This document shows positions 1 through 64,000 of a stretch of DNA of 64,000 bases, in pieces. The first letter of the stretch is position 1. Every line of letters begins with the position of its first letter. The notes below the pieces were generated by a model. The model did not search any database, was not told the DNA's origin, and saw only the letters and a list, made by a program, of their open reading frames with translations. This DNA is from Cryoendolithus antarcticus (taxonomy: Eukaryota > Ascomycota > Dothideomycetes > Cladosporiales > Cladosporiaceae). The stretch lies in contig NAJO01000024.1 of the NCBI GenBank assembly GCA_002077065.1, positions 434,001-498,000 of the forward strand. Direction: 5' to 3'. Made by a program: the position numbers and the translations under genes.

Positions 1-437
1 TCGCGCTTCCTCAGCGCTGCCAATGACCCATCATCGCCAGACACTGTCTCCGCCGCAATGTCCTCTGCCACAGCGCTGTCCCTCCTCACCTCCGCGGCCA
101 CACCCTCCACCCCATCCCTCACGTTATCCACTACCTGCTCTCCAGCCTTCCTGACTTCCTCTGCTGTTCTCCGCACCTCCTGCCCTGCCCGCTGTGCCTG
201 GACCTCAGCTCCATCTGTCCACTTTGCCTTCTCGTCGCCCGCAAATACCTTGCCAAGCTCCCACGCCGCGCCAACAGTGACGGTGACTCTATCAGTCTGC
301 CACTTGACAGCTTTGACCGCACTACTCGTCTCTTTCAGTACCTCCCACTGTTCTCTGCGAAGTCCAAGGTGTTGACGGCCAATAGCTCGGGCAGTGTTGA
401 AGAGCTTGGCGGCGTCGAGGATGCGTTTGCCGGCCAT
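1..437 (-). CDS. COQ8: COQ8/ABC1-family atypical kinase, N-terminal fragment (runs off left edge)
   Basis: The minus-strand frame is open from an ATG at 437 to the window edge (about 145 codons, 3' part missing). It begins MAGKRILDAAKLFNTARAIG and continues with a stretch ending AVKWQTDRVTVTV. This matches the conserved N-terminal segment of fungal COQ8 (ABC1/UbiB family), where a short lead with LLDAAALFNA-like sequence and a KxQTDRVT element precedes the kinase-like fold. COQ8 is a mitochondrial matrix ATPase/kinase-like protein that supports the coenzyme Q biosynthetic complex. The rest of the visible part is a charged, Ala/Glu-rich linker typical of the pre-kinase region. The KxGQ motif and ATP site lie outside the window, so the assignment rests on the N-terminus only. 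It is divergent from the DCP1-like gene, sharing about 258 bp. Confidence 0.72.
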   Translation of the reverse strand, partial: MAGKRILDAAKLFNTARAIGRQHLGLRREQWEVLKETSSAVKAVKWQTDRVTVTVGAAWELGKVFAGDEKAKWTDGAEVQAQRAGQEVRRTAEEVRKAGEQVVDNVRDGVEGVAAEVRRDSAVAEDIAAETVSGDDGSLAALRKR

Positions 438-695
438 GCGGTGGGAGATTGGAGTCAGTGGGAGGTCATGATAGGCGTGGGATGACGGAGGGTCCGTTGA
501 TGGTGCGTGTAGTGAGGGAATACACGTGACATGAATGTAGCAAGTGATCAATGACATGTGATGGACTTTATCTCGGACATAAGAGGCTGCTGTGTACGCA
601 AAGCCATCCCCCCTTCCTCGGTGTCAATTGCAACACGCTATGATACCACGATAATCACGACGTCTCCCTCCACCACCTCTCTGCACTACGCCGCC
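438..695. promoter_or_regulatory. Divergent promoter between COQ8-like and DCP1-like genes
   Basis: The 258 bp between two divergently read start codons must hold both promoters. I see no clear TATA box. The DCP1-like reading frame stays open upstream to a GTG near 558, but the ATG at 696 fits the family better. Confidence 0.4.
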
Positions 696-1604
696 ATGCC
701 CCCCAAGAAAGCCCGCAACGGCCGCGCCGCTCCCTCCCAACCCCAAGCCCCCATCCCCTCTGACTACGACACCGAAGATCTCTCCCTTCCCATCCCACCT
801 CCCCCAAAACGACGAAACTCCGAGCTCAACCTCCTGGTCCTCCGCCGCTATCTCCCCGCTCTAACCTCCATAATCTCAATAGCCGCCTTCGCCGTGGTCT
901 ACACCTTCAGCCCCACTACCTCGACCTGGGAGAAGACTGGGCAGGAAGGAACGCTCTTCCTGTGTCAGCTAGCTTCGGAAGATGGGAGTCCCAGGTTCAG
1001 TGTTGTGGTGCTGAACCGCAAAGGTCTAGAGAACTTCGTCGTAGAGATACAGGGCGAGGAGATGGTGCAGGTGAGCGAGGAGTATATCATGTTACAGGTT
1101 GAGGGGGAGGATGGGGAGGGCAAGGTGTACGGGCTCTGGGTGTTCAGTGAAGAGGGCGAGGTGCCAACGACGTTGGAAAGGATGAGTGGAGCTATGAGGG
1201 AGTGTGCGAGGCTGGCTGAAGGGGCGGGCGTAGACGGAGGGGAAGTGCAAGGGGAGGAAGATGGGTACGAGGATGAGGATCAAACCGAGGAGGAGGGGTA
1301 TGAGGAGAACTACGAGACGGCGTTCAGTCATGATGGAGCAGCGCAACCGGCGTATGAGACGGCGCCTCCCGTTGCGCAGCCAGCATTGGTCGGACCAGGC
1401 GGACAGAGGATCGACTTGCTGAATCTGTTCAACCAGCCGCAATCACAAGCTCAGTCCCAGCCGTCTGCTGCACCGGCGTTCCGACCGAGTCCAGACACCG
1501 ACTTTTTTCGAGCGACGAACGCTCCAGCTATGCCGGCCGGAAATGGAGCGCCCGTACAGCAGAACGCGCTGCTCGATCTGTTCAAGAACGCGAAACGAGG
1601 CTGA
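696..1604 (+). CDS. DCP1: DCP1-like mRNA decapping co-activator (EVH1 domain)
   Basis: This 302-aa protein has one exon. Residues about 44-170 carry the DCP1-type EVH1/PH signature: a helix with LLVLRRYLPALTSI, then AAFAVVYTF, then WEKTGQEGTLFLCQL, a strand region with VVVLNRKGLENFVVE, and YGLWVF before an Arg/Glu helix. DCP1 activates the DCP2 decapping enzyme in cytoplasmic 5'-3' mRNA decay. The C-terminal half is acidic and Gln/Pro-rich and carries two similar short motifs, DLLNLF (codons from 1413) and ALLDLFK at the extreme C-terminus. I chose the ATG at 696 because the N-terminus MPPKKAR is the usual fungal start and the upstream extension is not conserved-looking. Family assignment is firm; the role of the C-terminal motifs is inference. 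Confidence 0.85.
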   Translation: MPPKKARNGRAAPSQPQAPIPSDYDTEDLSLPIPPPPKRRNSELNLLVLRRYLPALTSIISIAAFAVVYTFSPTTSTWEKTGQEGTLFLCQLASEDGSPRFSVVVLNRKGLENFVVEIQGEEMVQVSEEYIMLQVEGEDGEGKVYGLWVFSEEGEVPTTLERMSGAMRECARLAEGAGVDGGEVQGEEDGYEDEDQTEEEGYEENYETAFSHDGAAQPAYETAPPVAQPALVGPGGQRIDLLNLFNQPQSQAQSQPSAAPAFRPSPDTDFFRATNAPAMPAGNGAPVQQNALLDLFKNAKRG

Positions 1605-1691
1605 GCTACATCCACACGAGTCTATGATGTCTATGGTGTCTAGAATATATCCGAACCGACAAATGGCGCGACCCTCCCACGACACCCACCA

Positions 1692-3002
1692 CTAGGTTGA
1701 AGCCTGACACGCCACTCGCATACTTGTAAGTTCCTCCATCAACTTCGCCTTCTCCCACTTCCCACTAAGTGCTCTCCTCAACAGCTGCTGCTCGCTCTCC
1801 GGCCCCTTGCTACCCGGTACTGGCTTCCTCTTGTCTGGGTTCGAGGGGAAAGGATACCCCTCAGCCACGCTCTGCACAAAAGCATCCACTTGCTGCTCCG
1901 TCCCCTCCTTCCCTTGCATACCAGCCAGCAGATCATACGTCGCCTCGATCAACGGATGCGTATCAATGCTCTCCATAGTCTTACCCATTGCGCAGCTAAC
2001 CTGGAACAAATGTGCGATCCGGTCCACGTCCTGACTCACGTTCTCGCCAGCGCCATGGAACAATCCAGGACTAAAGAACAGCGCATCGCCCTTCTCCAGC
2101 GGCAGACTGACATAATTCTCCGCAAAGTACTGCTTGAACTCCTCTCTTCCTGTAGCCATATACCCCTCCCCGAACCCCTGACTATAAGGCAAGAACCTCG
2201 TCGGGCCACTCTCAGCCGGCATATCTGCGTGTGCCACCGCGCCTTGCATCGTCAGCAGTCTGGAAAGCTCGTGCATCTGCTTCGGGAACTTGGCCACATC
2301 CTCCCTACTCGGAAATCCCAGATGATAGTCGCGATGCAGGTGCTGCGGCTTCCCGCCCGGCCTCACAGCATTCACCTGCGCCGTGATCTTGTACTGCGGT
2401 CCTAAGTACGCTGAGCAGATCACCGGAAACAGAGGGTTCGAGAAATAGTCCAAGAATGTCTCGGGATCCTGTAAGCAGAGCTTCGAGAAAGAGTTCGAGA
2501 TCCAGGCATTCGGCGTCTTGTCGTACTTCGTCGTGCCGAAGTATGCGGGATCGCTGAGCTTGGCTTCGGCTTCGCGGTTGATGATTGCTGTGAAAGCACT
2601 GTTCGCGGCGTCTATGAGTGACAGATCGCGGAAGAAGTTCTTCATTACTAGGACGCCGGGGCCGTGGTAGAGGATGTGGAAGACTTCGTCTTGAAACTCT
2701 TCCACGACCTTCGCATCGTTGAGGTTCAGGGACCGGGCATCGTAGATGGGGATGTTGCGTTCAATACTCGAAGCCAGAGGGTAGGTGGAGGGCAGTGTGT
2801 CCTGCTCCACGAGGGCTTTGAAAGCTAGCAGCGAAGGCGTGTCGTTGGGGTTGTAGCGGGCTTTGGACACTTTCTTCGCTTCTTTCCGTTGAGTGAGCAG
2901 AGAAGGGATGTCCAGGTATGAGAGCGTGCCTACCACAGCTGCCAGGGTGGCGAATGCTGCGATGGCTGTTGGGACGCCTTGACGGAGCGGCGTGGGCGCC
3001 AT
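1692..3002 (-). CDS. Phytanoyl-CoA dioxygenase (PhyH) family protein
   Basis: This is a 436-aa Fe(II)/2-oxoglutarate-dependent dioxygenase of the PhyH family. Candidate iron ligands are in HLHRDYH (H223-x-D225) and GLFHGAG (H316); the candidate 2-oxoglutarate Arg is in VDRIAHLF (R328). A hydrophobic stretch at residues 10-30 followed by KEAKK suggests an N-terminal membrane anchor or targeting signal. The frame stays open to a TTG at 3041, but the first ATG is at 3002. The substrate cannot be told from sequence: fungal PhyH proteins act on lipids and on secondary metabolites, and no biosynthetic cluster surrounds this gene. It lies tail to tail with the DCP1-like gene (87 bp between stops). 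Confidence 0.8.
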   Translation of the reverse strand: MAPTPLRQGVPTAIAAFATLAAVVGTLSYLDIPSLLTQRKEAKKVSKARYNPNDTPSLLAFKALVEQDTLPSTYPLASSIERNIPIYDARSLNLNDAKVVEEFQDEVFHILYHGPGVLVMKNFFRDLSLIDAANSAFTAIINREAEAKLSDPAYFGTTKYDKTPNAWISNSFSKLCLQDPETFLDYFSNPLFPVICSAYLGPQYKITAQVNAVRPGGKPQHLHRDYHLGFPSREDVAKFPKQMHELSRLLTMQGAVAHADMPAESGPTRFLPYSQGFGEGYMATGREEFKQYFAENYVSLPLEKGDALFFSPGLFHGAGENVSQDVDRIAHLFQVSCAMGKTMESIDTHPLIEATYDLLAGMQGKEGTEQQVDAFVQSVAEGYPFPSNPDKRKPVPGSKGPESEQQLLRRALSGKWEKAKLMEELTSMRVACQAST

Positions 3003-3329
3003 GATTGATGCGATTCTTGTGAGGCTTTGCCTTGCTAGCAATTATAGAAGTTTGCATAGCAAGTAGTCATGGTTTTCAATTGCAGTAGAATGGAGCTGTA
3101 AATAGTGTATTTCAGGCTGATCTCGATGAGGCAGCTCGGCGAGATGATAGTCCGGCGCATAGAGCTGCCCCTCGGTGTACAGTACTGACAAAGATACATC
3201 TACGGCGTCGAATACATATGCACAGCAAGGCGCACATAAACAAGCCCACTGGAGCGTGCATAGCACATCAAAGCAGACAAGTAACGATCAGGTTTGATGA
3301 GCGAACGGCATGGACGGGATATCGTTCTT
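3003..3329. other. Intergenic: PhyH promoter and UPRT 3' flank
   Basis: This 327 bp lies between two minus-strand genes in tandem. It should contain the UPRT terminator and the PhyH promoter. No other gene or repeat is seen. Confidence 0.4.
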
Positions 3330-4248
<919 letters not shown>

Positions 4249-4817
4249 TGTGGCAGTAATGGTAGTACTCCGACTGGACCTTCCGAAGCAGACCCCAAAT
4301 GGATCAACGCTCTCGTAGAACTTGATATCTCCGAATTCCAAGCTTCGGTTCGGTTGTATTGTATTACTCGAGATAATTTACGATCATCGGCCGAAAGCTC
4401 GAGTCTGCAATTGCATTGAGATTGGGGCACGCGAGCACAAGCACAAGCACATATGGAAAGTGGGGGAAGGTCCAATCTGATAAACTAAATTAGGGTTGAG
4501 ATCTGCCGCTTCCCGCTGTGACGCCATGCTTGTTTCAGGCGTGGGCGTGGGATGCGTGCGACAAGTCTCGCGGACTTTCTGACTTCACTGTCAATAACAA
4601 ACTAATGTCGCTATTGTGTTTGCTCAGACTGGTCCTTCACCCGCACTCGACGCCGACTGAGTGATACTTAGCACCGATCTCGCCCACCACGGGATCCCAG
4701 TCATTGCGTCCAGCATTCTCGATGGCACAACGCTGCTCAATACCATGACTGGAGTGTTATGATCTTTCCTTTGTAGGCAACAGCGCTCTCGCTTGAGGTT
4801 TTGCGGTATACTCGAAC
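4249..4817. promoter_or_regulatory. Divergent promoter region UPRT / WAPL
   Basis: The 569 bp between two divergent start codons holds no recognisable gene or repeat. It presumably carries both promoters and 5' UTRs. Confidence 0.4.
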
Positions 4818-7800
4818 ATGGCATCCGTTGCATCAGCCCCGGTGGCGAGGCGAAAGAAGACGAACAATGTGTACGGTCGAACAGCACGGCCGGCGTTCGG
4901 CGCAAATCAAGTAAACTTCTTTGACGATGATGAGCCTGTGAAGGAGCCAGCCTTCAAGAGGATCAAGTCAGCAAATGCTTCATTGCCACAGCGACAATAT
5001 CCTGTGGAGGTCAAGAGAGCAGTGACAAGCATAGTTCCGGCGAGACCTACAGCTGTAGTCGCAACCCAAGTGAAGCGCGTGGACAAAGATGCATTCGATG
5101 TGCCGTCTTCTGAGGATGAGAGCAATCATGCGGACAGTCGAGTTCTGGTACCACTCGTGCTACGAGCTCAAAGTGAACTTGTCAATGACCGAGCGGAGGT
5201 CGTGCAGCCACGGTCAATTGTCCAGCCTGCGCCCCTGCAAGACGAGGAGTCCTTTGGCATCACCGACACGACATTGAGCCTTCATTTCACATCGGGACAG
5301 TCGCCGTATAACAGTACGGAGACAAGCGAGGTCGAAGTTGTGGGCATGGAACCTGCGCCAATCAGTCCCCCGGGAGTTCGGAAGCACGCAATGTCTGGAA
5401 GTGCACTCGAAAGACTCGCTGCGAGAAAGCGTCAAGCAATCTCGAAGACTACAGCTGCAGTGTCTACGGTACCATCCCAAGTAACATCATCGATCAAAGT
5501 CCCAGTCCATCGGAAGGTCCCGGTCACAACATCACGGGAGAACAGCCCACCACTGTCAAATCAGCTACGTCAACCACAAGTGACAAAGCCTACGCCTGTC
5601 GAGAAGGACATATTCGACGTACCTTCTGATGCTGAGCCTGCGCCACAAGCCCATAGATCTCTCTACAAGGTCAGGATCAGGTCCAGGCGGTCGCCAGTAG
5701 TTGATGGTGTCGCAACGCCAAGGAAGTCGTCATCTACCCCGGAGCCTCTGAGTGCGATGCTGGGTCCAGAAAAGGACGTTATCGACAGCGGTATAACGGT
5801 CTCACCCAGCGCAGACAAAGGGACCGATGTGTTGTTCACGCCGAGATCAGACCGTGGTCGATTTACTCATCAGGAGCGGCGAAATAGCGTCAGTGGATCT
5901 GGTGCGCTCACACCAAAGCAGAAGCAGCTCTGGGCTGATTTCCTCGGCTCTGAAGACGCACAAGAGGCTCCGACTGCGGCTACCAGTATGCGAAGGCTCA
6001 AGCTCCATGACTCGAGTGATCCGATTGGCAAGTCTTCCCTTGTGCCTGCCAAGCGATCACAGCCATGTACCGCATCGAGGCGTAGGACCCGGGCTGTGGA
6101 TCGACTAAAAGCTGCACGGCTCGATGCCAGCGATAGTGAAGGCAGCGAGAGCAGCGAGGACGCCGATGATTCCGAGATGCCTGACATTGAAGATTCAACT
6201 GCTAGACATAAGGCCGATCCCCAGACTCTTGCACACGAACCGCCAAGGCAGTGCACCACGGCGACAAGTCAAGAGACCAAGCCAGTAGACGGACCTCGCA
6301 TTACCTATGCGAAGGTGCGGTCTCACCTGGCGGAAGATAGCCTTGAGGGTATGATACTCGACCTCCCAACAGAGACGCCACAGCGAGCTGCTGCAACTGC
6401 TAGGCGCGTTGGCAGACCAGCTGAAGTTCAGACATCTGGGTTCGATCTTGATGACGACGATGACGGTACTGCGAAAGGTGTCCGCACAATACACGAGCTT
6501 CGCGCTGCTGGACGCAGTACGAGAGTCATGGGAGAGATCGGTGATCTACTGCAGGAGATAGCAGACCATACACAGGGATCGAGGAGCCGACGGAGAGCCG
6601 CGCTACTCGAGCTTGCGACGAAGTTGCTTGACCCGAAGTTCACGCAGCAATTCGTTGGACATGGCTTTGAGCATCAGCTGCTTGCTGAGCATGGTGCGCC
6701 ACCGGACACGATAGCAGATTTCATTCTCGCCAGTGCGTACATGCTACTGGCTGCGTCGGACCTGTCTACACATACCCTCAAGAGCTTCCAAAAGGCACTG
6801 CCATGGTTGATCATACAGCTGGGCAATCAACAGCATGTGGGCAAGCTCGCGAAGGCGCGGTCGAGTAACATGTCGAAGGCAGCACAAGGCGACGTCGTGG
6901 CATTTGTAGAGAAGCTACGCGCTTCCTCTGGCTTCAAGGACAGGCAGCCAGAGATACTCACACCTCGCCTTGTGGCTCTGAAGACGATCGATGCATTGGT
7001 CGGCAAGTTGCGCAACAGCGGCAACAGATCGACGCTGTTGAGCGCTGCAGATCTTGGCGCGATAGTACCGAGCAGTGGACTCGACACTGCGCTACGAACG
7101 AGCAGTGATGGCTTGCTAGAAGCCGAGCTTGTCATCTCGCTACTGGAAGCACTGTCGACACTCTCAGCAGTCAGTGAGTGGCCCAAACAAGTCATGAAAT
7201 CCATTGGAAGTCTCCCTTCAGCACTCGCAACTGCATCTGACGCGGCACCTCACTCCAAGTGGCTCAGCTATCGTCTCTGCCTGAACGTCACGAACGACCC
7301 ATCGATCGACCATACTGTCTTCGCGGGTCAAAATGCAGTTCAGTACATTCTCAATGACATCGTGTCGGGCTTTGCAGCCCTGCAGAATCCCACCGTCACG
7401 CTTGAAGAAATTTCCGAAGAAACGATGGCGCTGAACCTCGATCTGCTCGTCCTGGCTATCGGCATAATGGTCAATCTAGCTGAACATAGCGCCGCTGCGC
7501 GCACGAAGTGTTTGCTGCCCCTCAGCCTGCCAGACTTGCAGAACGCCATTTCCATCTTCACGACTGGTCAGGATAAGCTAGAAGACGCCGAGTCAGAACT
7601 CGAATCTCAAGCCAACGTCGCGTTGGGCTACCTGGCCGTCATGTTGGCGAATCTATGCCAGGACGCGGAGGTGAGGCATATCATCGCGCAAGCTCTGCCT
7701 GGAGGCACTCTCGCGGTGCTCATTGGGGCTATCGAAGAATTTGTATTGTACCACGAGAAGGTCGACGGCCTCAGCTTCGAGGGAGCTGAAGGTCAGGAGG

Positions 7801-7865
7801 TGTGGAGTGTCTTTACGGGACGACTACAGGAGGTGCTGGGCAGGTTGAAGGGGGGCAAAATGTGA
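4818..7865 (+). CDS. WPL1: WAPL-like cohesin release factor
   Basis: This is a single-exon protein of 1015 aa. The N-terminal half (about 1-480) is disordered, Ser/Pro/Arg-rich, with an acidic patch. The C-terminal half (about 490-1005) matches the fungal WAPL (Rad61/Wpl1) domain: it opens with RITYAKVRSHLAEDS, then TIHELRAAGRSTRVMGEI and RRAALLELATKLLDPKF, followed by armadillo-like helical repeats. WAPL with Pds5 opens the cohesin ring in the nucleus and so controls sister-chromatid cohesion and loop size. An N-terminal motif, GANQVNFFDDDEP, precedes the disordered region. Start at 4818 is the first in-frame ATG. Confidence 0.88.
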   Translation: MASVASAPVARRKKTNNVYGRTARPAFGANQVNFFDDDEPVKEPAFKRIKSANASLPQRQYPVEVKRAVTSIVPARPTAVVATQVKRVDKDAFDVPSSEDESNHADSRVLVPLVLRAQSELVNDRAEVVQPRSIVQPAPLQDEESFGITDTTLSLHFTSGQSPYNSTETSEVEVVGMEPAPISPPGVRKHAMSGSALERLAARKRQAISKTTAAVSTVPSQVTSSIKVPVHRKVPVTTSRENSPPLSNQLRQPQVTKPTPVEKDIFDVPSDAEPAPQAHRSLYKVRIRSRRSPVVDGVATPRKSSSTPEPLSAMLGPEKDVIDSGITVSPSADKGTDVLFTPRSDRGRFTHQERRNSVSGSGALTPKQKQLWADFLGSEDAQEAPTAATSMRRLKLHDSSDPIGKSSLVPAKRSQPCTASRRRTRAVDRLKAARLDASDSEGSESSEDADDSEMPDIEDSTARHKADPQTLAHEPPRQCTTATSQETKPVDGPRITYAKVRSHLAEDSLEGMILDLPTETPQRAAATARRVGRPAEVQTSGFDLDDDDDGTAKGVRTIHELRAAGRSTRVMGEIGDLLQEIADHTQGSRSRRRAALLELATKLLDPKFTQQFVGHGFEHQLLAEHGAPPDTIADFILASAYMLLAASDLSTHTLKSFQKALPWLIIQLGNQQHVGKLAKARSSNMSKAAQGDVVAFVEKLRASSGFKDRQPEILTPRLVALKTIDALVGKLRNSGNRSTLLSAADLGAIVPSSGLDTALRTSSDGLLEAELVISLLEALSTLSAVSEWPKQVMKSIGSLPSALATASDAAPHSKWLSYRLCLNVTNDPSIDHTVFAGQNAVQYILNDIVSGFAALQNPTVTLEEISEETMALNLDLLVLAIGIMVNLAEHSAAARTKCLLPLSLPDLQNAISIFTTGQDKLEDAESELESQANVALGYLAVMLANLCQDAEVRHIIAQALPGGTLAVLIGAIEEFVLYHEKVDGLSFEGAEGQEVWSVFTGRLQEVLGRLKGGKM

Positions 7866-9152
7866 GGCTCGTGCATTACGGTAGCCCACATACATGCTAT
7901 ATCATGTCGGAAGGCTACTTGTCGTTTGTCAGGTCTGAGCGCTCTCGCTCGGCCACGGATAAGGAGGGAAGATAGCTGATACCCATACCCGGCCGGCGGA
8001 CGCGGAGGCGCAACCGGTACTATCACATTTGTCGATCTGAACGTAGCACTGTACCACATGCAGTGTCCTTCTCGCGTGGCAAGTCAATGTAGGACCCGGC
8101 TCTGTGTCTTGGTCGGGACCGGACATCTGCGTCCGCGACCAGCATCCTGTATCACCGTATTGAGGCTCTGCGCCATGATTTCATCGATCGCAAACATGTC
8201 ATCGTAATGTACCACACATGCTTCCTGCACCTCTCATGCAGCCCTGCGGCTCGCTTGAACCCATACCTGCCCATCCCGGCCAACAGTTCACTGCCGCAGT
8301 ATGCCCATGGAACGGATTTCCACGGCTAAACTCTCTGCTCGCCTCATCAGCACACCCACCATATCCAGTTCGTCTTCGATCACTCGTCCATGACCACTCG
8401 ACCACGTAGCACACTTTCCGGGTATCCAAGGCCTAGCCACAACGAACCACCCATCCAATTCGAGATATCCTCCTGTCATGGCTCCCCCTAGTACCAGATC
8501 TGCCTAGCCAATCAGCATCATGCAGATGGAAATAATGTGGAGGGGCACGTCTCATCTCCAGCTCTTCCGTCGGCACTCGCGCCGCTGCGTTGGGCTCTAC
8601 CGCTGCGCGTACACATGTGTTCCCTTGACCGCAAGTTCATCTTTGGGTGCGATACTTTGCTGGTTGCCGACCATGTCCTTGTATTTCGAGCTGACCGGGC
8701 CGTGGCGCGATGAGCGCAACTGTAACTACAGGTCTACATGGATGCGGAGGGGGTACATGTACAAGCTTCTTATTCCCCATTCCTTCCACCTCCCTGTCTG
8801 CTGTTGCTTTCACATGTTTTCTGTGACGTCGGTTGCTGTCTCTCACACTGCAACGGGACTTTCATAAGCTACTATACTACTACTCGGTGAAGTTGAAACT
8901 GCAATCACAGATCACGGAGAGGAAGCTACTCGGTCGCTATTACGTTTAGTTCGGATTTCCTGACCATTTGCGTCAACGAGTGTGGATCTCGAGCTCGAGG
9001 CCAGCCATAGAGCACGAGACCTACAACAGAAGAATCGAACACAAGGACCGCGTCTTTACCATTTGTGCTCAAAGTAACTTTCGCAACGGCGCATATCTTC
9101 TCGATCACTGCAGCAAACCGACCTTTTCGCTCGGGCCTGAGTGCAGGCCACC
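7866..9152. other. Intergenic, no gene recognised
   Basis: This 1.29 kb separates the WAPL stop from the Rheb start. Short open frames here look like chance, with none resembling a known family. It should contain the Rheb promoter and a long 5' leader. Confidence 0.35.
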
Positions 9153-9990
9153 ATGCCTCCCCAACAGAAGCACCGCAAGATGGCGATCGTAGGCTCTCGC
9201 TCGGTCGGCAAATCCTCCCTCACAGTACAGTACGTTGACGGGCACTTCGTCGACTCGTACTACCCAACAATAGAGAACACTTTCAGCAAAGTGATACGAC
9301 ACCGAAATCAGGACTTCGCTGTGGAGATGATCGATACAGCCGGACAGGACGAGTACAGTATATTGAACTCGAAGCACTTCATTGGGATACATGGGTATAT
9401 GATTGTATATTCTGTGGGGAGCCGGCAGAGCTTTGAGATGGTGAGGATTATACGGGATAAGATATTGAATCACTTAGTAAGTCTTTCTGTGGTTGCATCC
9501 GCTTTCTCCGAATAGCTCAGACGTGGGTAGTGCTGCTATATGCTCGGCTGCTTCTGTGGCGGGCTGTCGCGTAGCTTCAGTGAGAGGTGGGCATTGGAGT
9601 CAACCCATGGGAAATGGCTCTGTCTTTCTCTCAATAGCGCTACACCACTGCTCTCAACAGCCGCAGCTGAGGATATAGGAGCATTTGCGCAGTTCACACT
9701 TTTCGGAGAATACATGCGCGGGAAACCTGGCTAATCTATGCACTTAGGGTGCCGACACCGTTCCTCTCTTCATCGTGGCCAATAAATCCGATCTTCGACC
9801 CGAACAGCGCCAAGTCACGCTACAAGATGGCCAGAAACTAGCTAACACCTTAGGTTGCGGCTTCACAGAAGCATCTGCACGCTACAATGAAAACGTATCG
9901 CGGGCTTTTGAGGGTATGGTGGCTGAGATCGAAAAGGGCCAAGATGCAGGCCAACCAAAGGAGGGGAACTCAAAGTGCGCAGTCATGTAA
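9153..9990 (+). CDS. RHB1: Rheb-type small GTPase
   Basis: Exons 9153-9476 and 9748-9990 encode 188 aa. The P-loop GSRSVGKS (residues 14-21) has Arg at the position of Ras Gly12, a Rheb hallmark. The effector loop is YPTIENTF, switch II DTAGQDEYS, the guanine motif NKSDL, and the C-terminus CAVM is a CaaX farnesylation box. Rheb GTPases act at endomembranes upstream of TORC1 and, in fungi, also affect basic amino acid uptake. The intron is 271 bp, long for this window; phase 0 junction NHL|GADTVPLFIV matches the family. The frame is open to a GTG at 9141, but the ATG at 9153 is the natural start. Confidence 0.93.
9477..9747 (+). other. Long intron of the Rheb gene
   Basis: Donor GTAAGT at 9477 and acceptor CACTTAG ending at 9747. 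At 271 bp it is four to five times longer than most introns here. No coding homology is visible inside it. Confidence 0.8.
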
Positions 9991-10677
9991 AGTGCTGGTT
10001 GGTATACAAGGAAGCCATACGAGATCGAGCCGTGTGAGCAGAAGCGGGCACGACGGTACCAGGCCGGCATAAGATGGATTGCCGAGCGGGAATCTTGATT
10101 CCGCTAAATACGGGAGCGGGAAAGAGTCGCGTTTTGAGGGATGCGGGTCGGTGCTGCTATTGATACGCGGAGGAGCTCCAGGGACGGGAATGATTGAGAC
10201 GGCCGAAACAGGACAATGCTAGACCGGAGGCTTAGGAGGCTTGCGTGAGCGCATTTGAGGGTTGGCAGGGCGTTACTGGCGTCCAAATTTGTTGGAGGAG
10301 GTAGGCTAGCAAGTCTATTATCCGAACACACCCTGATACAACCTCCCTTCTCCGAATTGCTGTTATGGCGACAGCGCTGCTATTGACCTGATCGCTGCAG
10401 TGAAGAAATGTGCCACTGTCCTGTGAAGAGGCTGAGAATGTAACGACATGGCTCGAATACTCTCTCGGAGACGCCTATGGTCGCTGGCCGTAACAGAGTA
10501 GATGTATAGCAGCATAAGAGAACCTTCAAGTTCTTGGAAGAAGCCACAATTGGTTCATTGCAGCAAACCGATGTTCTTAATCGTAGTTGCTTATTCGGCA
10601 GTGAGATTGAAACGCTACTTGAGAACACTACACAGCTATAAGTACCCTTATCGCACACTCCCACCCTCATGCAAACC
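9991..10677. other. Intergenic between Rheb and LSC1 (convergent)
   Basis: The 687 bp lies between two stop codons of converging genes. It contains their 3' UTRs; nothing else is recognised. A sequence near 10446 resembles a tRNA B-box but has no tRNA around it. Confidence 0.35.
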
Positions 10678-11869
10678 CTACAACAGATCCCTCCGGACAA
10701 ACTCTTCCCTCAACGTCTTGCCCAAGCTCGCCGGACTCTTCTCAACAATGACACCCGCTCCCTCAAGCGCACTGATCTTCGAGTCCGCACCTCCCTTTCC
10801 TCCACTCACAATAGCTCCCGCGTGCCCCATTCTCCGTCCTGGCGGCGCAGAGATTCCAGCAATGAAGCTCACAACCGGCTTCTGCTTCTCCCTGTTTGCC
10901 TCCTTGAGGAACTCTGCTGCGTCCTCCTCAGCGGATCCGCCAATCTCGCCGATCATGATGATACCGTCTGTCTCGGCGTCGTCGAGGAAGACGCGTAGAC
11001 AGTCGATGAAATTCGTACCGCTGAAGGGGTCGCCACCGATGCCGATCACGAGGGATTGGCCGAGGCCGGCTTGCGTGGTTTGGTTGACGGCTTCGTATGT
11101 TAGAGTGCCGGAGCGGGAGACAATACCGATGCGGCCGCGTTTGTGGATGAAGCCGGGCATGATGCCGATTTTGCATTGGCCCTAAAACCGAGTGTCAGCT
11201 TTATGCCCTTCAACGACCGTTCGCAATGCCTCTCTTCGCGTTCGCTACTCAGATATACTAATTGAGTAATCACTCCCGCATTGCAGGTCATACTCTTCCT
11301 ATCATAGAATTTTGTGTATAACTCATCACAGAAGCCACCCACGTCCTGAACCATGCAAGAATAGTACATACCGGCGCAATGATACCAGGGCAATTCGGTC
11401 CCACCAGTCTCGTCTTACTCTGCGTCTTCAACATGTCCGTAATGCGCACCATGTCATGCTGTGGGATCCCCTCGGTAATGCACACTACAAGCGGGATCTC
11501 CGCCTGGATAGCCTCCTCAATCCCCGCTGCAGCAACAGGAGGCGGCATGAAGATTGCGCTTGCAGTCGCGCCAGTCTCCTTCACCGCATCGCTGACCGTA
11601 GCGAAGACTGGCTTTCCCAAGTGCTGTGTGCCAGCTTTCTTGGGGTTCGTGCCGCCGACTACCTTGGTGCCATACTCGATTGCTTGCTGGGCGTGAAATG
11701 TGCCCTGCTTGCCGGTGAAACCCTGGAAGATCACACCTGTCTCGCCGGTGACGCGGAGGTTTACATTCGTCGAAGCGTAGCCCGAGGGTTGGGCGATGGA
11801 ATAGTTGGCGGAGCGGGTGATGCCTGAGCTGCGGAGGGACCGGGTCAGGGGTTGCCGTATGGCCTGCAT
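10678..11869 (-). CDS. LSC1: Succinyl-CoA ligase alpha subunit, mitochondrial
   Basis: Exons 11869-11372 and 11181-10678 encode 333 aa; the 190-bp intron has donor GTATGT, acceptor TTTTAG and phase 0. The TCA-cycle enzyme converts succinyl-CoA to succinate with substrate-level phosphorylation in the matrix. Visible are an Arg-rich presequence ([16 protein letters not shown]), the CoA-binding part with [15 protein letters not shown] and [10 protein letters not shown], the NCPGIIAP|G junction, and [18 protein letters not shown] with the phosphohistidine. Divergent from ELP3 with 258 bp between start codons. Confidence 0.95.
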
Positions 11870-12127
11870 GATTGCAATGTGACCTCACGGCTCCGGTCGG
11901 GGCGGAGCGGAGGTGTCGATGTAGAGAGCGAGAGGAGGGGAGGGGTGGTGGTCGGCGATAGGAGAGCTTGCGGCCAAGCTGGAGCTCTCTTCTTTTTGGC
12001 CGAAGTTGGTCCATTGGCCCGTGCGTACTTTGGATTTATATGAGTGCAATTCAATATAGCAACGGATCACCTTCACAACTTCCCTTCGCCTGTGCAGCAG
12101 GACGCGGGACGTCCAAGATCTGCTACG
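11870..12127. promoter_or_regulatory. Divergent promoter LSC1 / ELP3
   Basis: The 258 bp between the two start codons contains a purine-rich tract (about 11915-11950) just upstream of LSC1. TTTATATGA at about 12035 could be a TATA-like element for ELP3, but it sits only about 90 bp from the ATG. Confidence 0.4.
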
Positions 12128-13876
12128 ATGTCCACGACTACTACGACCACCCAGACTAATGTCAACAAGCGCAAGAACCTTGGTGCAGCTCAGATTAAGA
12201 AACTTGCTCCCGAAAACGAGCGATACATACGAGCGTGCGCAGACATAGCAAATGTCCTCGTCGAAGACTATGAGCAATCCCAGCAGACCGGTGTCATCAA
12301 AGACATCAATCTCAATGCCCTTCGCGGCCAGATAGCGAAGAAGCACTATTTATCCAATTTGCCACCACTCACAGCCATCATCGCCGCAGTGCCTGAGCAG
12401 CACAAGAAGTACATCCTGCCGAAGTTGATTGCAAAGCCAATTCGAAGTGCATCTGGTATCGCTGTTGTGGCGGTGATGTGCAAGCCGCATCGATGCCCTC
12501 ATATCGCCTACACAGGCAACATCTGCGTCTACTGTCCCGGTGGACCAGATAGCGACTTCGAATACTCGACTCAGTCCTACACGGGATACGAACCTACGAG
12601 TATGCGTGCCATTAGAGCGCGATACGATCCCTTCGAGCAGGCTCGAGGCAGAGTTGACCAGATCCGCAGTCTGGGTCATAGTGTCGACAAGGTCGAGTAC
12701 ATCATCATGGGTGGCACATTCATGAGTCTAAGCGTGAAGTATCGAGAGGAATTCATCTCGCAGCTACATAATGCGCTATCTGGCTATCAGACCAATCACG
12801 TCGACGAAGCAGTCATGGCAGGCGAGATGAGCAACACCAAATGTGTGGGCATCACCATCGAAACGCGCCCAGACTACTGTCTACCTCCTCATCTGACGGA
12901 CATGCTCCGCTACGGCTGCACACGCCTCGAAGTCGGCGTGCAGAGCCTGTATGAGGATGTCGCGCGCGACACGAACCGCGGGCACACAGTCAAAGCAGTC
13001 TGCGAGACCTTTGCAATGTCGAAAGACGCAGGCTTCAAGGTCGTCTCCCACATGATGCCTGACTTGCCAAACGTGGGTCTCGAGCGCGATCTGTTCCAAT
13101 TTCAAGAGTACTTCGAGAACCCTGCCTTCCGCACAGATGGCCTGAAGTTGTACCCTACCCTCGTCATCCGCGGCACAGGTTTGTATGAGCTCTGGCGGAC
13201 AGGCAGGTACAAGAACTACACGCCCAATGTCCTCATCGATCTCGTCGCCCGCATCCTGGCGCTCATCCCGCCCTGGACACGCATCTATCGCGTGCAGAGA
13301 GACATTCCTATGCCTCTTGTCACTTCAGGCGTGGAGAATGGCAATCTGCGTGAACTAGCACTGGCTCGCATGAAGGATTTCGGCACCACCTGTCGCGATG
13401 TTCGCACGCGAGAAGTAGGCATCAACGAAGTCAAGCACAAGATCCGACCGAACCAAGTCGAGCTCGTACGGCGTGATTACGTTGCAAACGGCGGCTGGGA
13501 GACATTCCTAGCATATGAGGATCCGAAGCAGGACATCCTCATCGCCTTGCTGCGCCTGCGGAAGTGTACAGAGAAGTACACTTTCCGGGAGGAGCTGACG
13601 GGACAGCAGACGAGTCTGGTGCGAGAGCTGCATGTATACGGCTCGGCTGTGCCCATACACGAGCGTGTGAAAGGCAAGAGCCAGCATCAGGGGTATGGTA
13701 CTTTGCTTATGCAGGAGGCTGAGCGGATCGCCAGGGACGAGCACGGCAGCGAGAAGATCGCTATCATCTCTGGTGTCGGCGTTCGCGGGTACTACAAGCG
13801 GCTCGGATACTGGCTGGACGGACCGTACATGAGCAAGATGCTCAAGGCCGATGACTCCGATAGTGATGATGATTGA
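12128..13876 (+). CDS. ELP3: Elongator complex catalytic subunit ELP3
   Basis: This is a single-exon, 582-aa protein. It has the radical-SAM core with cluster cysteines C123, C133 and C136 in [19 protein letters not shown], followed by the nearly invariant [20 protein letters not shown]. The C-terminal acetyltransferase domain includes [24 protein letters not shown] and [14 protein letters not shown]. Elongator makes the 5-carboxymethyl modification of U34 in tRNA anticodons and so tunes translation. The ATG at 12128 gives the typical short basic lead; the frame stays open upstream to a GTG at 12044. Its stop lies 13 bp from the stop of RIT1 on the other strand. Confidence 0.96.
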
Positions 13877-13889
13877 GTGCCTATTGGTG

Positions 13890-15309
13890 TCAGCCCATGA
13901 GATGAGCATTGACACTCTGTAAGGTTGCTCGACTCGGCGAGACATCTGGAATGGAAGCCATGATCCAGCTCAGTCGCTTCTTGATCTCGACCTTACTCGG
14001 CACAGGCTGACGTAGCGGCAAGGTTAGACTACCATGTTCGTCGAAGTACATGCACAGGATGGCTAAGGCGGCACCGACCGAGTGATCTCGACCTGTGTCG
14101 CAAGTGACTAAGACGTGCCGTGCTGGAGTTTCGAATTGTGGAAGCCTCTCCAACTTTGCTAGATGCAAGCGAAGGTCACGACTCCCGAGCTTGCCTAAGC
14201 CACAGGGTAAATGGATGACTCTCGGAGACAGAGCGCGTCGATCGGCCCGGATCACTGGCGGAAGCGTCGCAGCGAGGCATACGATCACGTCGTAGTCCTG
14301 CAATCTCGACTTGGAATCAATCAGAGACGCATTGTCGCCCACCGCGAGCGCATAAGCTGGGCTGATTCGTATCGGAAGCCGACTACTTGTCGTGCTCTTC
14401 TTCATGAGCGTTGTGATAGTCTCGGACAGAGCGTCGTCAGAGGTAGCGAGCAGCGCATCAGCATTTGCCCAGAAAGTCACTGCGTCCAAGCCGCATGCCC
14501 AAGCCTCGCTGTCGTCTGCGGCACCCTGCACGTATGCTGCGCCGAGCTTGGAGCTCTCCGAAGCGCGGCTCGAGGCAGTACAGAGCATGACATAGGCGTG
14601 ATCCTCGTCTGTCGATATCGTGCGGCCTAGGTCAGTCTCTGGAGTGATCCACACTGCACGCATAGGTCTTTGCAGCTTCGCCCGTAACGCGGGCAAGTCA
14701 AGATCTAGACTTCGGGCGTCTCGAACGAAGCCTTCCAGTCGCGCATCGATCTGCGCATGCTCAGACGCAGACACAACATCCTCCGGCGTCCTCAACCAAT
14801 GCGACTCAGGATGTTCTGGGAAGAGCAATCGGTTCAGCACAGCAATCCAAATCGGTGCAGTCTTAGACAGAGCATCGGGCATCGACTTCCCTCGTCGAGT
14901 GCTGTCAACAATAATACAGCTGCCGAGTTCGTCAGTAACGATGTCAGCTACAATTACATCATCCAAGACTCACTCACCCCTTCCCCGTCCCCACCACATC
15001 AAGCACCTGCAAATTCAGCCTCCGTAAACTAAACGCCCATTGCCCCGCATGCCCGTCCGTAGACTTGAAGTACGCGCTCCCTGCCTTCCGCTCAGGGGGC
15101 ACATACCAGCTCCCGCAGCGTTCGTTGGTTATGAGAGGTAAATTGAAGTGATCTGCGATGGTAAGGACGAAGCTGGCGTCCGAGCGGATTGAGCGCAGCC
15201 GGTTGGTGATTGAGAGATTTTGGCGTTTGAGGGATGTGAGAGTTGTGGAGATGCTTGTGGAGGCGCTCGGGAAGATGAGCGAGTGAAGAGATAGGGGAGG
15301 TGAGGACAT
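13890..15309 (-). CDS. RIT1: tRNA A64-2'-O-ribosylphosphate transferase
   Basis: Exons 15309-14978 and 14919-13890 (58-bp intron, donor GTGAGT, acceptor GGCAG, phase 2) encode 453 aa. Rit1 adds a ribosyl phosphate to A64 of initiator tRNA-Met, which keeps it out of elongation; it occurs in fungi and plants. Motifs are SDASFVLTIADHFNLPLI, NERCGSWYV, YFKSTDGHAGQWAFS, and across the junction VVGTGKG|CIIVDSTRRGK, then MPDALSKTAPIW. The C-terminal dual-specificity-phosphatase-like fold has LVTCDTGRDHSVGAALAI. An alternative in which the frame is read straight through fails because exon 1 reaches a TGA inside the intron. Confidence 0.93.
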
Positions 15310-18300
15310 CGAGGTAGCGAGATTTTGTTGCTGTGGGTTTTGATCGAGTATCAGTACTAGGGATTGGTTCGAGAGGTGCAGGTGAAGTCAAATTTGTGAC
15401 ACGGCTTGGCACTACCAGTGTCTCGAAGGAGGGACCGTATGAACGTTGCAGCAAGTATCACGCACGTCACCTGAATCAAATTGTTCCAGCTACTCGACGA
15501 AAGCGGGCTGGGTGAAAGGCTGATGCTCTATTTCGCGGCGTGGAGTTTGTGGTTTCTCGCAGAAACGTACGCCAACACAGTATGCTTAGAGGTACTAGAG
15601 CCCAAATCTGTGTTTTCCATATAACGGTACATAACACTCGCTGAATCAAAGGGATGACCAGTAATTATGTCTGCTATCTTCTGCTCGGCATTGCACCGTA
15701 GACTCGGTTGCGACTCTACGATCGCTATCCCGTGTACTGCCTGGACAACTTGAAGGAGGATCCCGATTTGATCCCACAATCTCAATACGGGACAAGCACT
15801 CAAGGCTTGTTACGCTTACTTGTAACGGACGATATTGCGTTAGCAGTAGAGCGCCCATCAACGTTCCAGTCTTCCATAGAGATTCTTGCAATCCCGAAGA
15901 GTAGCTTCTTTTCCTCCTTTCGCTCGATCGGGGAGCTTAAGGTCGTTAACCTTCCCGGTATTGAGGCACTTGCACTTGACGCGTGACCTGGGGCAGGCTA
16001 TCAAGCTCGTTGAAAACATTGGCAGTGGTGACCGAAGTAACTATGCAGTCGGTGGACTGTCGTAAGATGGAGATACTTGCATACCTTTGAGGCACGGACA
16101 GCGCGAACTAGCGGATGCGCATTCTTGAGAGCTCTTAGCAGTGGATGCTACTCCAACAAACGTTTGCGGTCGAGGATCGCACAGTGATCACCAGCAAGTT
16201 TGTACGTGATACCAGTCGATGCTCTCTCGTTGCGAGCAATTGCACCTTCCGCTCACACACCTTCGGTATTGTAGTACTCTAGAAAGAGCGGTATGATATT
16301 GGATAGCGACTTCATACGGGCAGGGGCTGAAAGAGCTAAGACAAGTGCGTCGCGAGACACTTTACTTGCTCACCTGATACTTTCTGATAGGTTTGCAAGA
16401 TGTACGTCGTAGCCAAAGGCTAATTCACAATACTGTGCCCTGACGGAGCTATGGAGGTCCAACTGTATGCCGCTGCCAGTCAGCGACACAGCCCATCGCA
16501 GTGGGACATCTGATGATCATGATCTCGGGATGTCCTCAGCCTTCTCTTATCCCTCAAGAACAATTACATGCCGCACTCAACTGCCACAACTCGCTGCTTC
16601 TCGCATTCGGAGTTTTGCAGACGAATGTCGACAGCTCCGGAGAAATTGGAATCTGGAACAGCTTGCCCACATCCGAAGATCTTCCATCCGTGCTCGGGGA
16701 CCGTTGGGTTCGAGTCGTGGCGATCGGAGCCGCAGATGATCGGCAGTTGTTACTCTGGACATTTGGATGTGAGTTCAGGGCATGTTCTGTATCCTTCACT
16801 AGCAGTTGAGCGTAGAGTATGCACCTAGCATATTCATCGAACCTAGTGGAGCACCATCAGCTCGGAAGAAGGCCAGACCACGTGAGCATATGCAGCTTGC
16901 AGTCTACTTGGTAGCCAAGAAACCGTATTGATGGGCCCACGGCAGTCGCTCATTTTCCCCGAAGTTCATGCGACTGCACTCCAGACCCCATCTGGAAACA
17001 GCGGAGCTTGCGAGCGGCAGCTGAGAACATCGCCTGAGATCCAAATGTCAGGCGGAGAGTGGTGGAGTGCAGATACTGGAGTTGCGTGGAGCGCGAGCAG
17101 AAATTGCTGGAGGCAAAGTGGACTAGAGATCAGTGCGTTCGGCTGTACCGCGGCGGCGAATGCTGACCGAAATATCGCACGATCGCGGCGTTCGCTGAGC
17201 AGCCAGCGAGCGCGTGACGACGGCAGAGGTGCGAATGATAAACAAAGACCAAGGATACGACAAGCCCTTCACGTGGCGACCGCGTGGTCTATATTGCTGG
17301 ACAAAGCCGGCCTCCAGCACCATGCGCATGATCGCAGGCGCACAAGACTTGACGACTCGTGATGTCGCAAACCCTAAACACTCGATCTTGGCGCTTACCT
17401 GCAACGTTGCAGCGCCTGTGCCACCTCAAACGGAGCAGCATCCCGAAGCGGATGATCCCACTGGCGACATGTGGAATCGCGGCGGATCTGTTGCTCGTGC
17501 CATGCTTGCCTTGCCGTGTTCGCAGTGGTCCTTTGTGCGCAGCCATGTGGCCGTCATGCACGAGTTGTGCGCGAAGGTCTGCCGATATTCGTCCCGAAGT
17601 GGGCGCCCGAAGATGTCATCTCACGTTTCAAGCTTTTCTCGCAGATGGCCAGGGCGCGGCCGAGGTGATGAGCTCAAAATTGTGCATCTGTCATCGTTTC
17701 GAGCCATGCCGCCGAGAGACATATCGTCATGCAAGTAATCAATGCGTAGCTCTAAGATCTCAAATGGTGTACAAGGCGTCCCAGCAACGTGGTTGTAAGA
17801 TTGAGTCTAGTGGACTAGAGTTAGGTCTCGACTGCTTGACCCGCAACGCGAAATGCATACGACCCCCAGTGGACGGCGTGACGGATCGACGCGCCGCAAA
17901 GCTTTCGGCCTGCAGGACCCCAAGCGGCATAGCACCCGCGCCTAGAAGGTCAGACTCGATCTAGAAGGGCTGGAGGTCGCACTCGTGTGTCAGAGCTGGC
18001 GCAGAGGCCGCTCCCAGCCGTGATGTGTGAATACGAGAACCAGTCGTACGATCCCCGTGAATGGAAATCACAATGCAAGACTGGCACTGTGAACGTTAAG
18101 ACATGAGCCTGACGCAACGATTTCCTTTCGCGCGATTCCGCTGCGGCACGGCCGACATTATGCACATTTGATTAATGAATCGCGGCTGCGGGGAACCTGC
18201 CCCCTCATCGCATCGAGTGTTCGGGCTGGCGTCAGCGTGGGCCGAGCGATGCGGCAGGGACTGGAGTCTGGCGACATTTCGGGTGCATGGCAACGCGCTC

Positions 18301-19135
18301 TATTCAACAAAGCGCAACAGTGATCTCGCCTCGTCCACGATGAGCAGCGAATAGGTGGAGAGAAGTGGGCCAAATTTGCAGTGCCGGGTGGCATCCAAAG
18401 GAGGGCTCGATGGACCAAGCTCGGCAAGCAAGCCGAAAGGCGCTCTCATGAGTGGCTGGTCGATCGACACATGTGACTTGGGGAAAAACTTAGCCCAAGC
18501 ATTGTCCAAGTCTCGCCTGGCGTTGCTCGCTGCGAGCGCTGCTATCGACGGGCCCTGCCATGTGGGTTTCTGGTTGTGAAGTGCCAGTACGAGGCTGGTG
18601 AAGTGAAGCCATGCAACATGTGCTGCCGGGACAACGATGCATTCCACGCAAATCTACCACGCCAGCCAGGGGCTTGTGACCCAGTGTAACGCCATGTGGT
18701 AGCACGGCCAGCCTCGAGTGTAATCTTGTAGCATCCTTCCACAGAGACTGCTCGCTTGCCCAGTCACGCCCAGTGCATTCACTCCGCGCATCTGGGGTAG
18801 CCGCCCCGTTAGCGCACGCCACCAATGCATAGTGAAGTGGAGGCCGGCTAGCGTTGGTACCCACAAAGACCAATTGAAGGCGCATTTGAGCGCCGCACGT
18901 GATGGCCCAAGCTTCCTCCGCACTGTCACGCGCCTGCCGCATCATTTAAGTCCTTGCTGCCGCTGTTGCATTGTTGATTGTGTTCCTTTGATCCACGCTC
19001 TTGGTTCCTCTTGTGTTGCTGCTCCACCCACTACCACTCATCCACCTCACCTCATCAGCACAAGCAGTCTACCAAGACCTGCGCATCGAGTAACACCCCT
19101 ACCCTACTCATATCAAAGCAACAGCACACGCAGCC
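15310..19135. other. Gene-poor 3.8-kb region, no gene recognised
   Basis: No reading frame here resembles a known family and none is convincing after trying plausible splices. Two frames look slightly protein-like but cannot be supported: + strand about 15708-15986 and + strand about 16501-16809. Base composition is not strongly AT-biased, so there is no obvious repeat-induced point mutation. I saw no terminal repeats or tRNA. The right end must hold the hexose transporter promoter; the left end holds that of RIT1. Confidence 0.35.
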
Positions 19136-20835
19136 ATGCCTGGCGGTGCGCTCGCCGCGACTGGCGATGTCGACCGCATCGAGGCGCCGGTCACCGTGAA
19201 GGCCTACCTCATCTGCGCCTTCGCGTCGTTCGGTGGTATTTTCTTCGGTTACGACTCTGGTTACATCAACGGTGTCACGGGTTCAAAGGTCTTCATTGAG
19301 CTCGTTGAGGGCCCCGGCGCCACCGCGCTCAAGGGCAGCAACTTGTCGCTCATCACATCCATCCTCTCTGCTGGTACCTTCTTCGGCGCAATCATTGCCG
19401 GTGATGTCTCTGACATGATCGGTCGCAAATGGACCGTCATCATGGGCTGCGCTATCTACATCATCGGTATGTCTTTCTCGGGGCACTTCACAAAATATTC
19501 GAGAACTTTGTACTAACCACGATCTCAGGTGTGGTCATCCAAATCGCTGAATCAAAGGGTCTCGCATGCATCGTCGCCGGTCGTCTCATCGCAGGTCTCG
19601 GTGTCGGATTCGAGTCCGCCATTGTTATCCTCTACATGTCCGAGATTTGCCCGAAGAAGGTCCGTGGCGCGCTCGTTGCTGGATACCAATTCTGCATCAC
19701 CATTGGTATCTTGGTCGCATCATGCGTCAACTACGCCACGCAGAACCGCACCGACTCCGGCAGCTACCGCATTCCCATCGGTATCCAGTTCGCTTGGGGT
19801 CTGATCCTCGGCGGTGGCCTCATGCTACTACCCGACTCGCCCCGTTACTTCGTCAAGCGCGGACGCGTCGAGAAGGCTCGCAATGCTCTCGGCCGCCTCC
19901 GTGGCCAGCCCGGTGACAGCGAGTACATCGAGGCTGAGCTCGCTGAGATCATCGCCAACGAGGAGTACGAGCGTTCGGTCATCCCCGCTGGCGGCTGGTT
20001 CACCGGCTGGGCAAACTGCTTCTCCGGCTCCGTTTTCAAGTCGAACTCCAACTTGCGCAAGACCATCCTCGGTACTTCCCTCCAGATGATGCAACAGTGG
20101 ACCGGTGTCAACTTCATCTTCTACTACTCTACGCCCTTTCTGCAATCGACCGGTGCCATCGGCAACCCCTTCCTGATCTCCCTGATCTTCACCCTCGTCA
20201 ACGTCTGCTCGACCCCGATCTCCTTCTACACTGTTGAGAAGTTCGGTCGTCGCCCGCTGCTCGTCTGGGGTGCCCTTGGTATGTTGATCTGCCAGTTTCT
20301 CGTTGCCATTATTGGTGTGACCGTCGGCTTCAACAAGACTTTCGTCAACGCAGCCGGTGACACCCGCGCTGTCAACCTCTCGGCCGTCAACGCCCAGGTC
20401 GCCTTCATCGCCATCTTCATCTTCTTCTTCGCCTCCACCTGGGGTCCGGGTGCCTGGATCGTCATCGGCGAGATCTTCCCTCTGCCCATCCGCTCGCGTG
20501 GTGTCGCTCTCTCGACTGCCTCCAACTGGCTCTGGAACACCATCATCGCCGTCATCACCCCCTACATGGTCGGAGAGACCGAGGGCAACCTCAAGTCCTC
20601 CGTCTTCTTCATTTGGGGCGGCCTGTGTACGTGCGCTTTCGTGTACGCTTTCTTCCTCGTGCCCGAGACCAAGGGTCTGTCGCTCGAGCAAGTCGACCAG
20701 ATGATGGCCGAGACCACGCCGCGTACCTCCGCCAAGTGGAAGCCGCATTCCACTTTCGCCAGCCAGATGGGCCTCAAGGGCGACAAGATGGACCTCAATG
20801 TCGAGGACGTCGAGAGGAAGGGTTCGGTGTTCTAG
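19136..20835 (+). CDS. Hexose transporter, MFS sugar porter family
   Basis: Exons 19136-19466 and 19529-20835 encode 545 aa; the 62-bp intron has donor GTATGT, a perfect TACTAAC branch site at 19511 and acceptor CTCAG. This is a 12-helix plasma-membrane sugar/proton symporter type. Family marks are GGIFFGYDSGYINGV in helix 1, DMIGRKW after helix 2, RLIAGLGVGFESA, DSPRYFVKRGR, QQWTGVNFIFYY, and the PETKGLSLEQVDQMM signature after helix 12. Closest in style to fungal high-affinity glucose transporters. Codons end strongly in C compared with neighbouring genes, which suggests high expression. Substrate is inferred from family only. Confidence 0.92.
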
Positions 20836-21832
20836 AGAAGTTGCGTATATCATGTGGACAGGAACAGGACATTGATGGGGTGTATAATTCGAGTTGTTGA
20901 GTAGTCTGATGCTGCTGTCGGGGTCAGGGGGTTTGGTCAATAGCCTGCTTCCGCCCTGGATCGTGGCAAATGCAGTATACTTCACACCATCACAAGACTT
21001 CAACCTCCTCCTTTATCACTTTGTAAACCTCAACATCGCGCGTTCCGATTGTCGTGTACCTAGTTAGTAGACCTCGTCTTCACCACTCCCCCGACGATTA
21101 ACGTCGTTGCCCTCCGCTCTGGCCCGCTGTGTGCCATTCTACAGTCGAACGATATCTACACCGTGCCTTGCTCGTCGGCACGTACTCAGGCAGTGCTCTT
21201 CATTCTCATCCCCATCTTCGCAGCCCGTGAAGCACTGACTGGGGGCAATCTCATCGGCGTACAGAAGTGCAGCCTCGTCTTCGTACTGCGTTCGCGCGGT
21301 CTGGATCGGCTTCTTCCTTAGAATTTGTTCAAGCTTACACTACGGCAGGTGTATCCTTTGAGAAGCCTCCACCGTCGATTGACTTTGCTAACCTGATACG
21401 AGTTCGGAAATATAGCTGCAATAGATTCTGCGTGGTTCTTGACATTCTTCGACTCTCGCTTTCTGGAATTTACATGGACATGAAACCGATGAGCGGAAGA
21501 ATGGTACATATGGCTTCAACACTCAGATCAAGTGTCGCAGGTCCATTTAGCACGTACGCCGATGGCAGCGATAAAGGGCCTGGAGTCATTCGTTGCAATT
21601 CTTTCTGATTAAGGTACACCGTTGCATGCATCGCCCCGGGGGTATCGTATATCTACCGCCTGCACCTGTAATGATTAAAGAAAGACCCAGCATTACCCGA
21701 ACCCATCTTCCCTCGTCGACTTCGACCGTCATCTCCGATGTTAAGCTCGATCCCGCATGACTTCGTCCGCATCATGTCATCCCAAGAACGCCACTCCATC
21801 GACACCGCCTCGAGGAGTGTCTTCGCCGCCCC
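20836..21832. other. Intergenic between hexose transporter and MATH/RING gene (convergent)
   Basis: The 997 bp between two converging stop codons. A small frame on + (about 21267-21608) shows no family features. It is probably 3' UTRs and spacer. Confidence 0.35.
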
Positions 21833-24667
21833 TTACTCAACCCTCACCTTCACCCCAAACAGCTCCACCCTCGCCACCACCCGCTTCCGACATACAGGAC
21901 AGCTGTCAATCCTCGCCGCACAGTCCTTACAAGCAACCACATGCCCGCAATCATAGAAAGCAGTGTTCATTTCGCCCTCATAGCAAATCTGACACCGCCC
22001 CTTGTCCTCCTCCGTGACCTCGCCTCTGAGCACGAACTTGCCATGCCTTCGTCCCTCTTTCCAGCCGCCTTCATACACATTGCCTGAAGCCGCTTCAGTG
22101 TAGGTCCCTTCGCCGTGATGATCGTTGTAAGCCCAGAGACCAGTGTAAGTATCGCCCGTAGCGGCGTAAATAATGCTGCCTTCGTCCATGTACATGCCAT
22201 GATTGAACGTGCCCGTGTACTGGTCGCCGTTTGTGTCGATTTTGGTGCCTTTGCCGTGAGGTGTGAGGCCGTTGATAAGGACTGAGCCAGTGTAGTGCTC
22301 GCTGCCGAAGAAGTCGATGGTGTGGTGTATGGTTGGGTTGTGGACGTAGGGACTGGGTTGTGGCGATGCTTGCGAGGAGCGAGCGGCGCTGGTACTTGGG
22401 TGGACGACTGTGCCAGCGCCGTGAGACACGCGATCGAAGCGGATTGGTGTTTGTGAGCCGTCGTTTTCGGCGTCGCTCATGACCACGTCATCACCGTCCA
22501 TGAGGTCGTCGACGTTGAGGGGCATAGGTGGAGCAGGCAATGCTAAGGGCTGGATCTCCGGAATCGCTTCAACTCCTCTCACATCGACCAGAGACTCGAG
22601 CATCTTCTCTGGATCTTGGCTGGTAGCTGGACTTTTAGCCTTTTCTCCGCCCGCCTTCGCGTCTGGAGCAGATTTTGATTTGCGGATTTTATCTGGGATG
22701 TCCCATTTCTCTGCACTTACACGCTCGAACGTGTGACCCCAGATGTCTTTGCGAATGTACATCGTGAGGTATGCTACTTCGTTCTCGTCCCTTAGCTCCG
22801 TCGGAGCAGGTCGATGCGACATGTCGAAGAGCTGAGCAGTCTTCGATGGCAGCGCTGGCCCACGCAGCTCAGGCTTTGCTTGCTTCTGCGTCATTGCGAG
22901 AACTTGATTCTGCTGGTAAGAATACCACTTGGTGCCACACCCGTGCGGACGGATGTATGAGGTGAAGTCCGACGATCCGAGCGCACCTCCGTGGGTGACG
23001 AATCCACAGAGTTGGTAGTCATAGCCTCCCACTTGGACCACGTCGTCGAGTGCTACAGTGTTCTTGATCTTCTCCCACTTGCGGGTCAAGTGGTCGAATC
23101 TGTGGCGCTCCAACTCCATCATCAGTATCTGAGGGGTGTGTGGCTGTGAAGGAAGCTTCTGCACAGCTTCAATGACCGAGCTGCAGTCTGCTGTCTTGAG
23201 ACGGTTGCTGCATATAGGAAGCTGGTCTGGACTGAGGGACGCAAACAGCTTATCGAATGCAGAGGCAACCTCAGATGAGCTCTCTTTACTGAGCCTCATC
23301 CTGATCTTCTGGAGTATCTCAACTACATCCCGCCCATCTGGTAGCGGTGAGTTCCGCAGATGCTTCTTCTTCAATCTCCTGCTCATAAACTTCTCGAGAC
23401 ACACTTGGAGAAATTGCAAGAGATCGCCTGATCTGTGCTTGTAGAGGATATGACGAAAAGGACGCAGGTGGAACAAAAGCACTAGAGCAGCTGTTTGCGC
23501 AGACAACGACTCGAATGGTCTTACATTCAAGACATGAATGCTCGTGTCGACGCTCGGAAAGCTGCGATCGAACATGCAGTCGGTCGGGTCATTCAAGATC
23601 CGAATGTATGCCGTGAACGCCAGCTTGTCGTCTCGAAGCATCGCTTGACGCTGGCCGTGCCGACGAACGTGGAACTCATAGCGTGGCTCACGTGAAAAGT
23701 ACTTCCAGCCGAAGTCTGCAGAGAGGTTGTGGTACTGGTGTGCATCTGACTTGAACTCATGTACGCGCGGCTCATTTGGATTGTACATGATAACGCCCAC
23801 CTGTGCGGCCATGGAGTGGCGCTTGGTCGGAACTGGCATGCTTGAGAGGATTGGAAGCGGCGGATCAGTGAGCGCCTCTGTCGCCGGAAAGGCCTTGACG
23901 TCCAAGACCGTCAAATTCTCGACGTACACACTCAAGAAGTCAGTCCGGTTGCCCTTAGGGTACAACTTGATCTGCCAGTCGTAGCCTCCGATGTGAACAA
24001 CTGGCGACTTCATGAGCAATTCTTTGTTTGGCTTCTCTTTCGTGCCGTTGAAGTTGTTCACAGCCCAGTCGATGCGCCCGTCAACCCCAGGCCGGACCTC
24101 GGGATCCTTGAGGTCGAAGTACGTCTCCGCAGCCCAGTACTTGTGATCTAAGGCGCTGTGCTCCTCCTTCGACTCGATGTACTTCACCTCATCTTCGCAT
24201 GGTGCAGATTCGTCCTCCTGGATTGGGTACCATGGATATCTGAGATCGCCCTCTCCACCGTCTTCCTCGCCATCATCTTCACCTTCGTCATCATCATCTT
24301 GCTCGTCCTCCTGACCGTCCTGCTCTTGCCCATCTGCATTACCTGGTTGCTCTGCTGCTGGAGCACCTTGGTCACGCGGATCGCCTGCTTCGCTGTCGCG
24401 TGGGATCCGAGGTGGACTCCAATCGTGGTCGATGTCTGGAGGAATGGCTCTGGCTGCGGCGTCGGGCCGTGGAGCGAACGCGTAGGCACCGGGTGGAGTC
24501 GTAGGGCGTGCGTCTGTCTCCAACATTTGCTGCCTGAGACGGACCAATGACTCGCGGTCGTATGGCGCTCCGCCTAGTCCAAGGGGTTCACCGTTCGCAT
24601 CCAGCGGGTAGCCCATGATGTGGTCGAAGTCGACCGCGATAGGGAGGGGAGGATTAGCCGGGTCCAT
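21833..24667 (-). CDS. MATH / degenerate USP / MORN / RING protein, putative E3 ubiquitin ligase
   Basis: This is a single-exon protein of 944 aa (first ATG at 24667; the frame opens at a TTG, 24676). Order of parts: a disordered, acidic N-terminus (about 115-145 runs of D/E); a MATH/TRAF-like domain about 199-359 (VHIGGYDWQIKLYPKGN, DFGWKYFSRE, DDKLAFTAYIRILNDPT); a USP-type fold about 364-639; a linker; four MORN repeats about 792-877 (YTGSV, YTGTF, YTGLW, YEGGW); and a C-terminal C3HC4 RING at 892-926 (CQIC, CGH, CKDC, CPVC). The MATH-USP order is that of USP7/Ubp15. The His-box region reads YQLCGFVTHGGALGSSDFTS where active enzymes have GHY, and the Cys-box region SLSAQTAALVLLFHLRPFRH has no Cys-Asn box. 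So it appears to be a dead deubiquitinase fused to an E3 module. The RING role is family knowledge; dead-USP status is my reading. Confidence 0.75.
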   Translation of the reverse strand: MDPANPPLPIAVDFDHIMGYPLDANGEPLGLGGAPYDRESLVRLRQQMLETDARPTTPPGAYAFAPRPDAAARAIPPDIDHDWSPPRIPRDSEAGDPRDQGAPAAEQPGNADGQEQDGQEDEQDDDDEGEDDGEEDGGEGDLRYPWYPIQEDESAPCEDEVKYIESKEEHSALDHKYWAAETYFDLKDPEVRPGVDGRIDWAVNNFNGTKEKPNKELLMKSPVVHIGGYDWQIKLYPKGNRTDFLSVYVENLTVLDVKAFPATEALTDPPLPILSSMPVPTKRHSMAAQVGVIMYNPNEPRVHEFKSDAHQYHNLSADFGWKYFSREPRYEFHVRRHGQRQAMLRDDKLAFTAYIRILNDPTDCMFDRSFPSVDTSIHVLNVRPFESLSAQTAALVLLFHLRPFRHILYKHRSGDLLQFLQVCLEKFMSRRLKKKHLRNSPLPDGRDVVEILQKIRMRLSKESSSEVASAFDKLFASLSPDQLPICSNRLKTADCSSVIEAVQKLPSQPHTPQILMMELERHRFDHLTRKWEKIKNTVALDDVVQVGGYDYQLCGFVTHGGALGSSDFTSYIRPHGCGTKWYSYQQNQVLAMTQKQAKPELRGPALPSKTAQLFDMSHRPAPTELRDENEVAYLTMYIRKDIWGHTFERVSAEKWDIPDKIRKSKSAPDAKAGGEKAKSPATSQDPEKMLESLVDVRGVEAIPEIQPLALPAPPMPLNVDDLMDGDDVVMSDAENDGSQTPIRFDRVSHGAGTVVHPSTSAARSSQASPQPSPYVHNPTIHHTIDFFGSEHYTGSVLINGLTPHGKGTKIDTNGDQYTGTFNHGMYMDEGSIIYAATGDTYTGLWAYNDHHGEGTYTEAASGNVYEGGWKEGRRHGKFVLRGEVTEEDKGRCQICYEGEMNTAFYDCGHVVACKDCAARIDSCPVCRKRVVARVELFGVKVRVE

Positions 24668-25248
24668 GACTGGCAAGCCGGTAAGAACTGGCGATAGAGT
24701 CCTGGATGCTGGTGTGTGTTGCTGTCTGCGTGCTGTCTTCTGCTCCGACTGTTCCAGTGGAAGCTACTCGAGATGCATGTGATCGAGCCAACCGACTGGC
24801 GTTTGTCTTGCTCTCGGAGCGTGGACGAGTGAGGACTAGTCGTAATGTGTTAGCGAATGACACATGATAGATGACAATGCAGTGAAGGGCTCGGATGATG
24901 ATTGTGTGGCTGTTGGTGGAAGAGTCACCATCCGAGCATAAGGCAAGGCTGCCAACAGCAAGCACGCAGGTGTTAATGTACAGCTCCGAGTGATCGCCGC
25001 TAAGATAAGCGATAAGTAGCCTTACCCGTGTTCCCGCTTGGACCTGAGGCCGCCCACTTGCATGTGCCAGCACGAAAGAAACGGACGTACCTTTGGTATT
25101 GATCTTTTCCACACCATCTCCAACAGTATGCATATTCGTACCTGTACATGAACGACTTGCGTGTGTATCCGAATGACGCATGGTCGGGCCGTCGACGTTG
25201 CCAGTACTAGCCTATTCCGCAGCCAGCCAGGGATCTCTTCTGTGCCCG
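24668..25248. other. Intergenic upstream of MATH/RING gene
   Basis: The 581 bp lies between tandem minus-strand genes. It contains the MATH/RING promoter and the deoxyhypusine synthase 3' UTR. The open frame at 24654-25181 shows no family resemblance. Confidence 0.35.
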
Positions 25249-26458
25249 TCAGGCCGTGTCTTGCTCAGCCTTCCTTTCGTTCTTGGCAAATGTGGCAGCG
25301 ACAATGAGTGGAAACGCGATAGTGGCCTCAGCATAGACCTAAATTCTAGTCAGCAATGAGTTCAAGACGCCCAGCATCTCCAAATCCTTGGGAACAGACC
25401 TTCACACTCTCTCCGCCCACTGCGATCTTTCCCCAACTGACTGCCTCATCTGGTCTCGCGCCAGCATCACTCCCATCGAATTCCTGCGCCGTATTGACAA
25501 ACACCGCACTCTCAGCACCATTGCGCATCAAGTTCGCGTTAGCAATATGGTGCTTGACGATCCCACCTCCAAGCACAATCATACCTGTACGCTTCGCCCG
25601 CACAGCTATCGTGTTGATTTTGCGGATGTCCTCCACAATGTCAACACGCAGCTGTGCCGGGGATGACTTGAAGGTGTGGAAGTAGAGCATGTCACCTAGA
25701 CTGCCGTCTGTCAGGGCAGGGCAGAAGACGGGGATGTCGTTCTTATAGGCCCAGTAGTAGACTGATCGCTCGTCGTTGATCTCTCTGCCTAGCCGAGCGA
25801 TTACTTTGGATGGCGTCCAGTACAGAGGCTCCTCGGAGGTCTTGGAAGCCTCTTGCTCGGCTAGCATGGTGTCGAGGATCGGTACCACCCAGTCCTCGAA
25901 GGCGCAGTAGTTGCTGTTGGGTACCAGGAGGTTCCCTATACGATTCATACCTTGCTTGCGCAGAGTCGCGCCATCGTCTGAGAATGATCCGAGATACGTG
26001 GGCGCAAGGCACTTAATGAAGTCCTCTTCTACACCGCCAGCTGTGGTGACGATAGCAGAGACATGCTTATGCTGGACGAGCCAGCGCAGGGTCTCGCGAA
26101 GTCCGGACGAGATCAAATTGCTTGTGTAGCCCAGAAAGATCGTAGTCTTGTCGCCAGTCTCGGGGTCGCGCCATGTTCGCTGTCACGATACTTCAGCATT
26201 GCGTCAATCTGGAAGTAGAAGCATTGCATACACAAATCTACATACCATCCCGTCAATGATCTCCGCTGCCTTCCCAATTGCACTGGCTTGAAAGCCCATC
26301 TGACCCATACTCTGCACCATGTCCGCGACGGAGACATTTCGACCTTTGAAGTCATCAAAGTCCAGTCCCTTGACCGGCACTGCATTATCGGGTACTGGAT
26401 CCGAAGGCTTCAGCACGGCATCTGTAGCGCCAGTAGGCGCAGTGCCATCAACAGCCAT
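25249..26458 (-). CDS. DYS1: Deoxyhypusine synthase
   Basis: Exons 26458-26246, 26179-25400 and 25338-25249 encode 360 aa, with introns of 66 and 61 bp, both phase 0. The enzyme transfers the aminobutyl group of spermidine to a lysine of eIF5A, the first step to hypusine. Family motifs are [76 protein letters not shown], and [13 protein letters not shown], which holds the catalytic lysine. The last exon supplies [17 protein letters not shown]. The second intron has a GTCTGT donor, less usual than GTAAGT but supported by the restored frame. Confidence 0.96.
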
Positions 26459-27988
26459 ACTCTCACGTGGGATGCGAAGCGCGCATGGACATCTCGAGTG
26501 TTTCGAATGGCAATTTCTTCAACTCGAAGTGGACAAAGCTTTGCTAGCGCCGCCCGACTGGCAGCCGCGGCACTTGCACTTTCCGGGACATCGCGATGTA
26601 CAGTACAGGCGTGTTGGAGGTGGCTTGCAGTATCACGGACCAGTCAAGAATATTCACTAGGATTATAGGCAGGATTGCGAATTGACTGGGTATTCGATCG
26701 CAGAACGGCAAGGAGCGTTCAGACTTATATCACACTACCAGCGAATGGCAATTCAGCATCACCAGACATCTGCAGAAAGCCAAAATTGAGAGCCGTTACG
26801 ACATCGTGCACCCAGGTCCAGGCTTTGCTCGCTTGCATGACGCTACTCATGCAAGATACGTCGCGTGCCTTTGCAGCTGACAAGCGCGCACGTCTCGTCC
26901 GGTCACTCGATGTCATTGGAAAGGAAGTGTAACTAGCTACACCGTAGTCTGACGCCTGAGAGTGCGTTCTCACTGTCCGCGCTACCTGGCTGATGGTTTT
27001 ACACGCTTCGTCCACTAGCTCTCACCAGCACCCCACGCTCGGAGGAAATCCCATCGGGTAAAGACCACAGTGACAGGGCCAGGGATGCACAAGATGTGCG
27101 GCAACGGCAGTGGCTTGCAGGAAAGCTTCCCGAAGTTTGGGACGGCCATGATTGGCTCACCGGCGGTGTTCGTCGATGCAGATCCGCGCAGCACAAGGAG
27201 TGTTTCGCACGCGCCCTGCCTCCTCCCGCAGTCGGCTCCAGTCTTCATTTTCGGGCGCAAGGCCAGTCGTGGTCCTGCACATCCCGCCCCGGGTCGTCGG
27301 CTGCCTTAGCGGAGTTTCGTGGGCGGAATGCAACGTGCGTTGTGCGTGAAGGGTTTCGTCTCTCCTTCTCTTCGACACCAACGTGCGTGACATTGTCATT
27401 GCTTTGGCGGTACTGCTATTCGCGCCAAGACTGGAGTCATCTGTACCTTGAAGATTGTTCCATTCGATTGATCCACTTCACGACCGCTCTCAGCCAGGCG
27501 CCATCGACTTGTGGCTCCTTCAGCTGCACCGCGTCTGTTCATCTTGCCTCGAACGCATCAGCGAGAGGCGATCCGGCTACAGAAACGACCACTTCTGCAA
27601 GCCCTGCTCTGAACCTTTCGACCCGACCTTCTACTTCCAAGCGACACACTCAAGACCACGAATTCCTTTTCTGGTGCATCGCCTTCGAGAGCGTTCGGGT
27701 GGCTCCACATTGACACCCGGTCTGAGCTTCTTCGGTACAATTTAGAGTAGCCGCGCAACGGCCCGTGCGATCGATTTAGCGACTTCAACCTTGCAGCCAA
27801 CCACGCGCGCTTCGATATTCTTGACACAGCAACATCAACACATCGCACATTTGCTTTGTGTCATCGGTTGAGGCATTGCATCACTGGGCTCTGGGAAGCA
27901 TTACGGACCCGCAGTGGCGGTTTTGGCGTGGAGCTACAAGATCTTCCGTGCCGCCTGCGTTCGACGCGGCATATGAGATCTTCGATTG
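26459..27988. other. Divergent intergenic region DYS1 / SNT1-like
   Basis: This 1.53 kb lies between two divergent start codons and has no recognised gene. The right part probably forms a long 5' leader of the SANT-domain gene, since short upstream ATGs occur there. Confidence 0.35.
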
Positions 27989-30900
27989 ATGTCGCGATAT
28001 GGTGCCCCAGAGTATCGACCGACACGGGGCTCATCGCGGTCACCATCCCGAGGTGGCTTAGATAGACGTCCATCAGCGGCGCACAACTATGGTCCACGGC
28101 CGAGCGATCTTGGCAGAGGAGGTGGCGATGCGCCAAGAGGACCGAGATCACAGTTTGGGCAGCGACCGCCTCTCTCCAGCAACTTCTCATCATCCAGCAG
28201 TCTTCGTGCAGAAGGTCGGGAACTTCGCGATGCACCACCACTTGGCAGTGATCGCGGTCGGCTGCCGAGAGATCGTGCGTTCGATGCACGCGACAGGATC
28301 CCATCACCGCGAGAACGATCACCGCCTCGACTAGGTCGCGATACACGAGATTACCCACAACATCGTGAGTCTGACGCCTTTAGAGGGCGCAGAGGGTCAC
28401 GAGATGGCATGCTGCCAGCGAGTTCATCGTACCAGCCGGATGTTCCGCAGTCTTTTGGCGGCCCACCTCCCCGTGACAGCTTTCGGGGCGGACGCAGCAG
28501 AGGTGAATCAGTCTTTCGCGGTGGTCGCGGACGCGGTCGACCGATTGATGACAGAGAACCGCTGAGGCGGTCGCCACCACCACGATGGGGTACGGATCGT
28601 GTCAACGATAACCGAGACCTTGATCGACGGGATGACAGGAGAGTCGACAGACGAGAAGACGGCGGGAGACCTGACTGGGTGGATCGCGAGCACGACTACG
28701 ACAGAGCCAGGAGGGACGTCCCGCCACCCAGGATCACACCGCGCGCAAGCACCGATTCACTTGGTCCGAGTACCGCCCAGCAGCCAGCAGCACCATATGT
28801 CAATCCTGAGCGACAGGCTATGCTTGAGAGTGCTGGCGTCGATGTGTCCATCAGGAGGCCGTCTTTAGCGCCTCTATCTGCGAGCCACGGACAAGTGAAG
28901 CGCGAATCAACTGGGAATGAGTACCATCTAGATGGACGCGCAGAAGCAGCGTTGAACAGGTATGGCTCGCGGGCAGCGTCTCCACCTCCACAGGCGCCAG
29001 CAGTGCCTGCTTTCACCTTGTCGTTCACTCCTCAAGCGCTTGGCACGACCCCGTCGCACGCACAGAGGGCACCAGCCACGGCAGCATCAGCTGGTGTCAG
29101 GAATGATGGTGGTGTACAAAGTAGTTCAGCGCCGTTCAGTGCGCCACTCAAGGTCGAAGGCAGATCGTCTGCCGCGCCCGTGAACCGTCAATACCCAAAT
29201 CAGTCTATGCAACAGCAGCCGACCAAAATCATACAGCCAACAGCCACTCCGATAGCACCTCGAAGTGTCGACTCCGGAGAGGCTTCACCTCTAGACAGGA
29301 GAGTGCAACCTCGTCGGTCGTGGGAGGCACCTGCGGGCACGAGCGGCAATGCTCCCCCGTCTATGGGCGGAGATCTCCGTAATCCAAGTGTAGACACCAC
29401 ATCTTCGCGGCCATCCAATACGCTGCATAATGTGCCTGAGACGCGACTCGGCAGAGTATCGCAGCCAGAATCACCACGTATGCAGCAACACGCGAGAATG
29501 CCAGATCAGGGACCTCCGCAAGGGCCGAAAGCACCATGGCCTCAGACTACGCAATCAAGTCAGAACTCGCGAGCACCCTTTGCATTATCGCAAGGTCCAT
29601 ACTCAGGTCAGCCACAGTCAGCCGGTTTCGTTCGCCCGAAAACACCGCCTCCTACTGCTCCAAGTGGTCCACGCAACCGAGCTGTAAGCGTCTCACCTAA
29701 GGTCCTGCACAATGCCGTACCCACTGCGCCGAAGGCAATCAGACCGCCACCACCCGTACCTCGTGTCGGTGATCGAGCACCATCGCTGAACGGTCGTCCG
29801 CCGGGAGGTGTTAGTGCTGCGCATCAGTGGGCTCCTCCGACGGCTCCACGGGCGTCTCAGCAGTGGAATCAATGGAAACGTCCTGGCGTGACTGGTCCAT
29901 CTGCGGCACCAGACAGGGCGATCCCACCGAAGCGCGAGTCCAACGCAGATGATTTACAGTCTGGCGGCATGCGAAGCTCGTTACATCCCGACGCAAAACA
30001 TGCGCATGCAGTGTCTACAGCACACAGCATCGCGGCGCGCATAGCGCCGCCAGGCACAATTAGACAGGATTCTGACAGAATGGACATCTCCCATGACTTG
30101 TCGGCACGAAAGACTGTCACGCCGACTGGCTATTCCGCACGAAGCTCATTCTTCGGCCAGCCACAAGAGAAGTCAGAGGAAGAGACGGGTACTTCCGACG
30201 CAGCAGACGAGTCTCTCTCCACGAGTGAAGAGGAGGATCTTGAGATCGAGGATCCTACCCTTTTCGAAGCAAAGTTCGAGCGCCAGAAGCGTGAGCTAGA
30301 GAAGAAGCTAGCGGATCTTAGTGTTCGACATCTTAGATCTGTTACGCCGCTCGAAGCTATTGCGCGTACTGTCAGGGTGACTTGGGAAGACGTGGAGAGA
30401 GTACGTGAACGCGATGCGAAGATGGACATTGACGATCCGCAACAACGCCAACCACTTGCAACGACATCAGAGAGTGATGAAATGGTTGATGTTGTTACGC
30501 CAAAAGGCGAAGACGCTGCATCCGTTGTGATTAAGGAGCAGCCGGACGCAACACTGCCTGTGCGTACTCTTCGCCGACCTAGTCCCGAGGTTGTATTACT
30601 TCCTCATCTGCATCGGGGAGGCGAAGCTGCTTTCCAGGATACGAAGGAGTATCAGAGGAAGCTGAATCGACAAGAGCGCGAAACCGAAGCCATGTTGGTT
30701 CTTCTCGATGCCGAGATGGCTGATGAGCAAGGTGAGGAAGACGAGCTGACGATGGAGTTTCATGACCGGATCTGGGACTGGTACGAGCTTTGTGAAGACC
30801 TTGATAAGGTCCGAGAGGTCGAAGAGGCTCGCGAGCGACAGCAGTCGGCTGAACCGCCGCCCGAGCCAGAGATCACGTCATTCATGCCCACTAACCCTGC

Positions 30901-33900
30901 GCTGCAAAGCAGGATTAAGTACAACAGCGAGTATGAATTTGAGATGGTGCTTAAGCAGTCTGAAGAGACTGCCCGTCTTGAACAGGAACGAGCTGACCGC
31001 GAGTTACTGAAGATCCAGGCCGACATGGAGAAAGAAGCAGTGGTGCCGGAGCAGATGACCGCAAAGCAGATGGATGCCGCCCGATTCATCGACAACAACC
31101 GCCTTCGAGATCCCGACTCCCTTACTATGGTCTTCTCCTATGAGGCGCCACCTGACGACTTCCTCGAACACGAGAAGACTATATTCGCAGCAGCTTTCAG
31201 GGATACGCCTAAGAGGTGGAGCGATATTGCTGATCAGCTACCTGGTCGTGAGCCCAAGGACTGTATACGACATTACTATGCGAACAAATGGGATGGTCGG
31301 TACAAAGACAAGAAGGGCGGAAGGAAGAAGGGTGGTACACGAGGTCGTGGTGGCAAGTCAGCGCCGCGCGGCAAGGGCTCGGCTGCCATGGCAGATATGG
31401 CCCGAATTGAAGAGCACGTTCCTGGGGTGTCCGACAGTGGCAGACCGAAACGTGCAGCTGCTCCAACGACCTTTGGCGAGCGAGAGATGGATGCCAAGGC
31501 TATGCTTGCCAAGGACTCACCTGTCAAGAGACCGAACAACGGTGAGGTCGCGCAAGACAAGCCTGTCAAGCGCCGCAAAGCTGCAGGCGATAAGCCTGGG
31601 AGGAAGTCGAAGGCCGCTGCTGTCCAGCAGCCACTGGCACAACTGGCAGCAGCCCCATCGATGTCACCAGCTCAGCGTTACATGACCTCGATTATACCCG
31701 CGAAGGAAGAGCCCATGCACGATCGTCGACTCGACGATGCGAGGCTGCTTGCAGACATGCAAGCCGGCACTCGCCTGGCGCCGGAGAACCATTCTGTGTA
31801 CGTCTCGCAACAGCCTTTCGTTGCCTCGGGGCCAATTCCAGTGGATGCTGGCGACGAGTATGATCGAGCGAACGTTTTATCAATTGCAAGCTCACGCCAG
31901 AGTGCGTCAAGCTACTGGTCTGTGCCAGAGCAGAACGACTTCAGCAAGTATATCATGCACTTCGGCACAGACTTTGCTGCCATAGCCAACCACATGGGTA
32001 CAAAGACGCAGACTATGATTAAGAATCATTATCAGCGCTCTGTCGATGGCGGCAACAGGCCCGAACTTGAGGCTTACGCGACCCAAGCAAACAAACGGCG
32101 AGAGCGTGGAGAAGACATGGGAGCTCCTCCTACACCAACGCCAATCAACAAGCGGAAGTATGACAATCCGCCGAATCCTGGACAGAGGACGCTACCGTCT
32201 CAGGACGATGCGATGGACGTTGACGAGCCTGCTATCATGCAACGACCACAATCGATGAAGCATGCGTCTCCGCCGCAATTTCAATCACAGCCTTCATTCG
32301 TCACATCTGCCCAAGCCACGCCAGTGCAAGCGCCTCGTGTTGCGCCGAGTCCTGTATCGATACCTGCGACTGCATCGACGCCTCTGGCTCCACCTGCCGC
32401 CCTCAGCAGATCGTCAGCGCAGCAGCCGATGGGCTCTCACGTAAACATCTTTGGGGACAGCAGGCCAGAGTCACGTGTTGGCTTCCCGCCAGGTGGAGCG
32501 TTCCGCCATCTGCAGCAAGCTGCCACGAGTGGGCAACCTCCACCACTGAGTCGACCGATCAAAGATGCCCACGATAGCAGCTTCATCAGCTCATTGAGAG
32601 AACAGCAGGAAGAGGCTATGCGCATGCAAGGTCATTATCATGAACAGGATCGCGAGGATCGCTTTGACATATCGCGACACAGAGCAACCATGCAACAGCT
32701 TAACAATCCGCATATGCGCCGATCGCCAGGTAATCAGCCACTGCAAATGCAAGAAGAGCGAAAACCAATCATTGACGAAAGAGCCTCGCAACATTCCCGA
32801 CAATTCCCTCCGCCTGACGGTCCTCTGCGGAGACTACCTGAGTCGCCTATCTTCGGTGGTGATATGCCACCACTTGGTCAGCACCCTGCAAGTATACGTA
32901 GGCTACCGCTGGATCCGATGCCCCCGATGAGAGGCGATCCTCGTCAGGCTCAGCTGGGCATGGCACAGGCACCTCGTCCGTCGATTACACCTGCACAGGA
33001 CCCGGCTCCACCTCCAAAGCGATCGAATGTGATGTCTTTGCTGAACTCAGAGCCTGAGGAGCCGAAGCCGCCACCACAACGTGCTGTCTCCGATATTGCT
33101 ACAGCCGGTCGACTACGAGGTAGCATCGACTCCCCGGTTGGTCATGCACACACGATGGCGCCACTCGCGCCTCCCACGTCGACTTTCTCGCGACCGACAT
33201 TTGGCCAGCCCGCTGCTCCGCAGTCAGCATTCCAGCGCATGCCCTTTGGACCGTCGTCCAATATGTCCTCGCCGCAGCCTGTCAAGCAGGAGACTCCACT
33301 CAGCGGCAACGCAACTCCTCGTCAGAATCTGCCACCCAAGGCGGATTGGGCTGCGAGGGTGCTTGGTCAGAGCTCGCAGTCTTCGCCAGCAAACGCGGCA
33401 CAAGCACCTGCTCTTGAGCGAGAGGTGCGTCCGTACTACTCGCACCGCTCTTCGCTACTGGGCGGTATCGGCGACGTGGGCCGAGCTAACCCTTCACCAC
33501 CTCCACCGCGCATGCTTATGGGACACTCACGCACGCCATCGTTGACTGGGCAAGGTCCTACACAGCCTCCAAGAGAACGAGCTGGCTTCCTGCCAAGTCA
33601 GCAGCAGCAGCAGCAGTCTCAACAGCAAGGCGGAGGTACCACTGGCCCATCGTTACAAGGTTCAGCATTCAGTCAGCCTGCACCACCGCCCTTCGGCCAC
33701 TCGTTGTCACGTCCACCGCAGGACCAGCTGCGTCATGGCCACAACACCTCTATCAGCGGCGGCTTCCCGACTTTACAGCAACAGCAGCAGCATCAACGCA
33801 CCCAAAGCCGCGATGACATCATTCGCTCCGAGCAGCAGCTATTCAACGCTCGCCAACAGCAACAGCATCAGGAGCAGGAATGGCAGCAGCGAATGCAAGA

Positions 33901-34525
33901 CGAGCGTCGTATGCGCGAAGAGCAAGACCGTCGTCTGCATGAAGAACGCGATCGAGAGCAGCAACAGCGTCGCATGCAGGATGAGAGGCGCATGCAGCAG
34001 GAACAGCACGAGCGTCGATCGCAGGACGAGCAACGCCGTATGCAGGAAGATAGGGAGACCGAGCACAGGAGAAGAGAGCAACAATTCATTGCGCAGCGAG
34101 AGCATGAGCGACAACAGCAGCAAGGTCAGCAGCAGCAAATGCAACCTCCTTTCGGTCGATCGCTGGGTCCACAGGGCATGGTACCACAACCACAGCCACT
34201 TCAGCAGCAACAACAACCACAGCCCTTCAACCCTGCCTCTGCGGCTTTCGATGACCGACCCTCAGCAGCGGGGATACCTTCGCTCCGCGAGCAGAGTATG
34301 CGCGAGGCACATGATCGCTTTCAGCAGGAGCATGAGAGGGAGCAGAGGATGAGGAGGGAGGCTGCGGGGTTTGGGCAGAGAGAGCCGGGTGAAGAGGGGA
34401 GAAGAAGGGAGGGTGGCGAGGGATTGTTCGGAAGACGGGGGACGCCTTTGGGTGGCGCTGGAGGGTTTGGACAGCCGCAGCAACCGCCACCGCCGGGCCA
34501 GGGAGGCGAGCAGCCCAGGCGATGA
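27989..34525 (+). CDS. SNT1: Two-SANT-domain co-repressor, SNT1/NCoR-like
   Basis: This is a single-exon protein of 2178 aa. Residues 1-250 are Arg/Ser/Gly/Asp-rich and 250-730 are low-complexity Pro/Ser/Gln. A charged helical region follows (about 730-1030). SANT 1 is at about 1055-1105 (HEKTIFAAAFRDTPKRW, then GREPKDCIRHYYANKW), then a Lys/Arg/Gly tract. SANT 2 is at about 1306-1352 (SSYWSVPEQNDFSKYIMHFG, then TKTQTMIKNHYQRS). The C-terminal third is Gln/Pro-rich, with poly-Gln near 1870 and a Gln/Arg/Glu coiled-coil-like stretch about 1930-2060. Two SANT domains separated by a basic linker fit SNT1 of the fungal Set3 histone deacetylase complex (NCoR/SMRT in animals). The frame opens at a TTG (27986), and the next codon is the ATG used here. 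Confidence 0.8.
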   Translation: MSRYGAPEYRPTRGSSRSPSRGGLDRRPSAAHNYGPRPSDLGRGGGDAPRGPRSQFGQRPPLSSNFSSSSSLRAEGRELRDAPPLGSDRGRLPRDRAFDARDRIPSPRERSPPRLGRDTRDYPQHRESDAFRGRRGSRDGMLPASSSYQPDVPQSFGGPPPRDSFRGGRSRGESVFRGGRGRGRPIDDREPLRRSPPPRWGTDRVNDNRDLDRRDDRRVDRREDGGRPDWVDREHDYDRARRDVPPPRITPRASTDSLGPSTAQQPAAPYVNPERQAMLESAGVDVSIRRPSLAPLSASHGQVKRESTGNEYHLDGRAEAALNRYGSRAASPPPQAPAVPAFTLSFTPQALGTTPSHAQRAPATAASAGVRNDGGVQSSSAPFSAPLKVEGRSSAAPVNRQYPNQSMQQQPTKIIQPTATPIAPRSVDSGEASPLDRRVQPRRSWEAPAGTSGNAPPSMGGDLRNPSVDTTSSRPSNTLHNVPETRLGRVSQPESPRMQQHARMPDQGPPQGPKAPWPQTTQSSQNSRAPFALSQGPYSGQPQSAGFVRPKTPPPTAPSGPRNRAVSVSPKVLHNAVPTAPKAIRPPPPVPRVGDRAPSLNGRPPGGVSAAHQWAPPTAPRASQQWNQWKRPGVTGPSAAPDRAIPPKRESNADDLQSGGMRSSLHPDAKHAHAVSTAHSIAARIAPPGTIRQDSDRMDISHDLSARKTVTPTGYSARSSFFGQPQEKSEEETGTSDAADESLSTSEEEDLEIEDPTLFEAKFERQKRELEKKLADLSVRHLRSVTPLEAIARTVRVTWEDVERVRERDAKMDIDDPQQRQPLATTSESDEMVDVVTPKGEDAASVVIKEQPDATLPVRTLRRPSPEVVLLPHLHRGGEAAFQDTKEYQRKLNRQERETEAMLVLLDAEMADEQGEEDELTMEFHDRIWDWYELCEDLDKVREVEEARERQQSAEPPPEPEITSFMPTNPALQSRIKYNSEYEFEMVLKQSEETARLEQERADRELLKIQADMEKEAVVPEQMTAKQMDAARFIDNNRLRDPDSLTMVFSYEAPPDDFLEHEKTIFAAAFRDTPKRWSDIADQLPGREPKDCIRHYYANKWDGRYKDKKGGRKKGGTRGRGGKSAPRGKGSAAMADMARIEEHVPGVSDSGRPKRAAAPTTFGEREMDAKAMLAKDSPVKRPNNGEVAQDKPVKRRKAAGDKPGRKSKAAAVQQPLAQLAAAPSMSPAQRYMTSIIPAKEEPMHDRRLDDARLLADMQAGTRLAPENHSVYVSQQPFVASGPIPVDAGDEYDRANVLSIASSRQSASSYWSVPEQNDFSKYIMHFGTDFAAIANHMGTKTQTMIKNHYQRSVDGGNRPELEAYATQANKRRERGEDMGAPPTPTPINKRKYDNPPNPGQRTLPSQDDAMDVDEPAIMQRPQSMKHASPPQFQSQPSFVTSAQATPVQAPRVAPSPVSIPATASTPLAPPAALSRSSAQQPMGSHVNIFGDSRPESRVGFPPGGAFRHLQQAATSGQPPPLSRPIKDAHDSSFISSLREQQEEAMRMQGHYHEQDREDRFDISRHRATMQQLNNPHMRRSPGNQPLQMQEERKPIIDERASQHSRQFPPPDGPLRRLPESPIFGGDMPPLGQHPASIRRLPLDPMPPMRGDPRQAQLGMAQAPRPSITPAQDPAPPPKRSNVMSLLNSEPEEPKPPPQRAVSDIATAGRLRGSIDSPVGHAHTMAPLAPPTSTFSRPTFGQPAAPQSAFQRMPFGPSSNMSSPQPVKQETPLSGNATPRQNLPPKADWAARVLGQSSQSSPANAAQAPALEREVRPYYSHRSSLLGGIGDVGRANPSPPPPRMLMGHSRTPSLTGQGPTQPPRERAGFLPSQQQQQQSQQQGGGTTGPSLQGSAFSQPAPPPFGHSLSRPPQDQLRHGHNTSISGGFPTLQQQQQHQRTQSRDDIIRSEQQLFNARQQQQHQEQEWQQRMQDERRMREEQDRRLHEERDREQQQRRMQDERRMQQEQHERRSQDEQRRMQEDRETEHRRREQQFIAQREHERQQQQGQQQQMQPPFGRSLGPQGMVPQPQPLQQQQQPQPFNPASAAFDDRPSAAGIPSLREQSMREAHDRFQQEHEREQRMRREAAGFGQREPGEEGRRREGGEGLFGRRGTPLGGAGGFGQPQQPPPPGQGGEQPRR

Positions 34526-35145
34526 GGTCCGCTTGTTGTGGACGAGAGAGACGAGAGTGAGCAAGCGTAGCAGAGACAGTGCCTGGCTGCTGAGGCGAGA
34601 CCAAGTATCCGGGCGTAGGCAGAAGCCGTGCATATTGATAGCCCAATCGCCTCGGTGCGAGAGCAACACGACATATAGGTAGCATAGGCATAGCAACTTA
34701 CCGCCTTTCATTTTATCGAGGCTGCGGTCGACTTGGCCATGCTTCCACGCCATTTTCTGCTACACTGTCTTGGTCGCTCTTGCCAACTCTCGTCACTGTA
34801 CCGCGCTGGTCTCGCACATGCCATGCTACCCGCCGACCCCCAACGGAATTGTCCACGTCATCCCTCAGAAACCCGTGCTCACTTCGAGTGAGTCCCTCCG
34901 CCGCCCATTCACCACCCAAATCTCCCTCACTTGCCCACCGCTGCTGCCTACACATGTGATCGTCCCGCTCCCATCGAATTGCCGCCCCACATTCTCCGCC
35001 TCCTCCGTGTATAGCTTCCCTCCCACTTCCTCCACTTCTTCTTCCACTCCTCGCCAAACAACACTGCCACTTACCAACATCCACTCCACCCAAACCACAT
35101 ACCATCTCATACTACCACCAACACCCACCTCTGACTGCAGCAAAG
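34526..35145. other. Intergenic upstream of small Myb-like gene
   Basis: The 620 bp between tandem + genes is C/A-rich near its right end, like a promoter and leader. No gene is recognised. Confidence 0.35.
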
Positions 35146-35682
35146 ATGCCTGTAGTCTGGAACGCCGAAACCGAGGCGAAGGTCTTGTCTTCACAACTCC
35201 ATCCCACCACACCACCCAACTGACGCCAAACAATCCAGCTCCTCGGCGCCCTCTTCAAAGTCACAGACCTCAAAGTCACGCAAGCCCAAATGCAGGAAAT
35301 CGCAGGCATCGTCTCGCCCGGTAACTCCCTGACCCCCTTCGCTATTGCAGTCGTCCTGTTGTGGGTGATGCATGCTGATTTCGGGCCAGACTGCACGGCC
35401 AAAGCCATTTCCCACCGCATCGCCAAGTTCCGCTCTTCGGGGAAGAAAGAGAGTTCGGAGACTCCCGCGGGTACGCCTAAGACGCCGAAGAAAGGTACTG
35501 CTGCGAAGGGGAAGGGGAGTACGGGGAAGAAGCGTGAAAGGAAGGTTGCGGAGGAGGATGAAGGGGAAGGGGAAGACGATGATGAGGACGTTGGGGGTGG
35601 GAAGAGGGCGAAGATTGGGGAGGAGGATGAGGGAGAGGAGGGGGTGAAGGTTAAGGGGGAGGAGGGGGAGGATGAGGTGTGA
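35146..35682 (+). CDS. Small Myb-like (HTH) protein with acidic tail, hypothetical
   Basis: The proposed exons are 35146-35181, 35239-35320 and 35390-35682, giving 136 aa; introns are 57 and 69 bp. Translation starts MPVVWNAETEAK, joins LLGALFKVTDLKVT and QMQEIAGIVSP, then DCTAKAISHRIAKFR. This is the layout of short fungal proteins in which WNxExxxxLL, a middle helix and TxxAIxxRIxKLR form a Myb/SANT-like three-helix fold. The rest is Lys-rich then Glu/Asp/Gly-rich. Without the first splice the frame stops after 25 codons. The second intron is a multiple of three with no stop, so retaining it adds 23 residues (159 aa). Function unknown; a chromatin or DNA-binding role is only a guess. Confidence 0.6.
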
Positions 35683-36786
35683 GGGGGCGGGTTGAGTGCG
35701 GTGCGGTGTGGAGAGATGATGACTGGAGGCTGAGAGAGCATTGAAAGGGTTGAGAGAAGGTCTGAGGAGACACCTCATAATGTGACAAGGGCAGAGGGCA
35801 GGCAGTGAGGTCTTGATGGCTTTACCTGAGCCAGGTCCAGGCTTCTTGCCTGTTGGACGGCTCGAGGGTGCGAGAGATAGGTGGCAGACTGACCTTCCGG
35901 TGATTTTGACGGCTTCTGCCCTGCTCGACGCTTGCCCGAGTTCACGACCCGTTTCTATGCTTAGGATTGATTGCCACAGCCATCATGAGGGAGGCAGACT
36001 CTCCTCGGCTGCGCAGGCGCAGAGGAACAGTCGTAGTGTGCATTGCATGATAGCAGCGTGAGAAGCTTTTTGCTTTTTGAAGAGCCGCGGTGGCGCTTAG
36101 CGGTGGCGGCACCATGCAGTCCATCTCGGTCGCCGCTATGTTTGCACGTGCATGGCGAACACAGCATATGCACTGCACGACAATGATCTTGACTATGCAG
36201 CTGCTCCCTTTCACGACACAAGATTGTTCTTCATCATTTCTACATGTTCTGCCGTTGAACTCTGAAACACTAGCCCACCCCATCTCCGGCCGATCCCGCA
36301 GCACGCCCTCAAAGCAGGCAAGACCCAGTCTCCCCTGCATTCAAGCGTGGAAGCCGCGACTAGCCAATCAGACGCGTGCATCCAGGCGTGAAGCCAGAAT
36401 TACGGACTACAGGCCAACAAGAAAGACGATCCGCTGCCAACCCTATCACCCCCTCATCGCTGATATCCTGAGTAGCTGGAAGAGGCGCTCCTAATACTGA
36501 CCTTGCTTGCTCTGTAGATTATTGGTATTTGACTGGATTTGTTGCTTGCAAGACGAGGGGAGATAGCGTTTGCGAGCGAGGGGCGTCATTCCTGTCTGGC
36601 GCGTGCTCGAGGGTCGATCAGACGAGACCTCATAATAGACGAGAGGGCATACGAGCAGGAGACTGCATGAGGCAGTACTGGAAGGAGGGAAGCCATCAAG
36701 ATCATTCCTACGAGTGCAGGATAAGCCCAGCTTGAGCGACTCGGGGGTCGGGTTGCAGCGGCGCGGCCGCGGAGTCGACAGCAAGC
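35683..36786. other. Intergenic upstream of class V myosin
   Basis: The 1.1 kb holds no recognised gene or repeat. It should contain the myosin promoter and 5' UTR. Confidence 0.35.
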
Positions 36787-39700
36787 ATGTCGCACAGTTA
36801 TCCCATCGGCACCAAGGCCTGGCAACCTGATGCTACCGAAGGATGGGTCGCCTCAGAGGTGGTGGAGCGGAATGTGGATGGGGAGAAGGTGACCCTGGTC
36901 TTTGCCTTGGACAATGGCGAGGTGCGATCTCTTGTCTGACCGTAGTGTGAAGGGGGAGACACTGACATGTGACACCACTACCAGACCAAATCAATACAAA
37001 CGACGCTCGCCGCACTCAACGACGACGACAACGCCGATGCCTCATTACCGCCCCTAATGAACCCCTCAATCCTCGAAGCCAGCGACGACTTAACGAACCT
37101 CTCCCACTTGAACGAACCCGCCGTGCTCCAAGCAATCCGCCTTCGATATGCCCAGAAAGAGATATATACCTACTCGGGCATAGTCCTCATAGCCACCAAC
37201 CCCTTTGCCCGGGTAGACTCCCTCTACGTCCCGGGCATGGTGCAAGTCTACGCTGGCAAGCACCGCTCCTCACAAGCCCCACATCTCTTCGCCATCGCAG
37301 AAGAGTCATTCACAGACATGCTGCGCGATGGCCGAAATCAGACAATAGTCGTGTCAGGTGAGTCCGGAGCCGGCAAGACGGTGAGCGCGAAATACATCAT
37401 GCGATACTTCGCCACACGAGAACCGCCCGATCAACCCGGCGCGCGGAGCAGAGGCCGCGCAGACACGATGAGTGAGACTGAGGAGCAGATCTTGGCCACA
37501 AACCCGATCATGGAGGCTTTCGGGAATGCCAAGACTACGCGCAACGACAACTCTTCGCGGTTCGGGAAGTATATTGAGATCATGTTCAGCAAGAGCACGG
37601 AGATCATTGGCGCGCGGATAAGAACGTACCTGCTGGAGCGGTCGAGATTGGTGTTCCAGCCGCTTAAGGAGCGGAATTACCATATCTTCTATCAACTTGT
37701 TGCAGGAGCTTCGGAGAGTGAGAGACATGAGCTGGGGTTGCAGCCGGTAGAAGAGTACGAGTACCTCAATCAGGGCAGTGCGCCGGAGATTGAGGGCGTG
37801 AACGATGCGAAGGACTTCTTGGAGACGAGGCAGTCGCTTTCGAGACTTGGTGTGCCGGAGTCGGTGCAGAGTTCGCTTTGGCAGGTTCTGGCTGCACTGC
37901 TGCATATTGGAAACATCAAGGTCACGGCTTCGAGATCAGAGGCGCAGTTGACTGCTTCGGAGCCTTCGCTTGCCAAAGCTTGCGCGCTGCTTGGGATCAA
38001 TGCAGCAGCGTTCGCGCAATGGACCGTCAAGAAGCAGCTTGTCACACGAGGAGAGAAGATCATGTCGAATCTTAACGCGCCGCAAGCCACAGTCGTCCGG
38101 GACTCAGTGGCCAAGTATATATACTCCTCTCTCTTTGATTGGCTGGTGGAGACCATGAACGGCTACCTCGCAACGCCTGAAGTCGTCTCGCAAGTCCAGA
38201 ACTTCATCGGCGTGCTGGATATCTACGGCTTCGAGCACTTTGCCAAGAACAGCTTTGAGCAATTTTGCATCAACTATGCTAATGAGAAACTGCAGCAAGA
38301 ATTCAATCAGCATGTGTTCAAGCTCGAGCAAGAAGAGTACCTGCGAGAAGAGATTGACTGGAAGTTCATTGACTTCTCCGACAATCAACCTTGCATCGAC
38401 CTGATCGAGGGCAAACTCGGTGTACTCGCTCTTCTGGATGAGGAATCTCGACTTCCCATGGGCAGCGACGAGAGCTTCGTCACGAAGCTCCACCACAACT
38501 TCAGCAACGAGAAACACGCCTTTTACAAGAAACCTCGATTCGGCAAGAGCGCTTTCACAGTATGCCATTACGCTATCGACGTGACGTACGAAAGCGACGG
38601 CTTTATCGACAAGAACCGCGACACAGTGCCCGACGAGCAATTGGAGAATCTTAGGCAGACTTCCAATGGCTTCTTGCGCGAGGTGTTGGAGACGAGTGCC
38701 GCGGTTAGGGACCGTGAGACCGCTAGTCTGAACCCGAGTAAAGCTGCGACTGCGGTGGGCAAGCGGAGTGCGGCTGCCGCGAGGAAGCCTACTCTGGGCG
38801 GCATCTTCAAGAGTAGTTTGATTGAGTTGATGGCTACGATTGATGCGACTGAGGTGCACTATATCCGGTGTATCAAGCCCAATGAGGGTAAGGAGGCATG
38901 GAAGTTTGAGGGCCCGATGGTGTTGAGTCAGCTGAGGGCTTGTGGTGTGCTTGAGACAGTGCGAATCAGTTGTGCAGGCTACCCGACAAGATGGACCTAC
39001 GAGGAGTTTGCATTCCGGTACTACATGCTCGTGCCCTCGAGTCTCTGGACGACGGAAATACGGGATATGGCGAACCGCATTCTGAGCAAAGTCCTCGGCG
39101 GCGGCAAGAACGACGGCACAGACAAATATCAACTCGGTCTCACGAAGATCTTCTTTCGCGCAGGCATGCTTGCCTTCCTGGAAACCCTCCGCACAAACCG
39201 CCTCAACGACGCCGCCATAATGATTCAAAAGAACCTCCGCGCGAAATACTACCGCCGCCGCTACCTCGAAGCCCTACACGCCATAACTTCTTTTCAGTCC
39301 CACGCCCGAGCTATCGCCGCACGCGACCGTGCGCAATCCGCTCGCCGCACAAAAGGCGCCACGAACATCCAGCGCGTTTGGCGGGGCCAGAAGGAGCGGA
39401 AAAGGTTCGTACAGTTCCGCGACGATCTCATCCGCTTTGAAGCGACGGGCAAGGGATGGCTTTGCCGGAAAGCTATCTTAGATAAGAGGCTTGGGGATGC
39501 GGCGAGGACCATACAGCGGAGTTGGAGGGGACGGCAGCAGCTTAAGGGGTGGAGGGAGTATAGGGGGAAGGCTGTGCTGGTGCAGAGTTTGTGGCGCGGG
39601 AAGCAGGCGAGGAAGGGGTATAAGACTTTGCGGGAAGAGGCCAGGGATCTCAAGCAGATCTCGTATAAGCTTGAGAACAAGGTTGTGGAGTTGACGCAGA

Positions 39701-41747
39701 GTCTGGGGACTATGCGGGGAGAAAACAAGGGTTTGAAGGCGCAGGTTGCGAATTACGAGTCGCAGCTGAAAGGCTGGAGGGACAGGCACAATGCTCTTGA
39801 CAGCAGAGCGAAGGAGCTGCAGACTGAGGCTAACCAGGCAGGCATTACTGCTGCGAAGCTCAGCGCTATGGAGAGCGACATGGCGAAGTTGCAGAGCACG
39901 TACGATGAGTCTGCACTGGCTATGCGAAGATTGCAGGAAGAGGAGAAGAGCCTGCGGGAGAGCTTGCGAGTCACGACACTGGAGCTGGAGACGAGTCGGC
40001 AGTCCAGGACGGTGAGCGAGACCGAGAAGCTGAGTCTGCGGCAGCAGCTGGCAGAACTGCAAGATCAGCTCGAGCTTGCCAAGCGCGCTGTGCCAGTCAC
40101 CAACGGCGACACCAACGGCCTGAACGGCAGCGCCAAGGAGCTGTCAAGCATGCCTAGCGGTCTGATCAATCTTGTTGCCTCCAAGAAGCCGAAGCGGAGA
40201 TCTGCTGGACCGGAGCAAATCCACCCTGAACGCTTCAGCGGCGCCTTCAACCCTCGGCCTGTCTCCATGGCATTCGGCGCAACGACAAACCACAATCAGA
40301 ACCTCTCCGGCTCGACCTTCAACCCCAGTCTCGAGAACGTGGAAATGGAACTCGAGAACCTGCTTGCTGATGAGGATGGCCTGAACGACGAAGTGACCAT
40401 GGGCTTGATCCGCAACCTCAAAATCCCTACGCCTGGAGCCAACCCGCCACCGACCGACAAGGAAGTCCTCTTCCCCGCCTACCTCATAAACCTCGTCACA
40501 TCCGAAATGTGGAACAACGGCTTCGTCAAAGAATCCGAACGCTTCCTCGCAAACGTCATGCAATCCATCCAGCAAGAAGTAATGGCGCACGACTCCCCCG
40601 CCGCAGCGCAATTAAACGGCGCCGTAGACGCTTCTGACTCCGCCATCAACCCGGGCGCTTTCTGGCTCAGCAACGTCCACGAAATGCTCTCCTTCGTCTT
40701 CTTGGCAGAGGACTGGTATGAAGCCCAGAAGAGCGATAACTTCGAGTACGACCGCTTGCTCGAGATTGTGAAACATGATTTGGAGAGTTTGGAGTTCAAT
40801 ATCTATCACACTTGGATGAAGGTGCTGAAGAAGAGGCTGCAGAAGATGATTGTACCCGCCATCATTGAGTCGCAATCCCTGCCTGGCTTCGTGACGAATG
40901 AGAATAACCGCTTCCTCGGCAAGCTCTTGCAGTCTTCCAGCGCGCCGGCGTTCAGCATGGATAACCTCCTCTCCCTCCTCAACAACGTCTACCGCGCCAT
41001 GCGCGCCTTCCACCTCGAAGCCTCCATCATCAGCCAAACGCTCACCGAGCTCCTCCGCCTCGTGGGCGTCACGGCGTTCAACGACTTGCTCATGCGACGG
41101 AACTTCTTGTCCTGGAAGAGGGGGCTGCAGATCAATTACAACATCACGCGGATAGAAGAGTGGTGTAAAAGCCATGATATGCCCGAGGGGACGCTGCAGC
41201 TGGAGCATTTGATGCAGGCTACTAAGCTGCTGCAGTTGAAGAAGGCGACGCTGAATGATATTGAGATTATACAGGATATTTGTTGGATGTGCGTAGCACC
41301 CTACCCGTCCCCCACCCTTAGCTGCATAAGAGTATACTGACCATCTTGATCCACAGGCTCTCCCCCAACCAAATCCAAAAGCTCCTGAATCAATACCTAG
41401 TAGCCGACTACGAACAGCCCATCAACGGCGAGATCATGAAGGCCGTCGCCTCGCGGGTCACGGACCCGAAATCCGACGTCCTCTTGCTCCAAGCCGTCGA
41501 CATGGAAGACTCGGGCCCTTACGAAATCGCCGAACCCCGCGTCATCACGGCGCTGGAGACGTACACGCCTAGCTGGCTGCAGACGCCGCGCTTGAAGCGG
41601 CTGGCGGAGATTGTGAGTGCGCAGGCGGTGGCGCAGCAGGAGGCTGAGATGGGTGGGGAACACCCGCAAGGCGAGGGGTGGGGTCTTGGTCTCAATGGGA
41701 ATGGGAATGGGCACTTCACGGAGGAGGAAGGGAGTGATGAGGAGTAG
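36787..41747 (+). CDS. MYO2: Class V myosin heavy chain
   Basis: Exons 36787-36921, 36985-41288 and 41357-41747 encode 1609 aa; introns are 63 and 68 bp, and the second has a TACTGAC branch site. Parts in order: an SH3-like N-terminus (TKAWQPDATEGWVASEV); the motor domain with P-loop GESGAGKT near residue 171, switch I NDNSSRFGK, switch II DIYGFEHF and HYIRCIKPNE; about five to six IQ motifs (for example IQRVWRGQKERKRF, VQSLWRGKQARKGY); a coiled coil from about 900; and a C-terminal dilute (DIL) cargo domain. Fungi use it to carry secretory vesicles and organelles along actin to growing tips. Junctions NGE|TKSIQ and WM|LSPNQ fit the family. An unspliced second intron would end the protein about 17 residues later. 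Confidence 0.95.
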
Positions 41748-42580
41748 GGCTTCCCTCTGCTGAGTCCTCTGGTCAGTCCGCTGGTGAGGTCCAGGACGAC
41801 TTGGAGAGAGGGGGTGAGATCTTCGGGTACTGGCTGGCGAAGAGCGCTGCCGGCGGGGCTTTGTGGAGATGCGAGTGGGAGCGATTGACCTGGAGAGTGC
41901 TCCACACCTGCGACAGATACAGTAGGGTGTTTTGGTGTAATGTATTGCATGGCGTTGCGGGAGACTGCGCTGAAGTCGCGGTTTTGGGTGCATTTTGGGG
42001 GGTTTTAGATAGTCTTTGCGGGCCGATGAGAGGTATCGACATCACTCTATCAATCAGACTCCTGTCCTCTCCTCTTAACCCACGTTGTTGCTGCATATTC
42101 GTGGCAACATTGAGCGCTCTGCACTGCTCGGGAGCAGACAGCGATCAAGATCTTATTCTCCTTCAAAGCTGCGAGTGCAGTACGTACGAGGCTCGCTTGC
42201 CTCCTGCCGCGAGGCTACGTGCATAAACGCATGCTCCTGGTCGTCCGACACCGTGCTGGCACTAGTCGTTGTGTGTTCGCGGCAAGGAAACAGCAGTGGA
42301 TCCCCGTGCGGATTCAACTGGATCGCACAGATTAGGCAAGTGTCGCCGGCTGTCGCTTACTATTACTGTTCATGGACAGCGAGACAGCGTGCACCAGAGT
42401 GCGCGAATAGCAGTGCATTCGTTACTGGACCGATTCACGGTGATCCGAGCTTATGATATTCTGTGGAGCATTGCCTCCGGACTACTGCTCGCCGTTTGTG
42501 GAGTTGGGTCTGCTTTGTGTCTGAGCAGTAGTGTGCCGGGTGGCAGGCGCTGCGCTAGCTAGCTGGCAAGCGCTCACTCT
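41748..42580. other. Intergenic between myosin and HET gene (convergent)
   Basis: The 833 bp between two converging stop codons. Frames here have no family features; the region probably carries 3' UTRs. Confidence 0.35.
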
Positions 42581-44349
42581 TCAGCGTATAAGGAACGTTG
42601 TCGACTTCTCCGGCAGCGTGAGGCGTCCTAGGCGCACATCGCAGTTCTCGTAGTACTCGTCATCCTTCGTGTTGTGCAGCAAGGCCTTGCCGTGAAGCGT
42701 ATGATACATCTTTCCGAGTGGCCGCAGAACGCGCAGCACCGGCACGGAGGTCAGATGTACGATGATATCTCCTGCTCTGATAGTATCGAGCGCGATGCCC
42801 GGCATACCGTCAGTGGTCATGAAGACCGCTCGATGGCGTAGTATACCATCGAGAATCTTTGAGCTGTGCGATCATCAGTTGAGCATCTGACGATTAGTGT
42901 ATACAGCACTTACGGATCGCGTGCATCCCATGCGAGGTAGCTGATGAGAGGGTACCATCGCTTGTAAGCAGCATCGCGGCGTAGCACGGTTTTGTGCAGC
43001 CACTTCTGTATCCTAGGACGATCATCACTCCACTCTGTCAGTGCTCGACGAAGCAGCGCTAGACTATTCGACTCAACAGCCTTCACAGTGGCGATTGCGT
43101 AGCCAGGCCAGCTGATGCAATCGTTTTGTAACATGGGCCTCTCGGGACGATGTAAGATCGAGGGAGTGTAACCGAACTGCGCCGCCCACATCGGAGGGAA
43201 TAGTATCTTGTTGACTTCATTTTGCGCGGCTTCTGTGTCCCACACCCAAGACGGAAGGGCAGGATTTCGGACGTACTGCTCAAGCAGCACGTAGTCGAAG
43301 TTACCCTGCACAGAGATGATGTGTCGGCTACAATCCTCTTGGATCTCCTCTAGTGACTTGTCGTAGTCAACTGCTAACTTCGGCTCCCCGGCGTCCGCAA
43401 AGGTGACTCCGTTGAGCTGATACAGTAATGCGTAGATCTTATCCTTGGGATCCGAGGCACTAAAGTTGGTGGCGGCCGTGACCACGAAGTCTGCGAGTCC
43501 GCTGCGCGCCGACTCGCTCTGCGCGCGGGTAATCCGCTTCATGTCCTGCGCCTTGACCCAGTCGGCGGTCTTTGCTAGGGAAACGAACTTGTCCAGGTTA
43601 GCCAGGACATCATAGATCTCCTCGTAGATCTGCGTGAGATGCGCGTCGTGCACGAAGATTCGCTTCTGGACGAAGTTCGTGACAAGCTCGTTCCAGACGA
43701 TGTGATGCTTGCGGCAGTGTATGGTCGCGTTACCCAGGCTCAATGCTAGCTCCTGAATGACCCAGAACCTGGTGAACCATCTTCGCTTGGACAATTCTCG
43801 CAGACCCTTCAGACTTTCTGCTGTAAGCTTCTTCTCACTCAAGTGTGTCAATACCAAATCTGTACGAGGAGTTGACGGACCGAGCCATACAATCACCTCG
43901 CTTGCGGTGCGGTAGATATCTGGCATGCAACTAACTTGATGAGACCGCTCCTGAGTATCGAACTGATTGATACAGATTGCATCCACCCAGAGAGCGATCT
44001 CGCCAGACTTCGGACGAAGTGTCCAAAGCGCGTCCCAGAGGTTTCGAGTGATCGTGAAGGGTGAGTCGTTAACGTGGATGGTAGACACATCTTGCTCGTC
44101 TTCCTCGCCCCAGGTATAGGACAGAGCCTTGTACGTAGGCTTATCCGATAGTTTGGCTGTTAAGAGTGTACACTCAATTGCAAGCGTGTTTCTATGGCGG
44201 AGGTGCAAAATGCGAATCTCAGGGTCATTGGCTGTGCCTTTCTCAAGAGCAAGGTTGCGATACGCTGCGTTGTGAGTATTGCCGAGGGCTTGTCCTCGCC
44301 AGCCATGAGGTGCGCCGTGACCAACAATGCTCGACACATCGGCTTCCAT
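42581..44349 (-). CDS. Heterokaryon incompatibility (HET) domain protein
   Basis: Exons 44349-42914 and 42863-42581 encode 572 aa; the 50-bp intron (donor GTAAGT, acceptor CACAG, phase 2) avoids a stop directly after the exon 1 end. The HET domain spans about 75-230: YKALSYTWGEEDE, LWVDAICINQFD, MPDIYRTASEVIVWLGPS and RRWFTRFWVIQEL, the three classic HET blocks. HET proteins take part in non-self recognition and can trigger cell death when hyphae fuse, but most members have no tested role. The C-terminal half has no other domain I recognise. No STAND/NACHT or prion-type partner lies nearby. Confidence 0.9.
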
Positions 44350-44984
44350 AGTCGTCTATCGAAAGGATCGATCACTGCATGTCAGAGCAGTAGGTGGAAT
44401 GATAGAAAGGCACAGCTCTTACCATGCAGCTAGATGTTCTGTACAGCCACAACAAGACACCATCGTGGCGGCTGTGCAGGCCATTGAGGCCGCCTAGCAC
44501 AGCTGAACGATATCTTCACATGCGTATGCACCTCTATGATCATCGTCTACGGACTCGACAGTCCCAAGGGACCTTCAAATTACGAAGAAGATGCCGAGTA
44601 GAAGACGAGTAGGTTGACGGATGTGTCAGGACGACGAAAGCTACGCAATTGGCTCGGCGACAACCGGCGCTAGTTACCAGATAGCCCGCTGGGCCCTTTC
44701 CCATATTTTTGGAGGAGAGGGCCCAGCGGGCTGTATGGTAACAACGTTCATGAAGCCGTGTGTGATCTTTGTGCTCTGAATAACGAGAGGCAAAGTGCCA
44801 TCATAATAGCAATCGCATGCAACCAATGTTGAGAAGCTGCGGCTCATGCAACTCGAAGCAACGATGTACCGTTTATGGGATCACTTCGATTACACTGATT
44901 CTAGGTTCTACAGCTGCATTCGCTGTCGGTCCCGCTTTCGTGAACCACCATCCGTCGGCGACCTTATCCAGGTACGTACCCTCG
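44350..44984. other. Intergenic between HET start and aspartate kinase stop; carries a hairpin
   Basis: The 635 bp contains the HET promoter and the aspartate kinase 3' flank. A strong inverted repeat lies at 44673-44741 (listed separately). The + frame at 44817-45182 overlaps the aspartate kinase antisense and is not credible. Confidence 0.4.
44673..44741. repeat. Inverted repeat / hairpin, 25-nt arms
   Basis: Left arm 44673-44697 (GTTACCAGATAGCCCGCTGG...) pairs with right arm 44717-44741 at 23 of 25 positions, around a loop of 19 nt. The arms are GC-rich and end in GTTACCA on both sides. It could be a tiny foldback element (MITE-like), a solo pair of transposon terminal repeats, or an RNA hairpin in a 3' UTR. 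No target-site duplication is clear (TA on the left, AA on the right). Confidence 0.85.
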
Positions 44985-46595
44985 CTAATCCAGGAAGGTG
45001 AACAGATTGGTATGCACCACATTCAGCGCCCTGTCCGCCTCCCTCTCGGCAATCACACACGAGATGTTGATCTCGCTCGCACCCTGCGAGATCATCTCAA
45101 TGTTGATCCCTTGCTCTCCAAGCGTGCTAAAGAATCGGCCGGAAATGCCAGTCATGCTGCGCAGCTGACGACCGACAAGTGAAATGATAGCCATGCCAGG
45201 CACGAGATCAACATCGCCCCACTGGCCTAGGCTGTCGACGGCGCCTTGAAGCGCGTCGCTCTCTATTCGGAGTTCCTCCTCGCCCTGACCCGAGAGGAGA
45301 CTGATCTCACTGTGCAACGCCATGGAAACGTGCACTTCAGATGACGAAATCAAATCTACGCTCAGGCCGTGCTTATCCAAGATGCTAAAGATGGACATCA
45401 AGAAGCCATGAGCACGAGTGCGGCGCTTGCTGTGGACGTTCAGCACAGTGATGCCTGGCTTGACCGTGACAGCCGTTGGGCGCTTCGGGTGCTGCATCTG
45501 GCTTAGATTCGAGACCGAGCGATTGCGGAAGACGCCTGGCTTTCTAGATCGGAACTCATCCACTGGATCGGGGAGGATGACTGTGCCCTCGTTGCGCGGG
45601 TTCATGACATTCTTGATGCGGATGGGAATGCTTGCGCGGATGACTTGGTCCATGGTGAAAGGATGAATGACCTCCGAGCCGTAGAAGGTCAGTTCTGCGG
45701 CTTCGCTAGGAGTGACGGAATCGAGGAGCTTCGCCGTGGGCACTTTGCGTGGGTCTGCAGTGAAGATGCCGTCAACTTCCTTCCAGATCTGCAGCTCGCG
45801 CGCACGTAGACCGACAGCAGTCAGAGCAGCGCACAAGTCGGTGTAGCCTCGTCCGATATTCTCGAGCAGCCCCCCAGGGACCTGCCCGAAGTACCCAGTA
45901 ATTACAGGCACAGCATCGCTGCCACATGCTTCCACACGCACAGCAATCGCCTCACCCAAGCTCTTGTAGAAATCATCCCCCAAATCTTTCAGTGCGGGAA
46001 ATTGTACAATGTCGCTCAGGTCCACGTAGACCGCATTGGCGCCTCGGTCCTTCAGCAGAGCAGTCATGTACAGACAGCTCAGCTTCTCCCCAAATGAAAT
46101 GATCAAATCGTTGGACTTCTCCGAGACCTCTCCCAGATACCTCGCACTGGACAGCACCTGCACTAGCTTTGCGCACTGCCCGTTCACATCCCTCACATAC
46201 TCCTCTAGCACTTCGGCGGACTTCACCACAGCCTCCCCAGCACCGACATGATCCGCGCGAATCACTTCGGCAATCGCCTGCCACTTCCCAACGCTCTCCT
46301 TGTCCAGCACATCCCTCGCAGCGCGTAGCAAGCGATTCGTAGTCCCATCGCTTTTCGTCGCTGTGCTCCTCGCCGAGCAGACAACAGCCACGCGATGCTT
46401 CTGCAAACTCGCCAACACGATGTCCTGAGCGATCTGGACGGCGAATTTGCCCACGCTCGTCCCGCCGAACTTTTGCACGACCCAGTTGCCGCCGCCGGAA
46501 AGATTCTTCTCGGGCTGATGAGGTATTGTGTAGCCGTTGGGCAGTGTGCTTTGAATAACGCGGCCGTGGGAGGCGCGTTCAATACGGAACTCCAT
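44985..46595 (-). CDS. HOM3: Aspartate kinase
   Basis: This single-exon protein has 536 aa. It catalyses the first step from aspartate toward homoserine, threonine and methionine. It has the kinase motif WVVQKFGGTSVGKF near residue 38, VAVVCSARSTATKSDGTTNR, the LGRGYTD-like motif ENIGRGYTDLCAAL, and EVDGIFTADPRKV. The C-terminal third holds two ACT-type allosteric domains (ITVLNVHSKRRTRAHGFL and GMAIISLVGRQLRSMTGISG), consistent with threonine feedback control known for fungal Hom3. Start ATG 46595 is the first in frame. In tandem behind MMM1. Confidence 0.95.
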   Translation of the reverse strand: MEFRIERASHGRVIQSTLPNGYTIPHQPEKNLSGGGNWVVQKFGGTSVGKFAVQIAQDIVLASLQKHRVAVVCSARSTATKSDGTTNRLLRAARDVLDKESVGKWQAIAEVIRADHVGAGEAVVKSAEVLEEYVRDVNGQCAKLVQVLSSARYLGEVSEKSNDLIISFGEKLSCLYMTALLKDRGANAVYVDLSDIVQFPALKDLGDDFYKSLGEAIAVRVEACGSDAVPVITGYFGQVPGGLLENIGRGYTDLCAALTAVGLRARELQIWKEVDGIFTADPRKVPTAKLLDSVTPSEAAELTFYGSEVIHPFTMDQVIRASIPIRIKNVMNPRNEGTVILPDPVDEFRSRKPGVFRNRSVSNLSQMQHPKRPTAVTVKPGITVLNVHSKRRTRAHGFLMSIFSILDKHGLSVDLISSSEVHVSMALHSEISLLSGQGEEELRIESDALQGAVDSLGQWGDVDLVPGMAIISLVGRQLRSMTGISGRFFSTLGEQGINIEMISQGASEINISCVIAEREADRALNVVHTNLFTFLD

Positions 46596-47028
46596 GACGC
46601 CTGGGAATGCTAATGTGAGTATCGGTCGTGGGTATCGTTATGTATGTTGTGTGGGAGGGAAAAGAGGCGCAATGGGGTGCATTGAAAGTTTTATGTGGGG
46701 TTTGGTCAGCGTTCGAGTCACCCAGCTGTGGGAATGACACGATTGAAAACTAGCACGGCAGTTGGACTTCCGGTAGATATTCATGTAGACCAAATTTACG
46801 GGGACAGCACAGGAGGTGAGGAGGAGAGATATGATATGGTGGTGCAAGACGTTATGATTGCCTCGCGATGTATTCGTGTGGTTGCCTTGCGTTGCCTTGC
46901 TCATTTTCCAGCACGCCATACCGAGGTGACTTCAGCGACCCTCCGCAGAGCCTTCGCCATACCCATCATGGCGCTTAACTATCTCAATGCCACCAGCGCC
47001 ACGCTAAAGCAAGGTTAATTTCTCTAGA
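46596..47028. promoter_or_regulatory. Promoter region of aspartate kinase
   Basis: The 433 bp lies between tandem minus genes. CGAGTCA at 46714-46720 (TGACTCG read toward the gene), about 120 bp upstream of the start codon, differs by one base from the Gcn4/CPC1 consensus TGACTCA. HOM3 is a Gcn4 target in yeast, but the match here is imperfect. Confidence 0.3.
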
Positions 47029-48510
47029 TTATCCAGCAGCGCGCACAGCGGCTCCACTCCGTAGTCTTACACCGTCCCCATCATCGAGACCGGTTCGTTG
47101 CCTTTGCAGCCCCTTCCTTCGCTTTCGCTCGTCCGCCTCCCTCATTTCCTCGCCAGCGAGCTCAAGATCAGACAACTCCTCCTTCCCCTTCCGCGGCGTA
47201 GGCATAGCTGCACTCGAAGCCTGTCTGGGCGAGCTTTGCCTGGCAGCCCAATCTCTCGTTCGCTGCTCGGCGGCAGTCTCCGCTGTCGTGCCTTCCTTTT
47301 TTGATCGTACCTCTACTGCAGGCCCATCGACAACCGCTTGTTCGTTCGCAGTGGACGTGGCGTCTGCAGAGCCTTCGGCTTGGCTTTCGCCACCTCGTGT
47401 ATTGCGCTTTCGCGGCCAGAGTGAGGGCAGGACGATTTGTTGAAAACGAGGCTCGACGCAGCGTTGATCAAACCAAGCATGTATGCGGTCTTCAACCAGT
47501 TGGGCGATCTTGGGGACGTCTTGTAGTCGACTTCGAGATCCAATAAGAGAATGTACGCTTAGATCCAGTCGGTAGTCATCTAGGAACGTGAATGTGAGCG
47601 TCGTTGGTGATCGACCGGTGGGGTTCAGCGGATGTCCCTCGTTTTTCTCGCCGTCTGCGGGTGCGGAGTCTGAGGTCGGAAACGCATCCGTCTGCGATGA
47701 AGGCGAGAACGACAGACTCAGCGTCCCTGAAAATCGCACGACCGAGACCGCCAATGCGACAGGCAGTACAGCCACAAATGGCTTTGGGTAGTTCAATACC
47801 AACTTCGTCTCGATGCCAAGCGTCAGTACGTCCCCCAGATCAACATCCATGCGAGCCTGTAATCTCTCTCCTCGATCGCCTCGTAGAGCTTTGATCGGCG
47901 TCCCATTCTCGTCCACAGGAATCACCCTACAATTACTAAAGATAGGAAACTCCTCGCCGAGACTGATCTCCGTGACTTTGATCTCGTCCAGAAAGTCAGG
48001 CTTGCTTCCACTGTTCAGCACGCTCGTGAGGCTGCTTGGAACAGCTTCATCCTCGGCCGCATCAGCTCGTAGCTGTGCTATCGTCTGCGCAACAAGGACG
48101 TTGAACCAATCTAGACTCTCGGGCTGATGGCCTTGGACGTTGTAGTACGTCTTCTCCAGAATCTTCTGCACGGAGAGCCCAATGTCAGTCCGCGGTTTCA
48201 GTACTGCTGAGCTCGGACGTGGTCGCAGCGCAGAGCTCAAGGCTCGTTGTCGAGTGTTGCTCGACAGGGTTCGCTGCCGTCGCGAAGTCGCGCGCTGGGC
48301 TGCGCGAGTATCGGCATTTGGAGCTTCGCCGAAGATGAAGAACTTGATAAAGAAGAACAGGATCAGAGCGAGCGTTAGCTGGCCGAGTAGGAAGCCAGTC
48401 GCGAAGCCAGCGGAAGAGCTTGAACCACCATCTGCTTACGTTAGTCGAGCACGGGAGACATGAGGTTCAGGAGGCGTACTCTGCGAGGCCTGCAGCTTCG
48501 CCTTGGACAT
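47029..48510 (-). CDS. MMM1: Maintenance of mitochondrial morphology protein 1 (ERMES)
   Basis: Exons 48510-48480 and 48431-47029 encode 477 aa. The 48-bp intron has donor GTACGC, a GACTAAC branch and acceptor AAGCAG; it removes an in-frame TAA that would otherwise block any ATG start before the transmembrane segment. The N-terminus has one membrane helix, about 19-43 (FATGFLLGQLTLALILFFFI, then KFFIFGEAP, a fungal MMM1 hallmark). The SMP lipid-transfer domain follows from about 95 (ESLDWFNVLVAQTIAQLR, FPIFSNCRVIPVDENG). MMM1 anchors the ER side of the ER-mitochondria tether ERMES. The tail is Arg/Glu-rich. Splicing start is inferred from frame and family. Confidence 0.93.
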
Positions 48511-48743
48511 GCCGCACCACAGATGAATATCTTGCACAACGCGAAAGAATATAGGAGCGCGATGTATGCGACAGGTAATGTCGATGGATCCCGATGTGTT
48601 TATTACCGAAACGACGTCACGTTTCGGGACCTGCATGACCCCACACTCCCCCAATTGATTAATTCCCCCGAAGCCACCCCAAGCTCTCCTACCCACTCTC
48701 CTCTCTACCCAAACATGTGAACGTATCCGGATCGATAGGCGCA
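48511..48743. promoter_or_regulatory. Divergent promoter MMM1 / SDR
   Basis: Only 233 bp separates the two start codons, so the two promoters are shared or interleaved. A C-rich tract precedes the SDR start. Confidence 0.4.
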
Positions 48744-49919
48744 ATGGCGTCCTCCTCCTCACCCCACTCCCCTCGTACCTCCGCGAACTCAGCCCGCGCC
48801 CTCCTCCTTCCCACCACCACCGATCCTCCCTCAGACTCCAACCCCCCCTCCCCAAAAACATGGATCATCTTTGGCGCCACTGGCCACATCGGCCGCAGCC
48901 TAGTCAAGAACGTTCTAAACCACAACGACCGCGTCACAGCCGTCGGTCGCACCATGGAGAACACTATGCAGCAGATGCAAGGCTGGCACGAGCGCTGCTT
49001 AGGCTTGCTGTGCGATGTACGGGTCAGAGAGACTGTGGCGACGGTGATAGAGCGGAGTATACGGCATTGGGGGAAGGTGGACGTGATTGTGAATTGCACT
49101 GGGTACGGAGTATTGGGTGCGTGTGAGGACCAGGACGATCATGATCTGCGGAGTCAGTTTGAGACGAACTTTTTGGGGACGTTGAATATCATCCAGTTGT
49201 CGCTGCCGTATCTGAGGGAGCAAGCGGGGAAGCGGAAGGAAGGCGAGAATGCGGGGAGGTACATCATTTTCTCGTCTACGTCTGGGGCGTTGGGGGTGCC
49301 TGGGTTGGGTCCGTACTGCGCAACGAAGTACGCTGTGGAGGGTTTGATCGAGAGTATGTTGTATGAAATCGATGCGTTCGGCATCAAGGCAACGCTCGTT
49401 GAGCCGGGTCATATGAGGCTTGATGAGCCGACGGGGTTGGACGACAAGGCTACTGAGACGGCACTGCCGAACGGTGCGGCGAACACCGATCGCGACGTAA
49501 GGTTGAAGAAGTATGGGCATTTCCTAGTGAAGCGGCCGAGTAAGCCGTACGATTCGCCTACTGCACCTGCTGGGCACGCGAGACGAATTGTGCAGTGGAT
49601 GTCTGATCACCAGCCTGTCAGCGCGGTGAGGAGTGCAGAGCTAGTGTGGCAATTGGGACATTGCAGGTACCCACCGTTGCGACTGCTACTGGGCACATTT
49701 GCTGTAGATTCTGTTAGAGACAGACTACGGAGTGTCATCGAGGAAATCGAGGACTGGAAGCATTTGTCCTTTCCTACGGGCGAAGAGAACGGCAAAGACA
49801 GGAAAGGCGGGAAGGACGAGAATGACGACGATGATGCGGAGGCAGATGCCGACGAAGCAATGGACGATGCCGACGTAACTGCTGCCGTGGACGAAGACGA
49901 TGAAGAAACACGGGGATGA
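48744..49919 (+). CDS. Short-chain dehydrogenase/reductase
   Basis: This single-exon protein has 391 aa from the ATG at 48744; the frame opens upstream at a GTG, and an ATG at 48715 is followed at once by a stop. Residues 1-37 are a Ser/Pro-rich lead. The Rossmann motif is GATGHIG at 44-50, a GxxGxxG form rather than classical TGxxxGxG. Further marks are a VNCTGYGVLGA strand in place of NNAG, SSTSG with the catalytic Ser, and YCATK near 191. The C-terminal tail after about 345 is strongly acidic. It resembles fungal oxidoreductases of the SDR family that act on unknown substrates. No cofactor or substrate call is justified. Confidence 0.82.
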   Translation: MASSSSPHSPRTSANSARALLLPTTTDPPSDSNPPSPKTWIIFGATGHIGRSLVKNVLNHNDRVTAVGRTMENTMQQMQGWHERCLGLLCDVRVRETVATVIERSIRHWGKVDVIVNCTGYGVLGACEDQDDHDLRSQFETNFLGTLNIIQLSLPYLREQAGKRKEGENAGRYIIFSSTSGALGVPGLGPYCATKYAVEGLIESMLYEIDAFGIKATLVEPGHMRLDEPTGLDDKATETALPNGAANTDRDVRLKKYGHFLVKRPSKPYDSPTAPAGHARRIVQWMSDHQPVSAVRSAELVWQLGHCRYPPLRLLLGTFAVDSVRDRLRSVIEEIEDWKHLSFPTGEENGKDRKGGKDENDDDDAEADADEAMDDADVTAAVDEDDEETRG

Positions 49920-50135
49920 CCTGGAGCTCGGCTGAAAGGCTGGAGTACTACCGCAGAAGCGAGCGACTTCTGCTAGCAACATTGTAAGGGAACAGTTTCA
50001 AGTGAGCAAAATGGTCCGACGTCAAAGCAAGTAAGCAAGGATTCCCTCCGTCGTTGCTCAGAGGCCCTTGGCTGGCAGCAAGCCCTCCAGAGTCGATCGC
50101 TGAATTGTGTCAAGGCTTGAGAGCGCGAAGTCCTC

Positions 50136-52157
50136 CTATGCAGGCCGAAAGTTGACGGGATTGCGATTCTGGTCGAATTGACCTGTCGAGTGCGCAGAAG
50201 GAGAGATAAAGGTGTATTGCGACAGAGGTGGAGGGGCGAAGTCCTGAATCGAGCAATAGAGGCTGTTGCTGGCGGCGTCGACGGGGATGCTATCATGCAG
50301 AGGAAGATTCCGAGGCTGGGCATCTCGATCGACAGTGGTAGAAGGCACCGTGATCGGGTGAGCGTGGCTTGGTCGAGAGAGTAACGTGCGTCCTGGATCT
50401 GAGACGCGGTCTTCGGATGCATTCACAGTGCGCGGAACTACTGCAGCATTGGCTGGGAAGTGGCGCGATTTGACCTCCGCATGCAGCTGAGCGCCATATG
50501 CCGAGTTCTGTGCTCCAATCGACGGGGCCACTGCTAGGACGTTGATGTTTTCCACAAGAGCAGTCTTGACGGTCCGCGGCTTCCAGTCCTTGATCGCGTG
50601 CTTGTACTTCATCACCATGAGCTCCTTGTACGCTGGATGTGCGAGCCAGCGATGTTGCAGAGCTTGAGCGGCGGTAGGCCGCAAGGTCTCGTCGAAGGTC
50701 AGGCATGACTTGATGAAGGCTTTGGCGTTCTTGTTAACTCGCGACTTCCACGGCTCGGTGGTTTCAAGAATGCTGAAGTCGAACTCCGCCATCGTGTCTG
50801 CTACCCTTCCGATGACTATCTCGTCGCCGTTCTGATCACGCATGTCGATCAGCGGAGAGTTGGTGAAGAGAGCTGAAGTCAGGCTGCCAATGGACCAGAT
50901 GTCCACAGCTTTGCTATATCCGGTACCCCTCTCAGCCCCATCAGCAGCTACGTACACCTCCCTGTTCATGGTCAATCAATGTTTGGGAATGTACTCAATA
51001 AGATATGATGCAACGTACGGAGCGCAGTAGCCGACCGTGCCAACCATCGTTTGCATGCGACGAGCTTTCTCTGAAGCTTGCTTGTCACGCTTCTCACTGA
51101 TCACCCTCGATTGACCGAAGTCAGTCAGCACAATACGGGCGCCAGATTTGCAAGAGGTCATCAGCACATTCTCCGGCTTGATATCCCGATGTACGACATC
51201 ATGCTCATGGAGATATTCCACTGCCTTCAGGAGCTGGTACACAATGACGGCCGACTCAGGCGCCTCTAGTGCACCATTGAACTGGAGATACGACATGAGG
51301 TCGCCGGCTGAGATGAGCTCTTGGAAAATGTAAGTATATTCCGTTGCCCAGAACGCTTTCTCGAGTCTGACAACATTGGGATGATCGACGTGTTGGAGAA
51401 TCTCAACCTCGCGACGTAGTGCGACCAGCGTCTTGTCGAGATTCGTGCTTTGGTCTGCAATCGACTTTCTGACGAGGAGTTCGGAGCGATGTTGAATCGC
51501 TCCTTTCCCATGAGCGTTCGTGTTGGACGATCGCTTAGGAACGCGGACAATTTTGCAAGCAACTTGCCGCCTCGAAGGAGCCTCTTCTGCCAAGTATACA
51601 CTGGCGTACCCACCGGATCCTAGCTTCCTAGTCGTGACGCTGTACTCGTGTGAGATGTGGCCGAGCTCGCGCAATTGAGCCGAGTTCAGAGGCGGCAACG
51701 GACTGGTGTCACGTGCTGCGCTGTACTCAACACAAACCCTGTTAGTGAGGTGCAGTCTGTCGCCATGGCTGAGCAGAAAATCTGCATCAGTGCTGCGCAA
51801 GTGACGAATGAACTTCCCAGCACCAGACGTGGTATTGTCAAGCTTCACTGAATGTGATGATAGAACCCGGACGTAGACCATCGGAAGAACATCGTCAGCG
51901 GGATCGTCCCCGTAAAGGATGCAATGAAAGCGCAGGTGCTGAGTGGAGATTGAACGTTCGGACACGCCTAGGTGTTTCTGCACTTGGGCTCTGCCAATGT
52001 CGAAGGGCGCCCTTGGTGCAATCGGGACTTGACGAAACGAATCCGGCTGATCTGCGTTGGTGAAGACGAGGTAAGACACGGCATCATCGTTGTCCTCTTC
52101 GCTAGAGTACATGATCTCGTCATCCGGATATGCTGCTATCGAGCCGGCGTCTGCCAT
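50136..52157 (-). CDS. FHA-domain serine/threonine kinase, CHK2/Rad53-like
   Basis: Exons 52157-51019 and 50961-50136 encode 654 aa; the 57-bp intron (donor GTACGT, acceptor AACAG, phase 2) sits in the activation segment and restores GYCAP|EVYVAADG. The FHA domain is at about 50-147 (FDIGR, then SERSISTQHLRFHC). The kinase domain starts near 172 with GSGGYASVYLAEE, catalytic Lys 202 in VACKIV, HRDIKPEN and DFGQSR. About 200 residues of disordered tail follow. One FHA domain before a kinase is the plan of CHK2/Cds1/Dun1 checkpoint kinases, which bind phospho-Thr partners after DNA damage. Ortholog within that group is uncertain. The frame is open upstream to 52280, but the ATG at 52157 gives the natural start. 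Confidence 0.88.
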
Positions 52158-52410
52158 CGTGATGTGCGAAGTGTGGGAATTGAAGTGGTGAGGGATGTCT
52201 GTGAAGCTTGAAGTGAGGTCAGCGGTGGAGCTTCCAGTAGCGTGCCAAGCCGCGGGAAACACTCCGCGCGCGCAGCACACAACAGCTCCAAATCCTGAGC
52301 ACTTGTTCCATCACGACACCATCCATTCCCATTCCACGGCAAAACGTGAGTGCTCCCGCATCCCTCGAGGCTATCATTGTCACTAACATCTATTCAGTCA
52401 ACTCGCCGAG
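52158..52410. promoter_or_regulatory. Divergent promoter FHA kinase / eL41, with 5'-UTR intron of eL41
   Basis: A likely 5'-UTR intron of the eL41 gene lies at 52347-52397: donor GTGAGT, CACTAAC branch site, acceptor ATTCAG. Leader introns are common in ribosomal protein genes. The remaining roughly 190 bp must drive both the kinase and the ribosomal gene. Confidence 0.55.
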
Positions 52411-52543
52411 ATGAGAGCAAAGTGGAGGAAGAAGCGCGTGCGGCGGTTGAAGAGGAAGCGCAGAAAGACTCGTGCCCGCTCGTAAGCACAGCTCGGTCTG
52501 CCCAATGGCAACCAGCATCCACTAACAGTCTCATAGTAAGTAA
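52411..52543 (+). CDS. RPL41: 60S ribosomal protein eL41 (25 aa)
   Basis: Exon 52411-52481 encodes MRAKWRKKRVRRLKRKRRKT plus RAR and two bases; after a 55-bp intron (donor GTAAGC, ACTAAC branch site, acceptor CATAG) the exon 52537-52543 supplies the end of Ser, then Lys and TAA. The product is 25 aa and near-identical to eL41 of other eukaryotes, the smallest ribosomal protein, which bridges the two subunits. It is too short for most gene callers, and the second coding exon is only seven bases long. Confidence 0.95.
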
Positions 52544-53372
52544 ATGACTCGCCCCTCCTCGTCCGCAGAAGTCAAGACGACCAGCAAATCTACACCTCCA
52601 CCACGCGACCACATCACAAGCTCTGCGTTGAAGGAAGGATCGAACACCTGACAACGCAAGTCAAAGTCAATGGACTATGAAGCTTGGAAACGACAACGAA
52701 GGCATTGGTGAAGGGTCAGAGGACGTCGAGCTTCTGCTCAATAAAACCACATGGAAGGAAGCGAAGGTTTACTGAAACTTGTTTGAGATGCTCTAATACC
52801 GACTGGCCGCCGACGAGGTGGTAGTCTTTGAGATCTTGATGCATCGAATGTTGAGGTAGCAAATGAATGTGCTGCTCAAGTGCTTTGTGACCATCTCATC
52901 GCGAGGACTCAGAGATTGTCGTCGTGCACAGTGACTTCCGATGACATGCTCAGCCGCCTGCTCGCCGTTAGCGTATAAAATGGGCTTTCAGCAAGTAGGT
53001 CAACGACGTTGACGACGAAGCTGCGAACCTCTTGGACAGGCTTTCCGGAGTCCGCCAAACTGTCCAATAGCAAGCTCGACTGATTATATTCGTCGCACAT
53101 AGTCTCGGAGGCATCGTCGCTGAAAAGGTTCGTCTGCTGCCAGGTCTCGGCGTCTCGGCACTGTCTACTGTACTGACATTTTATAGGCCATGATTGAGAG
53201 CTCGTGCTACACTATCGTAGGGGCTGATCGCTGCGGCTACGGGGAGCAGCAAATCGATACATCCGGAAAACGTGATGTGCGGTATACGGCAGAACCATTG
53301 GGATAGGTGAGACTCGATTGTCGATGCCTTGCGTTCGATGTCTGTATGCACCCGCCTTGTGCTAGCACAGCG
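52544..53372. other. Intergenic between eL41 and the minus-strand microprotein
   Basis: The 829 bp between two converging genes shows no recognised gene. A 63-codon minus frame at 52909-53100 has no family features. The right end (53357-53372) holds the palindrome shared with the sister gene. Confidence 0.35.
53357..53372 (-). repeat. 3' palindromic element shared by the two microprotein genes (copy A)
   Basis: This is the same 16 nt as at 54329-54344, again starting at the base after the TAA. Together with the last coding codons, 25 nt are identical between the genes. Confidence 0.85.
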
Positions 53373-53659
53373 TTAACATCCTCCGCCTCCACCTCCGCCT
53401 CCACCACCTCCACCACCTCCACTGCTCGCAGCACCACTGGCACCTATCGCGCTGATTTCAAAATCAGCATGAATTCGTAGTTGTGTGGTCTTGAGGGCAT
53501 TTACCCAGCTATTGCCGCATTGTTGCCGCGGCGACGACGGCGTCGCTTTTTCATCTCTTCATCTGAGGGCGAAGGTCCTGTGATACCAGATGTGCCGCTG
53601 AGTATAGCGCGGCCGTCTGCATCGTATCGTGTTTCTGGTGTGGAGAGTCCGCAGCCCAT
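53373..53659 (-). CDS. Glycine-tailed MGC microprotein A (77 aa), paralog of B
   Basis: Exons 53659-53505 and 53451-53373, with a 53-bp phase-2 intron (donor GTAAAT, acceptor ATCAG), encode 77 aa. The protein starts MGCGLSTPE, has an acidic then polybasic patch (DEEMKK followed by six Arg), the core GNNAAIAGAIGASGAASS, and ends in 14 Gly and a final Cys. The N-terminus fits the N-myristoylation pattern (Gly2, Ser6), and Cys3 next to it is a typical palmitoylation site; with the basic patch this suggests a membrane-bound protein. I recognise no family. The intron position, both termini and the 3' flank match gene B at 54117-54328 in the opposite orientation. No function is proposed. Confidence 0.72.
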
Positions 53660-54116
53660 ATTCGGATGTAGTGTTCAAGTTGGCTGTGGTAGTCTTCTGA
53701 TGTGGTTGTATGAATCCGCTGGACGACATAGTGGAATGGCTTCCCTACATATACTGCATTACCTACGGGGATCTACATGTCAACGTGCCTTGTGATTGCG
53801 CAGATCGTATTGTATCGCAAGGCGGCGATGTTGGTGGTGCTAAGCCTTGGGGACCGACGATCGCAGGATGAGGCTGAGTGCTTCGGCCGTGGGGGATCTT
53901 CTCGTCAATACTACTTGATGGCTGTGGTGCCCGGAACACGGCACACTGATACAGTCCAGGCGTGAATCCACATCTCCTATCACAAGGCGCACTCACCAGG
54001 AGATCATCGCAGACAGTATGATATAAGTAAGGTAGGTATTTCTTCTCACGTTTCTCAACATCTCAAACATCCACATCTACAGACCACTCAAAAACAGTCC
54101 GATCAAAGAAACAAGT
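53660..54116. promoter_or_regulatory. Divergent promoter of the microprotein pair
   Basis: The 457 bp between the two start codons. TATATG read on the minus strand (53753-53748) lies 89 bp before the ATG of A, and TATAAG (54022-54027) lies 90 bp before the ATG of B. This is a mirror-image layout that suggests an inverted duplication including core promoters. TATA assignment is inference. Confidence 0.45.
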
Positions 54117-54328
54117 ATGGGCTGCGGACTTTCTACACAAAATTCACCCTCAGAGGAGGCGATTGCATACCGACAGAAGCGTGACCAGGTGACCAATGGG
54201 GCAATAGCTGGGTGAGTGGTCTTACTACTATGCATCATTCACGCATGGTTGCTGACATTGAAACCAGCGCGATAGGTGCGAGTGCTGCTGTAAGTAGTGC
54301 AGCTGCGGGAGGAGGTGGAGGATGTTAA
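54117..54328 (+). CDS. Glycine-tailed MGC microprotein B (51 aa), paralog of A
   Basis: Exons 54117-54211 and 54268-54328, with a 56-bp phase-2 intron (donor GTGAGT, GCTGAC branch site, acceptor ACCAG), encode 51 aa: MGCGLSTQNSPSEEAIAYRQ, KRDQVTNGAIAGAIGAS, AAVSSAAA, five Gly and a final Cys. It shares with A the MGCGLST start, the PS(D/E)E motif, a basic patch, the core AIAG|AIGAS split at the same base, and the Gly-Cys end. It lacks about 20 residues found in A after position 8. N-myristoylation at Gly2 and palmitoylation at Cys3 are predicted from pattern only. Family and function unknown. Confidence 0.72.
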
Positions 54329-54344
54329 CGCTGTGCTAGCACAA
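54329..54344 (+). repeat. 3' palindromic element shared by the two microprotein genes (copy B)
   Basis: Directly after the stop codon of B, CGCTGTGCTAGCACAA contains the perfect 12-nt palindrome TGTGCTAGCACA. The same 16 nt follows the stop codon of A on the minus strand (53372-53357). Confidence 0.85.
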
Positions 54345-54519
54345 TGCGAAAAGTCATGAGGATGTCAGGGCCAGGGTGAAGCCGTTACCAAGAATGTATC
54401 AATATCATCATAGCGAAATTGTCTAAGCATCATTTCTACCCAGCTCGGCAAAGTGTGTGGCAGTCAATGAAACGAAGGTCCCGTCAAACCCACTGTCGTT
54501 CTCTGGAGTGCGCATAACA

Positions 54520-56304
54520 TTACGAAGCAAATGTTCGTGACTCCGACCTTGCTGCCAGACGTGCCTTTGCAGCTGCAATACGATCAGCGCTGACTTCTCT
54601 GCCCTTCCTGTCGCGAAGACCGCCATCTGCCGTCACGTCGATGTGGCGGGGGACCACTATAATCTCCTTGCCGGGAAGCTGCAGAGGGACTGCAGTCTTT
54701 GGATTGATGTTCTCTTTGTAATCGATGGTACATCGAAGTAGCCGGTCTGTGTGCCCTGACTTGGGTCGTGTTGGTGATGCGGGCTGGCCAAGGACTACGT
54801 CAGACTGGAATGGACTCGACATTGGCGGCTCAGGCAGATCATTCTGCTCATGCTTCGGTGGCGAAGGCGGCCTGTCAGCTGGTGCTGCTGCTGAACCGTC
54901 GTGGTTCGAGGAGACTTGCAATAGCGGACCGTTGCTTCTTGCAGGTGCATGGCTAGGCGACAGGGAGTCTCGACGATCTGCCGTTTCTTTTGAGGTCGTC
55001 GTCTCTACGACATGACTGTGCTTGCTGATTTGAACATGCGGGAGTGCCGGTAGACTTCTCTGCGCTGCGCTAAGATTGGCACGCTCTGCAACGTTCGTCA
55101 CATTGACAGACGGTGCCACATTAGTGCCAGAAGTGACAGCGCGACCCGTGGTACGACTGTTGTCCAGCCGATGAGCATTGTGCGCCACCACTGGACTGCT
55201 AGACACCAGCTGATTTGTCCAGATGTCAGTAGGAAGATTGCCAGCCCTGTGGCGCGTGCGATTAGGCCGCGAGGACTTTGTGTCAGGCTTAGCTGCCGGC
55301 GCTCCGACAATACTTGAAACGTATGCTTCAAGATCTGCTGGTGGTGCACTGGTCTGTATTGGAGCCTCTAGCTCAGTCGCCCTGGTTGCCCGTGCAATAA
55401 CCGCAGGCTTCTCTGTGTCGTGTGTTGCGACCGCAGCCGGTACCACATCAATCTTGAGCTGTACCTGGAGTGCTTTGAGCTGCGCCTCGAGCTCTGCTGC
55501 TCGCTTCTGCAACTTATCCACCTTCTTCTTCTCTTGGCGTAGCTCGTCGGCTAACTCGGTGCATTGTTGATCCTTCTCACGCGCAAAGCTCTTTGCGGCT
55601 CTCTGCTTTGTGACGAGCTTCTTCACCTCGCGCGTTGTGTTCGCACGGTAAATATCGTACTCTCGCTTCCAATAGATACCGGACTCGGATGTGGGCTCAT
55701 CCATGTCAACACTTGCGTTGCCATCTACGCTGGCTGTGTCCGTCGCCTGCGTTTCGAAGGTGCGCTTTGCTGATTCATCACGCACTCTGTGCAGCTCCTC
55801 TGTGAGCTTGCTGCGCCCTCCTTCACGAGCTCCACGAGCAATTCCGTCATCATCGTGTAATTCTGCACTAGCCACCCACGGACTTGGGAACTTGCCGGGG
55901 AAGTCATCTGGGAGACCGGACTTGCCGCCTTGGCTCGCCCTCTTCGCACCCTCGTCGTTCACGTGATCGCCAAAGGTGACTGTCTTGCGTCGCGCGTTCG
56001 CTGTGCCTGGCGTCATGAGGATTCCCTTAGTAGGAGAAGCCATAGGGTCCGGCAAAGCAGCGGCTTGCTTGGTAGCGAAAGTGATGGCATCGCTCGCACT
56101 CTTTGGTCGCGTCATGTGCGGTCGAGGCGCCCTGCCTGCAGTCGGTATAGGACGCTGTCGGTCTCGTTCGTTGTGGGAGTGTCGCCGCGCCTTCGGCTGA
56201 GCTGTCTGTGGCGTGCCGAAGATGGCATGCTTGAACGCGCGTACGGCGAATACTGGCGCTGGCGTATCAGGCGCGTCAACGAATGTCGCTTCTGCTTCTG
56301 CCAT
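54520..56304 (-). CDS. Cut12-like spindle pole body protein
   Basis: This single-exon protein has 594 aa. It has the conserved SPTKGILMTPGTANARRKTV, then TFGDHVNDEG block near residues 90-115. A second conserved block, ESGIYWKREYDIYRANTTRE with KKLVTKQRAAKSFAREKD, leads into a coiled coil (about 215-285). These are the two parts of the fungal Cut12 family, which sits at the spindle pole body and promotes mitotic entry through Polo kinase in fission yeast. The C-terminal half is disordered, rich in Ser/Pro/Thr, ending with DRKGREVSADRIAAAKARLA. Divergent from GCN2. Confidence 0.82.
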   Translation of the reverse strand: MAEAEATFVDAPDTPAPVFAVRAFKHAIFGTPQTAQPKARRHSHNERDRQRPIPTAGRAPRPHMTRPKSASDAITFATKQAAALPDPMASPTKGILMTPGTANARRKTVTFGDHVNDEGAKRASQGGKSGLPDDFPGKFPSPWVASAELHDDDGIARGAREGGRSKLTEELHRVRDESAKRTFETQATDTASVDGNASVDMDEPTSESGIYWKREYDIYRANTTREVKKLVTKQRAAKSFAREKDQQCTELADELRQEKKKVDKLQKRAAELEAQLKALQVQLKIDVVPAAVATHDTEKPAVIARATRATELEAPIQTSAPPADLEAYVSSIVGAPAAKPDTKSSRPNRTRHRAGNLPTDIWTNQLVSSSPVVAHNAHRLDNSRTTGRAVTSGTNVAPSVNVTNVAERANLSAAQRSLPALPHVQISKHSHVVETTTSKETADRRDSLSPSHAPARSNGPLLQVSSNHDGSAAAPADRPPSPPKHEQNDLPEPPMSSPFQSDVVLGQPASPTRPKSGHTDRLLRCTIDYKENINPKTAVPLQLPGKEIIVVPRHIDVTADGGLRDRKGREVSADRIAAAKARLAARSESRTFAS

Positions 56305-57163
56305 ACCAGTCAGTGCTCTGTCGACTTTACTGTGAACGACCCGCGTTGTTTACCTCCTGCGCCCTCAGGCGCCTTCGCACCCGCTAACCAATGGAGCATG
56401 ACTTTGACAAGTACGTGCTGTCACCTGAATGCGATCCCCAGTACTGCCAGCTGCACTATACTTGACGAATGATGCCGTTGCTAAGGTGTTCAATTGATGT
56501 AAACACCAATCGCGTCAGTGAACTCTACCCCACGTCAGACGTTAGTGACAAAAGAAGCCGACCACCCAAGAAATCCATGCAAGTGGTACTGCTAGTGTAT
56601 ATAACTCTGCGATAACGAATCGCTGTTAGCATTACCTAGGAGACTTTCTGAAGATGACAGCATACTCTCTCCGATAGTGTACATATCGATGCACTATTCC
56701 AGCGCTGCATGAAGTAGCACTCCCCATCATAGCGGGTCGCTGAGCGGTTCGCTTCTTCTGTCACTCGCGTGGGCGTCTGGGGCACGCACGGAACGGTCAT
56801 ATCGCAAAGCATTCGGAATGAATTTCAATAATTACTATTGGACCCAACTTCTGCACTGTCCTCGATGAATAGCGAAGCTGTCATGTCGTCACGGTGAAGG
56901 CTGCGGCTTCGGCTGGAGTCACGTCGCCACCTCTGGCGACCAACCTTGGTATCTCTCCCAAAAATCTGAACGCTCCTGCGGTGCTGTGAGTGCACCTGCA
57001 ACAGGCAATATTTCACTCATGTCGGGGAGAGAAGCCGTACCGATTGCAGCTAATTTCGCTTTCGACTTGGAACTCTCATAGGCACGGGAGTAAGGTGAGT
57101 CACTTTCCTGGGTGCACTTGTAATACCATTGGCAACATCTCAGACATCTGGAACAGCAAAGGC
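56305..57163. promoter_or_regulatory. Divergent region Cut12 / GCN2, with GCN2 leader features
   Basis: The 859 bp holds both promoters. In the GCN2 leader, an upstream ORF of 20 codons runs 57019-57081 (ATG TCG ... TCA TAG). A possible 5'-UTR intron is 57095-57143 (donor GTGAGT, acceptor CTCAG). TGAGTCA at 57096-57102 is a perfect Gcn4/CPC1 (AP-1) consensus but overlaps that donor, so it may be chance. Confidence 0.4.
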
Positions 57164-60100
57164 ATGGCCCCGAAGTCATCGTGGAACGCAAGATCTGCAC
57201 CTACAAATGCCTCCAAGCAGCCGCCTGCGCAGCATGCGGACGAGGTGCAGGTCGAGGAGATCGAGGTACTCCAGGCTATCTACATGGAGAATTTCCGGGA
57301 CCTTGAGGTAAAGACCGCATGGAACAAGACAGCAGAACGACGATTTACGCTCGTCTTACAAGCTTCAAATAATGCCGAAGTCTTTGTGACGATGTTTGTT
57401 ACATTGTCCGCTACCTATCCAAAGTCTCCACCGACGCTCGCGATCGATGATCTAGGTGCCTTTCACGAGCGGACAAAGACGCGTATCAACAATGTAATCG
57501 CGAAACGTCCGCTACAATTAGTTGGCGACGTGATGATCTACGTTATCGCGTCAGAAATTCAGGAAGCACTCGATGATGCGGTACAGGCTAGGGTTGAGGG
57601 CACTTTGCCTAGTCTAGACGAGGAACGTGCAAGTGCGGAGGAAGTGGCCAACGCGCTCGCTAAACAAGCAGTAGACGACGAGACGCGCCGCGCTCTGGAA
57701 GCTCAAGAGGATGAGGATCGTGTGCTAAGACAGATGGTCGACGAGGAGCTTTATCGTCGTCAGAAACGACAAGCCGCGAGATCGACGATCAACGAAGATG
57801 ATCACGCAGTTGACACTACCGAGGAGACTATACGTTTCGATCAGCCTGCATCCATCACTGTAGAATCCGAAACTCTGCATTTCTCTTCGGTAACGATCGT
57901 ATGGCAGCAGAACGACGATCAATGGCTTGGGAAGCCATTGTTATCAGCAAAGAACTCACGTGTCCCACTTGTGGCGATCAATCGATTCAGCCTGCCGCGT
58001 CAATCACGCGAAGAACTCGGCAACCTAGAGCGGATCCTAGTCCTTGCGCGAGCTGTGAAAGGCGATAACATAGCCTGTCTATATGCCTTCCGTATCGACA
58101 AATTTGACGTCTATGCGGAGCTCACATTATGCGCACAACAGATCAACGGTGGCACACTGCGCGACTCGTTGATGCTTCATGGAACACTTGACTTAGAGGT
58201 CGCAAGGCGTTTTACTCTACATCTCCTCGAGGCTATTGACACATGTCACCGTACCGGTGTGGCTCATGGCAGCATAAGCACTGCAACCATTATCGTGAGC
58301 ACGACCGCGCCCCCGACACCGGTTTTGATGAATACTGCATATGGAAGCAGTCTGTCAGACGGAAACGCACATGCTCCACGGTCGCTGGCCTGGCATCCAC
58401 CGGAGGGCTTCCATTCCGTTACAGATCTCAAATCACGAAAAACTGATATCTGGATGCTCGGTATTGTTGTGCTGCAGATGTTCTTGGGGCCCGATATCAT
58501 CGAAACCTACACACCGTCAAGTATTTGGAGCAAAGCATCGCTAGGCAGCGTCTTCATGGACTTCGCTCGACGCCTGCTAACCCATGACTTCCGGAAGCGC
58601 CCGTCACCATTTGATTTGTTGCCTGCAGAGTTCCTCCGAACAAGTGCTACGGCGATCGAACAACATGAGCCGGTCGACGGCACCACCTATGCCTCATCAG
58701 TCGCTGGCGCCAAGAGTCCAGCCAGACGGCGTTCAAGGCACAACTCCAGCAATGTGCTTGAGCCTGTCTCACGATATGCTGCTGACTTCACGGAGCTGGG
58801 ACGTTTGGGTAAGGGAGGGTTTGGTGAAGTTGTGAAGGCTCGTAACAAATTGGACGGCTCGGTGTACGCCATCAAGAAGATCAGCCAGGCACCACAGCTT
58901 GATCACATTCTGTCTGAGGTCATGCTACTGAACCGTCTGAATCACCCATACGTGGTAAGATACTACTCGACTTGGGTGGAGGAGAATGTGCACACGAAGC
59001 ATGAGGAAGCCACCAGCACTACGGATGAGACGGTCACTGAAGATCGGAACACAGATACAGGGGAAGATGCTCCCTCCCATAGTCCACGCTACGACTTTGG
59101 ATATCAAAGTGCAAGCGGTCTGGACTTTGTGTCGTCGAGTGGTTATCCCCAGATAGAGTTCGGGGATGACAGCGGATCCGAAAGTGACGATTCGGCATCG
59201 CAGCCAGCCTTGCCTGCAGACGCGTCCCAAGAAGTCGACGACATCTTTGAAGCCCGTGAGAGCTCGCCCTCACCAGAGCTTGCTCAGTCGAGGACACCTG
59301 GCACCCCAACACGCAAGATCCTATCAACGCTCTACATTCAGATGGAATATTGCGAGCGAAGGACTCTTCGTGACTACATCCTTCGAGTCATAAGCGAAGA
59401 AGATGCGTGGCGTTTCATCCGCCAAATTACCGAAGGACTGGCGCATGTACACGGTCACGGCATCATCCATCGAGATCTGAAGCCCGACAACATCTTCGTC
59501 GATGCACTTGGAAATCCCAAGATTGGAGACTTTGGACTTGCCACCACAAGTCAGTATCTTGCACTGGACAGTACCACTTCCGTGAACGGCAGCGTCAACG
59601 GTGATATGACTAGAAGCGTCGGGACTGCCCTTTATGTCGCGCCCGAACTACGATCAGGGTCTGGAGGCTCCTACACTGACAAAGTGGATATGTACAGTCT
59701 CGGGATCATGTTCTACGAGATGTGTGAGCCGTTTGCGACGGCCATGGAACGCATTTGCGCTCTGCAGCTGATTCGAGAGAAGGGAGCATCGTTACCGGCG
59801 CAGTATCAGGCAAGTGCACCAAAGGCAGCGCAAGGCAGATTGATCGAATGCTTGATCTCACATAAGCCAAGTGAGCGGCCGAGCAGCACTGAACTACTCC
59901 GGAGCAATGTTCTACCTCTGAAGATTGAGGATGAGACCATCCGCCAGGCGCTCGATTCGCTAGGCGACGCCCGATCACCATACCATCAAAAGATGATGTC
60001 AGCACTGTTCTCACATGATGAGGCCAGCAACAATCGTGTGAAGGCACTGGCATGGGACGCTAAGCATCAGAACACCATTGAGAAAGCGGACTATGTTCGC

Positions 60101-61852
60101 GCTCGAGCTGTCGCCAAACGCGCACTCGAGACAATTTTCCGACGGCATGGTGCTGAGGAGGTTCAGCGGGAGAGCGTGTTCCCAAGATCAAACTATCACG
60201 ATGACCTGCGAGTAGTCCAACTACTTGATGCTTCAGGTAACCTGGTCCAACTTCCCTACGACCTCACGCTGCCCTTCGCCCGCCAACTCGCTCATGCTGA
60301 CTTCCCGTTGTATCGTGCATTCACTTTTGGTAGAGTGTATCGAGATGCCTTTACCGGCGGCCCACCGAGAGTCAGCGAAGAAGTGGACTTCGACATCGTC
60401 TCCACGGCACGAGATGGTGAGCAGGCATTGGAGGACGCTGAAGTGCTGAAGGTCCTCGACGAGATCACTTCACAGTTGCCGACTATTGCGACCAATGGCA
60501 CTGTATCGCTCCAGATCAACCATGCCAAACTTCTAGACGCTATCATGGAACACTGTAAGGTCCCCACCGCGCAATATCTCCCTGTGAAGCAGTGTATCAG
60601 CAAGCTTGGTTACCAAGCCTTCACCTGGGAGAAGATCAGATCCGAGCTTCGATCACCTCCTTTGGGACTGTCTATGGCAGTCGTGGAGGATCTGCAACAG
60701 TTCGACATCCGCATTTTACCGGGAAAGGCTTCTGGGAAGCTGCTCGAGCTTACATCGGAGTCTAGCTCTCGTGTCACGGACGAGATCAGCAGCGGGTTGA
60801 AGCAACTTGAGGCTGTCATACAGTACGCTCGTCACATGAGCATCAAGACTACCATCTACCTCGCACCTCTCGCGAGCTACAATGCCAAGTACTACGACAA
60901 TGGTATCATGGTGCAATTGGTGCATGATCGCAAGTCCGGCAGAGATGTTATCGCTGCCGGCGGAAGATATGATAGTTTGATCCGAGCACACTGCACCGCA
61001 GCCTCGCACCGCAGCCCTCAAGGTGCTGTCGGTATCTCTATCGGCCTCGATCGCCTCGTGGCGAACATCGCCAAGAACTCAAAGAGCGGAAACAGTGCTG
61101 CGTTTGTCAAGTCTAGAGCCCGAGCGCAACCGCTCGCGAAACGTTGCACAGCAGTTCTTGTTGCTAGTGGCTCAGAGGCTGTCCGTATCGCCGCGCTGAA
61201 GATCTTGTCAACGGTATGGGCCAGCGACATCAGCGCCGAGCTTGCAGATGACTCCATCCAGAACCTGGACGAAGATCAATACACCTACGTGATCACTCTG
61301 CGGCATGAAGCCTCCACCACGGTCCGATTTCGCAGTACTTCCGATGATGCCGAGGAACTGGATGTCCCCACCCATTCACTGGTATCGCACATCCAACAAG
61401 ATCTCCGCGACCGCGAAGGAGCCAAATCACGGATCATCCCCAGCCTTCCCCGGCAAGTTAGCCACCAAGATCCTGAACGCAAGACTGGCAACGTACATGT
61501 CCTGCTCGCTCAACACCGTAGTAAGAAGTCGAACAAGTACCACATTGTCAATGCTGCGGAGCAACGCTGGGCTGAGAAGCTGGACAGCTGGAAGGAAGCA
61601 CCAATCTTGGCTGTGGAGACTCGGGACGACGTGCTGGATCTGATCCGGGATACGAGACTCAGTGATGCCGAAAGCTGGCGCAAGGCTGTACAAGCTGTAA
61701 CACTGAACGAGCGGCAGTATTTGCAGCAGGTGCAGGAAATCCTGGCCAGTTGGAGGAAGAAGTGGAGCGAGGACGAGGATGGCGCAAGTAGAGAGGCTTG
61801 TGTTTTCAACTTCAGGAGCGGCGCCTGTGTGTACTACGATCTTGGGTCCTGA
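57164..61852 (+). CDS. GCN2: eIF2alpha kinase GCN2 (CPC3)
   Basis: This single-exon protein has 1562 aa. Domains in order: RWD (about 28-140, VEEIEVLQAIYMENF), which binds Gcn1; a charged linker; a pseudokinase (about 260-510); the active kinase (about 541-930) with GKGGFGEVVKARN, YAIKKI, a long insert, IIHRDLKPDNIF, GDFGLATTS and the activation loop MTRSVGTALYVAPE; a HisRS-like domain (about 945-1310) with RPRLR-free FDIVS and GGRYDSLI motifs; and the C-terminal dimer/ribosome region. It senses uncharged tRNA and stalled ribosomes and phosphorylates eIF2alpha. The ATG at 57164 fits the family; the frame is open further upstream. Confidence 0.95.
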   Translation: MAPKSSWNARSAPTNASKQPPAQHADEVQVEEIEVLQAIYMENFRDLEVKTAWNKTAERRFTLVLQASNNAEVFVTMFVTLSATYPKSPPTLAIDDLGAFHERTKTRINNVIAKRPLQLVGDVMIYVIASEIQEALDDAVQARVEGTLPSLDEERASAEEVANALAKQAVDDETRRALEAQEDEDRVLRQMVDEELYRRQKRQAARSTINEDDHAVDTTEETIRFDQPASITVESETLHFSSVTIVWQQNDDQWLGKPLLSAKNSRVPLVAINRFSLPRQSREELGNLERILVLARAVKGDNIACLYAFRIDKFDVYAELTLCAQQINGGTLRDSLMLHGTLDLEVARRFTLHLLEAIDTCHRTGVAHGSISTATIIVSTTAPPTPVLMNTAYGSSLSDGNAHAPRSLAWHPPEGFHSVTDLKSRKTDIWMLGIVVLQMFLGPDIIETYTPSSIWSKASLGSVFMDFARRLLTHDFRKRPSPFDLLPAEFLRTSATAIEQHEPVDGTTYASSVAGAKSPARRRSRHNSSNVLEPVSRYAADFTELGRLGKGGFGEVVKARNKLDGSVYAIKKISQAPQLDHILSEVMLLNRLNHPYVVRYYSTWVEENVHTKHEEATSTTDETVTEDRNTDTGEDAPSHSPRYDFGYQSASGLDFVSSSGYPQIEFGDDSGSESDDSASQPALPADASQEVDDIFEARESSPSPELAQSRTPGTPTRKILSTLYIQMEYCERRTLRDYILRVISEEDAWRFIRQITEGLAHVHGHGIIHRDLKPDNIFVDALGNPKIGDFGLATTSQYLALDSTTSVNGSVNGDMTRSVGTALYVAPELRSGSGGSYTDKVDMYSLGIMFYEMCEPFATAMERICALQLIREKGASLPAQYQASAPKAAQGRLIECLISHKPSERPSSTELLRSNVLPLKIEDETIRQALDSLGDARSPYHQKMMSALFSHDEASNNRVKALAWDAKHQNTIEKADYVRARAVAKRALETIFRRHGAEEVQRESVFPRSNYHDDLRVVQLLDASGNLVQLPYDLTLPFARQLAHADFPLYRAFTFGRVYRDAFTGGPPRVSEEVDFDIVSTARDGEQALEDAEVLKVLDEITSQLPTIATNGTVSLQINHAKLLDAIMEHCKVPTAQYLPVKQCISKLGYQAFTWEKIRSELRSPPLGLSMAVVEDLQQFDIRILPGKASGKLLELTSESSSRVTDEISSGLKQLEAVIQYARHMSIKTTIYLAPLASYNAKYYDNGIMVQLVHDRKSGRDVIAAGGRYDSLIRAHCTAASHRSPQGAVGISIGLDRLVANIAKNSKSGNSAAFVKSRARAQPLAKRCTAVLVASGSEAVRIAALKILSTVWASDISAELADDSIQNLDEDQYTYVITLRHEASTTVRFRSTSDDAEELDVPTHSLVSHIQQDLRDREGAKSRIIPSLPRQVSHQDPERKTGNVHVLLAQHRSKKSNKYHIVNAAEQRWAEKLDSWKEAPILAVETRDDVLDLIRDTRLSDAESWRKAVQAVTLNERQYLQQVQEILASWRKKWSEDEDGASREACVFNFRSGACVYYDLGS

Positions 61853-62356
61853 GGCGGCAAGTACCAGGATATGACTGCGGTAATGATGGAATGAGATCAC
61901 GACTGCTACAGATAGAGAATTATAATGTCGATATCAGACGATGGCGGAAGCATGCAGCCGGGTTGGGTCGTACCAGATTCGAGCTCAAATAGAATGTTGC
62001 ACTGTACTGCGTTGCACAAATCGAGCAATCATCGCACGAACAACACAGATGTAACGGACGATTCTGGCCACAGTATTGACAATGCCTTCATAATAGACGC
62101 AGTGGCATGTCGTGTCTATATTCCTCTGCTATTCAATTCATTCTGCAATCATTGACCAGCACTGTTGTTTGTCGTTAAGCTCTACAGTAGACTTCACCTC
62201 GCCATACCGAGGCGGTGAACGTCGGATCTCAACCAGATCATGATACATTATCGACCCTCAGTCAAATCATCATCACCATCTCGTTTGCTCTGCAAACTAC
62301 CTTCAATCGACTCCTGCAAACTGCTACCTGGACATCAATCAGCCCTAAGAACAACA
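61853..62356. other. Intergenic between GCN2 and the F-box/2EXR-like gene
   Basis: The 504 bp between tandem + genes holds no recognised feature. It includes the GCN2 3' UTR and the next promoter. Confidence 0.35.
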
Positions 62357-63082
62357 ATGTCCCTTCTCGTCCTCCCACCTGAGATCCGCCTCCAAATCTA
62401 CGCCCTTCTCCCAGAGTTCCGCTCAAGCCCACATGCCAGCATTCGAGTGACCTCCAGCAGCACCCAAATTCCAGCATTATGCCGCACTTCCCGTCTTCTC
62501 CGCCAAGAGACGCTCCCTCTCTACGCCCAAAGCGCGACTTTCGCGATTGAGCTTACTGCTGGGCTCGACCCGCAACGTCTCGTTAGTCAAGAGCTGCGCG
62601 GCTGGCTGAACGCACTCGGACCGTACGGACTAGCCAGACTGAGCAGATTGAATTTCAGTCGGCACTGGGAGCTGTCGAGGCCGTCGAGAGGGCAGCACCA
62701 TGTGGGCTTTTACGTCTTCCTCATTCGAGATCTCACTGGATTGGGAGCCCAGGCGTCGAGGCGATGGCAGATGAATGTGGGAACTTATCCTATCGTTAAG
62801 GACTTGAGTGGAATGAGGTTACAGTCTGTGCAATTACTGGAGAGGAGTGTGATTGCTCGGCTGCAGCGTGAAGACGCTCTGGCTGACGCGAGTAGGGATC
62901 CCAAAGTCACGATAGAGGCACATGGGCAACAGGACTTCACGCGAGCGGACTTTGAGTATGTGATTGCTGCCATGGACGTCATTGCACGGCATCCTTTCTC
63001 TACGTTCGAACCGCAGGAGGAGGCAAAGCAGAGGCAGCTTGTGGCATTTGAGAAGATGCGGGAGGAGCTTGCAGCGCTATAA
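62357..63082 (+). CDS. F-box/2EXR-like small protein, hypothetical
   Basis: This single-exon protein has 241 aa. The start MSLLVLPPEIRLQIYALLP is the typical opening of fungal 2EXR/F-box-like proteins (LPxEIRxxIY), followed by IPALCRTSRLLRQETLPLY, which matches the second helix block (CRxSRxIRxExLPLY). The C-terminal 150 residues show no known domain. Such proteins may act as substrate adaptors or have unknown roles. The ATG at 62357 places the motif at the N-terminus as usual; the frame is open upstream to 62240. It converges on the amidase with 25 bp between stop codons. Confidence 0.7.
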   Translation: MSLLVLPPEIRLQIYALLPEFRSSPHASIRVTSSSTQIPALCRTSRLLRQETLPLYAQSATFAIELTAGLDPQRLVSQELRGWLNALGPYGLARLSRLNFSRHWELSRPSRGQHHVGFYVFLIRDLTGLGAQASRRWQMNVGTYPIVKDLSGMRLQSVQLLERSVIARLQREDALADASRDPKVTIEAHGQQDFTRADFEYVIAAMDVIARHPFSTFEPQEEAKQRQLVAFEKMREELAAL

Positions 63083-63107
63083 TTCCAAGCGAGACGTTTA
63101 TCGCAAA

Positions 63108-64000
63108 CTAATCCAAGTCCTTAGCCACCCTCTCCGCCAGATCCAGCATCTTCTCCTCCTGCAGCCTACGACCCACGAGCTGCAAACTGATCGGGATTCC
63201 GTGCACCGCAGCCGCATCATAGTCCTTGTTGGCCGCCTCGTCGAATTCGCTCAATGCTTTATGATCCTTCGGCGAAACATCAACCTTCTCGTCTGCGAAC
63301 AGGCCAGTTGGGAACGACACTGCACTGTAGTCCAGCACGTTGTACACGCCAGTGTACCCGATGTACTTGAAGTCTCCGTGCTTCACCGAAGCATACGGCG
63401 TGGTCGGCAAGAGGATTGCGTCCACACCGCCACTAGCCGCCCAGCGATCGAGGTACATCTTACTAAGTGCCGTCCGCTCCTTCTGCAGCTGCCACAGGTC
63501 GTACACGCCGATCTCCTTCGCATCTTCGTAGTACTTCATTTCCGGTCTCCAGGGTTCACCGGTCACTTCGAGAATCTTACCCACGGATTTGCCACCATCG
63601 GCTACGAAGAACTTGGCAATCAGCTCGAGAGCCTTCTGATGACCTTCCGGACCCCACTCGACGATCTCATACCCTTTACCCTTCAACTTCTCCACGACTT
63701 CTTTCAGCGCACGCTTGACAGGCGGTGTCGGCGTCACGATCCCATCATCCCACATCACTGCGATCTTTAGCTTCTCCGGCAACGTCACGCTCCGCCACGG
63801 CATTTCGATACACTTCGGATCCTTGAGCCACGGCCCTGCGTTCGAGACATGCTCGCAGAAGAGCCGTAAGTCCTTCACGCTACGTGCCATGGGTCCGTGC
63901 ACAGAGCCTACAGCTTCTTGACCACCCATGCCACTGCGGGCATCGAAGTGTGGGAAGCGACCGTACGAGGGCCGGATGGTCCAGATACCGGTCATAGCTG
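63108..64000 (-). CDS. Amidase-signature family protein, C-terminal part (runs off right edge)
   Basis: About 297 codons are visible, ending at the TAG at 63108; the N-terminal half lies beyond the window. The first visible residues, AMTGIWTIRPSYGRFPHFDA, correspond to the part just after the amidase signature (xxCGxxGxKPSxGRVS), followed by SVHGPMARSVKDLRLF and, near the end, VHGIPISLQLVGRRLQEEKML, all hallmarks of fungal amidases (acetamidase-like). The Ser-cisSer-Lys triad would be encoded outside the window. These enzymes hydrolyse amides to acid and ammonia; substrate unknown. An ATG at 63995 exists but is internal to the conserved fold and is not the start. Confidence 0.85.
   Translation of the reverse strand, partial: AMTGIWTIRPSYGRFPHFDARSGMGGQEAVGSVHGPMARSVKDLRLFCEHVSNAGPWLKDPKCIEMPWRSVTLPEKLKIAVMWDDGIVTPTPPVKRALKEVVEKLKGKGYEIVEWGPEGHQKALELIAKFFVADGGKSVGKILEVTGEPWRPEMKYYEDAKEIGVYDLWQLQKERTALSKMYLDRWAASGGVDAILLPTTPYASVKHGDFKYIGYTGVYNVLDYSAVSFPTGLFADEKVDVSPKDHKALSEFDEAANKDYDAAAVHGIPISLQLVGRRLQEEKMLDLAERVAKDLD

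Follow-up and report, generated by a model that had tools for sequence, protein, structure and literature searches.

Two small spliced genes, A and B, lie in inverted orientation in a 64,000-nucleotide stretch of Cryoendolithus antarcticus DNA (the window), and both are real protein-coding genes. The family to which they belong is wider than the earlier note on this DNA had seen, as it comprises two branches whose proteins start with MGCG or MGCF. The reading that we favour, and hold to be fairly probable, is that these genes encode lineage-restricted, small adaptor proteins anchored by myristate and palmitate, with the lipids, the membrane site and the adaptor role all predicted from sequence.

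The gene models reproduced from the window sequence recover the two spliced genes at the sites, and with the proteins, that had been claimed for them:

53505..53659, minus strand: exon 1 of gene A (155 nt), encoding the MGCGLST head, YDADGRA, PSPSDEE and the basic patch KKRRRRRR.
53452..53504, minus strand: intron of gene A (53 nt, GTAAAT...CTGATTTTGAAATCAG, GT..AG, phase 2).
53373..53451, minus strand: exon 2 of gene A, encoding AIGASGAASS, 14 Gly, Cys and the stop.
54117..54211, plus strand: exon 1 of gene B (95 nt), encoding the MGCGLST head, SPSEE and QKRDQVTN; identical in the deposited protein P0002.
54212..54267, plus strand: intron of gene B (56 nt, GTGAGT...CTGACATTGAAACCAG, GT..AG, phase 2), whose splice agrees with the deposited protein.
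54268..54328, plus strand: exon 2 of gene B, encoding AIGASAAVSSAAA, 5 Gly, Cys and the stop; identical in P0002.

The frames read from the window DNA yield spliced products of 77 aa for A and 51 aa for B. Both introns are in phase 2, since exon 1 of A measures 155 nt and that of B 95 nt, and they interrupt one codon of AIAG|AIGAS in A and B alike, with CTGA(C/T) just 5' of the acceptor in both genes. The matching intron position and the poly-Gly plus terminal Cys ends of the earlier description are thus confirmed by exon length and by count, respectively. The exact 51-aa spliced product of B is the deposited C. antarcticus protein B0A48_10285 (P0002), and the assertion that neither gene would be found with usual length cut-offs fails for this already annotated gene; the protein database search did not return the product of A.

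The window sits on a contig of 762,237 bases (C67) in a genome of 46.97 Mb and 149 contigs. C. antarcticus was formerly named Rachicladosporium antarcticum, according to an excerpt of one paper (PMC10739867), and its published draft genome comprises 18,781 genes on 267 contigs that total 47.4 Mb (PMC5502844). A further paper suggests that genome duplication induced by stress may have caused the high gene number (PMC12560822). The genome analysed here is duplicated: its G-alpha matches form like pairs (C58/C139 and C57/C71), and the surroundings of A and B match contig C64 at 83% and 88% in two long pieces and at 74% and 76% in two shorter ones. The C64 counterpart contains one gene, Ah, which occupies the place and orientation of B and yet carries an A-type exon 1 and upstream sequence, its 3' flank being closer to B (48/81) than to A (25/77). 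Ah retains the frame, the intron and a tail of 13 Gly plus Cys. Where A starts with ATG, Ah has ACG, and no ATG occurs between this codon and a TGA six codons further 5'; its AIAGAIGAS core shows three changes, the core being unchanged in A, B and the deposited proteins P0001 and P0003. Ah either initiates at this near-cognate ACG, which sits in a good ACC-ACG-G context, or may be decaying because the ATG start is lost; the ACG might also be a sequencing error.

Upstream of Ah, C64:655319-655393 (in L022) contains about 77 aligned nt, in inverted orientation, with 75% identity to the downstream flank of A. Window positions 56789-57500, the GCN2-like end of the stretch that was compared, match C64:647279-647971, which lies several kb away from the other counterpart segments and is oriented the other way round, and the two genome copies therefore differ by a further rearrangement. 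Between the Cut12-like and the GCN2-like genes, up to about 230 bp of window positions 56544-56778 have matches at 15 further genomic sites, 14 of them with 67-76% identity and a short one with 90%, and no Rfam match at gathering score; this stretch is probably an old dispersed repeat. Genes with a HET domain (heterokaryon incompatibility) occur at window positions 42910-44349 and, near one second-branch gene, at L046:8158-9501. The neighbouring genes provided no functional hint.

When A, and next two of its hits, served as queries against the same genome, four additional genes came to light, which form two homeologous pairs:

C57:634998-635186 with C71:183256-183444: first pair of the second branch, dN/dS 0.206.
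C71:160906-161091 with C57:657263-657448: second pair of the second branch (161k/657k), dN/dS 0.227.

The proteins of this branch read MGCF[LM]S.P ... DEH[GD]R ... QPS..D..I[ED]KRR[LR]R (IQPS in one), measure 62-63 aa, are encoded in one exon as an open frame and stop after SGH, without the Gly-Cys tail. In these genes (L028, L029, L030 and L031) a GTAAGT or GTGAGT lies 10-11 nt past the stop, and the 3' untranslated region may therefore contain an intron. Identity between the branches is low, with the three MGCG rows of the alignment reaching only 38-44% to the first MGCF row. Protein database searches, in which 371, 7984 and 1709 candidates were scored, returned five proteins in all:

P0002 (B) and P0005 (B0A48_07699): Cryoendolithus antarcticus.
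P0001 and P0003: 'Oleoguttula' sp. CCFEE 5521.
P0004: Rachicladosporium sp. CCFEE 5018.

Homologues of the kind that the earlier note had proposed to seek in related genomes are present in these 'Oleoguttula' and Rachicladosporium strains, the only sources of predicted family proteins found outside C. antarcticus. The true range of the family may be wider, because such searches see only predicted proteins that have short words in common and similar length. The C-termini of P0004 and P0005 differ from the frames read here, which we think is due to gene models that splice near the stop. P0003 is deposited with 23 residues ahead of the MGCG Met; these residues begin at an ATG in the 5' leader whose counterpart in C. 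antarcticus is ACG, and are likely an annotation artefact. If the extension were real, myristoylation of P0003 would be barred.

No larger parent protein emerged when A and two second-branch proteins were searched against the same genome; the family matches were all frames of 57-92 aa, and the few weak matches in longer frames had E values of 0.07 to 0.34. Pfam yielded no meaningful match, either with a 5-member alignment scanned at E up to 10 (best E 0.18) or with a 7-member one at E up to 1 (best E 0.068), and the best match among solved structures (E 0.062) is taken as chance. In the literature, MGCGLS and MGCFLS were not found in paper text, a search for lipidated fungal microproteins found none, and a looser search listed no paper on such a family. 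Within Pfam and the literature searched, the plan indeed corresponds to no described family.

The comparison of A with Ah over 75 codons, a set from which the start codon and one of the Gly codons in A are excluded, counts 23.5 synonymous and 11.5 non-synonymous differences (dN 0.074, dS 0.520), and the resulting dN/dS of 0.143 was matched or undercut in 0/2000 neutral simulations. These simulations match transition counts, not codon usage; with an equal number of random changes, a stop was present in 1175/2000. Part of this purifying signal lies in the Gly tract; codons 2-51 give a dN/dS of 0.152 (0/2000) and codons 2-44 one of 0.126 (2/2000). For the second branch, ratios as low as those listed above arose in 2/2000 simulations for the first pair and in 67/2000 for the 161k/657k pair, where purifying selection is less secure than in the other pairs. 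Codons 2-51 of A pooled with both second-branch pairs give 0.191 (0/2000). Selection is therefore present, where its absence had been named in the earlier note as an outcome that would speak against the genes. B and P0003 match at 39/39 positions, but this conservation is not taken as a sign of selection, since an in-frame reading of the 5' leader agrees nearly as well (21/23).

These ratios bear directly on the possibility that the family consists of young orphan genes which are translated, have little function and are being lost. The narrow distribution among the proteins found would fit such a scenario, as would Ah with its ACG start and the in-frame TGA upstream. However, dN/dS is low in three homeolog pairs, albeit least convincingly in 161k/657k, the two-branch family is present in both genome copies, and Ah could still initiate from its ACG context; we consider that these genes have only a slim chance of being orphans on their way out.

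Regarding the layout of the locus, the A/B region contains two inverted arms that overlap, one of 81 nt (79%) and one of 63 nt (81%), together with a third arm of 32 nt at the two starts, and this identity of about 80% supports the paralogy of A and B. The elements that contribute to its mirror-like appearance are the following:

53357..53381, minus strand: left end of the common 3' stretch of A and B, GGATGTTAA followed by 16 nt with the palindrome TGTGCTAGCACA.
54320..54344, plus strand: right end of the common 3' stretch, the same 25 nt as the left end.
53748..53753, minus strand: TATA-like box of A (TATATG), beginning at -94 from the ATG; not kept in Ah.
54022..54027, plus strand: TATA-like box of B (TATAAG), beginning at -95 from the ATG.

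The left 25-nt end of A is identical to B at 25/25 positions and to Ah at 16/25, and just past this stretch the match between A and B falls to 20/75. Arms and identical ends of this kind could be those of a small inverted-repeat (MITE-like) mobile element, of which A and B would be the two termini rather than genes. Nevertheless, zero-mismatch copies of a 24-place end pattern occur genome-wide only at the two A/B ends, with 2 further sites at 3 mismatches, and dispersed copies were not found. In addition, Ah retains the frame, the intron and the Gly-Cys tail, the protein plan recurs in another species, and the dN/dS of 0.14 is that of a coding sequence under constraint. The mobile element is accordingly rejected as largely refuted, with a vanishingly small probability left to it. 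An RNA hairpin at the palindrome TGTGCTAGCACA is likewise unsupported (fold z-scores of 0.74 and -0.20), and window positions 52800-57000 show no Rfam match at gathering score.

The TATA-like boxes had been placed at 89 and 90 bp before the start codons, distances that agree with the -94 and -95 starts if they were measured from the 3' end of each box. In Ah, the 400 nt upstream contain no box of this kind, and two of the four second-branch genes (L028 and L031) have no TATA within 200 nt upstream. The mirror symmetry of the boxes is weak evidence, and the layout needs no special regulatory reading, as inverted paralogs appear to account for most of it, probably with some sequence exchange.

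Such exchange is suggested by the distribution of informative sites among the three genes. Within exon 1, as far as A position 140, 17 sites unite A with Ah, 5 unite A with B and 3 unite B with Ah, while from position 140 to 16 nt past the stop the corresponding counts are 11, 27 and 10; the A+Ah and A+B classes differ between the two segments with a Fisher p of 0.0004, for a boundary picked after viewing the alignment and with gapped columns left out. Three stretches contribute this surplus of A-B sites: the final 15 nt of exon 1 (14/15 in A-B, 11/15 in A-Ah), the intron (34/53 and 29/53) and the last 25 nt (25/25 and 16/25). On the other hand, exon 2 taken alone does not speak for exchange: its codons ahead of the Gly tract stand at 31/38 in both comparisons, and the Gly tract at 14/17 in A-B and 27/32 in A-Ah. 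The 'Oleoguttula' protein P0001 looks like a natural A/B chimera, its first 18 residues being A-like at 17/18 and the following ones B-like at 19/19, where A has 12. Exchange between the inverted copies A and B would explain this pattern simply, and a higher rate of change in Ah, if this copy is decaying, could be responsible for some of the A-B pattern.

At the protein level, G2, C3 and S6 of the MGC-x-[LM]-S head are kept in 10/10 distinct family sequences (in Ah without the ATG, in P0003 after the 23 extra residues), and a myristoylation (NMT) pattern of the PROSITE type is satisfied by 7/7 scanned proteins. These three residues constitute a pattern for myristoylation with an adjoining palmitoylation site, and the N-terminal lipidation pattern proposed earlier is supported by both counts. 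The terminal poly-Gly plus Cys is found in 5/5 sequences of the MGCG branch (A, B, Ah, P0001 and P0003) and in 0/5 of the MGCF branch (the four own genes and P0004), which places the tail, as far as these sequences indicate, in one branch and not in the whole family. Because the second branch keeps the MGC..S head and the basic patch without the tail, it is the N-terminal lipidation motif that represents the conserved feature.

The basic patch noted earlier in A and B is pronounced in A, as it is in Ah and the second branch, and weak in B (QKRD, net charge 0). A nuclear or nucleolar signal could be seen in the KKRRRRRR of A and the KRR[LR]R of the second branch, or the patch could form a nucleic-acid-binding tail, with the MGC head weakly used or unused. 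This seems unlikely to us, given the conservation of MGC..S in 10/10 sequences and the weakness of the patch in B. None of the 7 scanned proteins has a strong hydrophobic stretch; the most hydrophobic 19 residues, in B, average 1.34, which is below the usual membrane span. AlphaFold2, run on P0001 alone, predicts one helix at residues 24-51 with modest confidence (mean pLDDT 66.7). In five chosen 18-residue segments, the observed hydrophobic moment was matched or surpassed in 265 to 1978 of 2000 shuffles; an amphipathic helix is unsupported in these segments, and a helix lying on the membrane is weakened as a model, because the helix segments are not clearly amphipathic.

A membrane-anchored adaptor is favoured in view of the head motif, the basic patch and the lack of a strong hydrophobic stretch; the helix segments, the neutral charge of B and the missing ATG and altered core of Ah speak against it. 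A and B would be small cytosolic proteins of a lineage-restricted family, in which N-myristoylation of Gly2 and palmitoylation of Cys3 would hold the protein on a membrane and the basic patch, in A and the second branch, would add electrostatic binding. The working surface would be the central helix. For the MGCG branch, the flexible poly-Gly linker and terminal Cys might offer a second attachment point. A and B would act as membrane-bound adaptors or decoys without catalysis. A bolder version, to which we assign little likelihood, would have both ends anchored, with a lipidated or otherwise bonded Gly-Cys tail opposite the N-terminal lipids bridging two membranes or pinning a loop to one, and with the inverted pair re-mixing head and tail modules by exchange, as the apparent head/tail chimera P0001 of 'Oleoguttula' suggests. 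We know of no described family with this two-ended plan, should the C-terminal Cys be lipidated.

These genes offer a concrete case of taxonomically restricted microproteins under purifying selection that have a common lipidation head and differing tails. Moreover, the duplicated genome contains one gene as an intact copy and as a copy without ATG, which allows the retention and loss of an orphan microprotein to be viewed side by side.

Among known lipid-anchored systems, the family resembles the N-terminus of G-alpha subunits (PF00503), since one G-alpha pair of the same genome starts MGCGASSESKEGKQRNEEIENQLKRDKL and shares with B and P0001 the MGCG.S head followed by a charged segment with KRD. 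It could be envisaged that the family mimics a truncated G-alpha N-terminus (MGCG.S...EI....KRD) and competes for G-beta-gamma or docking sites, and B and P0001 do score above most shuffles (42, reached by 1/1000, and 36, reached by 6/1000). Nevertheless, whole A is ordinary (118/1000) and, without the first seven residues, so are all three (256 of 1000 for B, 72 for P0001 and 401 for A); no query stands out against the other G-alpha type compared, which starts MGAC (319 to 981 of 1000). Furthermore, the G-alpha frame stays open for 74 residues, whereas the family has its intron at codon 52 in A and codon 32 in B, and the G-alpha domain PF00503 is not among the Pfam matches listed for the 5- and 7-member scans. 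The likeness is mainly that of a common lipidation head, and such mimicry is improbable; descent from G-alpha, as suggested by MGCG.S and KRD, is rejected, the score outside the heptad not exceeding that of shuffles.

Two other systems resemble the membrane-anchored adaptors envisaged here. The LAMTOR1/Ego1 scaffolds are also small and tethered by an N-terminal myristate plus palmitate, lipids that are predicted in our family; unlike in them, the LAMTOR domain is not among the few weak Pfam matches listed, from which HMMER filters drop very weak ones. Myristoyl-electrostatic anchors of the MARCKS/Src type, for their part, combine myristate, again predicted here, with a basic patch and a nearby phosphorylatable Ser, which in A would lie in the acidic PSPSDEE. 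One branch of our family differs from them in adding a poly-Gly-Cys tail, and the likeness is one of plan, with no sequence relation claimed.
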